Shown: positions 1 to 64,000 of the stretch, piece by piece
Position numbering within the stretch: the first letter of the stretch is position 1
Layout of the letters: every line of letters starts with the position of its first letter
DNA from: Butyrivibrio sp.
GTDB lineage: Bacteria > Bacillota > Clostridia > Lachnospirales > Lachnospiraceae
Direction: 5' to 3'
NCBI RefSeq assembly: GCF_017433805.1
Contig: NZ_JAFRGN010000027.1
Coordinates: forward strand, 32,957-96,956
DNA length: 64,000 nucleotides
The notes under the pieces: model-generated
Seen by the model: only the letters and a program-made list of their open reading frames with translations
What the model was told of the DNA's origin: nothing
Database searches by the model: none
Made by a program: the position numbers and the translations under genes

Positions 1-471
1 AAGACCAGAGTTGAGAAGGCACTTGAGATCTGTGGCCTTTACAAGATGCGCAACTGGCCGATTTCAGCTCTTAGTTATGGCCAGAAAAAGAGAGTAACAA
101 TCTGCTCTATTCTGGTGCTGGAGCCGGAGCTTATGATCCTGGATGAGCCTACAGCAGGTCAGGACTATAGGAACTATACACGAATCATGGAATTCCTAAA
201 GAGCCTCAATGACAGGGGAATTACCATTGTTATGATCACCCATGACATGCACCTTATGCTGGAGTATGCGGACAGGAGCATTGTCTTTAACGGGGGAAGG
301 ATAATAGCAGATAAGAGCTGTGCTAAGGTTCTGACAGATACAGATATTGTCGACAAGGCGAGCCTTAAGGAAACCAGCCTTTATCACCTTGCAGGGCTCT
401 GCGGAATATCCGATGGAACAGCCTTTGTTCAGGGCTTTATTGATTACGAGAGGGAAAACGTCAGGAAATGA
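1..471 (+). CDS. ECF transporter ATP-binding protein (C-terminal part, cut by window edge)
   Basis: The reading frame is open from base 1, so the gene starts outside the window. The remaining 156 residues hold the second half of an ABC ATPase: signature LSYGQKKR, Walker [13 protein letters not shown], and switch histidine in MITHDMH. The unusual LSYGQKKR signature and the tail with [10 protein letters not shown] resemble the second ATPase half of two-domain YkoD-type energy-coupling-factor proteins. It would hydrolyse ATP to power vitamin or metal uptake with the EcfT protein encoded next, which it overlaps by 4 bp (ATGA). The family assignment is firm; the transported substrate cannot be read because the S component is not in view. 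Confidence 0.9.
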
Positions 472-1295
472 ATAATCTCTTTAACTATATAGAAAAAGAA
501 TCACCTATACATGGACTTACAGGGGCTACCAAGCTTGTATGCCTGCTTCTATGGAGTCTTGCAGCTATGACAACCTATGACACCAGACTGCTTCTTGTTC
601 TGGCTGTTCTTGGCATAGCTCTTTTCCCTATAGGCAGAATCGGAGTTAAGGATGTGTCATTTATGCTGTGGTTTACTCTGGTATTCCTGGTGCTGAACAC
701 AGTGCTGGTGTATCTTTTCTCGCCTCAGCATGGAACGGAGGTTTATGGGACCTGTACCTATCTGTTCGGACTTTCAGGACACTTTGCGCCGACGGCTGAG
801 CAGCTCTTTTTCCAGCTCAACTATATTCTCAAGTACTTCGCGACTATTCCATTTGTGCTACTGTTTGTTTGCACCACCAATCCAAGCGAATTTGCAGCAT
901 CTCTTAATAAGATTGGAGTGAGCTATTCTGTTTCTTATTCCGTTGCTCTGGCCCTTCGTTATATTCCTGATATTCAGAAGCAGTATCACGAGATCAGCCA
1001 GGCATCCCAGGCAAGGGGCGTTGAGCTTAGTAAAAAAGCTTCTCTTGTAAGCAGACTTAAGTCGGCTTCTGCGATTTTGGTTCCACTTATCCTCAGCAGT
1101 ATGGACAGAATCGAGATAATATCCAATGCTATGGAGCTTAGATGCTTTGGTAAGAATAAAAAGAGAACCTGGTACATGGCCCAGAAATTCAAAGCGCTGG
1201 ACTATGTGAGTATGATTGTGTGTGCACTTCTACTAGTGGCATCAATTACGCTTACACATATAAACGGCAGCAGGTTCTATAATCCGTTTAAATAG
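468..1295 (+). CDS. ecfT: ECF transporter transmembrane component EcfT
   Basis: A 275-residue integral membrane protein with several hydrophobic segments and the cytoplasmic EcfT signature near residues 175-190 ([11 protein letters not shown], matching the A-R-G motif that couples EcfT to the ATPases). It forms the energy-coupling module with the ATPase whose gene it overlaps by 4 bp, so the two are translationally coupled. The C-terminal half is charged and cytoplasmic, then ends in one more membrane segment. An intrinsic terminator follows directly, so this is the last gene of its operon. It is YkoC-like by partner, which hints at a thiamine-precursor or related vitamin, but this is inference. 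Confidence 0.9.
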
Positions 1296-1313
1296 AAAAT
1301 GTAACATGTTATT

Positions 1314-1342
1314 AAAAATCCGCAGTTGATGCGGATTTTTTT
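1314..1342 (+). terminator. Intrinsic terminator after ecfT
   Basis: The stem AAATCCGC / GCGGATTT with loop AGTTGAT is followed by a T run. It ends the ECF operon. Confidence 0.85.
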
Positions 1343-1368
1343 ATTTTATCAATGTATTTTCCCAGATT

Positions 1369-1529
1369 TGCATCGAATTTTCTGTTTTGTCCATAATAGA
1401 TGCTAGTTTAGATGTTTTTTTCATGCCTTAGGCATCAAAAAAATGGATTATAGTATTATTGATGAGAATTCTTTTCTAATATGCATTTTTAGTGCATCAA
1501 TAATCAACAATTCCCGCATTATTGATGCA
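1369..1529. repeat. Phased inverted-repeat array A (3 units) in the 397-bp gap before the alcohol dehydrogenase
   Basis: There are three 36-37-bp units at 1369-1404, 1431-1466 and 1493-1529. Each has a left arm like TGCATCRATAAT and a right arm that is its reverse complement, ATTATTGATGCA, around 12-13 variable bases. The third unit is a perfect 12-bp inverted repeat. The units are separated by exactly 26 bp twice, giving a period of about 62 bp (six helical turns). Centres and gaps do not repeat in sequence. The same geometry occurs at 4666-4889. The rest of the gap (1530-1692) holds only a short palindrome at 1624-1641. Confidence 0.8.
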
Positions 1530-1623
1530 GCAATGTGAGAAATTAGTTTAAATGATCGAAATGGCTATGAAATACTTTCTGATAAACGAGAAATACGTTT
1601 GATAGTGATGTACAATAATAGAA

Positions 1624-1641
1624 CTGACATGAAATTGTCAG
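1624..1641. promoter_or_regulatory. Short palindrome upstream of the alcohol dehydrogenase
   Basis: CTGACA and TGTCAG are separated by six bases, about 50 bp before the start codon. It could be an operator or a small leader hairpin. No good -35/-10 pair could be assigned next to it. Confidence 0.4.
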
Positions 1642-1692
1642 ACAACTATTATTGCAGGGGTATGCAAAAAGTTTAAAGGAGGGTAATTCAAA

Positions 1693-2838
1693 ATGGCAGA
1701 TCGTATCGTATTAAACACCGTGTCATACCACGGCTCAGGGGCAATTAAGGAGATTGTTGGTATTGCACAGAGCAAGGGATTTAAGCATGTGTTTGTTGCT
1801 TCAGATCCAGACCTTATCAAGTTTGGGGTAACTGCTAAGGTCACAGATCTTTTGGACGAGGCTAAGATTCCTTATACCGTATATTCCAACATTAAGCCTA
1901 ATCCAACTATTGAGAACGTTCAGAGTGGTGTTAAGGCATTCAGGGAGTGCGGAGCAGATTCTATCATCACAATCGGTGGTGGTTCTTCTATGGATACAGC
2001 CAAGGCTATTGGCGTAATCATCACAAACCCTGAGTTTGAGGATGTAAGATCTCTTGAGGGCGTTGCTCCTACCAAGAATCATGCAGTTCCTACAATCGCA
2101 GTTCCTACAACAGCCGGAACAGCTGCTGAGGTTACTATCAACTACGTTATCACAGATGTGGAGAAAAAGCGTAAATTCGTTTGCGTAGACACCAACGATA
2201 TTCCAGAAGTTGCTATCGTTGATCCAGATATGATGAGCTCAATGCCTAAGGGACTTACTGCTTCTACAGGTATGGACGCTCTTACACATGCTATCGAGGG
2301 CTATACAACAAGAGGCGCATGGGAACTTACAGATATGTTCCATCTTGAAGCTATTAAGCTTATTGGCGCTAACCTTCGTGATGCTGTTGAGAACAAGCCA
2401 GAGGGAAGAAAAGGAATGGCTATGGCTCAGTACATCGCAGGAATGGGCTTCTCAAATGTAGGTCTTGGAATTGACCACGCTATGGCTCATACTCTTTCAG
2501 CATATTACGATACACCACATGGTGTTGCATGTGCTATGTTCCTTCCAATCTCCATGGAATTCAACCGTGACTTCACAGGCGAGAAGTACAGAGAGATTGC
2601 AAGAGTTCTCGGAGTTAAGGGCGTTGATGAGATGTCTCAGGAAGAGTATCGAGACGCAGCAATAGGCGCTGTTAAGCAGCTCTCCAAGGATGTTGGAATC
2701 CCAGAAAAGAACGAGAAGATTCGCGAAGAGGATCTTGATCAGCTTGCAACAGACGCTCTTGCAGATGCTTGCTATCCTGGAAACCCAAGAGAAGCAACCA
2801 AAGAGCAGGTTATCGAGATGTTCAGAATGTTGATGTAA
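1693..2838 (+). CDS. Iron-dependent alcohol dehydrogenase
   Basis: A 381-residue group III (Fe-type) alcohol dehydrogenase, of usual family length. The NAD(P)-binding glycine motif GGGSSMDTAKA is near residue 97. The divalent metal ligands are visible as D195, H199, H262 and H276, in GMDALTHAIE, GIDHAMAHTLS and DTPHG. It would interconvert an aldehyde and an alcohol using NAD(P)H as a fermentative electron sink. The start is set by AAAGGAGGG ten bases upstream. It stands alone between the array A gap and its own terminator. Substrate (ethanol, butanol, lactaldehyde or propanediol) cannot be decided from sequence. Codon use is strongly biased, suggesting high expression. Confidence 0.92.
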   Translation: MADRIVLNTVSYHGSGAIKEIVGIAQSKGFKHVFVASDPDLIKFGVTAKVTDLLDEAKIPYTVYSNIKPNPTIENVQSGVKAFRECGADSIITIGGGSSMDTAKAIGVIITNPEFEDVRSLEGVAPTKNHAVPTIAVPTTAGTAAEVTINYVITDVEKKRKFVCVDTNDIPEVAIVDPDMMSSMPKGLTASTGMDALTHAIEGYTTRGAWELTDMFHLEAIKLIGANLRDAVENKPEGRKGMAMAQYIAGMGFSNVGLGIDHAMAHTLSAYYDTPHGVACAMFLPISMEFNRDFTGEKYREIARVLGVKGVDEMSQEEYRDAAIGAVKQLSKDVGIPEKNEKIREEDLDQLATDALADACYPGNPREATKEQVIEMFRMLM

Positions 2839-2893
2839 TTAGTAGCATAACGTCTTGGTGAGTTACAAGTAAAACTGAATTAAATGTAAATTG

Positions 2894-2929
2894 TCCGCGC
2901 TGCATATGATATGTGGCGCGGATTTTTTT
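2894..2929 (+). terminator. Intrinsic terminator after alcohol dehydrogenase
   Basis: GC-rich stem TCCGCGC / GCGCGGA followed by seven T residues. Confidence 0.9.
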
Positions 2930-2930
2930 G

Positions 2931-2968
2931 TTGCAATATCGAAGGGTAATTGATATATTATTGATGCA
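2931..2968 (+). promoter_or_regulatory. Probable panT promoter overlapping a single inverted-repeat unit
   Basis: TTGCAA (2931-2936), 17 bases, then TATATT (2954-2959) make a plausible sigma-A promoter. The intact right arm ATTATTGATGCA of the array repeat lies at 2957-2968. A degenerate left arm beginning TGCA sits at 2932, exactly where a 37-bp unit predicts it. The repeat would therefore cover both promoter hexamers. Confidence 0.55.
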
Positions 2969-3023
2969 CTGTATTCGAAATAGTTCGAAACGGTAGCTTT
3001 TTTATTCAAAAGGAGAATTGAAT

Positions 3024-3674
3024 ATGGATAACATGACAATGCTTGGCCGCAAGACTGAAGAGAAGTCAGCCGGACTTAGCAGCAAAACTCGTTACATGGT
3101 GGAGACTGCCCTCATGATCGCAATCGTACTGATTATGGGCAATACAGTACTTGGTACTATTCCTACACCATTTCTTAAGGTTTCTATCGTAACCGTTCCA
3201 GTTGCTCTCGCAGCAATGCTTATTGGACCAACTGCAGGAATCATCTGCGGTATCGTATTTGGTTTCAACAGCTTTGCAGGCGCTCTTACAGGAGCAAGCG
3301 GAATGCTTTCAACACTTTTTACAATCAGCCCAGCAGGCGTATTTTTCACAGCAGTAGTAGCAAGATTTCTTGACGCTACAGTAGTAAGCTTTGTTTTCCA
3401 GGCTCTCAAGAAGGCTGGACTTAAGCAGGCTTCTTATTATATCACTGGCGCTCTTATGCCACTTTTCAACACAGTATTTTTCATGGGCTCACTTTGCCTG
3501 TTCTTCTATAACACAGACTATGTACAGGGACTTGTTGCCAAGTACAACGCAACTAACCCATTTGCATTCGTAATCGCTATGGTTGGCGTTCAGGCTACTG
3601 TAGAGGCTGTTATCGGATGCCTCCTTGCTGGAACACTTGGTGTTGTTCTTTCTAAGGTACTTAAGAGAGCATAA
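3024..3674 (+). CDS. ECF transporter S component, probably pantothenate-specific (PanT-like)
   Basis: A 216-residue hydrophobic protein with about six membrane segments and the small-residue-rich pattern of ECF S components (for example LAAMLIGPTAGIICGIVFG near residues 55-75). An in-frame TTG lies six bases upstream, but ATG 3024 is eight bases after AGGAG and is preferred. It would bind a vitamin outside the cell and deliver it through the shared EcfA/EcfT module. The next two genes are pantothenate kinase (13 bp downstream) and coaBC, so pantothenate is the likely substrate. That is inference from context; the S-component fold itself is clear. Confidence 0.8.
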   Translation: MDNMTMLGRKTEEKSAGLSSKTRYMVETALMIAIVLIMGNTVLGTIPTPFLKVSIVTVPVALAAMLIGPTAGIICGIVFGFNSFAGALTGASGMLSTLFTISPAGVFFTAVVARFLDATVVSFVFQALKKAGLKQASYYITGALMPLFNTVFFMGSLCLFFYNTDYVQGLVAKYNATNPFAFVIAMVGVQATVEAVIGCLLAGTLGVVLSKVLKRA

Positions 3675-3687
3675 TAGGATTTATAAA

Positions 3688-4581
3688 ATGGTATTAACCG
3701 TAGATATTGGAAATTCGAATATCGTAATTGGGGCTTGGGATAACGATGCCCTACAGTTTACAGGCAGGATACAGACCAGAAGAGACTATACTGAGGATGA
3801 ACTTATGACTTCTTTTGAGGAGTTACTCGGTGACATCCAATCGAATATGACTTCAGATACCGATGAGAAATCTGATGATCATAAGTTTGCCTGCGCCTTT
3901 GAGGGGGCTATTCTGTCTTCTGTTGTGCCTGAAATAACTGACGTAACACTTAATACACTAGAAAAAATTACAGGGAAGAGGCCTCTATTAATGGGGCCTT
4001 TTCTTCATACAGGGGTGGATATTTCTGATTATGCCCCTGGAGCTATAGGAACAGACAGGATAGTAGATCTGTCTGCAGCCCTTGCAATGTACGGCGCACC
4101 AGTCATGGTGTGCGACCTTGGAACCTGCACCACCATCACTGTGGCAGGGGGCTTAGATTCTGAAGATATGAATTCAGATGATGGATATGATAAATCAGGC
4201 AAGAGATATATGGGCAAGCTTATAGGCGGAATGATCTGCCCTGGAGTGCAGCTGTCTCTTGATGCTGAGGCACAGCGTGCTTCACAGCTTCCGCAGCTAA
4301 CTGCCGGCAAGGTGGATTCTCTTTTGGGAAAAGATACAGCGTCGAATATGATGTCTGGAGCAGTCGCTGCCACAGGACTAATGCTGTCTGAGCTGGCTGA
4401 CAGGCTTAAGGATGGAACTTACACAGGCATGGAGATTAGAACATTGCCTGATCTTAAAGTGGTCATTACAGGAGGTCTTGCCCAATATGTAATACCATGG
4501 ATCAAGTGCAGCGCAGAAGTCCATTACGAGCAGGATCTGCTCCTGCGAGGACTCTACGAGATTTATCGCTGCAATAGCTGA
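3688..4581 (+). CDS. coaX: Type III pantothenate kinase
   Basis: CoaX phosphorylates pantothenate, the first committed step to coenzyme A. The 297-residue protein shows the ASKHA phosphate motif DIGNSNIVIG at the N terminus, GTDRIVDLSAAL in the pantothenate site and DLGTCTTITV around residue 148. A 15-20-residue acidic insertion (rich in D, E and S) follows that strand and makes it longer than typical 255-265-residue CoaX. The start is ATG 3688, matching the family's N terminus (MVLTVDIGNSN). It sits 13 bp after the PanT-like gene, probably in the same transcript. No terminator is visible after it. Confidence 0.93.
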   Translation: MVLTVDIGNSNIVIGAWDNDALQFTGRIQTRRDYTEDELMTSFEELLGDIQSNMTSDTDEKSDDHKFACAFEGAILSSVVPEITDVTLNTLEKITGKRPLLMGPFLHTGVDISDYAPGAIGTDRIVDLSAALAMYGAPVMVCDLGTCTTITVAGGLDSEDMNSDDGYDKSGKRYMGKLIGGMICPGVQLSLDAEAQRASQLPQLTAGKVDSLLGKDTASNMMSGAVAATGLMLSELADRLKDGTYTGMEIRTLPDLKVVITGGLAQYVIPWIKCSAEVHYEQDLLLRGLYEIYRCNS

Positions 4582-4665
4582 AAATGATAATTGGAAAGAG
4601 AATATTATTGTACTTTCTTGAATTATTTACTTATGAAATGCGTGACGAATGCGTGACATCTTATT

Positions 4666-4889
4666 TGCATCGAATTTTAAAGAAATAGCAATTATAGATG
4701 CATATATATAGACGATACTGGCAGTGAGTGCATCGATAATGTGATAGTTGCTGATTATTGATGCAGCATAGCCGCGTTTTGGAAGAGAAATTGCATCGAT
4801 AAGATCAAAAGTTGGTTATTCGATGCATGTGATAAAAATGAAGCTGTGAAATGAGCATCGATTATGAGCAAAATGGGAAAATTGATGCA
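4666..4889. repeat. Phased inverted-repeat array B (4 units) in the 403-bp gap before coaBC
   Basis: Units lie at 4666-4702, 4729-4765, 4792-4827 and 4854-4889 (37, 37, 36, 36 bp). All three gaps between them are exactly 26 bp. Arms are variants of TGCATCGATAAT and its reverse complement; centres and gaps are unrelated in sequence. The array ends 95 bp before coaBC. Outside it the gap holds a short direct repeat (ATGCGTGAC twice near 4640-4660) and AT-rich sequence. No gene was found in this gap. Confidence 0.82.
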
Positions 4890-4984
4890 GAACCAGAACA
4901 AATACAGCTGAAGGAATATCCCAATACATAGAAATGCACAGAAACATAGATTTATACTAATATATAGATTAAAGAGGTAATACA

Positions 4985-6181
4985 ATGCTGAAAGGAAAAA
5001 ATATATTACTGGGAGTCACAGGTGGAATAGCTGCCTACAAGTCAGCTGATCTTGCGTCCAAACTGATCAAGCAGCATGCAAATGTAGATGTGATCATGAC
5101 TGAGAATGCAACACAGTTCATTACGCCACTTACATTTGAGGCTCTTACTCATAACAGATGTGTCACAGATACCTTCGACAGAAATCACCCATGGGAAGTC
5201 GAGCACATTGCCCTTGCTGATAAAGCGGATGCACTGGTAATAGCTCCAGCTACAGCTAATTGTATTGCCAAGCTTGCCTGTGGAATTGCAGACGACATGC
5301 TGACAACAACAGCGCTTGCCTGCGATTGCACTAAGATAATAGCACCAGCCATGAATACCAAGATGTATGAAAATCCTGTAACACAGAGAAATCTCAATAC
5401 ACTTAAGGAACTTGGTTATATTATAGTAACTCCAGGAGATGGCTATCTTGCTTGCGGAACAGTTGGTAAGGGCAGAATGGAAGAGCCGGTTAACATTGTT
5501 GATGCCATAATTCATGAGATCGCATGCCCCAAGGATATGACAGGACTTAATGTTCTCGTGACAGCTGGCCCAACGAGAGAAGCGATTGATCCTGTCAGAT
5601 ATATCACCAATCATTCAACCGGAAAAATGGGTGTGGCACTTGCCAAGGCTGCAGCCTGTAGAGGTGCTAATGTAACTTTGGTAGCAGGACCTATTGATAT
5701 AGATATCCCATCATATGTGAGTGTTGTGCGAGTATCATCAGCTCAAGAGATGTTTGATGCTGTCACAACAAGGTCTGATGAGCAGGATATCATCATCAAA
5801 GCCGCTGCAGTAGCTGATTACACTCCTGAGACAGTAGCGGATGATAAGATCAAGAAATCTGATAATGACAGTGATCTTTCTATTAAGCTTGCAAGAACTC
5901 AGGATATCCTCGCATGGCTCGGTGAGCACAAGAAGAAGGATCAGCTTCTTTGTGGCTTCTCCATGGAAACAAGAGATATGCTGGAGAATTCCAGAAAGAA
6001 ATTAGCCAAGAAAAACCTCGATATGATCTGTGCAAATAACGTTAAGGTTGAAGGCGCAGGTTTTGGTGTGGACACTAACGTAATTACTATCATCACCAAA
6101 GAAAAAGAAACTGAGCTGGAACTGATGAGTAAGAATGATGCAGCTCACTGTATCCTGACACAGTTACTGGAACTGAAATAA
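4985..6181 (+). CDS. coaBC: Bifunctional phosphopantothenoylcysteine decarboxylase / phosphopantothenate-cysteine ligase
   Basis: A 398-residue CoaBC (Dfp). The N-terminal flavin domain (about 1-180) has GGIAAYKSADL, the catalytic histidine in VEHIALADKAD, and the substrate-clamp PAMNTKMYENP. The C-terminal CoaB domain starts at VLVTAGPTREAIDPVR near residue 188 and contains NHSTGKMG, IKAAAVADY and the active-site MICANNV. It turns 4'-phosphopantothenate plus cysteine into 4'-phosphopantetheine, two steps of CoA synthesis. The start follows AGAGGT. With the PanT-like gene and coaX it forms a pathway cluster, separated from them by array B. Confidence 0.96.
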   Translation: MLKGKNILLGVTGGIAAYKSADLASKLIKQHANVDVIMTENATQFITPLTFEALTHNRCVTDTFDRNHPWEVEHIALADKADALVIAPATANCIAKLACGIADDMLTTTALACDCTKIIAPAMNTKMYENPVTQRNLNTLKELGYIIVTPGDGYLACGTVGKGRMEEPVNIVDAIIHEIACPKDMTGLNVLVTAGPTREAIDPVRYITNHSTGKMGVALAKAAACRGANVTLVAGPIDIDIPSYVSVVRVSSAQEMFDAVTTRSDEQDIIIKAAAVADYTPETVADDKIKKSDNDSDLSIKLARTQDILAWLGEHKKKDQLLCGFSMETRDMLENSRKKLAKKNLDMICANNVKVEGAGFGVDTNVITIITKEKETELELMSKNDAAHCILTQLLELK

Positions 6182-6227
6182 TCTATAACTTGTAACGGCA
6201 ACATGACTTGAGACAGGGGGAGTAAAA

Positions 6228-7241
6228 GTGAAAGTATTTATGATAGGGGGTACAGGTCTCCTTGGAAGCGAGGCAGCAAGGGTGCTTATTGAAAGAGGCC
6301 ACGAAGTAGTGAGCGTGGCTCTTCCTCCATTGCCAACGGGAGCAGTCCTTCCGCCAGAAATGAAAATAGAGTATGGCAACTACCTTGAGATGAGCGACGA
6401 TGATATCAGAGGATATATGCAGGGCTGCGATGGATTTGTATTTGCAGCAGGAGTAGATGAGCGAGTAGAAGGACCGGCGCCTATCTATGATCTGTTCAAA
6501 AAATATAATATCGATCCGCTTAACAGGCTTCTTACAATAGCAAAAGAGTGTGGTGTCAAACATGTTGCTATATGTGGCTCATACTTTGCTTACTTTGCCA
6601 AAGCCAGAAAAGAATTGGAACTGACTAAGTGGCATCCATATATTAGAAGCCGTATAGATCAAGAGAATGCAGCACTTTCTTTTGCTGATGATAATTTTGA
6701 TGTGGCTGTTTTGGAGCTTCCTTACATATTTGGAACACAGCCTGGAAGAAAGCCGGTATGGGTATTCCTGGTCGAGCAGCTTCGTGCAATGAAAGGAGCT
6801 ACTTTCTATCCAAAGGGCGGTACGACAATGGTAACTGTTCACCAGGTTGGCGAAGCTCTTGCTGGGGCTATCGAGTACAACAAGGGTGGTAACGCTTATC
6901 CTATAGGCTATTACAACATGACCTGGAAAGAGATGCTTGGAATCGTGCATAAGTACATGGGATGTCCAGATAAAAAGATTATTACTATTCCCACATGGAT
7001 GTACGCTATAGGCATTAGAAATATTCTTAAGGAGCAAAAGAAAAAAGGGATTGAAGGTGGTCTTAACCTGAGTAAATTTACGGACCTTCAATGTGCAAAG
7101 CTTTTTATAGATAAGGAACTTGGATGTGACAAACTGAAAGTTACACCAGATGATATAGATGCGGCTATTGGTGATTCAATAAAGCTTTGCATTGATGTAA
7201 TTGATGGCAAGGCGGAGGTTATCGGAATGAGAGGAGAATGA
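6228..7241 (+). CDS. NAD-dependent epimerase/dehydratase family protein, atypical active site
   Basis: A 337-residue extended SDR. The Rossmann motif GGTGLLGSEAA begins at residue 7. At the usual Tyr-x3-Lys position the sequence reads YIRSR, so the catalytic lysine appears to be arginine. The start is GTG 6228, five bases after GGGGGAG, and gives the expected SDR N terminus. Its stop overlaps the ribosome binding site of the next SDR gene, suggesting a two-gene unit acting on related substrates. Substrate is unknown; nucleotide-sugar or lipid-type substrates are possible. Confidence 0.78.
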   Translation: MKVFMIGGTGLLGSEAARVLIERGHEVVSVALPPLPTGAVLPPEMKIEYGNYLEMSDDDIRGYMQGCDGFVFAAGVDERVEGPAPIYDLFKKYNIDPLNRLLTIAKECGVKHVAICGSYFAYFAKARKELELTKWHPYIRSRIDQENAALSFADDNFDVAVLELPYIFGTQPGRKPVWVFLVEQLRAMKGATFYPKGGTTMVTVHQVGEALAGAIEYNKGGNAYPIGYYNMTWKEMLGIVHKYMGCPDKKIITIPTWMYAIGIRNILKEQKKKGIEGGLNLSKFTDLQCAKLFIDKELGCDKLKVTPDDIDAAIGDSIKLCIDVIDGKAEVIGMRGE

Positions 7242-7243
7242 CA

Positions 7244-8776
7244 ATGTCTATGAAAAGAAAAGTCGTTTTCATGACAGGTGCTGGTGGCGGAATGGGTTCT
7301 GAGAGCTTTAGGCAGATGCTTCCAGATCTGGGAAACCTTTATGACCTTGTTATTCTTGTAAGAGATAGTCAAAAGAATCATGATCTTTTTGATAGATATG
7401 AGAAGACTCAGGGACTGAAGATAGTTTATGGAGACCTTCTAAATCAGGAAGATGTGGAGAAGTGCGTGTCCATGTCCGATATGGTTCTGCACATAGCTGC
7501 TTTTGTTTCGCCTGCGGCAGATTATTACCCAAAGAAAGCTATGGAGAATAATTATGGCTCAGTAGTAAACATAATAAATGCCATAAAAAAGTTTGGTAAG
7601 CAGGATAACTATAAATTTGTATACATAGGAACGGTTGCAGAGACTGGAGACAGAATGCCGCCTATTCATTGGGGAAGAGTAGGTGATCCAATAAAGCCCA
7701 GCATGTTTGACTACTATGCAGTTTCCAAGGTTGCAGCAGAGCGCTATGTGATAGAGAGCGGATTATCCTACTGGGTATCACTCAGGCAGACTGGGATCAT
7801 AGGCCCGGCAATGGCCAAGATTCGCAATGCGATACAATTTCATAACTGCCTGTTTAATGTGCTTGAGTATGCTTCCGACAGAGACAGTGGAAGAGCTATG
7901 AGAAATCTGGCCGCGTTTGATGCGGATAGAAGTCTCCCGGAAGATTTTTGGTGTCATATCTATAACGTTGGAGGCGGAAAGAGCTGCAGAGTCAGCACCT
8001 TCCAGATGTATCAGGAATTGTACGGAATTCTGGGCTTTAAGAGTCGTGACACAGTTGTGGATCCTAAAGTTTATGCTACCAGGAACTTCCATGGTCATTT
8101 TTATCTTGATTCTGACAAGCTTGAAAAGTATCTTCACTTTAGAAGCGATTCCATGCAGTATTTGTATGATGCTTACCTTAAGGAACTTGGAGGGGCTGTT
8201 ACGGCGGCTAAGCTGATCACCAAGTTGCCTGGCGGGCAAAAGCTTATGGGAAATATTATTAAGTCGTCTTCCAAGAAGGACCTTGTTTCTGAACATGGTA
8301 CTAAGCGCTGGATAGATGAGAATATAGAAGACCACATAGAAGCATATTGGGGAAGCAAAAAAGCATATGACATGATTCCAGACAAACTCAGTCAGATGGA
8401 GGCATTTACGGATTGGGATAAGGTAGTGCACATAGATCATGGATATGATGAGAGTAAACCTGAGTCAGAGCTTACATTGGAAGATATGAAGGGAGCTGCC
8501 GAGTTTAGAGGTGGTTTCTGTGATTCAAAAGAGATGACGAAGGGCGACTGGAAGACACTGCTTGAGTTTACCTGTCAGTTTGGTCATCACTTTAAGGGAA
8601 GCCCCAGGCTTATTTTGGAGGGCGGACACTGGTGCGATGAATGTGAGAGAAAGTCATGGAACTATGGTATAAGAGCCAAAAAAGACAAGTTTTTTGCGCA
8701 GGTATGGAATCCGCTTCATGATGACAGTGAGATTAGGGAGTATCCCAAAATAGTAAACGAGTTTACGGGGAAGTGA
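7244..8776 (+). CDS. NAD(P)-dependent SDR fused to a C-terminal Cys/His zinc-ribbon-like domain
   Basis: A 510-residue protein. Residues 1 to about 330 form an extended SDR with a glycine motif TGAGGGMGSE and an intact YAVSK catalytic motif. Residues about 330-510 are not SDR. They end in a motif with CQFGHHF, a short spacer, then GGHWCDEC, which looks like a treble-clef or zinc-ribbon site of the C-x2-GH ... WC-x2-C type. ATG 7244 is preferred over ATG 7238 because GAGGAG ends only one base before the latter. No characterised enzyme with this architecture is recognised. It is probably cotranscribed with the preceding SDR gene. Confidence 0.75.
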   Translation: MSMKRKVVFMTGAGGGMGSESFRQMLPDLGNLYDLVILVRDSQKNHDLFDRYEKTQGLKIVYGDLLNQEDVEKCVSMSDMVLHIAAFVSPAADYYPKKAMENNYGSVVNIINAIKKFGKQDNYKFVYIGTVAETGDRMPPIHWGRVGDPIKPSMFDYYAVSKVAAERYVIESGLSYWVSLRQTGIIGPAMAKIRNAIQFHNCLFNVLEYASDRDSGRAMRNLAAFDADRSLPEDFWCHIYNVGGGKSCRVSTFQMYQELYGILGFKSRDTVVDPKVYATRNFHGHFYLDSDKLEKYLHFRSDSMQYLYDAYLKELGGAVTAAKLITKLPGGQKLMGNIIKSSSKKDLVSEHGTKRWIDENIEDHIEAYWGSKKAYDMIPDKLSQMEAFTDWDKVVHIDHGYDESKPESELTLEDMKGAAEFRGGFCDSKEMTKGDWKTLLEFTCQFGHHFKGSPRLILEGGHWCDECERKSWNYGIRAKKDKFFAQVWNPLHDDSEIREYPKIVNEFTGK

Positions 8777-8800
8777 AAACATATTTTGAGGGGAGGAATT

Positions 8801-8947
8801 ATGCAGCAATACGAAAAAGAGCATCGCGCACTTGTACTGGATAATGCAGCTGAATGCACAGTTCTTTTGAAGACAGATGGTAAATTTCCACTAGGTAAGC
8901 CTGGCAAGCTTGCTGCCTACGGCGCAGGAGTAATAAGCAAATTTTAG
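8801..8947 (+). pseudogene. Remnant of a glycoside hydrolase family 3 N terminus (48 codons)
   Basis: A short open frame with a strong GGGGAGG ribosome binding site. Its product matches the usual opening of GH3 beta-glucosidases: EHRALVLDNAAECTVLLKTDG, then LPL-like FPLG, then KLAAYGAGV, where intact enzymes read K-x-A-L-Y-G-x-G-A followed by a KGGTGSG motif. The frame stops right after this point, and nothing GH3-like follows in any frame before the next gene. It is most simply the stump left by a deletion. A functional small protein cannot be excluded, since start and ribosome binding site are intact. Confidence 0.6.
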
Positions 8948-8955
8948 AATTAGGA

Positions 8956-9026
8956 TATAATTATTTCAATCTGACCCTCCGATATAGAAAATGGTTAAAG
9001 GGAAAACTATTTTTTGTCGGAGGGTC
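8956..9026 (+). promoter_or_regulatory. -10 element and leader hairpin that buries the ribosome binding site of the next gene
   Basis: TATAAT at 8956-8961 predicts a transcript start near 8968. The leader begins almost at once with GACCCTCCGA (8973-8982), which pairs perfectly with TCGGAGGGTC (9017-9026). The right arm contains the ribosome binding site GGAGGG, seven bases before ATG 9032. Folding would block translation. No clear -35 was found. Confidence 0.6.
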
Positions 9027-9031
9027 TGTAA

Positions 9032-9391
9032 ATGGATTTTGGATTCCTTGCATCAGCAAATAGCATTACAAGCAAATATTTGAATCAGATGTCAGCTGAG
9101 AAGGCTCTTTCTCAGGTGCAGTCTATAGATGATGAGACCAGGAAAAAGTTTGGAAAAGAGTTTGAGGAAGCCTACGATTCAATGATGGCTACAAGAGCTC
9201 TGAACGAGAACATGCGTAGCAGCTATGAGTTTAATCATCAGGATACGCTCAAGGATCATGCTACAAGACTTGGCTATTCAATAGATAATCGTGTTATAGA
9301 TATGCTCCATATTCAGTTGTCTGATGACATGAATGAGAAGGTGAGCTCAGCAATGAACAATGCCATAAAAGAGCTTGGAGAATTGATCTGA
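9032..9391 (+). CDS. Hypothetical small helical protein
   Basis: A 119-residue protein with no signal peptide or membrane segment. It is rich in charged and polar residues with an alpha-helical pattern throughout; no cysteine and no recognisable motif. I do not recognise a family. It has its own -10 element, a leader hairpin over the ribosome binding site and its own terminator at 9416-9450, so it is a single-gene unit. Its expression is probably controlled at translation. Confidence 0.65.
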   Translation: MDFGFLASANSITSKYLNQMSAEKALSQVQSIDDETRKKFGKEFEEAYDSMMATRALNENMRSSYEFNHQDTLKDHATRLGYSIDNRVIDMLHIQLSDDMNEKVSSAMNNAIKELGELI

Positions 9392-9415
9392 TATAAGGAA
9401 TAATGAGATATTTCT

Positions 9416-9450
9416 AAGGTTTATGATCATACAGGTCATAAACCTTTTTC
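9416..9450 (+). terminator. Intrinsic terminator
   Basis: AAGGTTTATGA pairs with TCATAAACCTT and is followed by T residues. It closes the 9032-9391 gene. Confidence 0.85.
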
Positions 9451-9616
9451 TATGTAAGCCTGATAGACAATAGAAAATTTCATATCCAAAAGAATCTGGT
9501 CATATAAAAGAACACTGTTTTGGTATTTTTTATATTATCAGATTGGTGCTATATTGTGTAAAGTTTAAAAAATCAAAAAGAACGAAAACACTACGCGAGA
9601 CTCAAAGGAGGAGACT

Positions 9617-10210
9617 ATGAAAAACGACAACGTAAGAAAACTCACTTATGCAGGACTTATGGCAGCTCTTTGCTATGTTGGATATGCAGTATTTCCTGCA
9701 ATCAATGCATCTGGCACTAAGGTACACCTCGGAAATGCTTTTGTAGTACTAGGAGCACTGCTTCTTGGCGGATTATACGGCGGACTTGCCGGTGCAATAG
9801 GTCTTTCAATTGCTGATATTACACTTGGTTATACAGCATCGGCTCCCAGAACATTTATCTGCAAGCTTGTAATTGGCCTCATTGTTGGTCTTGTTGCTCA
9901 CAAGATTGCCAAGATTTCAGAAGATCACAAAAAGGGATATATTCTTCAGTGGTCTGCAATAGCTGCTGTAGCAGGACTTGCTTTTAACTGCGTATTCGAA
10001 CCAGCACTTAAGTATGTGTGGTTCACAATTCTTACTCCAAATGCAGAAAAAGCTGCGTCAGCCATCAGTGCACTGCTTGCTGTAACAACTTATGCAACTA
10101 TCATCAATGCGGTTATCAATTCAATTCTCGCAGTAGTTATCTATAACGCACTTCGTCCAGCACTTAATAAGGCGAATCTTTTTCCCACACTTGCCAAAAA
10201 GAGCGCCTAA
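9617..10210 (+). CDS. ECF transporter S component (COG4720/PF07155-like)
   Basis: A 197-residue membrane protein with five or six hydrophobic segments. It begins with the charged LTYAGLMAAL motif common at the N terminus of ECF S components, then a conserved loop LGNAFVVLGALLLGG and GLAGAIGLSIADITLG. It would capture a vitamin and associate with a shared EcfA/A'/T module encoded elsewhere, possibly the one at the start of this window. AAAGGAGG stands six bases before the ATG. It is monocistronic and ends at a bidirectional terminator. Substrate is not readable from sequence; no vitamin riboswitch was recognised in its 225-bp upstream gap. Confidence 0.82.
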   Translation: MKNDNVRKLTYAGLMAALCYVGYAVFPAINASGTKVHLGNAFVVLGALLLGGLYGGLAGAIGLSIADITLGYTASAPRTFICKLVIGLIVGLVAHKIAKISEDHKKGYILQWSAIAAVAGLAFNCVFEPALKYVWFTILTPNAEKAASAISALLAVTTYATIINAVINSILAVVIYNALRPALNKANLFPTLAKKSA

Positions 10211-10248
10211 GAAGTAATGTAATATAGTAACAATATGAGAACACAAAA

Positions 10249-10286
10249 AATGCGCAGCCTCAAACGAGAGCTGCGCATTATTTTTT
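10249..10286. terminator. Bidirectional terminator between S component and cheY
   Basis: Stem AATGCGCAGC / GCTGCGCATT flanked by A and T runs on both sides, serving the convergent genes. Confidence 0.9.
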
Positions 10287-10300
10287 CGCATCAGTAATAA

Positions 10301-10663
10301 TTATCCAATGGCTTTCTTAACCGCTTCAAGAACACGATCTGCCTGGAATGGCTTAACGATGAAGTCTTTAGCTCCGGCCTGGATAGATTCAATTACCATT
10401 GCCTGCTGACCCATAGCAGAGCACATAATGCAAACTGCATTAGGATCTGCAGCCTTGATTCCCTTCAAGGCTCCGATACCATCAAGTTCGGGCATTGTGA
10501 TATCAAGAGTAACAAGGTCGGGCTTCAACTCATTATACTTTTCGATTGCGACTTTACCGTTCTCCGCTTCGCCAGCAATCTCGTATCCATTCTTGGAGAG
10601 GATATCCTTAAGCATCATGCGCATGAAAGCGGCGTCATCAGTAATGAGTACTCTTTTTCCCAT
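10301..10663 (-). CDS. cheY: Chemotaxis response regulator CheY
   Basis: A stand-alone 120-residue receiver domain. It has the acidic pair in ITDDAAFMR, the phospho-acceptor aspartate in LVTLDITMPELDG near residue 53, the switch threonine/serine region in IMCSAMG and the conserved lysine in FIVKPFQ. Phosphorylated by CheA, it would bind the flagellar motor switch. The frame extends upstream, but ATG at 10663 follows GGAGG by six bases and matches family length. cheA is not in the window; cheR is 31 kb away. The neighbouring pilus operon raises the possibility that it serves pilus-based motility instead. Confidence 0.9.
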   Translation of the reverse strand: MGKRVLITDDAAFMRMMLKDILSKNGYEIAGEAENGKVAIEKYNELKPDLVTLDITMPELDGIGALKGIKAADPNAVCIMCSAMGQQAMVIESIQAGAKDFIVKPFQADRVLEAVKKAIG

Positions 10664-10852
10664 ATTGAACCTCCAATAAGTAGTTTTAGTTGCTAAGAAA
10701 ATAAATGCAATTTTCTTTTCTTTTCTTAAATAATTGTTGTTCAGTACATAATCTATTGTAACACGGATTTCCAAATATGAGCGTTAAATCGTTATGCAAA
10801 AAATTAAAATTTGATAAAGTCTTAGGGAAATTGTTTTAAAATTTTCTACCTC

Positions 10853-11257
10853 TTATTTGTATACCGGAAGCGTGTAATCATAGTCATTATCGGCATAATT
10901 GACGATTTGCCACTGTGATATTGTGTATTTATTTGATGAATTGACGGAGTTGTTCCCAATATTTGACATTAACGCAATATCGAGCGATTGATTATCAGTT
11001 ATAGGTATACTTTTCTTTATGACACCATTTTCTTCAGATGCCTCATAACCAGAATTAACGGCTGCTATAAAGGCATATCCCTTGTGGCAGGCACTGTAGT
11101 AAGCACTTTGTCTTTCTGCCAGATTCTGGCTCAAATTATAATCTGCTTTGGAATTGACAAGTGTCAAGGTGGCAAAAGAAACAAGGCTTAACACTGTGAA
11201 TATAAGGAGAATAGAGGCGCTGCCTACATTTATTCCCTTTTGCTTTTGTGTTTCCAT
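10853..11257 (-). CDS. Membrane-anchored pilus-operon protein, hypothetical
   Basis: A 134-residue protein with one N-terminal hydrophobic helix (about 11-34) preceded by a short charged segment, then a polar extracellular part. This is the layout of a minor pseudopilin, but there is no clear G-F-T-L-x-E prepilin cleavage motif. It is the last gene of the pilus operon, 25 bp after the preceding pilin-like gene. Assignment rests on topology and context. Confidence 0.65.
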   Translation of the reverse strand: METQKQKGINVGSASILLIFTVLSLVSFATLTLVNSKADYNLSQNLAERQSAYYSACHKGYAFIAAVNSGYEASEENGVIKKSIPITDNQSLDIALMSNIGNNSVNSSNKYTISQWQIVNYADNDYDYTLPVYK

Positions 11258-11282
11258 ATCGTGGCCCTTCTCATTAAATCAT

Positions 11283-11822
11283 TTATTTACCAATATAAAC
11301 ATCTATTTTATTGCTAAAGATCACATCTTCAGAATCCTCCGGGATTGTAAGATATTCCTCGCTTCGGTTCTTTATATCAATAATTGCGATATTACCTGCG
11401 ATTGCATCTCCGTCCAAAAGAACTCCATAATCATTAACATCTGAATATACGCTGGAAGCAAAATCTTTTTTGACATCAAGAATTGCTTCGTAGGCTGCAT
11501 CACCCAGGGAATTATCAATTACTTCCCATTTTTCATTAAAGAAGATTGTGATGGTGCCATCGCTTTCTTTTTCTCCGGCTGCAAGAAATGCGTCTGGATA
11601 AAGATTTTTGATCAGCACAATATTGCCATCACAGCCATAAAAGCTCTCTGACAGGTTCTGAGACCAAAGCAGTGCATTGTTCAGATTTTTGTCGTGGTCT
11701 GACAGACTGTGAGCTGATGCAAAGAGTCTCAGACAGATAGCACTTGCCAGGGAAAAGAAAAATATGGCTATTATGATTTCCATTAGAAATAAGCTGGATT
11801 TGGAGTGGGTAGTGGTGCTCAT
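11283..11822 (-). CDS. Prepilin-like protein
   Basis: A 179-residue protein with a type IV pilin-like N terminus: short leader, then SSLFLMEIIIAIFFFSLASA, with glutamate at the position equivalent to E5 and a long hydrophobic helix (about 12-32). The -1 residue is serine rather than the usual glycine, so processing by a prepilin peptidase is uncertain. The rest is a polar, acidic globular domain. It lies 14 bp after the DUF4860 gene in the same operon. Confidence 0.7.
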   Translation of the reverse strand: MSTTTHSKSSLFLMEIIIAIFFFSLASAICLRLFASAHSLSDHDKNLNNALLWSQNLSESFYGCDGNIVLIKNLYPDAFLAAGEKESDGTITIFFNEKWEVIDNSLGDAAYEAILDVKKDFASSVYSDVNDYGVLLDGDAIAGNIAIIDIKNRSEEYLTIPEDSEDVIFSNKIDVYIGK

Positions 11823-11836
11823 GTCATCCTTCTTCC

Positions 11837-12322
11837 TTATTTACTGTGAATGGAGATAAAAACGGTTTCTTCGGAACCATCGTCTTCGGTTACTTTTGCC
11901 CTCAGGAGATTATCGTTTGTTTTTTCTACATCGAATGAGTGGAGCTTTAATATCTTTTGACCAGTCTGAGGATAGAAATTATTAAGATCGGCTCTGGCAA
12001 ACAGCTCCATCAGATATCCATCATAGCTGTAAATATAAGTGTTATATAGATCGCCGTTTACTGTTTCCTGGAAAACAAGTACGTTTGAGCCAAAGAGCTC
12101 CTGTACGAAGACATTACCTTCCAGATCAGACTGGCGGACTTTTTCAGTTATATAGGCAATCGATACTCTTTGGGCATAGTTTTCACTGGTCTGCTCCACG
12201 TTCTTTTTGTAGATACTTGCACCGATGGAAATGACAGTCAGTGCAGATATCAAAAATAGCAGCAGCAGACATATTACGAAAACAGTATCGATTACATGAC
12301 GCTTGTCAGAACCAGGATTCAT
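11837..12322 (-). CDS. DUF4860 domain protein of pilus operon
   Basis: A 161-residue protein with one N-terminal membrane helix (about 14-36) and an exported beta-rich domain. The pattern resembles DUF4860 proteins that occur in Firmicute type IV pilus/type II secretion clusters. Only one base separates it from the stop of the upstream gene, so they are cotranscribed and probably translationally coupled. Likely role: minor pilin or assembly factor. The function is inferred from context. Confidence 0.7.
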   Translation of the reverse strand: MNPGSDKRHVIDTVFVICLLLLFLISALTVISIGASIYKKNVEQTSENYAQRVSIAYITEKVRQSDLEGNVFVQELFGSNVLVFQETVNGDLYNTYIYSYDGYLMELFARADLNNFYPQTGQKILKLHSFDVEKTNDNLLRAKVTEDDGSEETVFISIHSK

Positions 12323-12323
12323 A

Positions 12324-12671
12324 CTAGTTGTTCCTTATCTTGATAACAGTTACATCCGGGTAAAGATTGGATGCTATAGGCATATATTCAACGAAAAAAG
12401 TAGTTTTATCGTAGGTCAGGCCGTAGTGATGCTCTAAGTAATCAATGTTTGGAGGGTATCTGCCCTCAATGGCGTAGCACTGAACGATGTCTCGTGCAAG
12501 AGCGCTTTCCAGAGATTCCTGCTGTTTGCTGATGGAGCTCTTACCTGTTGCATCTACAGCAAAGAAAAACAGCACAGCAATAGTGACGAAGATAGCAATG
12601 GAAATAAATCTGTATGCTCCGTCAGATAATCTGAATATTTGATTGCCCTTTTGCTCGAATCTGTTGCTCAT
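12324..12671 (-). CDS. Small pilin-like membrane protein
   Basis: A 115-residue protein with an N-terminal charged stretch, one membrane helix (about 22-42) and a 70-residue external part containing YAIEGRYPPNIDYLEHHYG. That segment resembles the alpha1-C/alpha2 region of pilin and pseudopilin proteins, where a C-Y-A-x-E-G-x-Y-P motif is common. It lies between the GspF/PilC-like gene and the DUF4860 gene. Probable pseudopilin, moderate certainty. Confidence 0.68.
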   Translation of the reverse strand: MSNRFEQKGNQIFRLSDGAYRFISIAIFVTIAVLFFFAVDATGKSSISKQQESLESALARDIVQCYAIEGRYPPNIDYLEHHYGLTYDKTTFFVEYMPIASNLYPDVTVIKIRNN

Positions 12672-12697
12672 ACGCTATACCTGCTAAAACAAAGGTT

Positions 12698-13753
12698 TTA
12701 TCCGATAGTTGTCATGATACCCATAAGAGGCAGGATTACGGATAAAAGAATCATTCCTACGATGATGGACAAAACAATTACAAGTGTTGGCTCTAAAATG
12801 GCGATGAGAGAGTAGATCTTTCTCTCTGTTTCTTTTTCAAAACGGTCAGCTATCTGCTGCATTGCACTATCCATGGAACCGGATTTAAATCCAACTGAAA
12901 CCATCTGTGAATAGAAGGATGAAAAGATATTTGACTTTGCCAGAGCTTCTGGGAAGCTGTCGCCCTCAATCAGAAGATTTCTGCAGTTCTCAATTTTTTC
13001 CTTCATTTCATTAGTTTCAACGAGCTTATTAACAAGAGAAAGGCCTTCATAGGTGTCCATTCCACTTGATAGAGTCAGAACCATACCACTTGCAAAGCGG
13101 GCACTTTCAAGATCCTGCATGAGCTTTTTGGTGATATGGAGCTTACCAAGGAAGGACTTAAACAGGTCTTTTCCCTTTGTTGTACTTGTGAAAAAGATAA
13201 ACAGAAGGGCGATGACTGCAAGAAGGATCACCATGATGATTGAATATCTGTTGAGCAGATTTCCGAAGTCAAGAAGCGACTGTGAAAAACCACTCATGTT
13301 AGTTCCAAGCTGCGCAAATACCTGCTCAAAAATAGGAAGAACCTTGGTGATGAGAACTACAACAACCACAAGCATCATAAATACCATGATAAGTGGGTAG
13401 CTGACAGCACTTTTTATGCTGGAGCTGATATTTTCCTCTCGCTCATAGTATTCTGCAAGTGAGTTCATAACTGTATCAAGGCTTCCCGATTCTTCACCGA
13501 TTGTCACCATGTGGATCAGATATTCAGGGAAAGCACCGCTCATCTCAAGAGCTATATGGAATTTTTCACCGCTCATCAGGACCTGGCTGATTGAGTCAAG
13601 GAGTTTCTGAGCAGATGAATCATGCGTATCCTGCTTTAGAATCTCAATTCCTTCTGCAGGGGAAATGCCGGCTTTTATCAAGAGCGACATCTGTCTGCAA
13701 AAACTTGAGATTTCATAATTTGATAAGTGAACAACTGAGCTTTTCTTGATCAT
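12698..13753 (-). CDS. Type II secretion / type IV pilus inner-membrane protein (GspF/PilC family)
   Basis: A 351-residue polytopic protein with two repeats of the GspF domain: cytoplasmic helices (about 15-130) then membrane segments near 110-150 and 165-190, and a second copy with a C-terminal membrane pair at 315-345. It has the conserved FCRQMSLLIKAGI and MVTIGEESGSLD motifs, repeated as MVSVGFKSGSMD. It anchors pilus assembly in the membrane and couples to the assembly ATPase. AAAGGTG precedes the ATG by five bases. No pilB/gspE ATPase is adjacent; a PilT is at 62.9 kb. Confidence 0.93.
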   Translation of the reverse strand: MIKKSSVVHLSNYEISSFCRQMSLLIKAGISPAEGIEILKQDTHDSSAQKLLDSISQVLMSGEKFHIALEMSGAFPEYLIHMVTIGEESGSLDTVMNSLAEYYEREENISSSIKSAVSYPLIMVFMMLVVVVVLITKVLPIFEQVFAQLGTNMSGFSQSLLDFGNLLNRYSIIMVILLAVIALLFIFFTSTTKGKDLFKSFLGKLHITKKLMQDLESARFASGMVLTLSSGMDTYEGLSLVNKLVETNEMKEKIENCRNLLIEGDSFPEALAKSNIFSSFYSQMVSVGFKSGSMDSAMQQIADRFEKETERKIYSLIAILEPTLVIVLSIIVGMILLSVILPLMGIMTTIG

Positions 13754-13773
13754 ATGACACCTTTCTCAAATGA

Positions 13774-14817
13774 TTAGTAGATATACTTAACAGAATAATT
13801 CTCACCGTCTCCAATAAATTCCTGAAGAGACTTTTCTTCAGTGTTGGAGGCAAAAGTGGGATCCATCAGCGACCATTCTTTTCCATCAAACTGGATCATT
13901 CCATTAACCCAGCCAATATCAGTTATGTATGTGCTGATCCATGCGTGGTAAGCAGTTCCTGCGTAGCCGATTTCCATTCGGGTAGGTATTCGCTGGCTTC
14001 GTAGCATGCTGCACATTAGAGCGGAGTAGTCGAGGCAGATACCTGTTTTGGTAGAAAGAACTTCATCCACATCAGGAAGATAGCCACTTTGAACAGTTTC
14101 AGCCTCTTCGTAGTCATATTTGATGTTGTCGATCATGAAGTTGTAGACTTCGGAGACAACGTCCAGATCATTGTTGCAAGGATAGGCCAGATCGGCAGCT
14201 TTTTTTACCGCATTGCTCTCCGCTGAGAAGGTGCAGTACTGATTAGGATAAAGAAATGGACCAAACTCATTGGCTATCTGAACATCCAGTAGTTGGGAGA
14301 AAACAGTTGTGTACTGGGTTCCTTCAAGCTGCTCAAATACATTGACCATATATTCACCGTTGCCAAACTGCAAAGGGAAAACTTCGTTAGTGGGATTACC
14401 GACTGTCAGGTTGTAGGTATAGGTGATACTGTTAGGGCCTGTGATCTGAAGCTTAACCTTGCCAGAGGAGCCGGTATACTTGATGACAAGATAGCCTTCC
14501 GAAATATTGGAAGCATCAAGGCTGGCATATTCGTTTTCATAGACTGTAACACCCGAAGCTTCCGGGACAAGACAAACAGAGGTGTTGTCGCGACTTCCTT
14601 TTTCACGTGGAGCGGCAGGAGCTTCTTCCTTGGCTGGCTCTTCTGCGGCGGAAGGCTTAGTCTTAGTGGAAACAGAGTCTTTTTCACCCGCAGAACCGCA
14701 TGAACAAAGAGAAAACGCGGTAATACCTACTATTAACAAAAGAGATAGTTTTTTTCTTAAGATTTTTTGCATACGCACTTTTTTCCGAAGGTGCAGGTCA
14801 AACCTGCTACTTATCAT
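13774..14817 (-). CDS. Transglutaminase-like lipoprotein
   Basis: A 347-residue exported protein. A basic N terminus and hydrophobic stretch end at a cysteine in SLCSCGS (about residue 40), a plausible lipobox. A Pro/Glu/Lys-rich linker follows, then a domain of unknown type, then a transglutaminase-like domain (about 230-345) with the catalytic cysteine in TGICLDYSALM, histidine in YHAWIS and aspartate in LMDPTF. The start at 14817 overlaps the upstream stop by 4 bp. An internal ATG at 14772 gives a shorter signal peptide and cannot be excluded, since neither has a strong ribosome binding site. Role in the pilus operon is unknown. Confidence 0.82.
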   Translation of the reverse strand: MISSRFDLHLRKKVRMQKILRKKLSLLLIVGITAFSLCSCGSAGEKDSVSTKTKPSAAEEPAKEEAPAAPREKGSRDNTSVCLVPEASGVTVYENEYASLDASNISEGYLVIKYTGSSGKVKLQITGPNSITYTYNLTVGNPTNEVFPLQFGNGEYMVNVFEQLEGTQYTTVFSQLLDVQIANEFGPFLYPNQYCTFSAESNAVKKAADLAYPCNNDLDVVSEVYNFMIDNIKYDYEEAETVQSGYLPDVDEVLSTKTGICLDYSALMCSMLRSQRIPTRMEIGYAGTAYHAWISTYITDIGWVNGMIQFDGKEWSLMDPTFASNTEEKSLQEFIGDGENYSVKYIY

Positions 14818-15554
14818 GACAAAATCTGTGGAACCGCTCTTAGTCTTTTATATCCAAGAGAAATGAGTTCGGATATCTTTTCCTTGTGCTCATCATGATT
14901 GAGAGCTTTGGAATAGGCTATTTCCAGAGGGTCACCCACATTCATTTCGTTGTAGCCGTGAATTCTTTTGGTGAGATCCATCAGGAACATCTCGAGCTTG
15001 GTGCTGTCACAGTTCTCCATCATTACTACGAACTCGTTTCCACCGTTTCTTCCAACGTAGCCATATTCCTGACTGACATCCTCGAGTATCGAACTAAACT
15101 CAGCAATGAGGAAATTTCCGTTGTTGTGGCTCTTATCCTTATTTATAGCCACGAGGTTATTGATCTTTAGTAAAAGAAATCCAGCGCCAGGTAGTAGTTC
15201 GGGACTATTGAAGTTATCGAAGAGAAGATCGCAGCTATATCTGTTAGGAATACCCGTCAGCTTATCAATGTAAGCAAGACGATTTAATTTTTTTCCTATA
15301 GATATAGTTCTGTGAAGAATATAGAAGTCAATTATTATTGAGATGAGAAAAAACAAAATGCAGAAGCCCATGATTATGAATATGGTTGGGGCAGGAGCAC
15401 CCTCCAGATTCTCAAACTGGGATCTTTCTACAAAGAAGGTAAAGGTCATCACGACAGTAAGCATGATGACTATCACCATAGATACTATTTTATAGATAAT
15501 AATAGAGCCATATATTCTGGATCTTTTGCTCTTATCAGGATAATCGGATTTCAT
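14814..15554 (-). CDS. Membrane GGDEF-domain protein with degenerate motif
   Basis: A 246-residue protein with two N-terminal membrane helices (about 17-42 and 55-80) and a GGDEF domain from about residue 90. The domain opens normally (YIDKLTGIPNRY) but the signature reads GGNEF, replacing the metal-binding acidic residue with asparagine. Diguanylate cyclase activity is therefore doubtful; a regulatory or GTP-binding role is possible. It is the first gene of the seven-gene minus-strand pilus operon and overlaps the next by 4 bp. It may link pilus assembly to cyclic-di-GMP signalling. Confidence 0.82.
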   Translation of the reverse strand: MKSDYPDKSKRSRIYGSIIIYKIVSMVIVIMLTVVMTFTFFVERSQFENLEGAPAPTIFIIMGFCILFFLISIIIDFYILHRTISIGKKLNRLAYIDKLTGIPNRYSCDLLFDNFNSPELLPGAGFLLLKINNLVAINKDKSHNNGNFLIAEFSSILEDVSQEYGYVGRNGGNEFVVMMENCDSTKLEMFLMDLTKRIHGYNEMNVGDPLEIAYSKALNHDEHKEKISELISLGYKRLRAVPQILS

Positions 15555-15640
15555 CAGTTGACCTCCGGACTAATTGGCTTATATGAATATATACGAAATT
15601 ATTATACTATATTTAGTTAATTTTGGCTAAAGGCCATTTT

Positions 15641-16468
15641 TTAAAGTGGATTGGCTAAAGGCTCTCTTTTATCAAAAGTGTAGTAGGAATCAAAGCCGCA
15701 GTTAAGAGCAATTTCGCGGGCTTTATCAAAGCAGCCTGCAACTTCCTCAGGATTATGGGCATCTGAGCCAAAGGTTATGATCCTTCCACCCAATTCATTA
15801 AATCTTTTTAAAATTTCTGAGTTAGGATTTGGCTGACTACCTCCCCTTGTAAGAGACTTGGTGTTGAGGTCAAGGCCCTTACCATTTTCTGCAAGACAGG
15901 TGAGTATGGCGTCAATCTCATCCTTATATTTGTTATAGGAATATCCAGCACCTTTTGTTGGAGTGTAGCGGACAATATAGTCAAGGTGTCCCAGAACATC
16001 AAAGTCAGTAAATGCTTTGATATTCTCAAGGGTAGCAACAAAATAGCGGCGAATGATATCCTCCTCATCGCGTCCTTCCCACATGTCAGGGTAAAAAGGG
16101 TCTGCGTGGTCGAGAAGGTGGATTGAGCCAATGACAAAATCAAAATTATTATCCGCAAGGATCTGAGTATTTTCTTTTACTATCTGAGTCTGAAGGCCAA
16201 GCTCTATTCCATATTTGATAGAAATCTTTTCTTTATATTCTTCTTTATAGGAAAAAAGTTCTCTTGTATAAGATGGAATATCTAATGTAAAAGTTCCCTC
16301 GGGAACACTTTCAGTTATTGGAAAATCCAAATCCATATGTTCGGTAAAACATATTTCTGAAAGGCTGCATGAAATGGCGCTTTCAATCATGTCTTTCATG
16401 GGGGCTGTAGAATCTCCCGAATTATGAGTATGCATATGGTAATCAGATGGTAGTAATTTCCTAGTCAT
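15641..16468 (-). CDS. PHP-domain histidinol-phosphatase family protein
   Basis: A 275-residue PHP phosphoesterase. Metal-binding motifs are in order: DYHMHTHNSGD, EICFTEHMD, IGSIHLLDH, LGHLDYI and FGSDAHNPEEV. It matches HisK-type histidinol phosphatases, which remove phosphate from L-histidinol phosphate in histidine synthesis. No other his gene is nearby, so a related phosphatase role is possible. The frame extends to GTG 16477, but ATG 16468 lies at proper distance from GAGGTG. It is probably monocistronic. Confidence 0.85.
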   Translation of the reverse strand: MTRKLLPSDYHMHTHNSGDSTAPMKDMIESAISCSLSEICFTEHMDLDFPITESVPEGTFTLDIPSYTRELFSYKEEYKEKISIKYGIELGLQTQIVKENTQILADNNFDFVIGSIHLLDHADPFYPDMWEGRDEEDIIRRYFVATLENIKAFTDFDVLGHLDYIVRYTPTKGAGYSYNKYKDEIDAILTCLAENGKGLDLNTKSLTRGGSQPNPNSEILKRFNELGGRIITFGSDAHNPEEVAGCFDKAREIALNCGFDSYYTFDKREPLANPL

Positions 16469-16629
16469 AAACTTCACCTCGCAAAATTAATAATATCATG
16501 TTTTTTATATATTCTTACTTGATTTATAGCAGAAAGTCTATTAGAATTAGAGTTGCTGATAAAAAATTATCAATTCAAATGATATAGTAACAGCAATCAA
16601 TATAAAATTCATTTTAGGAGGAACTTAAA

Positions 16630-17661
16630 ATGGCAGTAAAAGTTGCAATTAATGGTTTTGGCCGTATTGGTCGTCTTGCATTCAGACAGATGTTCGGTGC
16701 AGAAGGCTACGAAGTAGTAGCTATCAATGATTTGACAAGCCCTAAGATGCTTGCTCATCTTCTTAAGTACGATTCATCACAGGGACGTTACGTAGAAGTA
16801 GGTCACGAGGATGACGTTACAGCTGATGACGAGGCTGGCACAATCACAGTAAAGGGTAAGACAATCAAGATCTACAAAGAGCCTGATGCTAATAACTGCC
16901 CATGGGGAGAGCTTGGCGTAGACGTAGTTCTCGAGTGCTCAGGATTCTACACATCAAAGGAGAAGGCACAGGCACACATCAACGCTGGTGCTAAGAAGGT
17001 TGTTATTTCAGCTCCTGCTGGAAACGATCTTCCTACAATCGTTTACAACGTAAACCACAAGACACTTACAAAGGACGACAAGATCATTTCTGCTGCTTCT
17101 TGCACAACAAACTGCCTTGCACCTATGGCTAAGGCTCTTAATGATTACGCTCCAATCCAGTCAGGTATCATGTGCACAATCCACGCTTACACAGGTGACC
17201 AGATGATCCTTGATGGACCACAGAGAAAGGGCGATCTTAGAAGATCACGTGCTGGTGCTGTAAACATCGTTCCTAACTCAACAGGTGCTGCAAAGGCTAT
17301 CGGCCTTGTTATCCCTGAGCTTAACGGAAAGCTTATCGGCGCTGCTCAGCGTGTTCCTACACCTACAGGATCAACAACACTTCTTTTCGCTGTAGTTAAG
17401 AAGGCTGACGTTACTAAGGAAGCTGTTAACGCAGCTATGAAGGCAGCAGCTACAGAGTCATTCGGATACAACACAGACGAGATCGTTTCATCTGATATCG
17501 TTGGTATGAGATTCGGTTCACTCTTCGATGCTACTCAGACTCTTGTAAACAAGGTTGATGACGATACATACGAAGTACAGGTTGTTTCATGGTATGACAA
17601 CGAGAACTCATACACATCACAGATGGTTAGAACAATTAAGTACTTTGCAGAGCTTGGTTGA
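16630..17661 (+). CDS. gapA: Glyceraldehyde-3-phosphate dehydrogenase, type I
   Basis: A 343-residue cytosolic enzyme that oxidises glyceraldehyde 3-phosphate to 1,3-bisphosphoglycerate with NAD+. NAD-binding [15 protein letters not shown] is at the N terminus, the catalytic cysteine in [12 protein letters not shown] near residue 158, and a C-terminal [11 protein letters not shown]. Codon use is extremely biased, as expected of an abundant glycolytic enzyme. TTTAGGAGG precedes the ATG. It heads gapA-pgk-tpiA; a perfect palindrome separates it from pgk. Confidence 0.98.
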
Positions 17662-17692
17662 TTAACCTCTAATATCAAATAGACTTTTGATG

Positions 17693-17725
17693 AGGTCCGG
17701 TCCATATGGACCGGACCTTATTTCT
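17693..17725 (+). terminator. 26-bp perfect palindrome between gapA and pgk (attenuator or processing site)
   Basis: AGGTCCGGTCCAT is followed directly by its reverse complement, then a weak T-rich tract (TATTTCTTT). pgk has no other visible promoter, so this probably allows partial read-through and protects the gapA 3' end, giving more gapA than pgk. Confidence 0.65.
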
Positions 17726-17755
17726 TTCAAACAAAAATCCCAGGAGGAAAAAAAT

Positions 17756-18994
17756 ATGGCACTTAATAAGAAGTCCGTAGATGACATCAATGTAAAAGGC
17801 AGACGCGTACTTGTTCGTTGCGATTTCAACGTACCTCTTAAGAACGGCGAGATCACAGACGAGACAAGAATTGTAGCTGCTCTTCCTACAATCAAGAAGC
17901 TCGTTAAGGATGGTGGTAAGGTTATCCTTTGCTCACACCTTGGAAAGGTTAAGAATGGCCCTAACGAGGGAGAATCTCTTGGACCAGTTGCTAAGAGACT
18001 TTCAGAGAAGCTTGGCAAGGACGTTAAGTTCATCGACGATTACAGCGTAACAGGCGCTGCTGCTACAGGTGCAGTAGAGGCTATGAAGGAAGGAGACGTT
18101 ATCCTTCTTCAGAATACTCGTTTCAGAGGCAAAGAGGAGACTAAGCCTGAAGAGGCTGGTGAGGCTTTTGCAAAAGAGCTTGCTGATCTTGCTGATGACT
18201 ATGTATGCGACGCTTTCGGTTCAGCTCACAGAGCACACGCTTCTGTTGCAGTTGTAACTAAGTATATCAAGGAAAAAGGCGGCAACAATGCAGTTGGTTA
18301 CCTTATGCAGAAGGAAATCGACTTCCTTGGAAACGCAGTTGAGAATCCAGTTAGACCTTTCGTAGCTATTCTTGGTGGCGCTAAGGTTGCTGATAAGCTC
18401 AACGTTATCAACACACTTCTTGACAAGTGCGACACTCTTATCATCGGTGGTGGTATGGCTTACACATTCCTTAAGGCTAAGGGATATGAAGTTGGTAAGT
18501 CACTCCTTGATGAGACTAAGGTTGATTACTGTAAGGAAATGATGGAAAAGGCTGAGAAGGCTGGCAAGCAGCTCCTTCTTCCTGTTGATACAGTATGTAT
18601 CGATTCTTTCCCAGATCCTATCGACAACCCTAACATCACAACAACAATCGTTGATGCTGATAAGATCCCTGCTGACAAAGAGGGTGCTGATATCGGACCT
18701 AAGACAATCGAGCTTTACTCTGAGGCAGTTAAGTCTGCTAAGACAGTAGTTTGGAACGGACCTATGGGCGTATTCGAGAACCCAGTTCTTGCAAACGGTA
18801 CAAAGGAAGTTGCTAAGGCTCTTTCAGTTACAGCAGCAACAACAATCATCGGTGGTGGTGATAGTGCAGCAGCTGTTAACCAGCTCGGCTATGCTGATAA
18901 GATGAGCCACATCTCAACAGGTGGTGGTGCTTCTCTTGAGTTCCTTGAGGGCAGGAAGCTTCCTGGTGTTTACGCAGCTGATGACAGAGCGTAA
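17756..18994 (+). CDS. pgk: Phosphoglycerate kinase
   Basis: A 412-residue enzyme that transfers phosphate from 1,3-bisphosphoglycerate to ADP. Substrate motif [12 protein letters not shown] is near residue 17, then [22 protein letters not shown] and a C-terminal nucleotide region with [11 protein letters not shown] and [13 protein letters not shown]. The frame is open further upstream, but ATG 17756 follows AGGAGG and matches the family start [10 protein letters not shown]. Codon bias is as strong as in gapA. Confidence 0.98.
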
Positions 18995-19059
18995 TATGTG
19001 AGTCAAAGTGGCGACATTTCTGCTTGCAGAGAATGGCGCAACCTTGACGAATAAACCGG

Positions 19060-19148
19060 TTGAGCAATATCCCGTGCAATGCACGGAATAGATATTGCGA
19101 AAGCGGTAGGATTTCGAGAGCGAAGCGAAGAAATCCGTATTCGCTCAA
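19060..19148 (+). other. Structured intercistronic RNA between pgk and tpiA
   Basis: TTGAGC (19060-19065) can pair with GCTCAA (19143-19148) to enclose two hairpins. One is GCAATAT/ATATTGC (19064-19098) capped by CCGTGC-AAT-GCACGG; the other is GGATTTC/GAAATCC (19109-19136). The closing stem ends 19 bases before the tpiA ATG. No known RNA family is recognised; a processing or stability element is likely. Confidence 0.55.
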
Positions 19149-19167
19149 TGACGAGAGGAGATTAGTA

Positions 19168-19914
19168 ATGGCAAGAAGACGTATTATCGCCGGTAACTGG
19201 AAGATGAACAAGACTCCCAGCGAGGCAGTAGCTCTTTGCGCAGAGCTTAAAGACTTAGTTAAGAACGATGCTGTAGACGTAGTATACTGCGTACCAGCTA
19301 TCGATATTGTTCCTGTAGTAGAGGCTGTTAAGGGCACAAACGTACACGTTGGTGCTGAGAACTTCTACATCGAGGACAAGGGAGCTTTCACAGGCGAGAT
19401 TTCAGCTCCTATGCTCAAGGATGCTGGTGTTGAGTATATCATCATCGGACATTCAGAGAGAAGAGATATCTTCGGTGAGAACGATATCCTTATCAATCAG
19501 AAGGTTAAGAAGGCATTTGCTTCTGGCCTTAAGCCAATCCTTTGCTGTGGCGAGTCACCTACACTTCGTAAGGCTGGCACATACAAGGAGTGGATCGAGA
19601 GACAGATTACATGGGATCTTGATGGCGTAACAGCTGATCAGGTTAAAGAACTTGTAATCGCATATGAGCCAATCTGGGCTATCGGAACAGGTGAGACAGC
19701 TACAGCTGATCAGGCTGAAGAAGTTTGTGCACTTATCCGTGAGCTTATTGCTAAGCTTTATGATCAGGCTACAGCTGATGCAGTTCGCATCCAGTACGGC
19801 GGATCAATGAACGCTGGTAACGCAGCAGAGCTTCTTTCAAAGGCTAACATCGACGGTGGACTTATCGGCGGCGCTAGCTTGAAGCCAGACTTCGGCCAGA
19901 TCGTTAATGCTTAA
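19168..19914 (+). CDS. tpiA: Triosephosphate isomerase
   Basis: A 248-residue TIM-barrel enzyme interconverting dihydroxyacetone phosphate and glyceraldehyde 3-phosphate. It has AGNWKMNKT at the N terminus, catalytic histidine in IIGHSERRD near residue 96, catalytic glutamate in [11 protein letters not shown] near 168, and the phosphate-binding YGGSMN and [11 protein letters not shown] 19168 follows GAGAGGAG. Third gene of the glycolytic cluster, ended by a terminator twelve bases after its stop. Confidence 0.98.
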
Positions 19915-19925
19915 TTAAATGTGTG

Positions 19926-19955
19926 GGCCCTCTGCCTAGGCAGGGGGCCTTTTTT
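19926..19955 (+). terminator. Intrinsic terminator after tpiA
   Basis: A 12-bp stem GGCCCTCTGCCT / AGGCAGGGGGCC (one G-U pair) followed by six T residues. The ribosome binding site of the next gene begins immediately after the T run. Confidence 0.88.
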
Positions 19956-19965
19956 AGGAGTTATT

Positions 19966-20466
19966 ATGAAAAAAAATAATATCATTTTGATTGGAATGCC
20001 TGCATCAGGAAAGAGTACCGTTGGCGTAATACTTGCTAAGATTCTTGGCTACAATTTTATAGATGCAGATATAGTGATTCAGGAAAAAGAAGGTCGTAAG
20101 CTTGCTGAGATTATAGAAACAGAGGGTATTGACGGCTTTATCAATATAGAGAATAAGATCAATTCAGAAATAGAAGTGGAGAAATCTGTAATATCAACTG
20201 GCGGAAGTGCTGTATATGGCAAAGAAGCCATGGATCATTACAAGAACATTGGAAGAGTTGTTTACCTTAAGGTCAGCATGGATGTTCTCACTAAGCGTCT
20301 TAGTGATGTTAAGCAGCGCGGAGTAGTTATGAGAGAGGGACAGTCACTGGTATCTCTCTACAACGAGAGAACTCCTCTTCACGAGAAGTATGCTGACATC
20401 GTAATTGACGAAGGCAGCAAGACAATGGAAGAGGTTGTGGCAGATCTTTTGGCAGCACTTGCCTAA
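19966..20466 (+). CDS. Shikimate-kinase-like P-loop kinase
   Basis: A 166-residue NMP-kinase-fold protein of shikimate kinase size. The P-loop is GMPASGKSTVG, followed by FIDADIVIQ (the substrate aspartate region) and the C-terminal NERTPLHEKYAD. However, the FR-x2-E motif that supplies the shikimate-binding arginine reads FINIE, and the GGG motif reads GGS. It may be a paralogue with another substrate; other aro genes are absent here. ATG 19966 follows TAGGAG. Expression may depend on read-through of the tpiA terminator. Confidence 0.75.
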   Translation: MKKNNIILIGMPASGKSTVGVILAKILGYNFIDADIVIQEKEGRKLAEIIETEGIDGFINIENKINSEIEVEKSVISTGGSAVYGKEAMDHYKNIGRVVYLKVSMDVLTKRLSDVKQRGVVMREGQSLVSLYNERTPLHEKYADIVIDEGSKTMEEVVADLLAALA

Positions 20467-20518
20467 TTTTAATATGACTTTTGCGTAACATTCTTATGAA
20501 GGGGCTATCTGGAAAAGT

Positions 20519-21544
20519 ATGAAGAAAAAAGTGGGGGCGATTCTGGTAATAGCGGCATTGCTGTTATCGGGTATATGCTTTTTTGTGATATCCAAATCTA
20601 ATAAAGATATAGAGACCTCACAGACCCTGGTGGTAGTGTCTCCTCATCCCAAGGAATTCATGATTCCGCTTATTCAGGAGTTTGAGAGTGAAACTGGCAT
20701 CAGGACTACTATCATTAGTAGCGGTACATCAAATGCCATTGAGAGCATAGAAAATGGCGAAGATGTGGATGCTCTGTGGGGCGGATCTATATTGTCTGTT
20801 GGTCCCTACAAGGACTATTTTTACCCATATGTGAGCCTTAACAGGGCAATTTATAAAGAGAAATATAAAAAGGTAGACGATGAGTTTACTTGTTTTTCTG
20901 ATGTTCCAAGTATCCTGATCGTCAATGAAGACATTATAGGTGACACTATCATTGAAGGCTACGAAGATCTGTTAAAACCTGAGCTTAAGGGTGAGATTGC
21001 CTTTGCTGATCCTGCTAAATCATCATCTTCCTTTGAGCATTTAGTTAACATGCTATATGCCATGGGGGATGGTAATGCTGATGATGGCTGGGAGTATGTT
21101 GGTAAACTCATTGATCAGCTTGATGGTAAGCTTCTTACAAGCTCATCTGAGGTGTATACGGGAGTAGCTAATGGCAAGTACAAGGTTGGCCTTACCTTTG
21201 AAGAAGCTGCTGTAACCATGCTTAAAAATGATAAACATATCAGGATCGTGTACATGGAAGAAGGCGTAGTAACAACTCCTGATGGCATTTATATCAACAA
21301 GAATACGGATAAACTCACAGAGGCAGAGAGGTTTGTGGATTTCATGACTTCCAAGAATACTCAGGTGTATATGGCCAGCGAGCTTGGAAGACGCTCTGTC
21401 CGCAAGGATGTGGAGCCATCAAGCCTTGTTATAGCTGATGATGAGATACACACCATAAGTGTTAAAAAAGACAGAGTAGTAAACAGCAAGTCACTGTGGA
21501 CTGACAGATTTTCTGCTATGTATGGGGAGAAGAATCATGAGTAA
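20519..21544 (+). CDS. Membrane-anchored solute-binding protein (COG1840-like), probable sensory subunit
   Basis: A 341-residue protein with an N-terminal membrane helix (about 5-25), no good lipobox, and an exported binding-protein fold: TLVVVSPHPKEFMIPL, FESETGIRTTIISSGT, VDALWGGS. It is related to the second binding protein at 24083, but sits directly before a histidine kinase whose gene it overlaps by 8 bp. By analogy with three-part systems such as PgtC-PgtB-PgtA, it probably senses the ligand and signals to the kinase rather than feeding the importer. The ligand is unknown. Confidence 0.82.
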   Translation: MKKKVGAILVIAALLLSGICFFVISKSNKDIETSQTLVVVSPHPKEFMIPLIQEFESETGIRTTIISSGTSNAIESIENGEDVDALWGGSILSVGPYKDYFYPYVSLNRAIYKEKYKKVDDEFTCFSDVPSILIVNEDIIGDTIIEGYEDLLKPELKGEIAFADPAKSSSSFEHLVNMLYAMGDGNADDGWEYVGKLIDQLDGKLLTSSSEVYTGVANGKYKVGLTFEEAAVTMLKNDKHIRIVYMEEGVVTTPDGIYINKNTDKLTEAERFVDFMTSKNTQVYMASELGRRSVRKDVEPSSLVIADDEIHTISVKKDRVVNSKSLWTDRFSAMYGEKNHE

Positions 21545-23192
21545 AAAAACTGGTTCTTTTCAGGAAAACATAAGAGGAACATTCATAAAGTATTCGCTTG
21601 TACCCGTTGCGGTTATTGTAACTGTAGCGTTATTTCTGTTTGTCTTTTCATGGATAGTGTTCATGGCACATTTCAATGAGCAGGAAAATCAGTCAATTGT
21701 ATCTGAGATTACAAGGACCATGAACATCTGTAATGAGATGATGTCAGATGTGGCAGATTCTCTTGTGGATAATGATTTTGAGGTCAAGGACAGCGAGATA
21801 TTTGCTGTTTTATATAAGCGTACTGCTGATTTTGGAGAGATGGGAAATCTCATCATCCTGTCATCGGATCACAAGACGCTTTTTTCCAGTAAGAATTCTG
21901 TACCGAGATTTCTCACGGGCAGGGAGAGCTATGACTGGGGAATCTGGCATCAGATCTACAAGAATAAAAACAGCGTCAATACCATTCTCTACAACAAGAA
22001 TCTGTATGTGACCTACGGTTTATATGAAGGAAGCAATCTGAAAGTAGCTGTTGTCTATGCTATTCCGGGCGAAGCTATCACTTCAAACATAAGTGCTCAG
22101 GCCAGGTACGTGATAATTACAGATGAAAATGGATGGGTATATGCAAGCAACACCAAAAAGCTTCAGAATGAATATGGCAAGGTGGAGCAGATCTTTACTG
22201 AGAGATCAGGCTATATCAGATATGATGGCAACATTTATTATGCTAACAGGAACAATACAGATAAGGGCCTTGTGGTTTACACAATAAATGACATCAGCAG
22301 AAGCGTTCATCTGATCTATGTCCTGATAGCTATCATTGTGGTTATTTTTGGAGCGATTGCTCTGGTTACCATCAGGAGCACCAAGGTGAGCTCTGAGAAA
22401 TATACCAAGGATATCAGGAGAATCGAGGATGCTTTTGAAGAGGTACAGAATGGTAACCTTGATGCCAAGCTGGATATTAACAGCAGTACTGAGTTTACGA
22501 TAATTGCCGACGATTTCAATGACATGTTACAGGGCCTTAAGGACCAGATTCAGCAGAATAAAGAGCTGGCTGAACATGCGGCTTTTTCTCAGGTTAAGCA
22601 GCTGGAGAGCCAGTTTAATCCGCATTTTCTTTTTAATACCCTTGATAACATAAGGTTTATGGCCAAGATAGATGCGGCGGCAGCAGATAAGATGATTGTC
22701 TCTTTGTCAGGACTGTTGCGCTACAGTATCAGGGAGATGCGTGAAGAGGTTACGGTAAAAGAGGACCTTGAAAACCTCCAGTATTACCTCAATATCCTGC
22801 AGATAAGATTCAACAAGCGCTTTGCTTATTCAATCGATGTGACCGAGGATATTATGGAGTACCTTATCCCCAAGCTCCTTATACAGCCACTTTTGGAGAA
22901 TGCTGTCAAATATGGCTTTAACGGTCAGGAGAAATTATCAGTAAATGTTCGCGGCTATCAGATGAAGGAGAATCTTATCTTTGTCTGCGAGGACGACGGC
23001 GCTGGCATAGAAGAGGATATGCTGCGTGAGATACAGGAAAATCTCAAGAAAGAAGACAATGCCACTGCCCACTATGGCCTTTACAACATTCATCGCAGAA
23101 TAAGGCTGATGTACAAGGGTGATTACGGCCTTGATATCAGCAGTAAAAAGAATGAGGGCACTGTGGTCAGACTTACTATTCCCAAGCACTAG
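21537..23192 (+). CDS. Sensor histidine kinase, YesM/LytS type
   Basis: A 551-residue membrane kinase. Membrane helix about 20-43, extracytoplasmic sensor domain about 44-260, second helix about 262-282, HAMP-like segment, then a His_kinase domain with the phospho-acceptor histidine in QFNPHFLFNTLDN near residue 370. ATP-binding motifs are LLIQPLLENAVKYG and EDDGAGIE. ATG 21537 lies six bases after GGGGAG and is preferred over ATG 21522. It would phosphorylate the response regulator encoded 12 bp downstream. Confidence 0.93.
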   Translation: MSKKTGSFQENIRGTFIKYSLVPVAVIVTVALFLFVFSWIVFMAHFNEQENQSIVSEITRTMNICNEMMSDVADSLVDNDFEVKDSEIFAVLYKRTADFGEMGNLIILSSDHKTLFSSKNSVPRFLTGRESYDWGIWHQIYKNKNSVNTILYNKNLYVTYGLYEGSNLKVAVVYAIPGEAITSNISAQARYVIITDENGWVYASNTKKLQNEYGKVEQIFTERSGYIRYDGNIYYANRNNTDKGLVVYTINDISRSVHLIYVLIAIIVVIFGAIALVTIRSTKVSSEKYTKDIRRIEDAFEEVQNGNLDAKLDINSSTEFTIIADDFNDMLQGLKDQIQQNKELAEHAAFSQVKQLESQFNPHFLFNTLDNIRFMAKIDAAAADKMIVSLSGLLRYSIREMREEVTVKEDLENLQYYLNILQIRFNKRFAYSIDVTEDIMEYLIPKLLIQPLLENAVKYGFNGQEKLSVNVRGYQMKENLIFVCEDDGAGIEEDMLREIQENLKKEDNATAHYGLYNIHRRIRLMYKGDYGLDISSKKNEGTVVRLTIPKH

Positions 23193-23204
23193 GAGTTAAC
23201 TTAT

Positions 23205-23975
23205 ATGTATAGAGTTTTAATTGTTGAGGATGAAGATATTATCAGAAAAGGCATAGCCTACACCATGGACTGGATGGGCATGGGCTGTACTATAGTTGGA
23301 GAGGCAGCAAGCGGAAGTGAAGGTCTTGATAAGATAAAAGAGCTGTCTCCTGACATTGTGCTTGCTGATATTATGATGCCTGTAATGGATGGGATTGAGA
23401 TGATAAGGACAGCCAAGGCTGATGAGAGCATGCCTTTGTTTAAATCAATAATCCTCACCAGCTACGCTGATTTTGACTACGCCAAAAAGGCTATCGACCT
23501 TGATGTATCAGCCTATCTTATGAAGCCAGTAGATGAGCAGGAACTGGCTGGCGCTATCAGTAAGATTATTACAGAGCTGGAAAAAGAAAAACAGTTTGAC
23601 GAGCTTCTTGAGAAAAAGGTTTTGGCAGAAGAGACAGAAGCCTTGTTCATAAAATCGGATAAAGAAAATGATTATGTCCAGCAGATACTGGATTTTACCA
23701 AGGAACACTATTCAGAGAAGATCAGCATAGAAGCCTTTTCAGACAAAATGGGTGTTTCTGCCAGCTATTTATCAAGGAAATTCAAGGAGGCCACCGGCAC
23801 AAGCTATCTGGATTTTCTTAATAAGTATAGAGTACAGCAGGCGGTTAAACTCCTGGAAACAGGCAAATATAAAGTCTATGAAGTGTCGGATATGACGGGC
23901 TTTACTGATTACAAGCACTTTAATACTGTCTTTAAGCGCTATACAAATGTGGCGCCCTCTGAATTTATGAACTAG
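23205..23975 (+). CDS. Response regulator with AraC-type DNA-binding domain
   Basis: A 256-residue YesN-type regulator. The receiver domain (1-120) has VEDEDIIRKG, the phospho-acceptor aspartate in DIVLADIMMPVMDG and lysine in YLMKPVDEQE. The C-terminal AraC/XylS domain (about 155-255) has two helix-turn-helix units, with SIEAFSDKMGVSASYLSRKFKE and VYEVSDMTGFTDYKHFNTVFKRY-like segments. With the kinase it probably activates the importer operon that starts 107 bp downstream. Confidence 0.94.
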   Translation: MYRVLIVEDEDIIRKGIAYTMDWMGMGCTIVGEAASGSEGLDKIKELSPDIVLADIMMPVMDGIEMIRTAKADESMPLFKSIILTSYADFDYAKKAIDLDVSAYLMKPVDEQELAGAISKIITELEKEKQFDELLEKKVLAEETEALFIKSDKENDYVQQILDFTKEHYSEKISIEAFSDKMGVSASYLSRKFKEATGTSYLDFLNKYRVQQAVKLLETGKYKVYEVSDMTGFTDYKHFNTVFKRYTNVAPSEFMN

Positions 23976-24082
23976 TTCAGAAAATCGGATAATAAAACAG
24001 AAAAATAGGTATAGAAGAGTTGCTATTTCTTTTATCATTTTTTTATCAAATGTTTATTATACATTTTGAAAGGAGAAGGGAA

Positions 24083-25252
24083 ATGAAAAAGAAATTAGCA
24101 TTGGTATTGGCAGGTCTTTTGACACTTGGCGCAATTGGATGCGGAAATACAGCAGCGCCTGCTCCAGAGACTACAACAACAGAAGCACAGACAGAAACAA
24201 AAACAGAAGAAGCTAAAACAGAAGAGCCACAGGCTCAGGAAACAGATGCTCTTGCAGAGCTCGTTGAAGCTGCTAAGGCAGAGGGTGAACTTATTGTCTA
24301 CGGTTCTTGTGAGGAGGAATATTTAGCAGCGGCATGTGAGAACTTTGAGAGCATGTATGGTATCAAGGTTCAGTATCAGAGACTTTCAACTGGTGAAGTT
24401 CAGAGTAAGATCGAAGAAGAGAACGGAAATCCTTCTGGTGACGTTTGGTTCGGTGGCACAACTGATCCTTACAATGTAGCAGCAGGTGAGGGACTTCTTG
24501 AGGCTTACGAGGCTCAGAATGCAAGCCATCTTCTCAGCGATATGTATCGTGATGCTGACGGATACTGGTATGGTATCTATAAGGGAATCCTTGGATTCAT
24601 GGTTAACAAGGATGAGCTTTCCCGTATGGGTATCGATGAGCCAGCTGACTGGCAGGATCTTCTCGATGAGAAGTACAAAGGTCTTGTATGGCTTTCAAAC
24701 TACAACACAGCTGGTACAGCTAAGCTTGTTGTTAACACAATGATTCAGAAGTATGGTCACGACGAAGGCATTCAGTACCTTGTTGACCTTGATAAGAACA
24801 TCGAAGTATACACCAAGTCAGGTTCTGGCCCATCCAAGAACGTTGGTACAGGTGAGTGCGTAGTTGGTATCGGATTCCTTCACGATGGTATTACACAGAT
24901 CGTTGATAACGGATATGGCAATGTAGGACTTATCATTCCTTCATCCGGAACTTCTTTCGAAGTTGGTGCTACAGCTATCTTCAAGGGATGTGCTCATCCA
25001 AACGCTGCTAAGCTTTGGATCGAATATGCTCTTAGCCCTGATTGCGTAGAACTTGCAGCTCAGAACGGTTCTTACCAGTTCCTTGTTATTGATAATGCAC
25101 AGCAGCCTGAGGTTGCAGCTCAGTTTGGTCTTGATCCAGAGAACGTTATGGCTTATGACTTTGCTGATGCAAAAGAGAACACAACCAAGTATGTTGAGGA
25201 AGTTATGACAGCACTTGGAAGTGCAGCTGATGATCGTTTCAAGACAGAGTAA
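24083..25252 (+). CDS. ABC transporter substrate-binding lipoprotein (COG1840, Fe3+/organophosphate type)
   Basis: A 389-residue lipoprotein. The signal peptide ends at AIGCGN, followed by a Thr/Glu-rich linker (about 25-55), then a type 2 binding fold: AEGELIVYGSCEEEY, YGIKVQYQRLSTGEV, GDVWFGGTTDPYN. COG1840 proteins bind ferric iron, phosphonates, phosphoglycerate or hexose phosphates. Tyrosines that mark iron binders cannot be confirmed without alignment. AGGAG precedes ATG 24083. It is the first gene of a binding protein-permease-ATPase operon. Confidence 0.9.
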   Translation: MKKKLALVLAGLLTLGAIGCGNTAAPAPETTTTEAQTETKTEEAKTEEPQAQETDALAELVEAAKAEGELIVYGSCEEEYLAAACENFESMYGIKVQYQRLSTGEVQSKIEEENGNPSGDVWFGGTTDPYNVAAGEGLLEAYEAQNASHLLSDMYRDADGYWYGIYKGILGFMVNKDELSRMGIDEPADWQDLLDEKYKGLVWLSNYNTAGTAKLVVNTMIQKYGHDEGIQYLVDLDKNIEVYTKSGSGPSKNVGTGECVVGIGFLHDGITQIVDNGYGNVGLIIPSSGTSFEVGATAIFKGCAHPNAAKLWIEYALSPDCVELAAQNGSYQFLVIDNAQQPEVAAQFGLDPENVMAYDFADAKENTTKYVEEVMTALGSAADDRFKTE

Positions 25253-25277
25253 TGAAAGTTTTATAGTAATACTTGCT

Positions 25278-25304
25278 GGAGCGGATGACTACCTCATCCG
25301 CTCC
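25278..25304 (+). promoter_or_regulatory. Intercistronic hairpin between binding protein and permease genes
   Basis: A perfect 11-bp stem GGAGCGGATGA / TCATCCGCTCC with a five-base loop and no T tract. It probably stabilises the upstream binding-protein mRNA and makes its product more abundant than the permease. Confidence 0.7.
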
Positions 25305-25332
25305 ATGTATATTAAACCGGAGGAAATCTAAG

Positions 25333-27045
25333 ATGGCAAAGAGTCAGAGCGCCAGCCTTGACAGGAAAAAGCTTTTGGCGGATCCGATTATGGTCACCAC
25401 CATAATTCTTTTAATCGTCTTTTTGACGGTATTTATCTTATATCCACTGGCAATTCTGCTTGTGGACAGCTTTTTAACGGATGGACATTTTACAATGGAT
25501 ACCTTTAAGAGAGTAATGGCACTTCCAAACTTTAGAAGAGCTATTTCCAACACTCTTAAGGTGGGCTTTTTAGTAGGTATTGCATCTGCACTTATTGGTC
25601 TGTTGTTTGCCTACGTAGAAGTTTATGTCAAGCTTCGTACCAAGTTCATGGAGGGACTTTTCAAGGTTGTATCAATGCTGCCTGTAGTATCTCCTCCATT
25701 TGTACTTTCACTTTCAATGATTATGCTTTTCGGAAAAGCTGGTATCATTACACGTTTTCTTTTACACATTTATGACAACAGTGTGTATGGCTTCTGGGGA
25801 ATTGCGATAGTTCAGACACTTACTTTCTTCCCAGTTTGCTACATGATGCTCAAGGGTCTTCTTAAAAATATCGACCCATCCCTTGAAGAGGCTGCCAGAG
25901 ATATGGGCGCTTCAAGATTCAAGGTATTTATGACAGTGACTTTCCCATTGATACTGCCAGGACTTGGAAATGCTTTCCTTGTTACTTTCATTGAGTCAAG
26001 TGCAGACTTTGCAAACCCAATGATCATCGGCGGTTCATATGATACACTTGCAACAACTATATATCTGCAGATCACAGGTGCTTATGATAAGCAGGGCGCT
26101 GCTGCTATGGCGGTAGTTCTTTTGGCAATAACACTTCTTATGTTCGTTGTTCAGAAGTACTATCTGGAGGCCAAGAGTACAGCAACACTTTCAGGAAAAG
26201 CTTCAAGAGAGCGTATGCTCATTACTGATAAGAGTGTTACAGTTCCTCTTACAATCCTGTGCTCAGCACTTGCTTTATTCGTAATCATCATGTATATCTG
26301 CGTTCCATTCGGAGCTATGTTCAGAACCTGGGGCTACGATTTCCATCTCACCTTCAAGTGGTTTGGACTTGTATTCACCAAGTACAAGGGCTTTAAAGCC
26401 TTCAAGGACAGCTTTATCCTGTCACTTATTTCAGCTCCGATAACAGCTCTTTTATCCATGATCATTTCTTACCTTGTTGTTAAAAGAAAATTCAAGGCCA
26501 AGGGCTTTATAGAAGCAGTTTCAATGCTGGCTATGGCAGTTCCTGGAACAGTTCTTGGTATCGGATATATCAGAGGCTTTTCAGGAGGTCTCTTTGGTTC
26601 AGGAATTCTGCAGGGACTGTATGGAACAGGAGCAATCCTGGTAATCGTCTTCATTGTTCGAAGCCTTCCAACAGGTACCAGAAGCGGTATTTCAGCACTC
26701 AGGCAGATCGATAAGAGCATTGAGGAATCTGCCTACGACATGGGCGCCGACAGCTTTAAAGTATTTATGACTGTTACACTTCCACTTATTAAGGATAGCT
26801 TCCTTTCAGGCTTTGTAACATCATTTGTACGTAGCATCACAGCTATCAGTGCGATCATCCTTCTGGTTACACCTTCGTATCTGCTTATTACAGTTCAGAT
26901 CAATGAGTTTGCTGAGAAAGGATCTTATGGTATAGCATGTGCCTTTGCTTCAATCCTGATCCTTATCACTTACAGCTCAGTTCTTATCATGAATCTGATC
27001 ATCAAGCATTTTGGAACAAGTCGTAAGGTAACAATAGAAGAATAA
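25333..27045 (+). CDS. ABC transporter permease with two fused permease domains (FbpB-like)
   Basis: A 570-residue membrane protein with about 12 helices, made of two permease domains in tandem. Each carries an EAA loop that contacts the ATPase: EEAARDMGASRFKVF near residue 180 and EESAYDMGADSFKVF near 465. Fused permeases of this type work as a single chain with COG1840 binding proteins. ATG 25333 follows CGGAGG; the open frame extends 60 bp upstream through the hairpin but is not expected to be translated. It is separated from the ATPase gene by 15 bp. Confidence 0.93.
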   Translation: MAKSQSASLDRKKLLADPIMVTTIILLIVFLTVFILYPLAILLVDSFLTDGHFTMDTFKRVMALPNFRRAISNTLKVGFLVGIASALIGLLFAYVEVYVKLRTKFMEGLFKVVSMLPVVSPPFVLSLSMIMLFGKAGIITRFLLHIYDNSVYGFWGIAIVQTLTFFPVCYMMLKGLLKNIDPSLEEAARDMGASRFKVFMTVTFPLILPGLGNAFLVTFIESSADFANPMIIGGSYDTLATTIYLQITGAYDKQGAAAMAVVLLAITLLMFVVQKYYLEAKSTATLSGKASRERMLITDKSVTVPLTILCSALALFVIIMYICVPFGAMFRTWGYDFHLTFKWFGLVFTKYKGFKAFKDSFILSLISAPITALLSMIISYLVVKRKFKAKGFIEAVSMLAMAVPGTVLGIGYIRGFSGGLFGSGILQGLYGTGAILVIVFIVRSLPTGTRSGISALRQIDKSIEESAYDMGADSFKVFMTVTLPLIKDSFLSGFVTSFVRSITAISAIILLVTPSYLLITVQINEFAEKGSYGIACAFASILILITYSSVLIMNLIIKHFGTSRKVTIEE

Positions 27046-27060
27046 TGAGGAGAATGAAAA

Positions 27061-28122
27061 ATGGCAAAAGAGAAAAAGGGCGTACGCCTTGAACATATTT
27101 CAAAAATTTATAAAGATCCTAAGACAGGAAAAGATTTTTATGCAGTTAAGGATGCTAATCTTGAGATCGAGCCAGGAAGCTTTGTAACACTTCTGGGCCC
27201 ATCAGGATGTGGTAAAACAACAACTCTTAGAATGATAGCTGGTTTCGAGAGCCCTGATGAGGGTGAGATTTATCTTGGAAATGAGCCTATCAACGCTCTT
27301 ACACCTAATAAGCGTGATACAGCCATGGTTTTCCAGAGCTATGCGCTTCTTCCACACTACAACATTTTTGACAATGTTGCCTATGGACTTAAGCTTCGTA
27401 AACTTGATAAGTCAGTTATCAAGGAAAAGGTTACAGATATCCTTAAGCTCGTTGGACTTGAGGGAATGGAGAACCGTATGACTAACCAGCTTTCTGGAGG
27501 TCAGCAGCAGAGAGTAGCTCTTGCAAGAGCACTTGTAATTGAGCCTGGAGTTCTTCTTTTTGATGAACCTTTGTCTAACCTTGATGCCAAGCTTCGTGTA
27601 TCAATGCGTACTGAGATCAGAAGAATCCAGCAGGAAGCAGGTATCACAGCTATCTATGTAACTCATGATCAGAGTGAGGCAATGGCTATCTCTGACAAGG
27701 TTATCATCATGAACAAGGGCCTTGTTGAACAGATTTCTACACCTCAGGAAGCATATTATTATCCTAACAACAAGTTTGTTGCTGATTTCATTGGCGAAGC
27801 GAACTTCCTTAATGGAACAGTTAAGTCTCAGGACGTTGTTGTTATCGATGGGGCGGAGGTTAAGTGCTCTACAGGCAGCATGGAGCCAGGTGCTCAGTGT
27901 AGCGTAGTTCTTAGACCAGAGGGAGCTTTCCTTGGTGATAACGGCGCTATCCGTGGTAAAGTAATGTACTCATGCTTCATGGGAGCTTATCAGGATTACC
28001 ATATTCAGGTAGCAGATGCACTTGTTAAGATTCAGGAGTATAATCCTAAGAATAAGAAGATATATAATGTAGGTGACGAAGTATTTCTGAATTTCGAGGA
28101 CAACACTCTTTACGCACTATAA
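27061..28122 (+). CDS. ABC transporter ATP-binding protein (FbpC/PotA-like)
   Basis: A 353-residue importer ATPase. Walker A GPSGCGKTT near residue 47, Q-loop VFQSYALLPH, signature LSGGQQQRVALARAL near 142, Walker B LLFDEPLSNLD, switch THDQSEAM. A C-terminal TOBE-type regulatory domain (about 245-353) contains CSVVLRPEGAFL. It energises the permease encoded just upstream. The AAUAAUGAGGAG-type leader gives a good ribosome binding site. Confidence 0.95.
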   Translation: MAKEKKGVRLEHISKIYKDPKTGKDFYAVKDANLEIEPGSFVTLLGPSGCGKTTTLRMIAGFESPDEGEIYLGNEPINALTPNKRDTAMVFQSYALLPHYNIFDNVAYGLKLRKLDKSVIKEKVTDILKLVGLEGMENRMTNQLSGGQQQRVALARALVIEPGVLLFDEPLSNLDAKLRVSMRTEIRRIQQEAGITAIYVTHDQSEAMAISDKVIIMNKGLVEQISTPQEAYYYPNNKFVADFIGEANFLNGTVKSQDVVVIDGAEVKCSTGSMEPGAQCSVVLRPEGAFLGDNGAIRGKVMYSCFMGAYQDYHIQVADALVKIQEYNPKNKKIYNVGDEVFLNFEDNTLYAL

Positions 28123-28143
28123 TAAGATTATTAGGAGGTGCCT

Positions 28144-28842
28144 ATGGGAGCACAAACACTAATAGAATTTTTGGAAGGGCCTACTGATATAGCAGTTGCT
28201 ATCAGACTGGTGATAGCTACGCTTTTTGGAAGCTTTATAGGATGGGAGCGAGTTGTCAAAAGACATAGCGCAGGAATTAAGACCTTTGCGCTTGTAAGTC
28301 TTGGATCTGCCATAGCTACAGCTCTTAACATATTCCTTGCTATGGAGCCTGGCCTTAATGCGGATGTCAGCCGTATTCCTGCAGGTGTTGTAAGCGGAAT
28401 CGGTTTCCTTGGTGCTGGAACTATCCTTGTAACAGGTCGTCAGCAGATCAAGGGTCTTACAACAGCAGCTTCTCTCTGGGTTACTTCCTGTATGGGAATG
28501 GCTATTGGCGGTGGCTATCTTATTGTTGGTATTGCCTGTTTTGCCCTTATCATGATTGCCAACGTGGTACTTATGAATGTCAGCAGGGTTGTTGAGGAAT
28601 ACAGTAAGTACATCAGTATCTTTATCGAGGTTGATAAGAACGGAGGAGTTAAGAAACTGTCCAAGTGGCTTAATGAGCAGGGCTATACAACAAGCAGTCT
28701 TGCCAAGTCCAAGGAGAAAACTCTTAATTCATCTGATGTAGCCCTTATTGTAGATGTGGATTTCGACAAGAAGCGTTCTCACAGAGAGTTTTTAACTGAG
28801 CTCAATGAGTTTGATTTTGTAAGCTACGTTGAGGAAATCTGA
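28144..28842 (+). CDS. MgtC/SapB family membrane protein
   Basis: A 232-residue protein with four or five N-terminal membrane helices and the MgtC signature GSFIGWERVVKRHSAGIKTFALVSLG-like region with R-x4-G-x-RT equivalents, then GVVSGIGFLGAGTI. The C-terminal 80 residues form a soluble ACT-like domain. MgtC proteins are linked to magnesium or phosphate homeostasis and F-ATPase modulation. An in-frame GTG overlaps the AGGAGG, so ATG 28144 is taken as the start. It lies 21 bp after the ATPase gene and ends the operon. Confidence 0.88.
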   Translation: MGAQTLIEFLEGPTDIAVAIRLVIATLFGSFIGWERVVKRHSAGIKTFALVSLGSAIATALNIFLAMEPGLNADVSRIPAGVVSGIGFLGAGTILVTGRQQIKGLTTAASLWVTSCMGMAIGGGYLIVGIACFALIMIANVVLMNVSRVVEEYSKYISIFIEVDKNGGVKKLSKWLNEQGYTTSSLAKSKEKTLNSSDVALIVDVDFDKKRSHREFLTELNEFDFVSYVEEI

Positions 28843-28860
28843 TAGTATCAGAATAAACAT

Positions 28861-28890
28861 AAGCCGGTGCATTTGCACCGGCTTTGATTT
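28861..28890 (+). terminator. Terminator ending the importer operon
   Basis: AAGCCGGTGC-ATTT-GCACCGGCTT stem followed by GATTTT. It is weakly usable on the opposite strand for the SNF2 gene. Confidence 0.82.
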
Positions 28891-28901
28891 TGCCACAAAA
28901 C

Positions 28902-31900
28902 TTATCCCAATATTTCCAGTAGCTCTTCCTTGGACAAGGTAGGATTTCTTAGTGAATCTGAGTTAAGAAGCTGGTCAGCCAGCTCTTTTTTCTTGTTCTG
29001 AAGAAGAATAATTCGCTCCTCGATTGTGTTCTGCATAATGAGCCTATAAACAGTCACCACATTCTTTTGGCCTATTCTGTGAGCTCTGTCGGTTGCCTGA
29101 TTTTCTACAGCTATATTCCACCAGTGATCATAGTGGATTACGATATCTGCAGCTGTAAGGTTAAGTCCGGTTCCTCCTGCTTTAAGGGAAATACAGAATA
29201 CCGGAGTGTCGTCCTCCTGGAAGGCATCAACCATCTGGATTCGGTCCTCCTTCTTGGTAGAGCCTGTTAGAAGATAGTGCTTAATTCCTTCTTTTTTCAA
29301 AAGCGCAGTCAGTCTGTCCAGCATTGACGTGAACTGTGAGAACAGCAGAACCTTATGGCCGCTTTCTGCAGCGCTTCTGATCATCTCAAGACACAGGTCT
29401 GCCTTGGCGCTTCCGCCTTCATAGTTATCATAAATAAGCCCCGGATCACAGCATAGCTGACGAAGTCTTGTAAGCTCTGACAGGATCATGATTCTGTCGC
29501 GTCTGAAATCATCCTCACTCTTGGAATCAACCATGAGTTTGATGCGCTGAAGATGAGCTTTGTACAGTTCCTCCTGCTCTTTTACCATAGGTGCGTAGAT
29601 GTTTTCTTCAAGCTTATCCGGAAGATCAGCAAGTACATCCTTCTTAAGTCGCCTTAGTATAAATGGAGAAATCATTCTCTTGAGACGTTTCATGGCATCT
29701 TCATCCCCGTCAAGGATGGCAGGAGATTCTATGGACTCCTTAAAATGCCTGTAATTGAACAGATATCCTGGCATACAAAAGTCAAATATGCTCCATAGCT
29801 CACTGAGCCTGTTTTCGATAGGAGTTCCGGTGAGGGCTATCTTGAAGGAAGCATTGAGACTTTTAACAGCCTTGGCTACCTGCGTGGTTGGATTTTTGAT
29901 AAACTGCGCTTCATCTATGATCTGGCAGTCAAAATCAATATATTTGTACAGATCAATATCGCGGCGTAGAAGGTCATAGGAAGTGATGAGCACATCTGTT
30001 TCTTCCTCGTCGATTTCTGATGTTACCCTTACCCTGTCGGGCTTGATTCCAACAGCTAGCTCGCATTTAAGGGAAGGAGTGAACCTCTTTATTTCATGCT
30101 GCCAGTTGTAGACCAGAGATGCTGGGCATACAACAAGAGATGGTCGATTTTTCTTTTTGTTTCTGACAGATTCCTCTTTGATACTTAATAGGAGCGACAG
30201 AACCTGCAGAGTCTTACCAAGACCCATGTCATCGGCCAGAATTCCTCCAAAGCCATTGTGGCGAAGGGTACGAAGCCATACAAAGCCGTCCTTTTGGTAA
30301 TCACGCATTACCTTATCAAGTGACTTGGGAACTGAGAACAGGTTATCCTTGGTGGTGGCAAAAGAACTTACGAGTTCCTTGAATTCTCTGGTTTTACCAA
30401 TGGCGGCACCACTTATAATAGCGCTGTTGTCAGCAAGTTCATTTAGATATAGTGCTCTGTATTTGGGAATAGAAACGTGGCCTGCGAGAATATCCTTGGG
30501 AGAGAGTCCGAGGCCTTCATTTATGCTGTATAAAAGCTCCATTTCCTTGGTCTGAAGATCAATAATATCTCCAGAGGACAGACGGAAATATTTTTTTCTC
30601 TGTTTGTATCTGCTAAGGATATTGTTGAGCTCGGTTGCAGAAATATCAGTTGGTACTATAGATAATTCCAACAGGTCTGAAACTACGGAGATGCCCATGG
30701 TTACAGTAGGAGCAGATGTTATGTTTACAGCTTTGATGGAATCTGATAAGTAAACATCCCCAAGCCTTGCCAGTTTTGGAATATCATCTGCAATAAATAA
30801 AAAGAGTTTGTCCTCGTTATCCTGTGCTCCATTAAGGATTAGGAGGCCCTTTTGCTGATCCAGAGTATCAAAGTGCTGGCTTACGAGCTTGATGATAGTG
30901 CTCTCCTGATGGAAGTTTCTCTTGATGAGAACCTCGGATTCATTATTTAAAGCAGAATCCGCCGTTGCTTCTGGGCCTTCGAATAAATGAATTACCTGCT
31001 CGGAAGGTTTTCCTTCATGATAAGTAGCCTGTATATCGCAAGTTATTGTGACGGTATCAGGCATATCAATGAATATTTTAAACTTAGGAATATCCGGTGA
31101 ATACTTGGATGGATAGAAGCCATCATTACTTACGTTGAAGTATTCTTCCAGTATCGGATAAAGTCCTGATGAAAATAGTGGCAGATCTTTGTTGGAAATG
31201 AAGAGCTCATTTTCAGTTCTGCGTGCAGATAAGAACTTAAGAAATGGGAAGATAGCTTCGCATTCCTTTCTGGAGATCATATGAATCTTGCGTCTTCTCT
31301 CAAAATAAATATTTGAATAACCCTCGAACATGGTAAAAGAGCTGGCTTCAAAGTTAACACCATTGGCTGTCTTTTCAATGTGAAGATCGATTGGAGGGAA
31401 AACTGGCACGATTTCTACAGGCCTTTCTTCGCTATATCTGGATCTGAAGTCAGTGTTGAGGAAATAAACAGTGCCAACAGACGCAAAGAACTCATCAATC
31501 TCATGACCGGACAGCTCTAACTCCTTGCTATGGCCCTTGCCATAGGAGTAGGAAGAAGAATAGGCAGAAAAAGCATCTCCAAGCTGCTTGCCTCTAAAGA
31601 AGTCCTTAAGGAATGCGATGATTTTCTGGGATTCTTCAGAAAAAGCAGACATATCATGAGTGAATTCCAGGTGCTTGCCGTAGCTTACAATCTCTCTTTC
31701 ATCAATTGCGGTTAGAAGAGCAGCAATATCTTTGAGTACATAGCTGTGTCCTGTGGTACCAGAGTATATGTTAAAAGTTATAGATAATTTATCGCGATTT
31801 AGAGTAACGTGTGGTTCCAGATTAACAGTGGAAGTTTTCTTGTAGAGCATTGGACCACTGCTTTCGGGAGAATATTCCTTTAGAATTTTTTTGGTTTCAA

Positions 31901-32000
31901 AGGATGTATAGTGAAAGTCTTTTTGCACATCAGAAATGAACCGCCTACCAGAGGCGGTTACAAATCCGTTTTTAGAATTATCCAGTGAATTATTTGCCAT
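28902..32000 (-). CDS. SNF2-family DEAD/DEAH-box ATPase
   Basis: A 1032-residue protein. The N-terminal 550 residues look like the bacterial SNF2-associated region, without an obvious SWIM zinc finger. The motor follows: FGGILADDMGLGKTLQ (Walker A), DCQIIDEAQFIKN (motif II), LTGTPIENRLSELW (III), then the second lobe with LLFSQFTSMLDRL, LKAGGTGLNLTAAD and DRAHRIGQ (VI). It probably moves along double-stranded DNA and remodels DNA-protein complexes, perhaps at stalled RNA polymerase. Its start overlaps the end of the hydrolase gene by 11 bp. Confidence 0.93.
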   Translation of the reverse strand: MANNSLDNSKNGFVTASGRRFISDVQKDFHYTSFETKKILKEYSPESSGPMLYKKTSTVNLEPHVTLNRDKLSITFNIYSGTTGHSYVLKDIAALLTAIDEREIVSYGKHLEFTHDMSAFSEESQKIIAFLKDFFRGKQLGDAFSAYSSSYSYGKGHSKELELSGHEIDEFFASVGTVYFLNTDFRSRYSEERPVEIVPVFPPIDLHIEKTANGVNFEASSFTMFEGYSNIYFERRRKIHMISRKECEAIFPFLKFLSARRTENELFISNKDLPLFSSGLYPILEEYFNVSNDGFYPSKYSPDIPKFKIFIDMPDTVTITCDIQATYHEGKPSEQVIHLFEGPEATADSALNNESEVLIKRNFHQESTIIKLVSQHFDTLDQQKGLLILNGAQDNEDKLFLFIADDIPKLARLGDVYLSDSIKAVNITSAPTVTMGISVVSDLLELSIVPTDISATELNNILSRYKQRKKYFRLSSGDIIDLQTKEMELLYSINEGLGLSPKDILAGHVSIPKYRALYLNELADNSAIISGAAIGKTREFKELVSSFATTKDNLFSVPKSLDKVMRDYQKDGFVWLRTLRHNGFGGILADDMGLGKTLQVLSLLLSIKEESVRNKKKNRPSLVVCPASLVYNWQHEIKRFTPSLKCELAVGIKPDRVRVTSEIDEEETDVLITSYDLLRRDIDLYKYIDFDCQIIDEAQFIKNPTTQVAKAVKSLNASFKIALTGTPIENRLSELWSIFDFCMPGYLFNYRHFKESIESPAILDGDEDAMKRLKRMISPFILRRLKKDVLADLPDKLEENIYAPMVKEQEELYKAHLQRIKLMVDSKSEDDFRRDRIMILSELTRLRQLCCDPGLIYDNYEGGSAKADLCLEMIRSAAESGHKVLLFSQFTSMLDRLTALLKKEGIKHYLLTGSTKKEDRIQMVDAFQEDDTPVFCISLKAGGTGLNLTAADIVIHYDHWWNIAVENQATDRAHRIGQKNVVTVYRLIMQNTIEERIILLQNKKKELADQLLNSDSLRNPTLSKEELLEILG

Positions 32001-32955
32001 TTAGAACCTCAAGAACTTCAGTGTAATAGCGCTTTCGAGAAGCTTCATCAGCGTTGAATATCTCATGTCTTGATTCATTATAGGCATGAATTCTCGTTCC
32101 GGGAAGCTTTTCTTTAAACATATCATAGCCGGCGGGGTCTATCAAATGGTCTTTGCCCGCTGTGAAGAGGTCTACCGGAACTTTTAAATTAGAAATGCGC
32201 CTGAAAATCTCTCTGTGAACTCTGATGCTGGCCAGAACCCAGCCTATAGTAGCAGCACTTGTCTGATAGTGCTCGTCTTTTCTGCGAAGTCTTAGCTGAT
32301 ATTCAAAGCGTGGTCTTGAAGCAGCGTTGCTTGTTTCAAAAGGCGCATTGGGACTGAATCTCTTTTGATTAGGAGCTATATGCTTGCTCCTTCTAAAGAA
32401 AATGTTACCAAGACTTATAGTAAGCGCTACTAAAGGTGAGTTGCTGGAAACCTGTATTTTAAGCATAGGAGAGCTAAGGATAGCTCTTGAATAGTACTGA
32501 GGATGCTTTTCCATGAACAAAGTGGCAATGGCGCCTCCCATGGAATGGGCGATAAGCATCATATCAAGACCGGCACTTTCAGGAACAACCACTGATTCAG
32601 TAAAACTTAGGAAATCCTCAACATAAGTATTGTAATTCTCTATGTGAATAAGCTGCGGGTCAGATACCTTACCTTCAGAATAGCCGTGGCCACGATGCTC
32701 AACAAAAAATACCTTGTAGCCGGCCTGAAACAGATACCATGCATATTCGTGGTATTTACCCCAGAATTCACCAAGGCCATGCACAAGAGTAACACTTGCA
32801 ATTGGATTTTCCGGAGAAGCCACGTAGTAGTTTAATTTGGCACCATCAAAACTGCGAAGAGAGCCTCTGGTGACATATTGCTTGCGCCATTTTTTATTCT
32901 CTTCTTCCATTGCGGCCAGGAATCCTTCCTCACCCAAGAATCTGATCTGCTCCAT
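31990..32955 (-). CDS. Alpha/beta hydrolase, lysophospholipase/monoacylglycerol lipase type
   Basis: A 321-residue alpha/beta-hydrolase. Oxyanion region LVHGLGEFWGKYHEYAW, nucleophile serine in LIAHSMGGAIA near residue 130, aspartate in FTAGKDHLID and histidine in NESRHEIFN complete the triad. It likely hydrolyses lysophospholipids or monoacylglycerols. ATG 32955 lies seven bases after GAGAGG; longer in-frame versions have no ribosome binding site. No signal peptide is present. It is transcribed away from the TetR gene, which may regulate it. Confidence 0.87.
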   Translation of the reverse strand: MEQIRFLGEEGFLAAMEEENKKWRKQYVTRGSLRSFDGAKLNYYVASPENPIASVTLVHGLGEFWGKYHEYAWYLFQAGYKVFFVEHRGHGYSEGKVSDPQLIHIENYNTYVEDFLSFTESVVVPESAGLDMMLIAHSMGGAIATLFMEKHPQYYSRAILSSPMLKIQVSSNSPLVALTISLGNIFFRRSKHIAPNQKRFSPNAPFETSNAASRPRFEYQLRLRRKDEHYQTSAATIGWVLASIRVHREIFRRISNLKVPVDLFTAGKDHLIDPAGYDMFKEKLPGTRIHAYNESRHEIFNADEASRKRYYTEVLEVLNGK

Positions 32956-33047
32956 CAACATACCTCTCTGATATATTATTAAATATATAATTGATATTGT
33001 GATAATAATATAATAACACAAATATAGGTAATTAACGATGTTGTGCA

Positions 33048-33076
33048 TTGACATGGCCTGGCGTATTTTGTAAAAT
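33048..33076 (+). promoter_or_regulatory. Sigma-A promoter of the TetR-family gene
   Basis: TTGACA (33048-33053), 17 bases, TAAAAT (33071-33076). It lies in the 173-bp divergent gap with the hydrolase gene. Confidence 0.8.
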
Positions 33077-33128
33077 AATAACGCGTGCTTTTTAAATATC
33101 TGTATATCTACTACATCGGGGAGGAAAT

Positions 33129-33683
33129 ATGTCTAGAAAAGCTACCATCACACAAAAAGAAATTGTTAATGCAGCGTTTAAGATAACCAAGAAGGAGGGC
33201 TTCGAGCAGATCACATCCAGAAAGCTTGCAGCTGCAGCAGGATGCTCAACACAGCCTATCTTCCGTATTTATGAGAACATGGACGGCCTTAAAAAGGACG
33301 TTTATGATAAAGCAGCAGCTTATTATGAGGATTATTACAATGAGTTCAACAAGACTCATGATGTTCCATTTGTAGATCTGGGACTTGCATATATTGGTTT
33401 TGCCCAGAAATATCCACACCTTTTCAGCCTTCTTTTCGTTTCAGGACAGGAGACAGGCGGACGCAGCATGTATGACCTTGTAAATGGTTCTACAGAGAAT
33501 GTTGTTAAAGAGATCAGCAAGGCTTCTGCAAGAGGAGCCAGAAATGCACAACAGCTTTTTATGCAGATGTGGATCTTTATCCATGGCGCAGGCTGCATGG
33601 CAGTTACAGGCGACTATGATCTTGACGAGGCTTCTTCTGTAGCAATGCTCGAATCTGCATATAAGGCATTCAGCCTTGGCTGA
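33129..33683 (+). CDS. TetR/AcrR family transcriptional regulator
   Basis: A 184-residue regulator. The N-terminal helix-turn-helix domain (about 8-55) has EIVNAAFKITKKEGFEQITSRKLAAAAG, split by the usual ITSRKLA recognition turn, with the TetR-type FRIYENMDGLKKDV. The C-terminal helical ligand domain lacks recognisable ligand residues. GGGGAGG precedes the ATG. The following RpiR-type regulator gene is 14 bp away and probably cotranscribed. The divergent hydrolase is a candidate target. Confidence 0.87.
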   Translation: MSRKATITQKEIVNAAFKITKKEGFEQITSRKLAAAAGCSTQPIFRIYENMDGLKKDVYDKAAAYYEDYYNEFNKTHDVPFVDLGLAYIGFAQKYPHLFSLLFVSGQETGGRSMYDLVNGSTENVVKEISKASARGARNAQQLFMQMWIFIHGAGCMAVTGDYDLDEASSVAMLESAYKAFSLG

Positions 33684-33697
33684 TATGGGGAATCAGT

Positions 33698-34633
33698 ATG
33701 AAGTTTGATGAGGGTGTTGACGTAATCACCAGGATAAATGAATGCTACTCGAGAATGAGTAAGGGCAAGAAATCTATTGCCACATATATCTGTGATCATT
33801 ACGAGCAGGCAGTATTTATGACTGCTGCTGAACTTGGCAAGATTGTTGGAATGAGTGAGTCCACTGTGGTCCGCTTTGCAATGAGTCTTGGCTATGACGG
33901 ATATCCTGCCTTTCAGAAGGCACTGGCAGCGTGGGTCAGTGATAAGTTTGGTTCTGTAGAGAAGGTTGGTCGTAGATTTGGCAGGAGTAATGAAGGAGAG
34001 ATATTATCAGCTATCCTTCAGTCAGATATCAGTAACATTGAACATACTATCAACAATATTGATGTTGCTGCCTTCAAGACAGCAGTTGATATTATTCTCA
34101 AGGCTAGAACAGTGTATATAGTGGGACTTAGGTCCTGCGAGCCTTTGGCAGATTTTTTACACTTTTATCTTAATATCATCAGAGGTAATAATGTTCTGAT
34201 CAAGACTACCAGTATCAGCGAGATGTTTGAGCAGATGATCAGAATCGGTGACAGGGACTGTATCATAGGTATCAGCTTTCCGAGATATTCCATGAGAACA
34301 CTTAAGTGCATGGAATTTGCCAATGACAGGAATGCCAAGGTTATTACTATAACCGATTCAGTGCATTCACCAATGAATCTCTATTCATCCTGTAACCTTC
34401 TTGCTAAGAGTGAGATGGCTTCAATCGTAGATTCACTGGTAGCACCACTTAGTGTTATAAATGCGCTTGTTGTAGCGCTTTGTATGAGGAAGCCTCAGGA
34501 AGTTCAGGCAGACCTCAAGATGCTGGAGGAAACCTGGAATAATTATCAGGTGTATATCAATGACGAGATTGACTTTGCGTCTGATGCGCCAATGATAGGT
34601 TATCCACTTACGAGAAATAAGGAAACATCTTAA
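33698..34633 (+). CDS. MurR/RpiR family transcriptional regulator
   Basis: A 311-residue regulator with an N-terminal HTH_6 domain (about 5-80; MSKGKKSIATYI, ELGKIVGMSESTVVRFAMSLGY) and a C-terminal SIS sugar-phosphate domain (about 130-270; VYIVGLRSCEPLADF, IIGISFPRYSMRT). Such proteins sense phosphorylated sugars. No sugar-uptake gene is adjacent; it shares one base with the flavoprotein gene downstream (TAATG), so they are coupled. Confidence 0.9.
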   Translation: MKFDEGVDVITRINECYSRMSKGKKSIATYICDHYEQAVFMTAAELGKIVGMSESTVVRFAMSLGYDGYPAFQKALAAWVSDKFGSVEKVGRRFGRSNEGEILSAILQSDISNIEHTINNIDVAAFKTAVDIILKARTVYIVGLRSCEPLADFLHFYLNIIRGNNVLIKTTSISEMFEQMIRIGDRDCIIGISFPRYSMRTLKCMEFANDRNAKVITITDSVHSPMNLYSSCNLLAKSEMASIVDSLVAPLSVINALVVALCMRKPQEVQADLKMLEETWNNYQVYINDEIDFASDAPMIGYPLTRNKETS

Positions 34634-35934
34634 TGAAGAAAATAGCAGTTATCGGCTGCGGTGCGGCCGGAATGATGGCGGCGCTTGCTGCTGCAGAAGG
34701 CAGCGGAAGCGTCACTATTTTTGAAAAGAATGAAAAGCCTGGCAAGAAGATCTATATCACAGGTAAGGGCAGATGTAACGTGACCAATGCCTGTGAGGTA
34801 GAGGATTATTTTAACTACGTTAAAAGAAATCCCAGATTTTTGTACAGTGCAATTTATGATTATGATAATAGGGCAGTTATGGACTTTTTTGAGAACAACG
34901 GCTGCCGTCTCAAGATAGAGCGCGGAGACAGAGTTTTCCCTGTATCTGACCACTCATCCGATATCATCAATACCTTGTACAGGGCAGTTGTTAAGGCTGG
35001 CGTAGATGTACAGTTTGGAACGAAGGTGCTGTCAGTTGAGGCATCTAATGGAGTTGTGTCTGCTGTCACCTATAGTAAGGATGATGATCCTATTACAAGA
35101 GAAGAGTTTGACAGCATCATTGTATGTACAGGCGGAGTTTCTTATCCATCAACAGGATCAACAGGAGATGGATATACTTTTGCTGAGGAACTTGGACACA
35201 GCGTTGTAACACCTCTTCCTTCACTTGTTCCATTTGAGATTAAAGAGGACTGGTGCAAGGACCTGCAGGGCTTATCACTTAGAAATGTGGGCCTTAAGAT
35301 GTTCCTTGAGGCCAAGGATAAGGCTGGTGGCAAAGCTGGAACCGAAGATAACAAGGCGGGTAAGAAAAAGAAAGAAAAGCCAGCATATGATGGCTTTGGA
35401 GAGATGCTCTTTACCCACTTTGGAGTTAGTGGACCTCTTGTTCTCACAGCAAGCTGTCACTATGACCCTTCCAAAACAGCCAGACTTCTTCTTGATCTTA
35501 AGCCTGCTCTTACAGAGGAACAGCTTGATAAGAGGGTATTAAGGGACTTTGAGGAAGGCCTCAATAAATCATTTAAGAATATTCTGGGTGGGCTATTCCC
35601 ATCTAAGCTTATTCCTGTTATGATCAGACTTTCTGGAATTGATCCGGAGAAAAAAGTTAACGAGATCACCAAGGAAGAGAGAAGTTCTTTTGTTAAGCTG
35701 ATCAAGAACCTGCCTATGACAGTGACTGGAACCAGAAGCTTTAACGAAGCTATTATCACCAGAGGCGGAGTCAGCACCAAAGAGATCAATCCATCAACAA
35801 TGGAATCCAAGCTGGTACAGGGGCTTTACTTTGCTGGTGAGGTTATCGACGTTGACACAGAAACCGGAGGCTTTAATCTTCAGGTGGCTTGGTCAACAGG
35901 GCATCTTGCTGGAGCAAGCGCTGCTCAGGAATAA
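34633..35934 (+). CDS. NAD(P)/FAD-dependent oxidoreductase, HI0933/YhiN (BaiN-like) family
   Basis: A 433-residue flavoprotein. The FAD-binding glycine motif IGCGAAGMMAALAAAE is at the N terminus, followed by the family motif GKKIYITGKGRCNVTNA near residue 38, GGVSYPSTGSTGDGY near 165, and the C-terminal FAD motif GLYFAGEVIDVDTETGGFNLQVAWSTG. A Lys/Gly/Glu-rich insertion lies near residues 230-252. Members include the bile-acid reductase BaiN and uncharacterised flavoproteins; the substrate here is unknown. Confidence 0.9.
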   Translation: MKKIAVIGCGAAGMMAALAAAEGSGSVTIFEKNEKPGKKIYITGKGRCNVTNACEVEDYFNYVKRNPRFLYSAIYDYDNRAVMDFFENNGCRLKIERGDRVFPVSDHSSDIINTLYRAVVKAGVDVQFGTKVLSVEASNGVVSAVTYSKDDDPITREEFDSIIVCTGGVSYPSTGSTGDGYTFAEELGHSVVTPLPSLVPFEIKEDWCKDLQGLSLRNVGLKMFLEAKDKAGGKAGTEDNKAGKKKKEKPAYDGFGEMLFTHFGVSGPLVLTASCHYDPSKTARLLLDLKPALTEEQLDKRVLRDFEEGLNKSFKNILGGLFPSKLIPVMIRLSGIDPEKKVNEITKEERSSFVKLIKNLPMTVTGTRSFNEAIITRGGVSTKEINPSTMESKLVQGLYFAGEVIDVDTETGGFNLQVAWSTGHLAGASAAQE

Positions 35935-35962
35935 AAGAAATACCAAAAGGAGTTTATGAAAA

Positions 35963-36625
35963 ATGGGAAATATCGCAATAGATGGACCTGCTGGAGCAGG
36001 TAAGAGCACAATTGCCAAGATGGTAGCCAAGGATCTTGGATTTGTGTACGTTGATACAGGAGCAATGTACAGAGCAATGGCTCTTTATATGCTGAATAAC
36101 GGAGTAAGCGCAGATGATGCTGAGAAGATCAGTGCAACATGCCAGAGCGCTGACATTACTATCAAGTATGAGAACAACGAGCAGGTTGTATATCTTAATG
36201 GCGAAAACGTTAATGGTAAGATCAGAACTGAGGAAGTTGGTAATATGGCTTCTGCCAGCAGCGTAAATGGCGATGTGAGAAAGAAGCTTGTAGAGCTTCA
36301 GCAGAAGCTTGCCAAGACTACAGATGTAGTTATGGATGGAAGAGATATTGGAACAGTAGTACTTCCAGATGCTTCTCTCAAGGTTTATCTCACAGCAAGC
36401 TCCAAGGTAAGAGCAGAGCGCAGATTCAAAGAGCTCACAGCTAAGGGCGTAGAGTGCGATATAAATGTAATTGAACAGGATATCATCGACAGGGATTACA
36501 GAGACATGCACAGAGAGAATTCACCGCTCATGCAGGCTGAGGATGCTGTACTTGTTGATTCTTCTGATATGACTATTCAGGAAGTTGCAGATAAGATAAT
36601 TCAGCTGTATAAAGAAAGAAATTGA
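35963..36625 (+). CDS. cmk: Cytidylate kinase
   Basis: A 220-residue NMP kinase phosphorylating CMP and dCMP. P-loop IDGPAGAGKSTIAK at the N terminus, VDTGAMYRAMALY, the CMP-binding DGRDIGTVVLPDA near residue 127, and LID motif DRDYRDMHRENSPL. It starts the cmk-ispH-S1 group found widely in Clostridia. The ribosome binding site is AAAGGAG. Confidence 0.96.
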   Translation: MGNIAIDGPAGAGKSTIAKMVAKDLGFVYVDTGAMYRAMALYMLNNGVSADDAEKISATCQSADITIKYENNEQVVYLNGENVNGKIRTEEVGNMASASSVNGDVRKKLVELQQKLAKTTDVVMDGRDIGTVVLPDASLKVYLTASSKVRAERRFKELTAKGVECDINVIEQDIIDRDYRDMHRENSPLMQAEDAVLVDSSDMTIQEVADKIIQLYKERN

Positions 36626-36687
36626 TTAATAAAAATCAATTTGTTACAATTCAATTTGGTAATATGATATTTGGAGTAAATAGTAAT

Positions 36688-37575
36688 ATGGAAGTTATAG
36701 TTGCAGAACATGCTGGTTTTTGTTTTGGCGTAACCAAGGCTGTGGACACAGTGTATGAACAGATAGCCAAGGGAACTTCAGGTTATATCTATACTTATGG
36801 CCCGATTATTCATAATGAGACCGTAGTAAGCGATCTTGAGAAAAAGGGCGTCAGGGTTATCAATGATATTGATGAGCTTGAGGAACTGGTGGCTGAAAAT
36901 AAGGATAATTCTAAAAAGCAGCCAGCTGGAACTATTGTGATCAGATCCCATGGTGTCACAAGACAGGTTCAGACTCTTATTGAGAAGACTGGCTTTGATG
37001 TGATCGATGCTACTTGTCCTTTTGTAAAGAGAATCCACAAGGTAGTTGCAGAGGAGAGTCAGAAGGGAAAGAGTATCATAGTTGTAGGCAGCGCCAATCA
37101 TCCAGAGGTTGAAGGTATCGTAAGCTACGGTGATGGAAAAGTTTATGTGATTGATGGTCCCGAAAGTGCAGCAGAATTCGATGAGAACAGGGAACTGGAT
37201 TACACACTCGTGGCCCAGACTACTTTCAACAAGAAGAAATTTCAAGAAACCGTTGAAATCTTCAAAAATAACGGTTACAATATTAATATTGTGAATACTA
37301 TATGCAATGCGACTGATGAACGTCAGACAGAAGCTGAGGAAATTGCATCCAAGGCAGATGCCATGATAGTGATTGGTGGCGCGCACAGTTCGAATTCAAG
37401 GAAACTCTATGAAATCTGCAAGGAGAAATGTGCTGATACATATTTTATTCAGACCCTTGAGGACTTGCATTTAAATTTGACAAAAAATGTCAAGCTCGTA
37501 GGGATTACTGCCGGGGCATCGACCCCAAAGAACATTATCGAGGAGGTTCAGAATTATGTCAGAACAAACTTTTGA
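36688..37575 (+). CDS. ispH: 4-hydroxy-3-methylbut-2-enyl diphosphate reductase
   Basis: A 295-residue iron-sulfur enzyme, last step of the MEP isoprenoid pathway, giving IPP and DMAPP. Cluster-binding cysteines lie in AGFCFGV (about residue 12), DATCPFVK (about 105) and ICNATDERQTE (about 208). The catalytic T-x-x-S/E network includes AQTTFNKKKF. The open frame extends to 36622, but ATG 36688 matches the family start (MEVIVAEHAGFCFGV). Its last 20 bases overlap the S1 gene in another frame. Confidence 0.95.
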   Translation: MEVIVAEHAGFCFGVTKAVDTVYEQIAKGTSGYIYTYGPIIHNETVVSDLEKKGVRVINDIDELEELVAENKDNSKKQPAGTIVIRSHGVTRQVQTLIEKTGFDVIDATCPFVKRIHKVVAEESQKGKSIIVVGSANHPEVEGIVSYGDGKVYVIDGPESAAEFDENRELDYTLVAQTTFNKKKFQETVEIFKNNGYNINIVNTICNATDERQTEAEEIASKADAMIVIGGAHSSNSRKLYEICKEKCADTYFIQTLEDLHLNLTKNVKLVGITAGASTPKNIIEEVQNYVRTNF

Positions 37576-38698
37576 ACAGATGCTTAACGAATCGTTCAAA
37601 ACAATTCACACAGGGGAGGTTGTTGAGGGAACTGTTATTGACGTTAAGCCTGATGAGATAATCCTCAACATCGGATACAAGTCCGATGGTGTTCTTACTA
37701 AGAACGAATACAGCAACGACAATAGTATTGATCTTACAACCGCCGTTAAAGTTGGCGATACAATGGATGTTAAGGTTCTTAAGACCAACGACGCTGACGG
37801 ACAGGTTATTCTTTCATACAAGAGACTTGCTATCGACAGAGGCAACAAGAGAATTGAGGAAGCCTTCAACAATAAGGAAGTTCTTACAGCTAAGGTTGTA
37901 CAGGTACTCGAGGGTGGCCTTACAGTAGTTGTAGATGAAGTTAGAATCTTCATCCCAGCAAGCCTTGTTTCTGATAGCTATGAGAAGGATCTTTCCAAGT
38001 ATCAGGATCAGGAGATTCAGTTCGTTGTAACTGAGTATAATCCTAAGAGACGTAGATATATCGGTAACCGCAAGATGCTCGTTTCAGCTGAGAAGGCTGA
38101 GGCTGCTAAGAAGCTCTTTGATACAATCAAGGCTGGCGACGTAGTTGACGGCGTAGTTAAGAATGTTACAGACTTCGGCGCATTCATCGATCTCGGTGGT
38201 GCTGATGGACTTCTTCACATCTCAGAGATGAGCTGGGGACGTGTTGAGAGCCCTAAGAAGGTCTTCAAGATTGGAGATACAGTTAAGGTTCTTGTTAAGT
38301 CAATCGATGGCAGCAAGATCGCTCTTTCCAGAAAGTTCGATGATGAGAACCCTTGGAAGGATGCTACACAGAAATATGCTGTAGGCAACGTTGTTAAGGG
38401 TAAGGTTGCCAGAATGACAGACTTCGGTGCTTTTGTAGAGCTTGAGCCTGGTATCGATGCACTTCTTCATGTTTCTCAGATCGCTAAGGAACATGTTGAG
38501 AAGCCAGCTGATGTACTCAAGGTTGGCCAGGAAGTAGAAGCTAAGATCGTTGATTTCAACGAGGATGAGAAGAAGATTTCTCTTTCAATCAAGGCTATGT
38601 TCGCTCCTGAGAAGGAAGAGGAAGCTCCTGCAGAGGAAGGCGATGTAGTATCTGTTGATATCGACAAGGTTATCGCTGAGCAGAACGAAGAGAACTAA
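37556..38698 (+). CDS. rpsA: S1 RNA-binding domain protein (ribosomal protein S1 homologue)
   Basis: A 380-residue protein with four S1 domains (about 15-85, 105-170, 190-260 and 275-345). The third and fourth are best conserved: VVKNVTDFGAFIDLGGADGLLHISEMSW and VARMTDFGAFVELEPGIDALLHVSQ, split here by usual S1 loops. An acidic tail follows. It promotes mRNA binding by the ribosome or related RNA functions. GAGGAGG lies inside the ispH coding region, so translation is coupled to ispH. Related Clostridia carry IspH and S1 as one fused protein. Confidence 0.92.
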   Translation: MSEQTFEQMLNESFKTIHTGEVVEGTVIDVKPDEIILNIGYKSDGVLTKNEYSNDNSIDLTTAVKVGDTMDVKVLKTNDADGQVILSYKRLAIDRGNKRIEEAFNNKEVLTAKVVQVLEGGLTVVVDEVRIFIPASLVSDSYEKDLSKYQDQEIQFVVTEYNPKRRRYIGNRKMLVSAEKAEAAKKLFDTIKAGDVVDGVVKNVTDFGAFIDLGGADGLLHISEMSWGRVESPKKVFKIGDTVKVLVKSIDGSKIALSRKFDDENPWKDATQKYAVGNVVKGKVARMTDFGAFVELEPGIDALLHVSQIAKEHVEKPADVLKVGQEVEAKIVDFNEDEKKISLSIKAMFAPEKEEEAPAEEGDVVSVDIDKVIAEQNEEN

Positions 38699-38711
38699 TT
38701 ATATGACTATT

Positions 38712-38746
38712 AAGAGCTGATGGCTTAGGCTATCAGCTCTTTTTTA
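38712..38746 (+). terminator. Intrinsic terminator after S1 gene
   Basis: AAGAGCTGAT / ATCAGCTCTT stem followed by a T run. Confidence 0.9.
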
Positions 38747-38819
38747 TGTCAAATAAAATAAAAATAAAAAATTATAATGCTAGAATATACTTTTTTAAGT
38801 GCATTTAATCTTCACTTAA

Positions 38820-38848
38820 TTGAACGCCCATTTGTATTAAACTAAAAT
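38820..38848 (+). promoter_or_regulatory. Promoter of the DUF342 gene
   Basis: TTGAAC (38820-38825), 17 bases, TAAAAT (38843-38848), about 35 bp before the preferred start codon. Confidence 0.65.
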
Positions 38849-38883
38849 TACATTGGTGGTTTGTGAAAAATATAGGGGTGGTT

Positions 38884-41406
38884 ATGATAGCAAGACAAAT
38901 GACAAATGGGAAAGTTGGAAAAAAGAAGGAGTTCAGCATTTATTCCGGCATTGACTCTTTTGATAAGGATTCTTTTGAACGAGAGGCGCAGCAGCTACTG
39001 GAATTAGGAGTAGATGTTCATAAGTTTAAAAACGAATATAATCCTCTGCAACTTGCAGAAATACGAAAGGGACTTGCTGACAAGTTAGATGTCAGGAAGT
39101 ACCTTAATCCCAAATTATCATGGCTTGATATGGAAGAGATGCGTCTGGAGCTTCGTCAAGGCATTGATATGTCCAAGTATAGGGAAGAGGGTTTTGATAC
39201 ACAGCAGGTATTCCAGATTCGAAAGGGACTTGTTAGTGGCGTAGATGTATCTATCTTTGCAAAAAAGGACTACCTGGCTGAGCAGATGAGAGAGATACGA
39301 AAAGGTCTTGTTGTATCTCCTGATTTTCCTGTTATTTTCTATCTCGACCCGGCATTTGACTATCTGCAGATGAGGGAGATAAGAAAAGGTCTTGAGGCAC
39401 AGCTTGATGTATCTGATTACGCCTATGTTGAAGTACCTTACATGAAGATGCGCGTCATAAGAGAAAGTGCGGAGGATGGACTTTATTTTGAAAAGAACAA
39501 GATCCGCAAATACCCTTATGGAATACTGGATCAGCTCCACAATGCCTTTAAAGAAAATATCAATATAAATCTATATATCCTCAAGGGCTACGACGCTGAG
39601 CAGCTTGAAGAAATCAGTATCAGCCTAAAAGAAGAGCTTGAGATAGAAAGATATATTTCTCCTGAAATGCGTGCGGATGCCATCAGGGAGATAAGGATTG
39701 GACTTGAGAAGGGACTGGTAGTTGCAGAGTATGCAGATTCCAGGTTCAACTGGCAGCAGATGCACGAGATGCGCCTGGGACTTGAGAACCAGATCAATAT
39801 AGCTCCCTACTGCAATCCTTTGTATTGGGCGGATCAGATGCGAGAGATAAGACTTGGCCTCGAGGATGGTCTTGATGTCAGGCTATATTCTTCTCTTATG
39901 TACACTGCTCGTGATATGAGGCGCATCAGAGGACAGCTCCTGTCCGGCGAGTATTACGATAAGAGATTTATCAACGAGTACACTGAAAACGAAGTAGATG
40001 CAGACACTGAGACAGCAAAGCTCCTCAGTGAAATGCTTGCAAGCAAAAAGAATTATCTTTCTGTTGAATGCGGTCAGATGCAGGGATATCTCACACTTCC
40101 AGCGAAATCCAAAAAGAATGTATATACACAGGAGATGGTCCTGAAGTTCCTGGAAAGATGTAATATTAAGTCTGGCATCAATACAGACGCCATCGTAGAG
40201 CTTATCAATCACCCGGGAGAGAAGATACTTGTTGTATCCGGTGTTGATGCAGTAGACGGAACAAATGGCTATTATGAATACTGTTTTGACAAAGAGAATT
40301 CTCATGGATTTATTGAGAATGAGGATGGCACGATAGATTTCTCCAACATGGATTCTATCATCAGGGTAAATGCTGGAAGCGTTGTAGCTGTATATCACAA
40401 GGCTACAGCTGGTACTGATGGAAGAGACATATTTGGTAACGTCATTACTGCCAAAAGAGGTCATGAGATCCCTATCCTGAAGGGAGAAGGATTCATGGTA
40501 ATGAGCGACAGAGTGACCTATGTTGCCAAGTACAAGGGTGCTCTTTCATATTATGAGGGTGAGATCAATATTAGCAAGATGACTGTTATGTCTGAGGTCA
40601 AGCTCACAGACAAGATAGTGAGAGTGGATGGTACTTTACTTGTGACGGGAGATGTGGACTCGGGTTCTGAGATTCATGCAACAGGTGATGTCATAATCAG
40701 CGGACATGTGACAAGTTCTCTGATCACAAGCGGAGGCAACGTTATCATTAAGGGTGGTGCGAACTGTCCTGTCAGAGGTGGAATAGAGGCAGTTGGTGAC
40801 GTATCCGCCAGATACCTTGAGAGAGTCAAGGTCAGCGCCAGAAATGTTTATGCCAATTCTATGGTAAACTGTGAGATCAGTGCCAAGGAGAAGGTTAAGG
40901 TCGTAGGCGCTGATGGCGTTATTTACGGCGGAAATATACAGAGTAGTTTCGGATTTGAAGCTGCAAACGTTGGCAGCAGAGGTGGCACTAAGACAGTTAT
41001 AAACCTCGGTTTGTCTACTGAATTCCAGACCAACTATAGAAATATACAAAAAGACCTCCAGCGTAAAGAGGAAGAGTACAACACTCTTAATACAGAAAAA
41101 GAAAGGCTTCAGGAAATAGGTGCTATTGCCAACAGAGAGCTGATGCAGTGGAAGATCAAGATCAATGCAGCGGCAAGCATTAAGGAACACCAGATAGAGG
41201 AGCTCAAGAAAAAGCTCAAGACCATGGATGTTGCCATAGATAACAGTAACAACGCTACAGCGACTATCACTGATCAGCTGTACAACGGTGTGACCTTTGT
41301 TATGTCAGGTGTTGTTCATAAGATCGAGGCTGACAGAAAGCTGGAAGAAGCTGTGACCCTCAGGATCAATGCACTGGGCGGCGGAATCGAGGAAGTATTA
41401 AACTAA
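38884..41406 (+). CDS. DUF342 (FapA-type) protein with long N-terminal helical repeat domain
   Basis: An 840-residue protein. Residues about 50-360 hold roughly a dozen degenerate 24-25-residue repeats with the core Q-M-R-E-I-R-x-G-L-E-x-G-L-D-V-x-x-Y, which look like a helical solenoid. Residues about 400-700 resemble DUF342/FapA, a right-handed beta-helix rich in short V/I-x-G repeats (VRVDGTLLVTGDVDSGSEIHATGD-like, many GDV and GGN turns). A coiled coil follows at about 715-790. No signal peptide. ATG 38884 follows AGGGG; GTG 38863 is an alternative. FapA relatives regulate flagella or cell-surface assembly; cheR is next. Confidence 0.8.
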   Translation: MIARQMTNGKVGKKKEFSIYSGIDSFDKDSFEREAQQLLELGVDVHKFKNEYNPLQLAEIRKGLADKLDVRKYLNPKLSWLDMEEMRLELRQGIDMSKYREEGFDTQQVFQIRKGLVSGVDVSIFAKKDYLAEQMREIRKGLVVSPDFPVIFYLDPAFDYLQMREIRKGLEAQLDVSDYAYVEVPYMKMRVIRESAEDGLYFEKNKIRKYPYGILDQLHNAFKENININLYILKGYDAEQLEEISISLKEELEIERYISPEMRADAIREIRIGLEKGLVVAEYADSRFNWQQMHEMRLGLENQINIAPYCNPLYWADQMREIRLGLEDGLDVRLYSSLMYTARDMRRIRGQLLSGEYYDKRFINEYTENEVDADTETAKLLSEMLASKKNYLSVECGQMQGYLTLPAKSKKNVYTQEMVLKFLERCNIKSGINTDAIVELINHPGEKILVVSGVDAVDGTNGYYEYCFDKENSHGFIENEDGTIDFSNMDSIIRVNAGSVVAVYHKATAGTDGRDIFGNVITAKRGHEIPILKGEGFMVMSDRVTYVAKYKGALSYYEGEINISKMTVMSEVKLTDKIVRVDGTLLVTGDVDSGSEIHATGDVIISGHVTSSLITSGGNVIIKGGANCPVRGGIEAVGDVSARYLERVKVSARNVYANSMVNCEISAKEKVKVVGADGVIYGGNIQSSFGFEAANVGSRGGTKTVINLGLSTEFQTNYRNIQKDLQRKEEEYNTLNTEKERLQEIGAIANRELMQWKIKINAAASIKEHQIEELKKKLKTMDVAIDNSNNATATITDQLYNGVTFVMSGVVHKIEADRKLEEAVTLRINALGGGIEEVLN

Positions 41407-41535
41407 ACGATATTTTATTTATAATTATTTAATTTTACATACAATCTTCGCTCCATTAAAATATAAGTGTGGCATATGTGCCGATTTTACGGCATTTCGC
41501 CATTGCTTATTACATGATAGGAGGGTAAAGCTTAC

Positions 41536-42318
41536 ATGGAATACGATTATGAGTGGTTTAAAAAGGGTGTCTATGACCTGACCAAGATCGATCTTAATGC
41601 TTACAAAGAAAAGCAGATGAAAAGACGTATCGATACGCTAATCGGTAAGTATGATGTTAAGGGTTATGATGGATTCCTTGCTCTTATCAAGAAAGACAGA
41701 GAGGCGCTTGACTCTTTTGTTACATATCTGACTATCAACGTGTCTGAGTTCTTCAGAAACATGGATCAGTGGAACCTTATGGATAAAGAGATGGTTCCTG
41801 AACTCATGAGTAAGTTTGGTAAGAACTTGAAGATCTGGAGTGCAGCCTGCTCAACAGGTGATGAGCCATATACGATCGTTATGATGCTCAGTAAGCATAT
41901 GCCTCTTAATCAGATCAATGTATATGCAACAGACCTTGATGCAGTTGTTCTGGCTAAGGCTAAGGCAGCTATCTATGATAAAAAAGAGATTGCCAACACT
42001 CCTGAGGAGTTTAAAAAGAAATACTTCACAGAGACTCCTGATGGTAAAATGAAGGTTTCAAGTGAGATTACATCGCGAGTTACCTTTAAACAGGCAGATC
42101 TTTTACGTGATCCTTATCCAAAGGATTGCCATCTTATTGTATGTAGAAACGTGCTTATCTACTTTACAGAGGAAGCCAAGGATGACATTTTCAGAAAATA
42201 TTATGCCAACCTTGTTCCAGGAGGAATCCTCTTTATCGGAAGTACAGAGCAGATCGTAAACTACAAGGATATCGGCTTTGTTCGTAAGAATTCCTTCTAC
42301 TACGAGAAACCACAGTAA
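41536..42318 (+). CDS. cheR: Chemotaxis protein methyltransferase CheR
   Basis: A 260-residue SAM-dependent methyltransferase that modifies glutamates of chemoreceptors. The N-terminal helical domain (about 1-75) ends in LTINVSEFFRNMDQW; the SAM site is IWSAACSTGDEPYTI near residue 98 with YATDLD and the conserved CRNVLIYF near 208. AGGAGGG precedes the ATG. A possible sigma-28 -10 (GCCGAT, 41480) is upstream but the spacing to a TAAA box is wrong. A bidirectional terminator follows. Confidence 0.95.
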   Translation: MEYDYEWFKKGVYDLTKIDLNAYKEKQMKRRIDTLIGKYDVKGYDGFLALIKKDREALDSFVTYLTINVSEFFRNMDQWNLMDKEMVPELMSKFGKNLKIWSAACSTGDEPYTIVMMLSKHMPLNQINVYATDLDAVVLAKAKAAIYDKKEIANTPEEFKKKYFTETPDGKMKVSSEITSRVTFKQADLLRDPYPKDCHLIVCRNVLIYFTEEAKDDIFRKYYANLVPGGILFIGSTEQIVNYKDIGFVRKNSFYYEKPQ

Positions 42319-42334
42319 TAACTAAATGAAAAAT

Positions 42335-42383
42335 AAAGAAGTTTTTCTGAGACCTTGAAAGATCTTGGAAAAACTTCTTTTTA
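42335..42383. terminator. Bidirectional terminator between cheR and the nuclease gene
   Basis: Long stem AAAGAAGTTTTTC / GAAAAACTTCTTT flanked by A- and T-rich ends; the genes converge here. Confidence 0.85.
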
Positions 42384-42398
42384 TTTGCTGTAAATATC

Positions 42399-43583
42399 TT
42401 ATCCCTCAAGAATATGAGCTATAACGTGTGAAGCATATAGACTCATGGCGAAACGGCTCTTTTTCAGATTCTCATTAAGGTCAAAGAAGAAACGTTTGTC
42501 TTTGTAATCCTCTTTAAAGAATGGTGCAAATACCAGATCCCACTCAAGAAGATACTGTCCAGCCTTTTTGGTGTAGCAGTTCTCGGGAGTGGCTTTTTCT
42601 CTGTATGCCTTGTCTACAAATTCAGCAATAGACTTGTGGATAGCCATGTCCTCTTTTGGCAGATAATAATAATCCTTGTAGTTGGAGTAGTAGTACTTGA
42701 GCTCCTGCTCATATAGCGGAACGCGAAGAGTTGCTTCACTTCCGACTATCTTGAAATAACAGTTATCAAGATTTCCACTAAGCGAAGATGGAAGCTCGAA
42801 AGGAAGAGACAGCTTCATGTATACTTCCTGCTTCTGTGTACCATCAAGATCCTTGTAATAGTTGGCCTGAACCTTTCTAGCGCGTACAGGAAGCTCGTAG
42901 TCATAGGCGTTATCATCAATCTCTTCATCGGTCCTGATAGAAACCTTGGGCATATTCTTGAACAGGTTAAAGAACTCCAGATATCGCATCATTGGCAGCA
43001 ATTCGAACATTCCCTTAACATCTTCAAAGTTATGAAGAAGGAGGAGCCTAAGCTTTTCAGGATCTTTATCCTCTACAAATTCCTTGTATACAGGGATGAG
43101 CTTACCACCGTCGTATTTATCCTCTCTGTCTATTCCAAGATAGAGCTCGATAGTCTTTTGCTTGCAGTCAGGAAGGCCCAGTTGTAGTTTGTAGGGTGAT
43201 ATCTTTTTGTACAGGTCAAAAGACTCTACGTTTTCAAATGCATCATTTAATCCATACTTGGAGAATTTCTCCTGAAGAAATGGTATGTCAAAGCGGTTTC
43301 CGTTAAAGTGAACCACATATTTGAAGTCTTTTAACAGAGTCTGGAAATTTATAAGGATTTCTTTTTCATGGTCAATGGATTCTGACATGAACTGGACAAT
43401 ATGCCAGGTATTCCCCTGGCGATATGATACACCAATAAGATACAGATCAGCAGTCTTGGGAGATAAGCCTGTTGTCTCGATATCTATGAAAAGAATCTCG
43501 TCAGGGCGGCAGCCAAGCGCTATATGTAACGATTCTGCAATATGATCATCTGGTAGCTTGAATTCTTCGGTAGTCTTAATCAT
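42399..43583 (-). CDS. RNase H-like exonuclease family protein (YprB-type)
   Basis: A 394-residue protein. Residues about 25-200 form a DEDD-type exonuclease fold: ILFIDIETTGLSP (first acidic pair), VVHFNGNRFDIPFL (second), and an aspartate in LLLHNFEDVKGMFEL. The C-terminal half is unassigned, charged, and ends in a region rich in aromatic residues. YprB-like proteins are thought to act on RNA or DNA ends. Monocistronic, facing cheR. The 279-bp gap to rnfC holds no gene; only AT-rich sequence was seen there. Confidence 0.85.
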   Translation of the reverse strand: MIKTTEEFKLPDDHIAESLHIALGCRPDEILFIDIETTGLSPKTADLYLIGVSYRQGNTWHIVQFMSESIDHEKEILINFQTLLKDFKYVVHFNGNRFDIPFLQEKFSKYGLNDAFENVESFDLYKKISPYKLQLGLPDCKQKTIELYLGIDREDKYDGGKLIPVYKEFVEDKDPEKLRLLLLHNFEDVKGMFELLPMMRYLEFFNLFKNMPKVSIRTDEEIDDNAYDYELPVRARKVQANYYKDLDGTQKQEVYMKLSLPFELPSSLSGNLDNCYFKIVGSEATLRVPLYEQELKYYYSNYKDYYYLPKEDMAIHKSIAEFVDKAYREKATPENCYTKKAGQYLLEWDLVFAPFFKEDYKDKRFFFDLNENLKKSRFAMSLYASHVIAHILEG

Positions 43584-43862
43584 GATATGCTCGCTTTACG
43601 TAGGATTTTTTGCTGCAACTATAACAGAAAAGCCCATAAACACGGGAATATTGCACGCTATATGTATTATATCATCATGCTGGAAAATATTCTTTAGAAA
43701 AAATATCATTACATTATCTTTTTTGTGAGCATTAATGAACAAATATTTGATACATATATGGCATTTTTGGCTAAAAATGGATATACTAAAGATGTTGGGG
43801 AAAATCTTCCTGGATGTTCTATCTGGGATATTTTCAAAAAATAATTGAAAGAAGGGTAGGAA

Positions 43863-45179
43863 ATGGCTAGAGGTACGTTTACGGGCGGAATCCATCCATA
43901 TGAAGGCAAGGAATTGTCCAAGGATAAGCCCATCAAATCAGTGCTACCAAAAGGGGATCTGGTATATCCTCTGTCTCAGCACATCGGTGCGCCAGCTAAG
44001 CCAACAGTGGCTGTTGGTGATCACGTTCTTACCGGTCAAAAGATTGCAGAAGCAGGCGGATTTGTTTCTGCTAATATCTTTGCAACAGTTTCCGGAACAG
44101 TTAAAGCAATTGAAAAACGTCGTCTTACTACAGGTGCTATGTGCGACAGTATCATCGTTGAAAACGATGGTAAGTATGAAGAGGTGGAGTTTAAGCCTGC
44201 CAAGCCGTATGAAGAGATGACTCCAGAGGATAAGATCGCAGCAGTGCGTGAGGCTGGAGTTGTTGGTATGGGTGGTGCAGGATTCCCTACCGCAGTTAAG
44301 TTTGCGCCAAAGGAACCTGACAAGATTGATTATGTCATCGCCAACTGTTCAGAGTGTGAGCCATATCTGACTTCTGACTATAGACGAATGATAGAAGAGC
44401 CTGAGCTCCTCCTTGAAGGACTTAAGGTTGCTGTCAGCATATTCCCTAATGCAAGAGGCATTCTTGCAATTGAGGATAACAAGCCTGACTGTATTGCCAA
44501 GTTCAGGGAGCTTACAAGGAACGAGGATAAGATCAGCGTTAAGGCTGTTAAGACCAAGTATCCTGAGGGCGCTGAGAGAATGCTCATCTACGCCTGCACT
44601 GGCAGAGAGATCAATTCTTCAATGCTTCCTGCTGATGCTGGTTGTATCGTTGATAACGTTGATACTCTTTGCGCTGTTTGCAGAGCTGTCAAAGAGGGAC
44701 GTCCTCTCATGGAGAGAATCGTTACCATTACAGGCGACTGCATAGCAGATCCAAGGAACTATAAGGTCAGAATTGGTACTAACTATAAAGAGCTTATAGA
44801 TGAAGCAGGTGGTTTTGTAACAGAGCCAGCCAAGATCATTTCTGGTGGTCCTATGATGGGCTTTGCTATCTTTGATCTTGATGTGCCTACAACCAAGACT
44901 GCATCAGCTATTACAGCATTTTCACAGGACGCAGTTTCAGAAATGGAGCCAAGTGCCTGCATTAACTGTGCACGCTGCGTCGAGGTTTGTCCGGAGCGAC
45001 TCGTTCCCAAGAACCTTGCAGATGCTGTTGAACACAATGACGAGCAGACTTTCCTTAATATGTACGGAATGGAATGTTGTGAGTGTGGATGCTGTAGCTA
45101 TATCTGTCCAGCCAGACGTCAGCTTACTCAGCTGATCAAAGGTATGAGAAAGATTCAGCTCGGCAAGAGGAAAAAGTGA
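43863..45179 (+). CDS. rnfC: Electron transport complex subunit RnfC
   Basis: A 438-residue peripheral subunit that accepts electrons at the NADH end of the Rnf complex. N-terminal barrel domain with GGIHPYEGKELS, an NADH/FMN-binding segment GVVGMGGAGFPTAVK near residue 135, and two [4Fe-4S] motifs near the C terminus, CINCARCVEVCP and CCECGCCSYICP. First gene of rnfCDGEAB. Rnf couples reduced ferredoxin to NAD+ with Na+ or H+ export, a main energy site in anaerobes. Confidence 0.96.
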   Translation: MARGTFTGGIHPYEGKELSKDKPIKSVLPKGDLVYPLSQHIGAPAKPTVAVGDHVLTGQKIAEAGGFVSANIFATVSGTVKAIEKRRLTTGAMCDSIIVENDGKYEEVEFKPAKPYEEMTPEDKIAAVREAGVVGMGGAGFPTAVKFAPKEPDKIDYVIANCSECEPYLTSDYRRMIEEPELLLEGLKVAVSIFPNARGILAIEDNKPDCIAKFRELTRNEDKISVKAVKTKYPEGAERMLIYACTGREINSSMLPADAGCIVDNVDTLCAVCRAVKEGRPLMERIVTITGDCIADPRNYKVRIGTNYKELIDEAGGFVTEPAKIISGGPMMGFAIFDLDVPTTKTASAITAFSQDAVSEMEPSACINCARCVEVCPERLVPKNLADAVEHNDEQTFLNMYGMECCECGCCSYICPARRQLTQLIKGMRKIQLGKRKK

Positions 45180-45197
45180 GGGGAGGATTAAGATAAG

Positions 45198-46148
45198 ATG
45201 AGCGATCTTAGAAGAGTGTCGTCCAATCCACATGTCAGATCCAAGACCACAACATCTAATATCATGATGTGGGTAGTAATAGCACTTCTGCCTGCTGCAG
45301 GTTTTGGTATCTACAATTTTGGAATAGATGCACTAATTATTCTTTTATTATCAGTGGCTTCCTGCGTACTCTCCGAGTTTATTTATGAGAAGGCGCTTAA
45401 AAAGCCGGTAACTATCGGAGATTTCTCCGCGGTTGTAACAGGTCTTTTACTTGGAATGAACCTGCCATCTACAGTGCCGTGGTGGATCCCGGTTCTGGGT
45501 GGTATCTTCGCAATCATAATGGTTAAGCAGCTCTTTGGCGGACTGGGACAGAACTTCATGAACCCAGCTCTCGGCGGAAGATGCTTTTTGGTAATTTCAT
45601 TCCCGGCCCTTATGACAAACTTTGTGACAGATACTTACACAGGTGCAACACCTCTTGCTAATCTCAAGAACGGTGTTGAGGTTAACGTAATGGATATGCT
45701 CATTGGTAGAACTGCTGGTACTATCGGTGAGACATCAATGCTCTGCATCGCAATCGGAGCAATTATCCTTTTTGCAGTTGGAATAATTGATTATGTGATC
45801 CCATTCACCTACATTATTTCTTTTGCATTGTTTGTAGCTCTTTTCGGCGGATACGGATTTAACTGGTCATATATTTCTGCACACATCGCAGGTGGCGGAC
45901 TTATGCTTGGTGCCTTCTTTATGGCAACTGACTATGTTACATGCCCTATCACTCCTAAGGGAAGATTAATTTACGGTCTTATCCTTGGCATTTTGACAGG
46001 AATATTCAGAGTCTTCGGTGCTAACGCAGAGGGTGTTTCTTTTGCCATCGTAATTACAAACCTTCTGGTGCCACTTATTGAGAAGTTCACTATTCCTAGA
46101 GCCTTTGGAATTAAGAAATCTGTTAAGAAGGAGGCGAAGAAAGCATGA
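45198..46148 (+). CDS. rnfD: Electron transport complex subunit RnfD
   Basis: A 316-residue membrane subunit with about nine or ten helices. The covalent flavin attachment motif is visible as YTGAT near residue 150, where FMN is linked through the threonine. NPALGGRCFL and DYVTCPITPKGRLIYG are family-typical. It carries electrons through the membrane with RnfG and RnfE/A. GGGGAGG precedes the start by 11 bases; it overlaps rnfG by 4 bp. Confidence 0.96.
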   Translation: MSDLRRVSSNPHVRSKTTTSNIMMWVVIALLPAAGFGIYNFGIDALIILLLSVASCVLSEFIYEKALKKPVTIGDFSAVVTGLLLGMNLPSTVPWWIPVLGGIFAIIMVKQLFGGLGQNFMNPALGGRCFLVISFPALMTNFVTDTYTGATPLANLKNGVEVNVMDMLIGRTAGTIGETSMLCIAIGAIILFAVGIIDYVIPFTYIISFALFVALFGGYGFNWSYISAHIAGGGLMLGAFFMATDYVTCPITPKGRLIYGLILGILTGIFRVFGANAEGVSFAIVITNLLVPLIEKFTIPRAFGIKKSVKKEAKKA

Positions 46149-46753
46149 ACGATACATTAAGCATGATCAAAAACGCCCTAATTCTTTTCACAATTACTCT
46201 TGTGGCAGGTGTTCTTCTGGGACTGGTTTACCAGGTTACCAAGGAACCAATCGCTTATCAGGATAAGCTGGCACAAGACAAGGCTAATCAGTCAGTTTTC
46301 GCTACTGCTCAGACCTTTGAGGATGCGGAGCTCGACGCTGCAGTAGCAGAGGCAGTTTCTGCTGCTCATCCTGGAGTTACTATTGAGAGTGTAAAAAGAG
46401 CTGTTGACGGAAGCGGCAATGCTGCTGGCTACGTTATCCAGGTTAAGTCCAAGGGATACGGAGACTTCATTGAGTATACAGTTGGTATCACAAATGAAGG
46501 CGTTATAAATGGCATCTCAATCATCTCAATTGCTGAGACTCCTGGTCTTGGTATGAATGCAGACAAGGTTATCAGACCTCAGTTTGAGAATAAGAATGCT
46601 ACTACCTTTACTGTAGTTAAGAACGGACAGCTTACTGATGCAAATGTTCAGATAGAAGCTATTTCCGGAGCTACAATTACTTCAAGAGCAGTTACAGAAG
46701 GCGTTAACGGCGCTGTTACATATTTTGAAAAAGCATTGAAAGGAGGAAACTGA
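46145..46753 (+). CDS. rnfG: Electron transport complex subunit RnfG
   Basis: A 202-residue protein with one N-terminal membrane helix (about 10-30) and an extracytoplasmic FMN-binding domain. The covalent FMN site is the threonine in ISGATITS near residue 178, with preceding PGLGMNADK. Start overlaps rnfD (ATGA) after AAGGAGG. Flavinylation would need an ApbE-type transferase, which is not in the window. Confidence 0.95.
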   Translation: MNDTLSMIKNALILFTITLVAGVLLGLVYQVTKEPIAYQDKLAQDKANQSVFATAQTFEDAELDAAVAEAVSAAHPGVTIESVKRAVDGSGNAAGYVIQVKSKGYGDFIEYTVGITNEGVINGISIISIAETPGLGMNADKVIRPQFENKNATTFTVVKNGQLTDANVQIEAISGATITSRAVTEGVNGAVTYFEKALKGGN

Positions 46754-46754
46754 T

Positions 46755-47525
46755 ATGAGCACTCAGGCAAAAAAAGGCGCTTTGGGCTTTAAACAGGATA
46801 CTCCTGCAGAACGATTTTTTAACGGACTTGTAGTTGAGAACCCAACGCTGGTTCTGATGATCGGTATGTGTCCTACACTTGCGGTTACATCTTCAGCCAT
46901 TAACGGCCTTGGAATGGGACTTGCAACCACATTCGTTCTGGCACTTAGTAATGCAGTTATTTCTGCACTTCGTAAGGTGATTCCTTCAACGGTCAGAATT
47001 CCATCCTTCATCGTTGTAATCGCTTCTTTCGTTACACTGGTTGAACTTCTGATGAAGGCGTATGTGCCAACACTTAATAAGGCGCTTGGCGTATACATTC
47101 CTCTTATCGTTGTTAACTGTATCATCTTTGGTAGAGCAGAAGCTTATGCTAGTAAGCATGGCATCGTTCCTTCATTCTTTGATGGAATTGGTATGGGTAT
47201 CGGATTTACCTGCGCTATTACTGTTATTGGTCTTATCCGTGAGTTTATCGGTGCTGGAACAGCATTTGATGTTCAGATCCTTGGAGAAGGAACTGTTGTA
47301 CCTGGCCCTGTAGGAGCATTCCTTTCAGGTTATCAGCCAGTAAGTATCTTCATCCAGCAGGCTGGTGCGTTCTTTGTTCTGGCATTCCTCATTGCCATCA
47401 TGAACAAGATCAAGTCCAACATGGCCAAGAAGGGCAAGGACGTTTCCAAGTTCGGCAACGGATGCTGCTCATCTGCTGAAGAAGCAGCTGCTGATAAGAT
47501 TATTGCAGGAAAGGAGGCTGAATAA
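46755..47525 (+). CDS. rnfE: Electron transport complex subunit RnfE
   Basis: A 256-residue membrane subunit with six helices, homologous to RnfA and NqrD. NPTLVLMIGMCPTLAVTSS near residue 30 contains the conserved cysteine that holds the intramembrane iron site; a second is in IVVNCIIFGRAEAYA. The C-terminal tail is polar and Cys-containing (NGCCSS), longer than usual. It starts one base after the rnfG stop with AAAGGAGG upstream. Confidence 0.94.
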   Translation: MSTQAKKGALGFKQDTPAERFFNGLVVENPTLVLMIGMCPTLAVTSSAINGLGMGLATTFVLALSNAVISALRKVIPSTVRIPSFIVVIASFVTLVELLMKAYVPTLNKALGVYIPLIVVNCIIFGRAEAYASKHGIVPSFFDGIGMGIGFTCAITVIGLIREFIGAGTAFDVQILGEGTVVPGPVGAFLSGYQPVSIFIQQAGAFFVLAFLIAIMNKIKSNMAKKGKDVSKFGNGCCSSAEEAAADKIIAGKEAE

Positions 47526-47527
47526 TT

Positions 47528-48112
47528 ATGGAAACAATCTTAAGTTTAGTAGGCCTTATGATATCAGCTTCACTTGTTAATAACGTAGTACTGAGCCAGT
47601 TCCTTGGCCTTTGTCCATTCCTTGGTGTATCCAAGAAAACAGACACAGCTCTTGGAATGGGAGGCGCCTGTATCTTCGTTATCACACTTGCATCACTTGT
47701 ATGTAGCATCATTTACAAGTTCATTTTGAATCCGCTTGATCTGTCTTACCTTAAGACAATTGTATTCATCCTTGTAATTGCCATGCTGGTTCAGTTTGTT
47801 GAGATGATTCTCAAGAAATACATCGTATCCCTTTATCAGGCACTTGGTGTATATCTTCCTCTTATCACAACTAACTGCGCAGTTCTTGGTGTAGCACTTA
47901 ACAACGTTACAGATGGATATACAATTCTTCAGAGCGTAGTTTGCGGATTTGCTACTGCAGTTGGATTTACTATCGCAATTGTTATCCTGGCTGGTCTTAG
48001 AGAGAAGATGGAGTACAACGATATTCCTGCACCATTTAAGGGAATGCCTCTGGTACTTCTTACATCAGGTCTCATGGCTATAGCTTTTACCGGATTTTCA
48101 GCTTTAAAGTAA
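47528..48112 (+). CDS. rnfA: Electron transport complex subunit RnfA
   Basis: A 194-residue six-helix membrane subunit paired with RnfE. It has NNVVLSQFLGLCPFLGVS near residue 20 and LPLITTNCAVLGVALNN near 115, whose cysteines flank the intramembrane iron site. It starts two bases after rnfE, with AAAGGAGG inside the end of rnfE. Confidence 0.95.
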   Translation: METILSLVGLMISASLVNNVVLSQFLGLCPFLGVSKKTDTALGMGGACIFVITLASLVCSIIYKFILNPLDLSYLKTIVFILVIAMLVQFVEMILKKYIVSLYQALGVYLPLITTNCAVLGVALNNVTDGYTILQSVVCGFATAVGFTIAIVILAGLREKMEYNDIPAPFKGMPLVLLTSGLMAIAFTGFSALK

Positions 48113-48137
48113 ATACTGATTACAAGGAGATAAGACA

Positions 48138-48944
48138 ATGAGTAGTGGAATATTTACTGGAATACTTATTGCAACTTGTGTTGTTGCTGGTGTCGGAATT
48201 GTAATTGGTATAATCCTTGGCATAGCAGACATGAAGTTGCATGTAGATGTAGATGAAAAGGAAGCAGCTATCTTAGAAGTTCTTCCTGGTAATAACTGCG
48301 GTGGTTGTGGATATCCTGGATGTTCAGGCTGTGCAGCAGCCATTGCAAAGGGTGAAGCAGCAGTTAATCAGTGCCCTGTTGGTGGCGCTCCGGTTGCGGC
48401 TGCAATATCTGAGATCATGGGCGTTGAGGCTGGTGATTCCAGGAGAATGGTAGCTTATGTACACTGCGGTGGTGACTGTGAACAGGCACAGCAGCAGTAC
48501 GAGTACAGCGGAGTTGCAGATTGTAGACTTCAGATGCAGGCTCCAGGCGGCGGATCCAAGACCTGTGCATTTGGATGCCTCGGCGGCGGAAGTTGCGTAT
48601 CAGTTTGTCAGTTCGATGCTATCCACGTTGTAAATGGCATCGCTGTTGTAGACAAGGAAGAGTGTAAAGCCTGTGGCAAGTGTATCGATATTTGTCCTCG
48701 CCACCTGATCGACCTTATTCCTTACGACGCTAAACAGTCAGTTGCCTGTAAGTCTCAGGATAGGGGTAAGCTTGTTAACGGCTACTGTAAGGTTGGTTGT
48801 ATCGCATGTCACATCTGCGAGAAGAATTGTCCAGCCGGCGCTATCACTGTAGAGAACAATGTGGCACACATTGATCAGGATAAGTGCACACACTGCGGTA
48901 CCTGCGTAGAGAAGTGCCCTAAGAAAGCTATTAAAGCTGTTTGA
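48138..48944 (+). CDS. rnfB: Electron transport complex subunit RnfB (ferredoxin-type)
   Basis: A 268-residue membrane-anchored iron-sulfur subunit that receives electrons from ferredoxin. N-terminal helix (about 5-27); first cluster motif NNCGGCGYPGCSGCAAA; then further Cys motifs CAFGCLGGGSCVSVC, CKACGKCIDICP, CIACHICEKNCP and CTHCGTCVEKCP for several [4Fe-4S] clusters. Last gene of the rnf operon; a bidirectional terminator follows 20 bp after its stop. Confidence 0.96.
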   Translation: MSSGIFTGILIATCVVAGVGIVIGIILGIADMKLHVDVDEKEAAILEVLPGNNCGGCGYPGCSGCAAAIAKGEAAVNQCPVGGAPVAAAISEIMGVEAGDSRRMVAYVHCGGDCEQAQQQYEYSGVADCRLQMQAPGGGSKTCAFGCLGGGSCVSVCQFDAIHVVNGIAVVDKEECKACGKCIDICPRHLIDLIPYDAKQSVACKSQDRGKLVNGYCKVGCIACHICEKNCPAGAITVENNVAHIDQDKCTHCGTCVEKCPKKAIKAV

Positions 48945-48964
48945 ATCAAATTCATTTAAATACA

Positions 48965-48997
48965 AAATCCCACCATCTTATGATGGTGGGATTTTTC
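48965..48997. terminator. Bidirectional terminator after rnfB, overlapping the end of the XRE gene
   Basis: AAATCCCACCATC / GATGGTGGGATTT with flanking A and T tracts. The stop codon of the opposite-strand XRE gene lies in its loop. Confidence 0.9.
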
Positions 48998-49796
48998 TTA
49001 TTTTAGCATCGACCCAGATAAGCCCCAGGCCGGTGATCAGGAGAAGTACTACTGATAGTGCATCCCAGATATCAAATATAGGTGCGCCAAGCATTCTGGA
49101 TAGGATTATGTTGATGATAATACTTATTGCAACTGCAGTTAAAACAGTGATTCCACATGCAAGAAACTTGCGATTCTGGAATCGTGTGAAAAGATAATAC
49201 ACAATCCATAGATAAGCGATTGCGATAATCGCCATAATAGCGCCAATACTAAATAAAGCTTTTGTGTGTATAAGAACACTAAGTACATACAAAAATGGAA
49301 GTGTGAATATGCTAGTAGATATTAGTGATACTTTAACACCTCTTTGGCCTAGATATATCATCGGAATAGAGATAAGCCATGCATAAATGATTGCTGCAAA
49401 GGTAATCAGTGACCAGGTAAAGCTTCCTGATATAGAAAAATCGCAGATACCACATATTACAATGCTTGTGAGTATTACCACAGTGTAAATTATTGACATT
49501 ACTGTGTTTAGTTTAAAGTTCTTTTCATCCTTACGTTTTAATTCCAGTAAATTCTCGTTAGCCTTTTCTTCAAAGTTGTTCATTTCAATCCTCTCTCCGC
49601 TTAATAGTTCGTTGACCGTAATCCCTAAGATGCTGCAAAGCTCTAGCATGATAGATGAATCCGGCATACTTTTTCCTGTTTCCCATTTGGAAATTGCCCT
49701 GTCGGTTATGTTAAGCTTTTCAGCAAGCTGAGCCTGGGTTAAACCTTTCTCTTTTCTTAAACCGGCAATGAACTTTCCTGTCTTGATCTGATCCAT
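48978..49796 (-). CDS. XRE-family regulator with membrane domain
   Basis: A 272-residue protein. The N-terminal helix-turn-helix (about 8-62: GLTQAQLAEKLNITDRAIS, WETGKSMPD) is followed by a linker and about five or six membrane helices (95-265). Such regulators probably sense the membrane or a small peptide. GGAGG lies ten bases before the start. The last codons (KIRKIPPS, stop) are read from the terminator hairpin shared with rnfB. The target may be genes in the neighbouring 875-bp gap or further right. Confidence 0.87.
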   Translation of the reverse strand: MDQIKTGKFIAGLRKEKGLTQAQLAEKLNITDRAISKWETGKSMPDSSIMLELCSILGITVNELLSGERIEMNNFEEKANENLLELKRKDEKNFKLNTVMSIIYTVVILTSIVICGICDFSISGSFTWSLITFAAIIYAWLISIPMIYLGQRGVKVSLISTSIFTLPFLYVLSVLIHTKALFSIGAIMAIIAIAYLWIVYYLFTRFQNRKFLACGITVLTAVAISIIINIILSRMLGAPIFDIWDALSVVLLLITGLGLIWVDAKIRKIPPS

Positions 49797-49883
49797 TTAA
49801 AATTTGCCTCCTTCATGCTATAGCTTATTTCTAAGAGCGGATTTTGAACACGAACCATTGGTTGAGTTACCCAAATGACCTCT

Positions 49884-49954
49884 GAATTATCAAACCAACT
49901 GCTGGTTGAGAGAGGAGAATGCTTGATAATTCAAGGGTTCTGGCTTGCGAGCCA
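49884..49954. other. Nested inverted repeats in the 875-bp gap (possible structured RNA or operator)
   Basis: GAATTATCAA (49884-49893) pairs perfectly with TTGATAATTC (49923-49932). Inside it lies AACCA-ACTGC-TGGTT. A second hairpin TGGCT-TGCG-AGCCA follows at 49941-49954. No coding potential is seen here. The surrounding 49955-50340 is AT-rich with no supported gene; an ORF at 50044-50229 lacks a ribosome binding site. Confidence 0.45.
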
Positions 49955-50361
49955 CAATAATGATTATATCTAATCTGATGAGCATTGACCACAGCATACA
50001 ACATGGATTTTGAATAATATGTAAGACAAGTGGTATTTGTTTTATGGGCTTAGATTTGGGAATAATATTCGGGATTCGATATTGCGATTTCAAAAAGACA
50101 TATATGAGAATATTTTTACGTCTATATCTTGTGTTTTTATCCTGCGGGGGTAGCCTTATTTTTTTCCTACCGCTGAAAATGAAAAAAGCTGATCCGAGCA
50201 GTAAGAAAATGCTTTTGAAACTTGATTGAAGTCAAGAAAATTCCTTCATAAAAGCTGGTTTTACGGCTGGAATAAAGATAATCCCATATCAGACGTAGGC
50301 ACGTTTAGATTTTGGGTCACTTTTTTTCTCCTGACTACTATAAAAATTGAAAAATAAGGAA

Positions 50362-50503
50362 TTCAGCCGTAAGGAAAAAAATAGGCTACGGCTGAAAGGA
50401 GGATTTGTTGATATTAGCAGTAAGAGGTATATGTCACACCGACAAAATGCAAACTGTATGGCGTTGTGGCCTCTTATGTGGCAAAATACATGTAAGACAT
50501 TAG
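50362..50503 (+). other. Hairpin followed by strong ribosome binding site and 31-codon frame
   Basis: TTCAGCCGTA (50362-50371) pairs with TACGGCTGAA (50387-50396). AAGGAGG starts at the hairpin's last base and stands five bases before TTG 50408, which opens a 31-codon frame to TAG 50503. The peptide would contain GICHTDKMQ and three cysteines. The ribosome binding site is the only strong evidence; no homologue is recognised. Confidence 0.3.
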
Positions 50504-50540
50504 CGTATATGGCAACTACATAGAAGATAGCGCATATACT

Positions 50541-50605
50541 AAGCAGAAATACTATGAAGAAATACTAAGCAGAAATACTATGAAGAAATACTGAGCAGAA
50601 ATACT
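50541..50605. repeat. Five tandem 13-bp direct repeats
   Basis: The unit is A-x-G-x-AGAAATACT, arranged as alternating AAGCAGAAATACT and ATGAAGAAATACT (two identical 26-bp pairs) plus a fifth copy GAGCAGAAATACT. The array ends about 16 bp before a -10 element, so it covers the -35 region of the next promoter. Confidence 0.85.
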
Positions 50606-50618
50606 AAGTAGGCTATTA

Positions 50619-50627
50619 TGCTATAAT
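50619..50627 (+). promoter_or_regulatory. Extended -10 promoter for the NusG-II gene
   Basis: TGCTATAAT is an extended -10 (TG-n-TATAAT). No consensus -35 is present; the expected place is inside the last 13-bp repeat, which fits an activator-dependent promoter. Confidence 0.55.
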
Positions 50628-50671
50628 AAAATGGGTATGAAAAAGAGAATACATGGGGATTCTACTAGTCT

Positions 50672-51064
50672 ATGAACAAATTCCTTGGGAAAAATGACAT
50701 AAAATTGATATTGATACTGCTTCTGAGCACCCTGATCGTGGTTGGAGCTTTGTTTGCAAGAAAGCTTACTGAAGAGCAGGACGGCAAACGGGTTGTAGTT
50801 AGCGTAGATGGTGTAGAAGTGGCCAGCTTTCCGCTTGATGAGGACAGGACGTACGAGATATCTGGATATGATGAGGGTCACAATACACTCATTATTCGGG
50901 ATGGGGAAGCCTATATGTCAGATGCATCATGCCCGGATCACCTGTGCATGGGGATGGGGAAGATCAGTCATGCTGGGCAATCCATTATCTGCCTGCCTAA
51001 CAGGGTGATCGTCGAGATCAGAGACAATGGGAAAACAAAGACAGAATACGACACCGTTTCGTAA
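50672..51064 (+). CDS. NusG domain II (PF07009-like) exported protein
   Basis: A 130-residue protein with an N-terminal membrane helix (about 10-30) and an exported domain. The family motif CPDHLCMGMGKISHAGQ-SIICLPNRV carries three cysteines (CPDHLC and ICLPN) that could bind metal or form disulfides. In many Firmicutes this protein is encoded beside the Gx transporter that follows here, and near flavin-based or Rnf-type redox genes. Its function is not settled. The gene lies just right of the rnf operon and XRE gene. Confidence 0.85.
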   Translation: MNKFLGKNDIKLILILLLSTLIVVGALFARKLTEEQDGKRVVVSVDGVEVASFPLDEDRTYEISGYDEGHNTLIIRDGEAYMSDASCPDHLCMGMGKISHAGQSIICLPNRVIVEIRDNGKTKTEYDTVS

Positions 51065-51144
51065 GAAGTGACTGATATAGATAGACTACGGGATATATAG
51101 ATTACCATAATTAATACTGATATAAATGTATGGCGGAGGGGACT

Positions 51145-51648
51145 ATGAACACTAAGAAAATTTCATTATATGGAGTTCTTATAGCCCTTGCTCTTATTCT
51201 TAGCTACGTGGAATCACAGATTCCTGCGTTTGTTGCTATCCCTGGAATGAAGCTTGGCCTTACTAACATTGTAGTTCTGGTAACTCTTTATATTCTTGAT
51301 GCGAAAAGTGCTATGGGTATCAATATACTCAGAATAATAGTAGTTTCAATGCTCTTTGGAACTGCTATGAGCTTTGCGTTCTCCATTACTGGTGGTATGC
51401 TCAGTACCATTGTCATGATAATTCTCAAAAAGACAAACAGATTCAAGATAGTCGGCGTCAGCGCAGCAGGTGGCATAACACACAATATTGGCCAGATAAT
51501 TGCTGCCATGATTTTCATGAACACAAAAGCGATAGCATGGTATCTTCCTATTCTGTGGTTTTCTGGTATTTTCAGCGGAGTAATTGTCGGCATAATCGGT
51601 GGTATGATCTGTGCCAGGCTAGATAAAATCAATCATGTAGATTTTTGA
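51145..51648 (+). CDS. Gx transporter family protein (heptaprenyl diphosphate synthase component I-like)
   Basis: A 167-residue polytopic membrane protein with about five helices and small-residue motifs (IPGMKLGLTNIVVL, FSITGGMLSTIVM, GGITHNIGQI). It belongs to PF07456-type proteins, once annotated as a subunit of heptaprenyl diphosphate synthase but resembling ECF S components in topology. ATG 51145 follows GGAGGGG; ATG 51130 upstream is less well placed. It is cotranscribed with the NusG-II gene 80 bp upstream, and may act in quinone or redox-cofactor handling. Confidence 0.82.
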   Translation: MNTKKISLYGVLIALALILSYVESQIPAFVAIPGMKLGLTNIVVLVTLYILDAKSAMGINILRIIVVSMLFGTAMSFAFSITGGMLSTIVMIILKKTNRFKIVGVSAAGGITHNIGQIIAAMIFMNTKAIAWYLPILWFSGIFSGVIVGIIGGMICARLDKINHVDF

Positions 51649-51713
51649 CCTATTACAAATCAGAATATATCTGTACTAAAGATCGTTTCACAAATTATTC
51701 ACAAAAAAATATC

Positions 51714-51896
51714 TTGTCTTTTAATATGTTTTCTGTATAATGAATTTTCGTCGACATTCAGTCGGCAAAGGATCGCGGAAAATCTTCCGTAGATCATTCC
51801 ACTAACAAATATTTAGTAAGCGCCCTAAGGCTACTACTGGGATCTCATTTCGTCTCTTTTTGTGCCTTTTTGTGCGTAAAAGAAAAGGAGAAGGAA
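51714..51896 (+). promoter_or_regulatory. Promoter and structured 150-nt leader of the surface-protein gene
   Basis: TTGTCT (51714-51719), 16 bases, TATAAT (51736-51741) predict a start near 51748. The leader then folds into CGAC-ATTCA-GTCG (51752-51764), GATC plus CGGAA/TTCCG (51771-51795), ACTAA/TTAGT (51801-51817), and GCC-CTAA-GGC with outer AGTA/TACT (51816-51837). The last two share bases and exclude each other, as in a switch. No known riboswitch consensus fits. The ribosome binding site AAAAGGAG follows after a T-rich stretch. Confidence 0.5.
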
Positions 51897-53348
51897 ATGA
51901 ATTTATTTAAAAAGAAAGAAAAAGGGAATAATTCTGTCAAAGAATTACTCAAGAAGCTAAAGAGACATGATACCAAGGTTGTAGCTATTGCGGTTATTAT
52001 TGCGCTTATCTTAAGTGGTGGCCTTATCTACATAAGCACACCTATCGTTGCATCGACAGCTACTGAAGAGCTTGCTGAGAGTGAGAAACAGGCTAACCAG
52101 GATACTGCAGATAAGCTTGGAGAGATAGGCGAGCATTTGAATAAACTTGATCAGGCAGTTAACAGCAATCAGGAGAGTCTTAATTCAATCAGTGAAAAGA
52201 CTAGTAATTCTGAAGAGTCTAAGACTATCAATGAAACAGTTACCAAGCTCGATAGTAAGCTTGATAGTAAGCTTAAGGAAGTGCACACAAATATTAATGG
52301 TACAACTTCACAGATTGATAATCTGAAATCTATGATTGAAAAGGGCGAAGCCAATAATAAGGAACAGATGTCGAAAGAGTTCGAGGAAATCAATTCAGAG
52401 CTTTCTACAGTAAACAGCACAGTCAGCAATAATTTTTCTTCGATCAACAAGTCTGTAGGTGACGGCTTTGGAGATATGAAATCCTATATTGATTCTGCAG
52501 CCGCTGGTATCAACAGTAAGCTTGACTCGGTTTTTCAGCGTGTGAGTAATGGCAAAAAGCAGTTAGTGTCCACATTGCTCACATTCGGAGTTTCCGTAAA
52601 AGAGGATGCTACATTCGGTGATATCGACACAGGAATAAAGGAACTTGGAAACAGAATGCTCGATGCAGAAAGAAAAACAGAGAATGCAGAGCGTTCTGTT
52701 ACACCAGAAAAGGTAATGGCTGGGCAGACAGTAATAGTTAACGATAAAGAAATAGCTGGAACAGCTACAAGTGATGCTACAGCATCTGCAGAGCACATTT
52801 TGGCTGGAGAAACCGCATATGTTAACGGCGAAATGGTAATAGGCACTATGCCTAATCACGGATCTGCCAACATAGCTCTTTCAAGAGAAAATAATACACA
52901 GACTTTGGAAGGAGGCTACTATGACAGCATCACAGTCACAGCGGATGTTTCATTGCTCCCGGCTAATATTACTTATACTCATCATGTTCATAGTAATGGA
53001 AGTACTGATGAAAGAGTTGTAGATGGCTCTTTTTCATCAGGAAGTGCTTATGGCTCTGAGACAAGCTCTTCATCTGGAGGATGCTTTGGTCAGCCTATTT
53101 ATGGACCATGTGGAGGAAGCGGCGTGGCAACCTCTGTTGACTATGGCGGATACTACTTTGACGTAGATGGAGATGGCGTACTTGATCAGAATATCTTTTA
53201 CGTTGGTAACTGCACTTCCTGCGGAGGCGGAATTATGGCAAACGGTATCGGAGAAGTTGGTAGATGTGATAACCAGAGAATCATAGGCTACAGAGCTTCC
53301 TGTGGACGAGTAGCAGGCCAGGTCATCGCTGCAGAAGTAACATATTAA
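51897..53348 (+). CDS. Membrane-anchored coiled-coil surface protein with tail-fibre-like C terminus
   Basis: A 483-residue protein. Cytoplasmic Lys-rich N terminus, one membrane helix (about 33-57), then a long Ser/Asn/Glu/Lys coiled-coil stalk (about 60-240). The head begins near 265 with two copies of a motif found in phage tail and surface proteins (VMAGQTVIVNDKEIAGT, ILAGETAYVNGEMVIGTM). The C terminus is Gly/Ser-rich with eight or so cysteines (GGCFG, GPCGG, NCTSCGGG, CGRV). No LPXTG anchor. I infer a surface adhesin or pilus-associated protein; no named family is recognised. Confidence 0.7.
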   Translation: MNLFKKKEKGNNSVKELLKKLKRHDTKVVAIAVIIALILSGGLIYISTPIVASTATEELAESEKQANQDTADKLGEIGEHLNKLDQAVNSNQESLNSISEKTSNSEESKTINETVTKLDSKLDSKLKEVHTNINGTTSQIDNLKSMIEKGEANNKEQMSKEFEEINSELSTVNSTVSNNFSSINKSVGDGFGDMKSYIDSAAAGINSKLDSVFQRVSNGKKQLVSTLLTFGVSVKEDATFGDIDTGIKELGNRMLDAERKTENAERSVTPEKVMAGQTVIVNDKEIAGTATSDATASAEHILAGETAYVNGEMVIGTMPNHGSANIALSRENNTQTLEGGYYDSITVTADVSLLPANITYTHHVHSNGSTDERVVDGSFSSGSAYGSETSSSSGGCFGQPIYGPCGGSGVATSVDYGGYYFDVDGDGVLDQNIFYVGNCTSCGGGIMANGIGEVGRCDNQRIIGYRASCGRVAGQVIAAEVTY

Positions 53349-53377
53349 AACGCTAAATATGCATAAAACTGGCTTTC

Positions 53378-53419
53378 TTGACATTATGCTAGCCGATGCT
53401 TACAATGTAGTTTGTTGTA
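53378..53419 (+). promoter_or_regulatory. Promoter with dyad over the start site, CobW operon
   Basis: TTGACA (53378-53383), 17 bases, TACAAT (53401-53406). A dyad TACAA-N9-TTGTA (53401-53419) covers the -10 and start region, a natural place for a repressor. It does not match the Zur box closely. Confidence 0.75.
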
Positions 53420-53459
53420 GTGTATATAGCACAGAATTATGTGCAGATTGGAGCATAAT

Positions 53460-54794
53460 ATGACTAAAATAGATATTATTTCTGGCTTTTTGGGAGCTGG
53501 TAAGACAACTCTCATCAAGAAGCTTTTAAAAGAAGCGTTAAATGGAACAAAGGTAGTTCTCATTGAGAACGAATTTGGTGAGATCGGTATTGATGGAGGC
53601 TTCCTCAAGGAAGCTGGCATCGAGATCACAGAGATGAACTCAGGTTGTATCTGTTGTTCACTTGTTGGTGATTTCGAGACATCACTTAAACAGGTTATGG
53701 ATCAGTACGCACCAGAGCGTATACTTATCGAGCCATCAGGCGTTGGTAAGCTTTCAGATGTTATGAGAGCTATTCAGAACATCGCTGAGGGTTCATCAGA
53801 GATGGAGCTCAACAGCGCTGTTACAGTTGTTGATGTTTCCAAGGCTAAGGTTTATATCAAGAACTTCGGTGAATTCTTCATCAACCAGATTGAGAACGCT
53901 GGAACTGTTATCCTTACCAGAACAGATAAGGCAGATCAGAAGAAGATCGAGGAGGCAGTAGAGCTTATCCGTCAGCATAACGCTAAGGCTACAATTATCA
54001 CAACTCCTCTTGATCAGATCACTGGTAAAGAGATCCTTGATACCTTCGAGGGTAACAACGACCTCGAGGCAGAGCTTCTTAAGCAGGTAATGGAAGAGGA
54101 AGAGCATCACCACCATCATCACCATGACCATGGAAGCCACAAGGTTGTTAATGAGGATGGTTCTGTGGTATACAAGGCACATCACGATGATGATGACGAT
54201 GAGGATGAGGATGAGGATGAGTGCTGCTGTCACCACCACCATCATGACGATGATGATGACGAGCATGAGCACGAGCACCACCATCACCACCACGATCACG
54301 ACGATGATGACGAGCATGAGTGCTGCCACCACCATCATCATGATGACGATGACGAGGATGAGCACGAGCATCACCATCACCACCACCATGATCACGACGA
54401 TGATGACGATGAGCATGAGTGCTGCCACCACCATCACCACGACGATGATGATGACGAGCATGAGCATGAGCATCACCATCATCACCACCACGATCATGAC
54501 CATGATCATGCAGCCCATGACGTATTCGTTAGCTGGGGTATGGAGACTCCTCTTAAGTACACTAAGGATGAGATCGAGAAGATGCTTGGTCAGCTTGAGG
54601 ACGAGGAGAGATTTGGTATCGTTCTTCGTACAAAGGGTGTTGTTCCTACAGCAGATGGTCAGTGGATTGAATTTGACTATGTGCCAGGAGAAGCTGATGT
54701 CAGAGACGGTGCTGCAGATGTAACAGGTAAGTTCTGCGTAATCGGTTCTCAGCTCAAGGAAGAGAATCTTGAGAAGCTTTTCAGAAGACTGTAA
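53460..54794 (+). CDS. CobW/COG0523 GTPase with long His/Asp/Cys metal-binding repeat
   Basis: A 444-residue G3E GTPase. Walker A GFLGAGKTT at residue 9, the metal-site motif GCICC near 64, and a base-recognition region reading LTRTDKAD. Residues about 213-353 are almost entirely H, D, E and C, built on a 33-residue period repeated three times (DNA period exactly 99 bp). The CobW C-terminal domain follows (about 355-444). Such proteins deliver zinc or another metal to target enzymes. TTGGAG precedes ATG 53460; the promoter is at 53378. It is the first gene of an apparent metal operon. Confidence 0.92.
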   Translation: MTKIDIISGFLGAGKTTLIKKLLKEALNGTKVVLIENEFGEIGIDGGFLKEAGIEITEMNSGCICCSLVGDFETSLKQVMDQYAPERILIEPSGVGKLSDVMRAIQNIAEGSSEMELNSAVTVVDVSKAKVYIKNFGEFFINQIENAGTVILTRTDKADQKKIEEAVELIRQHNAKATIITTPLDQITGKEILDTFEGNNDLEAELLKQVMEEEEHHHHHHHDHGSHKVVNEDGSVVYKAHHDDDDDEDEDEDECCCHHHHHDDDDDEHEHEHHHHHHDHDDDDEHECCHHHHHDDDDEDEHEHHHHHHHDHDDDDDEHECCHHHHHDDDDDEHEHEHHHHHHHDHDHDHAAHDVFVSWGMETPLKYTKDEIEKMLGQLEDEERFGIVLRTKGVVPTADGQWIEFDYVPGEADVRDGAADVTGKFCVIGSQLKEENLEKLFRRL

Positions 54795-54814
54795 GAAATA
54801 TTTAGTAGATAGTT

Positions 54815-54848
54815 ATACCGTCATGTCTTTTACCGGATGTGACGGTAT
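54815..54848 (+). promoter_or_regulatory. Hairpin between the two CobW-family genes
   Basis: ATACCGTCA (54815-54823) pairs with TGACGGTAT (54840-54848). No T tract follows, so partial termination or mRNA stabilisation is more likely than full termination. Confidence 0.6.
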
Positions 54849-54878
54849 TCGGTGTTTTATATGATTAGGAGAGCCAAA

Positions 54879-55820
54879 TTGAAACCAGTATATATTATTA
54901 ACGGATTTCTTGACAGCGGTAAGACAGACTTCTTCCGCTACACAATTGCACAGCCATATTTCAGAACAAAGGGCAAGACACTTCTCATTGTTTGTGAGGA
55001 TGGTGAGAATGATTACGAGGAGAAGCTCCTTAAGTCAACCAATACAGTAGTAGAGAGAATCGAGGATGAAGAGGACTTTAATCCTGATGCTCTTGTAGCT
55101 CTTGATGCCAAGCATAACCCAGAGCGTATTCTTGTTGAGTACAACGGTATGTGGAACTTCAAGAACATGAGACTTCCAGTAATGTGGAATCTTGAGCAGC
55201 AGATTACAGTTATTGATGCTTCCAGCTTTGAGCTGTATTTCAGCAACATGAAGTCACTTCTTGCAGAGCAGATCCGTAATTCTGATCTGATCCTTTTCAA
55301 CAGATGTGATGGAATCGAGGACCTTGCTTCTTATAAGAGAAATGTTAAGGCTATTAACCAGAAGGCTGACATTATTTTCGAGGACAAAAATGGCGAAGTG
55401 GATGTAACTCTTGATGAGGATCTTCCATTTGACCTTAATGCTAACCCTATTGACCTTAATAACTACGGCTATGGAATGTTCTACCTTGATGCTCTTGATC
55501 ATGTTGAGAGATATGAGGGCAAGACAGTAAGATTCAAGGGGATGGTTCTTAAGCCAGAAGAGTTCCCTGAGAACAGATTCGTTCCAGGCAGAATGGCTAT
55601 GACTTGCTGTGCACAGGATATGCAGTTCCTTGGATTTGCCTGTGAGTACGAGGATACCAAGTCACTTGTTGAGAAGGACTGGGTTCTTGTAACTGCCAAG
55701 GTAGTTAAAGAGTATGTGCCTGAGTATCAGGGTGAGGGTCCTGTTCTCAAGGCTATTTCTGTAGAGAAGACAAATGCGCCTGAGAATCAGGTAATTGATT
55801 TCTCTAATCCAGAACAGTAA
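54879..55820 (+). CDS. CobW-type GTPase fused to a DUF1980/TIGR03943-like domain
   Basis: A 313-residue protein. The N-terminal half is a COG0523 GTPase (P-loop IINGFLDSGKTDFF, residues 6-19), but it lacks the CxCC metal motif; the switch region reads CEDGEND. From about residue 200 the sequence resembles the C-terminal domain of YcgQ-type DUF1980 proteins (VRFKGMVLKPEEFPENRFVPGR split by a turn, then MAMTCCAQDMQFLGFAC). TTG 54879 lies seven bases after AGGAG and starts at the canonical KPVYIINGF; ATG 54861 upstream has no ribosome binding site. Probably cotranscribed with its neighbours. Confidence 0.82.
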   Translation: MKPVYIINGFLDSGKTDFFRYTIAQPYFRTKGKTLLIVCEDGENDYEEKLLKSTNTVVERIEDEEDFNPDALVALDAKHNPERILVEYNGMWNFKNMRLPVMWNLEQQITVIDASSFELYFSNMKSLLAEQIRNSDLILFNRCDGIEDLASYKRNVKAINQKADIIFEDKNGEVDVTLDEDLPFDLNANPIDLNNYGYGMFYLDALDHVERYEGKTVRFKGMVLKPEEFPENRFVPGRMAMTCCAQDMQFLGFACEYEDTKSLVEKDWVLVTAKVVKEYVPEYQGEGPVLKAISVEKTNAPENQVIDFSNPEQ

Positions 55821-55848
55821 TTAGTTGCCTAGGGGGTAGGGGGGAATA

Positions 55849-56886
55849 ATGTTTAACTATAATCCACCACAGTGGCTCTTTCTTTTCTTTTTCTACAGTT
55901 TTTGTGGATGGTGTTGGGAAACAGCTTATGTATCGATTTTAAAAAAACGATTTGTGAACAGGGGCTTTATGAGAGGCCCCTTTTTACCTTTGTATGGATG
56001 CGGCGGAACAATGATGCTGATCGTATCCAAACCGTTCTATGATAATCTTTTGCTAGTCTATATCGCAGGATGCATAGGAGCAACTGTCCTTGAATATCTG
56101 ACCGGAGTTCTCATGGAGACTCTTTTTAAAGTGAGATATTGGACCTATGACCACAAGAAGTTTAATTACAAGGGCTATATTTGCCTTGAGTCTTCATTGT
56201 TCTGGGGAGTATGTACAGTTGTCTTTTCTCATTTCCTGCAACTCCCTATTGAGAAAATTCTTTTAATGCTTCCAATGAGATTTGTGTCGATCGCGACAAC
56301 TGTTCTGACGGCTCTTATCAGCTGCGATTTCATGATCGCGTTTAAGACAGCCCTTGAACTTCGCGATGTCCTTGCATATATGGATAGAGCCAAGGAAGAA
56401 ATGCGCAAGATGCAAAAGCGCCTTGATGTGTTAGTGGCATTTAGGGGAGAAGATGTAAGGGAAGGCATTGGAAATACTGTGGAAGGTATCGGCAATAGAA
56501 TTGAAGGGTTAGGTGCTGGTATCAGCAACAGAGTTGAAGGCATCAGTAACGGAATCAGTAGCAGGGTAGAGGGCTTTAGTAACGGCATTAGCAGCAGAAT
56601 TGATGTCCTTAGCTCTTCTCTTGAGAAGTCTTTCTCTACAATCAGGGAAAAGATAATGCTCAATCCTTCAGATTATGTTATGGGTGTAAGAGAAGAGGTA
56701 TCTGAGCTTTATGCCAAGTATAGAATTATCATGGACAGAGTAACGCCAAGTCCTGTTAAGAACTTCTTTGAATGGTATAAAGAGCGCACTATCATGGGTA
56801 ACCCAACCATGTACTCTGAGAAATTTAAGTTTAGTCTTGAGGAAGTAAAAGAGAGAGTATCCAGAAGAAACAGACATGAGGACTGA
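55849..56886 (+). CDS. CmpB-like putative ABC transporter membrane protein with glycine/asparagine repeats
   Basis: A 345-residue membrane protein with about five helices in the first 180 residues and the PF06541-type opening FFFYSFCGWCWETAY. The cytoplasmic C terminus contains about six copies of an 11-residue motif (for example GISNRVEGISN) at about 205-255, probably a long amphipathic helix. GGGGGG precedes the ATG. Third gene of the CobW cluster, 28 bp after the second; the family has no settled function, and a role in metal transport is inference. Confidence 0.8.
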   Translation: MFNYNPPQWLFLFFFYSFCGWCWETAYVSILKKRFVNRGFMRGPFLPLYGCGGTMMLIVSKPFYDNLLLVYIAGCIGATVLEYLTGVLMETLFKVRYWTYDHKKFNYKGYICLESSLFWGVCTVVFSHFLQLPIEKILLMLPMRFVSIATTVLTALISCDFMIAFKTALELRDVLAYMDRAKEEMRKMQKRLDVLVAFRGEDVREGIGNTVEGIGNRIEGLGAGISNRVEGISNGISSRVEGFSNGISSRIDVLSSSLEKSFSTIREKIMLNPSDYVMGVREEVSELYAKYRIIMDRVTPSPVKNFFEWYKERTIMGNPTMYSEKFKFSLEEVKERVSRRNRHED

Positions 56887-56905
56887 TAAGAAAAAAGTAT
56901 AACAA

Positions 56906-56942
56906 AAAACCTCGCATCGGTGAGAAGATGCGAGGTTTTATT
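56906..56942. terminator. Bidirectional terminator between the CmpB-like gene and rpsT
   Basis: AAACCTCGCATC / GATGCGAGGTTT with A and T tracts on both sides. Confidence 0.92.
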
Positions 56943-56969
56943 ATTACGTATTTATCTATTAAGTAAAAG

Positions 56970-57233
56970 TTAAGCCATCTTGTTAACAGCCTGAGCAAGA
57001 CGAGAAACTTTTCTAGAAGCTGTGTTCTTCTTGAAAACACCCTTTGACTCAGCCTTATCGATAGCTGATGTAGCTGCAAGAAGTGCCTTAGCAGCCTCTT
57101 CCTTGTTACCTGCCTCAACAGCAGCGCGAACCTTCTTAACCTCAGTCTTAACAGCAGACTTGATCATCTGGTTTCTAGCAGCCTTCTTCTCGTTTACTAA
57201 AATTCTCTTCTTGGCGGATTTAATATTTGCCAT
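56970..57233 (-). CDS. rpsT: 30S ribosomal protein S20
   Basis: An 87-residue basic protein matching S20: [21 protein letters not shown] at the N terminus and [20 protein letters not shown], split by usual helices, near the C terminus. It binds 16S rRNA early in 30S assembly. The frame extends upstream, but ATG 57233 follows GGAGG. Its own promoter is at 57326-57354; the roughly 85-nt leader may hold the usual S20 feedback site. Confidence 0.97.
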
Positions 57234-57325
57234 AATTACCTCCGATATGCTTACAAATTGTTTATAATTCATGTTCGTGTGCGCATTAAGCCGGACACGG
57301 ACAGTTAATGCCACATACGGATTAT

Positions 57326-57354
57326 ATTTTAGAATAAAATCTATATACTGTCAA
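57326..57354 (-). promoter_or_regulatory. rpsT promoter
   Basis: Read on the minus strand: TTGACA (57354-57349), 17 bases, TAAAAT (57331-57326), close to consensus. Confidence 0.85.
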
Positions 57355-57420
57355 TAGATTTTTGGTTTCTTACATGTTATTATAAGGATGCTGACTAAAA
57401 AAATAAATGAGGTATTTTAA

Positions 57421-59229
57421 GTGAATCAGGATAAAATTAGGAATTTTTGTATTGTTGCACATATAGATCATGGTAAATCAACACTTGCAGATAGAATGAT
57501 TGAGAAGACAGGTGTTCTGACTCTTCGTGAGATGCAGAATCAGGTCCTTGATAACATGGATATCGAGCGAGAGAGGGGAATTACCATTAAATCTCAGGCT
57601 GTTCGTATGATCTACAAGGCCAAGGACGGTGAGGAATATACCTTCAACATGATCGATACACCAGGTCATGTTGACTTTGGATACGAGGTTTCAAGATCTC
57701 TTGCTGCCTGCGATGGAGCTATCCTTGTAGTAGATGCTACGCAGGGTGTTGAGGCGCAGACTCTTGCCAATGTATATATGGCACTTGATCACGACCTTGA
57801 TGTTTTCCCTGTTATCAATAAGATTGACCTTCCAAGTGCTCAGCCACAGGAGGTTAAGGATGAGATCGAGGATGTCATCGGAATCGAAGCTCAGGATGCA
57901 CCTCTTATTTCAGCCAAGAATGGTATTGGTATCGAGGACGTACTTGAGGCTGTTGTACACAAGATTCCAGCTCCAGTAGGAGATCCAAACGGAACTCTTA
58001 AGGCGCTTATTTTCGATAGTATTTACGATTCCTACAGAGGTGTTATCGTATTTGTTCGTGTAAGAGATGGCGTTATCAGAAAGGGCATGAAGGTTAAGTT
58101 CATGGCAACTGATGCTGAGGCTGATGTTGTAGAGGTTGGATACTTTGGCCCTGGAAGATTTATTGCCAGTGATGAGCTTTCAGCAGGTGATGTAGGATAC
58201 TTCACTGCTTCAATCAAGAATATTCAGGATACACGAGTTGGCGACACAGTAACAGACCTTGCTAATCCATGCTCAGAGGCACTTCCTGGTTACAAGAAGG
58301 TAATGCCTATGGTTTACTGCGGCCTTTACCCAGCTGATTCTGCTCACTATTCAGACCTTCGTGATGCTCTAGAGAAGCTTCAGCTCAATGACGCATCTTT
58401 ATTCTATGAGCCAGAGACTTCACAGGCTCTCGGCTTTGGATTCAGAGCAGGTTTCCTTGGACTTCTTCATTTGGAAGTTATTCAGGAGAGACTTGAAAGA
58501 GAGTATGACCTTAACCTTGTTACTACAGCGCCTTCCGTTGTTTACAAGGTTCACAAGACAGATGGAACATGCTTTGACCTTACAAACCCAACTAACCTTC
58601 CTGATCCATCTGAAATCGAATACATGGAAGAGCCTATTGTTAACGGCGAGATCATGGTTACAACTGACTATGTAGGTGCGATCATGCAGCTGTGTCAGGA
58701 GAGAAGAGGCAAGTACCTTAGTACAGACTACATCGAGCAGTCCAGAGCTATCCTCAAGTATGAGCTTCCTCTTAATGAGATTATCTACGACTTCTTCGAT
58801 GCGCTCAAGTCAAGATCAAGAGGCTATGCTTCTTTTGACTACGAGCTCAAGGGCTACGAGAGATCAGAGCTTGTTAAGCTCGATATTCTCATTAACAGAG
58901 AAGAGGTTGATGCCCTTTCCTTCATCGTACACAAGGATGGTGCCTATGAGAGAGGCCGTAAGATGTGCGAGAAGCTCAAGGATGAGATACCAAGGCACAT
59001 GTTCGAGATTCCTATCCAGGCAGCAGTTGGTGGCAAGGTAATTGCCAGAGAGACAGTTAAAGCCTACAGGAAAGACGTTTTGGCTAAGTGCTACGGTGGT
59101 GATATTTCCCGTAAGAAGAAACTTCTTGAGAAACAGAAAGAGGGTAAAAAGAAGATGCGCCAGATTGGTAACGTTGAAGTACCACAGGCAGCATTCCTTA
59201 GCGTTCTCAAGCTTGATAACACAGACTGA
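57421..59229 (+). CDS. lepA: Elongation factor 4 (LepA)
   Basis: A 602-residue translational GTPase that acts on stalled or back-translocated ribosomes. G motifs: [26 protein letters not shown]-like domains II, III and V follow, then the LepA-specific C-terminal domain ending in [11 protein letters not shown] 57421 is the start, seven bases after GAGGT. It precedes hemW by 8 bp, the common Firmicute order. Confidence 0.97.
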
Positions 59230-59237
59230 TAACGAAT

Positions 59238-60365
59238 ATGCTGATAAATAAAGATAGTTTATCCATATATGTTCATATTCCTTTTTGCGTGCGTAAGTGC
59301 CTGTACTGCGACTTTTTGTCTTTTAACTGCGATAAAAGAGCTATTGATGATTACTTCGTAGCTCTTTTAACTGAGGTAAAAGAGAAATCGGCTGATTTTA
59401 GGAATTTACAGGTGAAGAGCATTTTCTTTGGCGGCGGAACACCAAGCTATGTGGATGCTGAGCACATCTGCGATACATTGAAATGCACCAGGGAGAACTT
59501 TAACGTAGCGGATGATGCGGAGATTAGTATAGAGTGCAATCCTGCATCTGCTATATATGATAAGCTGCAGGCTTACAGAGAGGCTGGAATTAATCGTATC
59601 AGCATTGGAGCACAGTCTCTTAACGATGAGGAGCTTGCGCGAATCGGCAGAGCTCATAACGCGGATATGTTTCGTGAGACCTTTGAGAATGCCAGAAGAG
59701 CAGGCTTTGATAATATTAACGTGGATATCATGAGCGCCCTTCCTGGTCAGAGTATGGATTCCTATATGGAGACCTTGTCCAAGGTGGTGAACCTTAACCC
59801 TGAACACATCTCTGCTTATAGCCTTATTGTGGAGGAGGGAACTCCTTTTTATGACATGGAGCTTGATTTTCCTGATGAAGAAGAGGACAGGCGAATGTAT
59901 CACGAGACTAAGCGCTTCCTTTCTGAGCACGGTTATCACAGATATGAGATATCCAACTATTCAAGGGATGGCTACGAGTGCTACCACAACAAGGTTTACT
60001 GGAAAAGAGGTAATTACCTTGGCCTGGGACTTGGGGCTTCCAGTATGGTTGATAATATCAGGTGGAAGAATACTGAAGAGTTTAATGAGTATCTTTCTCA
60101 TGAGAGTAATAAAAAAGAGCTTCACAGCCTTACGAAAAGTGAGTGCATGGAAGAATTCATGTTCCTGGGCCTTCGCCTTACGAGCGGAGTTTGCTGCTCT
60201 GATTTTAAGGCAGAATTTGGGCAGGACATAGATGAAGTTTATGGTAAAATAATAGAGAAATACATTGCTGAAGGCCTCCTCATTAAGGACGGTGATAATC
60301 TTTTTCTTTCAGATGAGGGAATGGATGTCAGCAATACGGTGATGGCAGATTTTTTGCTTGATTAG
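59238..60365 (+). CDS. hemW: Radical SAM protein HemW (heme chaperone type)
   Basis: A 375-residue radical SAM protein. The cluster motif is C-x3-C-x2-C in PFCVRKCLYCDF (about residues 16-25), with FFGGGTPSY and the SAM-binding region ISIGAQSLND. It resembles HemW, a heme chaperone, rather than coproporphyrinogen oxidase, which has an additional N-terminal cysteine. It lies directly after lepA; the operon is ended by a hairpin at 60373-60408. Confidence 0.92.
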   Translation: MLINKDSLSIYVHIPFCVRKCLYCDFLSFNCDKRAIDDYFVALLTEVKEKSADFRNLQVKSIFFGGGTPSYVDAEHICDTLKCTRENFNVADDAEISIECNPASAIYDKLQAYREAGINRISIGAQSLNDEELARIGRAHNADMFRETFENARRAGFDNINVDIMSALPGQSMDSYMETLSKVVNLNPEHISAYSLIVEEGTPFYDMELDFPDEEEDRRMYHETKRFLSEHGYHRYEISNYSRDGYECYHNKVYWKRGNYLGLGLGASSMVDNIRWKNTEEFNEYLSHESNKKELHSLTKSECMEEFMFLGLRLTSGVCCSDFKAEFGQDIDEVYGKIIEKYIAEGLLIKDGDNLFLSDEGMDVSNTVMADFLLD

Positions 60366-60372
60366 TAAATAG

Positions 60373-60408
60373 ATAGGCTTAGGTCGACATATGTCGGGCG
60401 AAGCCTAT
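60373..60408 (+). terminator. Hairpin after hemW, weak terminator
   Basis: ATAGGCTT / AAGCCTAT outer stem with an inner palindrome CGACATATGTCG (60385-60396). The following tract has few T residues, so termination may be partial. Confidence 0.5.
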
Positions 60409-60444
60409 TGTTATCTAAATAATGAATTAATGGAGGATGGCAAC

Positions 60445-62256
60445 ATGGCAGAGACACTTAAGAAAAGAAGTGAGATTCCGGAGAATCTCACATGGGATAC
60501 ATCCAGAATTTTTAAGACTAAAGAGGAATGTCTTGATACTCTTCACGAGTGTACAAGACTCAGCAAAGAGATTGAAGAAAAGTACAAAGGGAAGCTTACA
60601 AACGGCAAGATCATAAATGAGTGCCTTGCTGAATATGGTAAGTTCTACGAAGGAATTGACCATGTTTCCAATTATACAAGCCTTAATCTGTCTGTAGATC
60701 ATACAGATGCTGAGAATACAAGACTTGATTCAATGGCAACTGCAGAGTATATGCAGGCTTTCAGCAGACTCTCTTTTATCGACAGCGAGATATCTGATGC
60801 TCCTAAGGAGGTTATCGCAGAAGCACTTGAAATGGCTACAGATGCCAGATCATATCTGGAAGATATTATGAGATACAAGCCTCACAGACTTGGAGCAGAG
60901 ACAGAGGCAACTCTTGTAGCACTTAGTGAGAGCTTCAGTGCTCCATACAGCATGTACGAGCAGACCAAGCTTGCAGATATTCAGTTCCCTGATTTTGAGG
61001 TGGATGGCAAGAGCTATCCTCTTGGTTATTCTCTTTTCGAGGATAATTATGAATATGAAAAAAATACCAAGGTGCGTCGCGCTGCCTTCAAGGCTTTTTC
61101 AAATAAGCTTCATGAATATATGTACACAACAGCTGCTCAGTATGGTGCTCATGTTCGTACAGAGAAGATCATTTCAGACCTTCGCCATTATGATAATGTT
61201 ATTGATTCTCTTTTGATGAGTCAGAATGTTACAAGAGAAATGTATGATCGCCAGATCGACATCATCATGGATAAGCTTGCTCCACATATGCGCAAGTTTG
61301 CAAGACTCCTTAAAAAAGCTAACGGTCTTGATAAGATGACCTATGCTGATCTCAAGATCGCACTGGATCCTGACTATGATCCTAAGGTTACAATCGAGAA
61401 GTCCAAGGAATACATTCTGGACGGGCTTTCAATTATGGGCCCTGAGTACGGCGAGATGCTGAAAAGAGCTTACGATGAGAGATGGATCGATTTTGCTCAG
61501 AACATTGGTAAGTCAACAGGAGGATTCTGCGCTAGCCCATACAGAAAGGGTTCATATATTCTTTTATCCTGGAATGACAGAATGAGCGACGTATTTACCC
61601 TTGCTCACGAGCTTGGACATGCTGGTCACTTCTATGCTTGTGGTGAAGCCCGCAGCATATTTGATTCAATGTCAGTTTCTAACTACGTGGTAGAAGCTCC
61701 ATCAACAATAAATGAGCTTCTCATGGCTGAGTACCTCAAGTCAAAGAGCGGAGATGACAAGCGCTTCCGCAGATGGGTACTGGCTTCACAGATTTCTAAT
61801 ACTTACTATCACAACTTTGTAACTCACCTTCTTGAGGCTGCTTATCAGAGAGAGGTTTACAAGATTGCTGATAAGGGAGAGGCTGTTCCAGCAGAGACAC
61901 TGTGTGACATTTACAAGAAGGTTCTCGAGAAGTTCTGGGGAGATGAGGTTGAGCTTACAGAAGGCTGCGAGCTTACATGGATGCGTCAGCCACATTACTA
62001 CATGGGACTTTATTCCTACAGCTACAGTGCCAGCCTGACAATTGCTACTCAGGTTATGAAGAGAATTCAGAAAGAAGGCGCTACAGCAGTAGAGGATTGG
62101 AAGAAGACTCTTGCTGCAGGTAGAAGCGTTGATCCTATTGGCTTTGCCAAGATGGCAGGCGTTGACGTTACAACTGACGCAGCTCTTCTTGATACAATTG
62201 ACTACATCGGAAGCATCATTGATGAGATTGAAACTCTTATGGGAGATTTAGCATGA
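60445..62256 (+). CDS. pepF: Oligoendopeptidase F
   Basis: A 603-residue M3-family zinc metallopeptidase that cleaves short peptides in the cytosol. The active site is HELGHAGH near residue 393, with the third ligand glutamate in VEAPSTINELLM. N-terminal helical region from about 1-200. ATG 60445 follows GGAGG by seven bases; open frame further upstream runs through the preceding hairpin. The last codons overlap the HD nucleotidase gene by 4 bp. Confidence 0.95.
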   Translation: MAETLKKRSEIPENLTWDTSRIFKTKEECLDTLHECTRLSKEIEEKYKGKLTNGKIINECLAEYGKFYEGIDHVSNYTSLNLSVDHTDAENTRLDSMATAEYMQAFSRLSFIDSEISDAPKEVIAEALEMATDARSYLEDIMRYKPHRLGAETEATLVALSESFSAPYSMYEQTKLADIQFPDFEVDGKSYPLGYSLFEDNYEYEKNTKVRRAAFKAFSNKLHEYMYTTAAQYGAHVRTEKIISDLRHYDNVIDSLLMSQNVTREMYDRQIDIIMDKLAPHMRKFARLLKKANGLDKMTYADLKIALDPDYDPKVTIEKSKEYILDGLSIMGPEYGEMLKRAYDERWIDFAQNIGKSTGGFCASPYRKGSYILLSWNDRMSDVFTLAHELGHAGHFYACGEARSIFDSMSVSNYVVEAPSTINELLMAEYLKSKSGDDKRFRRWVLASQISNTYYHNFVTHLLEAAYQREVYKIADKGEAVPAETLCDIYKKVLEKFWGDEVELTEGCELTWMRQPHYYMGLYSYSYSASLTIATQVMKRIQKEGATAVEDWKKTLAAGRSVDPIGFAKMAGVDVTTDAALLDTIDYIGSIIDEIETLMGDLA

Positions 62257-62846
62257 ACTACAACTTTTTTGCCCTTATATCCAGAATGAAATACATCGAC
62301 AGATGGGCACTTATGAGAAATACAAGACAGGAGAACCTGTGTGAGCACTCAATGGAGGTTGCAATGATCGCACACGCTCTTTGTACTATTGGAAACGTGA
62401 GATATGGCAAGCATCTTGATGCCAATAAGGCTGCGCTTATCGGTCTTTACCACGATGCTTCAGAGATCATCACAGGTGACATGCCAACTCCTGTTAAGTA
62501 CTTTAATTCAGATTTAAAGCACGCTTACAAGGAAGTAGAGGCGCTTGCAGACAGCAAGCTCCTTGAAAAGCTTCCTGATGATATGAGACCAATTTATGAG
62601 GAAATTTTTGTTCCAGGTGATTCTGAGGAAGAGCGCTATATCAGAAAGCTTGTTAAGGCAGCAGATAAGCTCTCTGCGCTTATAAAGTGCATCAGCGAGG
62701 TAAATGTTGGAAACACAGAGTTCAGAACAGCTAAAGAGAGCACTGGTAAAGCAGTAAGAAGTCTCTATCAGGAGCTACCTGAGGTGCTTGATTTTGTTAA
62801 TGAATTCCTTTCCTCTTACGGAAATACTCTTGATGAATTGACCTGA
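62253..62846 (+). CDS. HD-domain 5'-deoxynucleotidase (YfbR-like)
   Basis: A 197-residue HD-domain phosphohydrolase. Metal and catalytic residues are in LCEHSMEVAMIAHAL, LYHDASEIITGDMPTPVKYF and KAADKLSALIKC. YfbR removes phosphate from deoxynucleoside 5'-monophosphates; the GDMPTPVK motif matches that family. ATGA overlap with pepF indicates coupled translation. It precedes pilT by 76 bp. Confidence 0.92.
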   Translation: MNYNFFALISRMKYIDRWALMRNTRQENLCEHSMEVAMIAHALCTIGNVRYGKHLDANKAALIGLYHDASEIITGDMPTPVKYFNSDLKHAYKEVEALADSKLLEKLPDDMRPIYEEIFVPGDSEEERYIRKLVKAADKLSALIKCISEVNVGNTEFRTAKESTGKAVRSLYQELPEVLDFVNEFLSSYGNTLDELT

Positions 62847-62922
62847 TAAAATTTGATTTTTTTCTCTTTTGCCGTCATAATTAATGTGTTATTTTGTTTA
62901 AACTATATGAGGGGAACAGAAT

Positions 62923-63984
62923 ATGTCGATTATTGAAGATATCTTAAGAGAAGCAAAAGATAATGGTGCATCAGATGTTCACGTTACTGTAGGTCTTCCT
63001 CCCAAGATGAGACTTAATGGTAAACTTGTTCCGATGGAGAATTTCAATAAGATGCTGCCTCCAGATACTCTGGCTATTGCCCAGGAGATAATGTCTGAGA
63101 AACAGCTTGAGAAGCTTGAAGAGAACGGACAGCACGATATGTCTTTTTCTATCCGCGGAGTCGGAAGATACAGACTTAACGTGTTCAAGCAAAGAGGCTC
63201 TATTGCTATGGCTTTCAGAGTTGTTGCTTCTGAGATTCCATCAATAGAGTCACTGGGAATCCCTGAGGGAGTAAGCGAATTATACAAAAAGAAACGTGGA
63301 CTGGTACTGGTTACAGGCCCTACAGGAAGTGGTAAGTCTACGACACTGGCTTCAATCATTGATACCATCAATAACAATAGAGAAGCTCATGTTATCACGC
63401 TTGAGGATCCTATCGAGTTCACCTATCAGCACAGGATGTCTATCGTTAATCAGAGAGAGATTGGTACGGACTCCAATTCCTATGCTAATGCCTTAAGAGC
63501 AGCGCTTAGAGAAGACCCTGATGTTATTCTTGTAGGAGAGATGAGAGACCTTGAGACTATCAGTACTGCCATAACAGCGGCTGAAACAGGACATCTGGTT
63601 CTTTCTACAGTTCATACAATTGGTGCCAGCAATACGGTAGACAGACTTATTGATGTATTCCCGTCTCACCAGCAGCAACAGATCAGAATACAGCTGGCAA
63701 GCGTTCTGGAAGCCATCATTTCCCAGCAGCTGATTCCGGCAGCAGACGGTGTTTCCAGAGTTGCAGCCTTTGAGGTTCTGCATGTTAACAGTGCTGTACG
63801 AAACCTTATCAGAGAAGGTAAGTCCCATCAGCTTCTTACTGTTATGCAGACTAACCGTAAGCTTGGAATGATTTCCATGGATGATGCGATCATGGAGATG
63901 TACAGAGCTCAGAAGATTTCAAGAGAAATGGCAATTCAGTTTGCGCAGGATCCGGATACTATGCAGATGAAAATGCTCAGATAA
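62923..63984 (+). CDS. pilT: Type IV pilus retraction ATPase PilT
   Basis: A 353-residue hexameric ATPase. PilT-type N-terminal domain (about 1-100), Walker A GPTGSGKST near residue 130, Asp box ITLEDPIEFTY, Walker B DVILVGEMRDLETI, His box HLVLSTVHT, and AIRNLIREGK-like C-terminal motif (AVRNLIREGK). It powers pilus retraction and probably works with the minus-strand pilus operon at 10.8-15.6 kb, 50 kb away. GAGGGG precedes the ATG. Its end is 16 bp from the window edge, so cotranscribed partners may lie beyond. Confidence 0.96.
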   Translation: MSIIEDILREAKDNGASDVHVTVGLPPKMRLNGKLVPMENFNKMLPPDTLAIAQEIMSEKQLEKLEENGQHDMSFSIRGVGRYRLNVFKQRGSIAMAFRVVASEIPSIESLGIPEGVSELYKKKRGLVLVTGPTGSGKSTTLASIIDTINNNREAHVITLEDPIEFTYQHRMSIVNQREIGTDSNSYANALRAALREDPDVILVGEMRDLETISTAITAAETGHLVLSTVHTIGASNTVDRLIDVFPSHQQQQIRIQLASVLEAIISQQLIPAADGVSRVAAFEVLHVNSAVRNLIREGKSHQLLTVMQTNRKLGMISMDDAIMEMYRAQKISREMAIQFAQDPDTMQMKMLR

Positions 63985-64000
63985 ACATATAGGCTGAGAA

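Follow-up and report, generated by a model that had tools for sequence, protein, structure and literature searches.

Dispersed arrays of phased palindromes in Lachnospiraceae as candidate platforms for a symmetric protein and for transposons

Cooperative operator and partition arrays, such as parS and iterons, are made of repeated symmetric sites in helical phase. The arrays analysed here share these properties, but 17 of them lie at unrelated loci of one Butyrivibrio genome, and their motif changes between related species. As described in PMC2817692 and PMC1525189, REP/BIME/REPIN repeats are likewise dispersed intergenic palindromes that are regularly spaced, species-specific, bound by proteins and targeted by insertion sequences (ISs). 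The present arrays differ from them in their low hairpin covariation, their rigid dyads, the different repeat that accompanies the RAYT of the same genome, gap classes 10 bp apart (in one relative) and 8-bp duplications (in another). ISPsy8, ISPa11, ISPpu9/10 and ISRm19/22 insert into REPs (PMC1525189), and here, too, an IS seems to select a palindromic intergenic repeat; this one, however, is IS256-like and lands at the centre of the gap between two palindromes. Finally, BrickBuilt of Porphyromonas gingivalis (PMC4596501) is always intergenic (19 copies in one strain) and consists, as here, of tandem units between small inverted-repeat ends. Its units are 23 nt long without spacers, whereas ours are ~62–83 bp long, with symmetric half-sites and constant spacing. 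We found no report of such arrays in the accessible portions of open PMC texts.

The array upstream of coaBC and its copies in the same genome

The window (the whole 64,000-nucleotide stretch of Butyrivibrio DNA that was analysed) contains the array between the genes coaX and coaBC, in the following arrangement; dyads A to D come from direct reading and pattern search.

1369–1529, − strand: degraded second array copy, with D (1369–1404), C (~1431–1465) and B (1493–1529); dyad A lost
2957–2968, − strand: isolated half-site from pattern search, a weak and possible remnant
3625–4581, + strand: upstream gene (ORF), coaX, type III pantothenate kinase
4666–4702, + strand: dyad A, 37 bp, half-sites TGCATCGAATTT / reverse complement TGCATCTATAAT
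4703–4728: gap 1, 26 bp (28 bp from core to core, GATGC to GCATC)
4729–4765, + strand: dyad B, 37 bp
4766–4791: gap 2, 26 bp
4792–4827, + strand: dyad C, 36 bp
4828–4853: gap 3, 26 bp
4854–4889, + strand: dyad D, 36 bp
4985–6181, + strand: downstream gene (ORF), coaBC; tblastn matches annotated coaBC

The coaX label derives from Pfam Pan_kinase matches in two of 126 array-flanking proteins, which we infer to be the window ORF and its homologue in genome G063.

The first-pass annotation had described four dyads of 36–37 bp with three gaps of exactly 26 bp, and both direct reading and pattern search confirmed this; the start-to-start distances are 63, 63 and 62 bp. With up to two mismatches allowed, the half-site TGCATCGATWAT matched 26 times in the 64 kb versus 13.5 expected from shuffling (1 of 100 shuffles reached 26), and the array's eight arms all fall within 224 bp. 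Scanning the window without a preset motif, for half-sites that alternate at a fixed distance, gave two results, one of which is this array (8 half-sites). The other, at ~54,237–54,501, is a long codon-like run of CAC/CAT and GAT/GAC repeats, probably a His- and Asp-rich protein. An Rfam scan of the window gave no match to the array itself at the gathering score; the sole family detected, elsewhere, was Clostridiales-1 RNA (RF01699; 18987–19146, 64.8 bits, with the gathering score at 48).

BLAST of the array against the window's own genome (G000; 3.45 Mb, 74 contigs) gave nine matches, and a profile built from six copies gave 36 (on both strands of a near-palindromic array) at ~16 loci, plus one very weak match. 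The fetched regions contain 17 intergenic arrays with 56 dyads, two to four per array. The search of genome and relatives that had been proposed at the outset recovered dyad arrays both here and in other Lachnospiraceae. At least six elements of G000 are complete (A-B-C-D, ~225 bp), the remaining arrays keeping two to four dyads; since each dyad has its own identity, the copies can be oriented. The gaps had been called not conserved, which holds within the array, but between the copies of the genome they are recognisably homologous (mean identity 43–54% over eight copies). Across the same eight copies, identity in the three bases beside the outer cores is 83% on the left and 38% on the right, with 33–37% in the following 7 bases and 25–30% beyond 10 bp. 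The copies lie at unrelated loci, and homology ends where the array ends. Short ORFs (83–138 aa) overlap three of the 17 arrays and are probably not genes.

No sequence similar to the array was found in 50,697 phage and 72,556 plasmid records. Ten pattern matches in viral contigs were empty under the motif-blind finder, and the six inspected by eye were chance-like, in coding DNA, so a phage or plasmid origin was set aside. A CRISPR array was likewise rejected, because the G000 repeats diverge within an array and the spacers are common to several loci.

Spacing, half-sites and other motifs

With inner spacings of 12–42 bp and gaps of 14–44 bp allowed, a search of G000 gave 68 matches (both strands) versus 6 for a reversed control pattern. 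In the fetched regions, measured with inner lengths of 18–32 and gaps of 20–36 bp allowed and with a scoring that slightly favoured inner lengths of 24–25, the inner length was 24 or 25 bp in 56 of 56 dyads. The 5-bp cores of neighbouring dyads were 27–29 bp apart in all 39 gaps of the 17 arrays, which corresponds to 25–27 bp in the gap count of the first-pass annotation; the random gap lengths named there as contrary evidence were not what we observed. The 112 arms define a 12-bp half-site, TGCATCDAWWWT; at positions 6 to 8, C is present in no more than one arm of the 112, and information outside the half-site stays <0.4 bits. The near 100% conservation of the core is partly built in, because the unit finder tolerated no more than one mismatch across the two 5-bp cores of a dyad.

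Many named Lachnospiraceae carry arrays with the GCATC core and the same spacing, with unrelated centres and gaps. The two-dyad pattern was found in at least 113 stretches of named genomes, 37 of them titled Lachnospiraceae, Blautia, Agathobacter or Pseudobutyrivibrio. A motif-blind finder requiring at least six half-sites detected arrays in 25 of these 37 stretches (16 + 9; a few built on words other than GCATC) versus 2 of the 76 others. Among the matches listed, G035 has 13 arrays, 12 of them with three dyads, of the same architecture and different sequence, and the same is true of the architecture in G025, G007 and G092 of the same genus. In G035, three arrays of three dyads each (L233; 6351, 8006 and 11331) closely resemble one another and lie within 5 kb, probably through a recent local duplication.

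Because most genomes other than G000 were first chosen by a narrow spacing pattern, measurements with wide spacing or with exact cores are the fairer tests. By exact cores (inner length 14–40 bp, nearest next dyad at 14–64 bp), the gap was 27–29 bp in 21/21 cases in G000, 9/10 in G035, 13/13 in G194 and 17/17 in G197; at other Lachnospiraceae loci it was 27–29 bp in 57 of 65 cases and 26–30 bp in 64 of 65. With wide spacing allowed, match lengths of 67–69 made up 36 of 53 matches in G194 and 42 of 51 in G197. In homogeneous arrays, the constant spacing is partly due to tandem duplication. At L118, where neighbouring units have unrelated centres and gaps, the gaps are 26–30 bp long and do not follow whole-turn steps.

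Whole-turn steps were seen in G196 (Lachnospiraceae Tb.RUG.499, the genome of L131). When gaps of 30–60 bp were allowed, 57 matches were obtained (on both strands, so that most gaps are counted twice), with lengths of 78 in 51 (gap 38), 87–88 in five (gap 48) and one other. In nine fetched loci, measured with no preferred length, all 38 gaps were of 28 (n=11), 38 (25) or 48 bp (2). The inner length was 23–25 bp in 36 of 38 cases, and a doubled start accounts for at least one of the two longer lengths. As the spacers fall by eye into about four families, these gaps represent a handful of independent cases. The same gap range gave 0 to 11 matches of scattered lengths in each of nine further genomes, so one of the ten genomes shows the helical step; elsewhere the spacing is constant, near six turns, within about ±2 bp. 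A face-bound protein lattice requires dyads that are rigid and neighbours displaced by one turn or two.

Within genomes, the arms beyond the core vary mostly independently, and the dyads are not mainly hairpins. Position 6 was paired in 17 of 56 cases in G000 (18.8±3.5 in shuffled controls) and in 20 of 40 in G035 (19.4±2.6). Compensatory change, as for the hairpin arms of REP/BIME, was not found in these two genomes apart from two weak exceptions, position 9 in G000 (37/56 versus 27.0, z 2.7) and position 7 in G035 (z 2.1); some values were negative. The ratio of G.T to A.C mispairs was 18:14 in G000, 8:24 in G035 and 36:59 in other Lachnospiraceae, with no consistent G.T excess. Comparison of Lachnospiraceae loci shows joint change at positions 6 and 7 (z 11.8 and 5.2, values inflated by relatedness, which was not removed), that is, the motif shifts by genome, as when the specificity of a protein shifts. 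The largely independent variation of the arms and the restriction of the G196 gaps to 28, 38 and 48 bp support a reading as phased protein sites. The earlier idea that the dyads face one side of the DNA is strengthened by the spacing kept in other copies, the weak covariation of the arms and, in one relative, the 10-bp gap classes. A period of 62–63 bp as a hard rule is ruled out by other motif families, whose periods (51–55, 65 and 73) are near, not exactly, whole turns.

Among these families, eight fetched arrays of G063 consist of the dyad GTNATTAC..GTAATANC with a period of 53. One of them lies between coaX and coaBC (L246, 1204–1440), the same spot as window 4666–4889, with a different motif. 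Across 11 relatives, the coaX–coaBC spacer holds this one other-motif array, is masked in one genome and is without a GCATC array in the rest; the nine remaining spacers are mostly some tens of bp by eye, in DNA too diverged to place an insertion point. A third motif, with a period of 51–52, is found in G014 directly downstream of a GH43-like gene, and immediately downstream of this gene's homologue in G000 (66% identical) there is likewise an array. Arrays at shared spots may reflect hot spots or in-place turnover.

Motif-blind scanning of 100 pieces of ~20 kb yielded seven non-coding arrays with at least 8 half-sites in the genus, in G031 and G085 (periods 52, 53, 53, 54, 54, 65 and 73); none of this size was found in the scanned pieces of G000, G063, G086, G079, G019, G035 and G014. 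The count excludes coding repeats, a CRISPR-like array (L363), an array outside the genus (L356, period 44) and eight in-genus non-coding matches with 6 half-sites, among them a GCATC array of the window's genome (L328). Shuffled controls gave two matches, both with 6 half-sites. The excluded L363 (17831–19769, G154) is a tandem repeat of period 66–67 that resembles a CRISPR array. Arrays of the motif GGTAATACC, period 52–53, occur at L285–L291 (G063) and at L311 and L340 (G031), and further motifs are TTAGCCGA (period 65), CTGCCTATA (54) and CCCTGCAAA (73), with loci as follows.

L297, 10503–10862: further-motif array
L298, 2995–3298 (G085): further-motif array
L310, 14497–14763 (G031): further-motif array

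Association with mobile elements

In G197 (isolate RUI455, the genome of L137) the arrays sit within elements of 385–522 bp that have inverted-repeat ends like CTCCCTTTTTRCANNNGTGT and are too short to hold a transposase gene. All five complete elements show the combination expected of a MITE, inverted repeats with exact 8-bp target duplications (ATAATTAA, AAAGGATA, ATAAATAT, TTAATATA and TTTATGTA). End-repeat sites with at most one mismatch adjoin arrays in 12 of 12 cases, and both sites with two mismatches do not. An inverted-repeat test of the 88 arrays listed, in which those with flanks <60 bp were skipped, gave four passes: the ends are transposon-like in L137 and L203; in L288 and L312 the inverted repeats are long and of other kinds.

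The first-pass annotation had argued for a binding array rather than a mobile repeat, an opposition that does not survive these G197 copies and the dispersal of the G000 copies at unrelated loci. Unrelated loci with target duplications, which it had held to be incompatible with its proposal, are indeed found together in G197. In G000 the arrays are short, dispersed and multi-copy, as MITEs are, but no target duplication was found around the 13 arrays tested, and no consistent flank or inverted-repeat ends were found in the flanks of the G000 arrays. The G000 copies may be older.

In G194 (Blautia sp. MSJ-19) arrays run into an IS common to many contig ends. At all ten distinct junctions, which were found via the arrays and so cover array-linked IS copies, the IS starts 17 (one), 18 (eight) or 19 bp (one) past the last half-site, after GATGC in eight and after GATGT in two (counted by eye). 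At junction L437, the side available has only a single degenerate dyad. Two junctions, L434 and L444, are apparently the two sides of one insertion, with 10 + TGTTATAT + 10 = 28; joined, they look like a restored 28-bp gap with the 8-bp duplication at its centre. In Lachnospira eligens, an IS end of 75% identity is part of an element annotated as an IS256 family transposase element, and no array was found within 6 kb around the two copies of the related IS in that species.

Competing readings and significance

The junctions invite the reading that the arrays are target sites of an IS256-like transposase that recognizes GATGC..GCATC, and that they grow and spread by sheltering insertions. We regard this as possible but rather doubtful. 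It would account for the position of 10/10 junctions at the gap centre, the 10-8-10 symmetry and the 8-bp duplications seen with the IS as well as with the G197 element, and ISs targeting palindromic REPs are known (PMC1525189). However, the available IS end stretches contain neither GCATC nor GATGC, the two L. eligens relatives are without an array in the surrounding 6 kb, and no transposase family is among the best 25 of 211 array-neighbour families. Alternatively, the array could be a plain non-autonomous MITE-like repeat with an internal minisatellite, its geometry inherited by copying and without binding function. Dispersed intergenic arrays lacking gene association, the ends and duplications in G197, the nearly identical tandem units of several loci (e.g. 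L131 and L174) and the precedent of BrickBuilt, a MITE with an internal minisatellite (PMC4596501), fit such a repeat. It remains unlikely, as the spacing is kept although centres and gaps show no relation from one genome to another, and often none from one unit to the next (L118), 10-bp gap-length classes are not expected from drift, and the core is kept amid a random remainder (a figure inflated by the finder, which accepted dyads with no more than one core mismatch). REP/BIME repeats mobilized by a RAYT (HUH transposase) are also regularly spaced, orientation-alternating palindromes that bind proteins (PMC2817692), and G000 does contain a RAYT-like Y1 transposase gene. This gene (L089, 1340–2270; G000:C34:60319) is flanked by its own REP-like repeat, similar to GGACCACTAACCCCGTCCCCTAGGTCC, which occurs at two further places in L089; its 3.3-kb locus contains no GCATC dyad, and an array lies ~7 kb away. 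A RAYT/REPIN origin is rejected for this RAYT, whose flanking repeat differs. Together with the mostly independent variation of the dyad arms and the target duplications of the G197 copies, which are not expected of HUH transposition, this makes RAYT mobilization extremely improbable.

The listing of flanking genes that had been proposed returned unrelated neighbours: no recurrent family was found in 126 of the 134 array-flanking proteins, the largest being GNAT with four members among the best 25 of 211 families, which also include no partition or initiator family. An operator array of a classical regulator, defining a regulon, is quite unlikely when the flanking genes (126 of 134 proteins scanned) share no function and the arrays sit between codirectional, convergent and divergent genes alike, even though all are intergenic and a 303-aa gene (L094) has an array upstream in four genomes of the genus. 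Transcribed tandem RNA hairpins, serving as regulatory RNA, terminator or mRNA stabilizer, would agree with a + strand that folds better than its shuffles (z −3.9; − strand, z −2.1), with two-sided change in 5 of 39 consensus pairs and with the imperfection of the dyads. Nevertheless, the covariation is small and its term unfavourable (+1.2), an excess of G.U is absent, the array has no Rfam match at the gathering score, and gap lengths in helical steps would be meaningless for single-stranded linkers, so that we hold RNA hairpins to be very unlikely. Weak covariation likewise disfavours RNA or cruciform structure in general, despite the better-than-shuffled fold of the + strand.

On balance we lean, with some reserve, towards reading the dispersed phased palindrome arrays as half-site platforms for a putative symmetric protein, perhaps a transposase, that are both spread by transposons and attractive to them. 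Each dyad would offer two 12-bp half-sites, TGCATCDAWWWT, to a candidate symmetric DNA-binding protein, which may come from the host or from the element. The fixed core spacing of 24–25 bp inside the dyad would suit one rigid dimer or tetramer, and the dyad–dyad spacing of ~28 bp (38 and 48 in one relative) would place neighbours on one DNA face, touching. Whole arrays appear to be copied to new intergenic places, as observed in G197 and as suggested for G000 because the homology of its copies ends with the array. The complex, or the half-sites directly, would steer at least one IS256-like transposon to the middle of the gap, where the Blautia insertions are positioned. The function of such a nucleoprotein platform would most likely be the safe intergenic landing and spread of mobile elements; any role on the side of the host would lie in organizing DNA locally, not in control of one gene set.

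More tentatively, and as a possibility rather than an expectation, these may be mobile nucleoprotein platforms throughout the Lachnospiraceae, with arrays in helical phase, a core common across genera, outer bases that shift by genome with a fast-evolving protein family, and landing at the linker centre. With the same reserve, the protein may organize intergenic DNA, and other motifs may partly replace the arrays at the same chromosomal spots.

The 10-bp gap classes would be a rare, purely genomic sign of a selected protein lattice on DNA, and the gap-centre insertions a ready assay for lattice position. If the platform reading is true, the arrays are a common and apparently undescribed sequence feature in one of the major bacterial families of gut and rumen, with a bearing on how intergenic repeats persist, on how transposons come to land where they do no harm and, possibly, on nucleoid organization in Clostridia.
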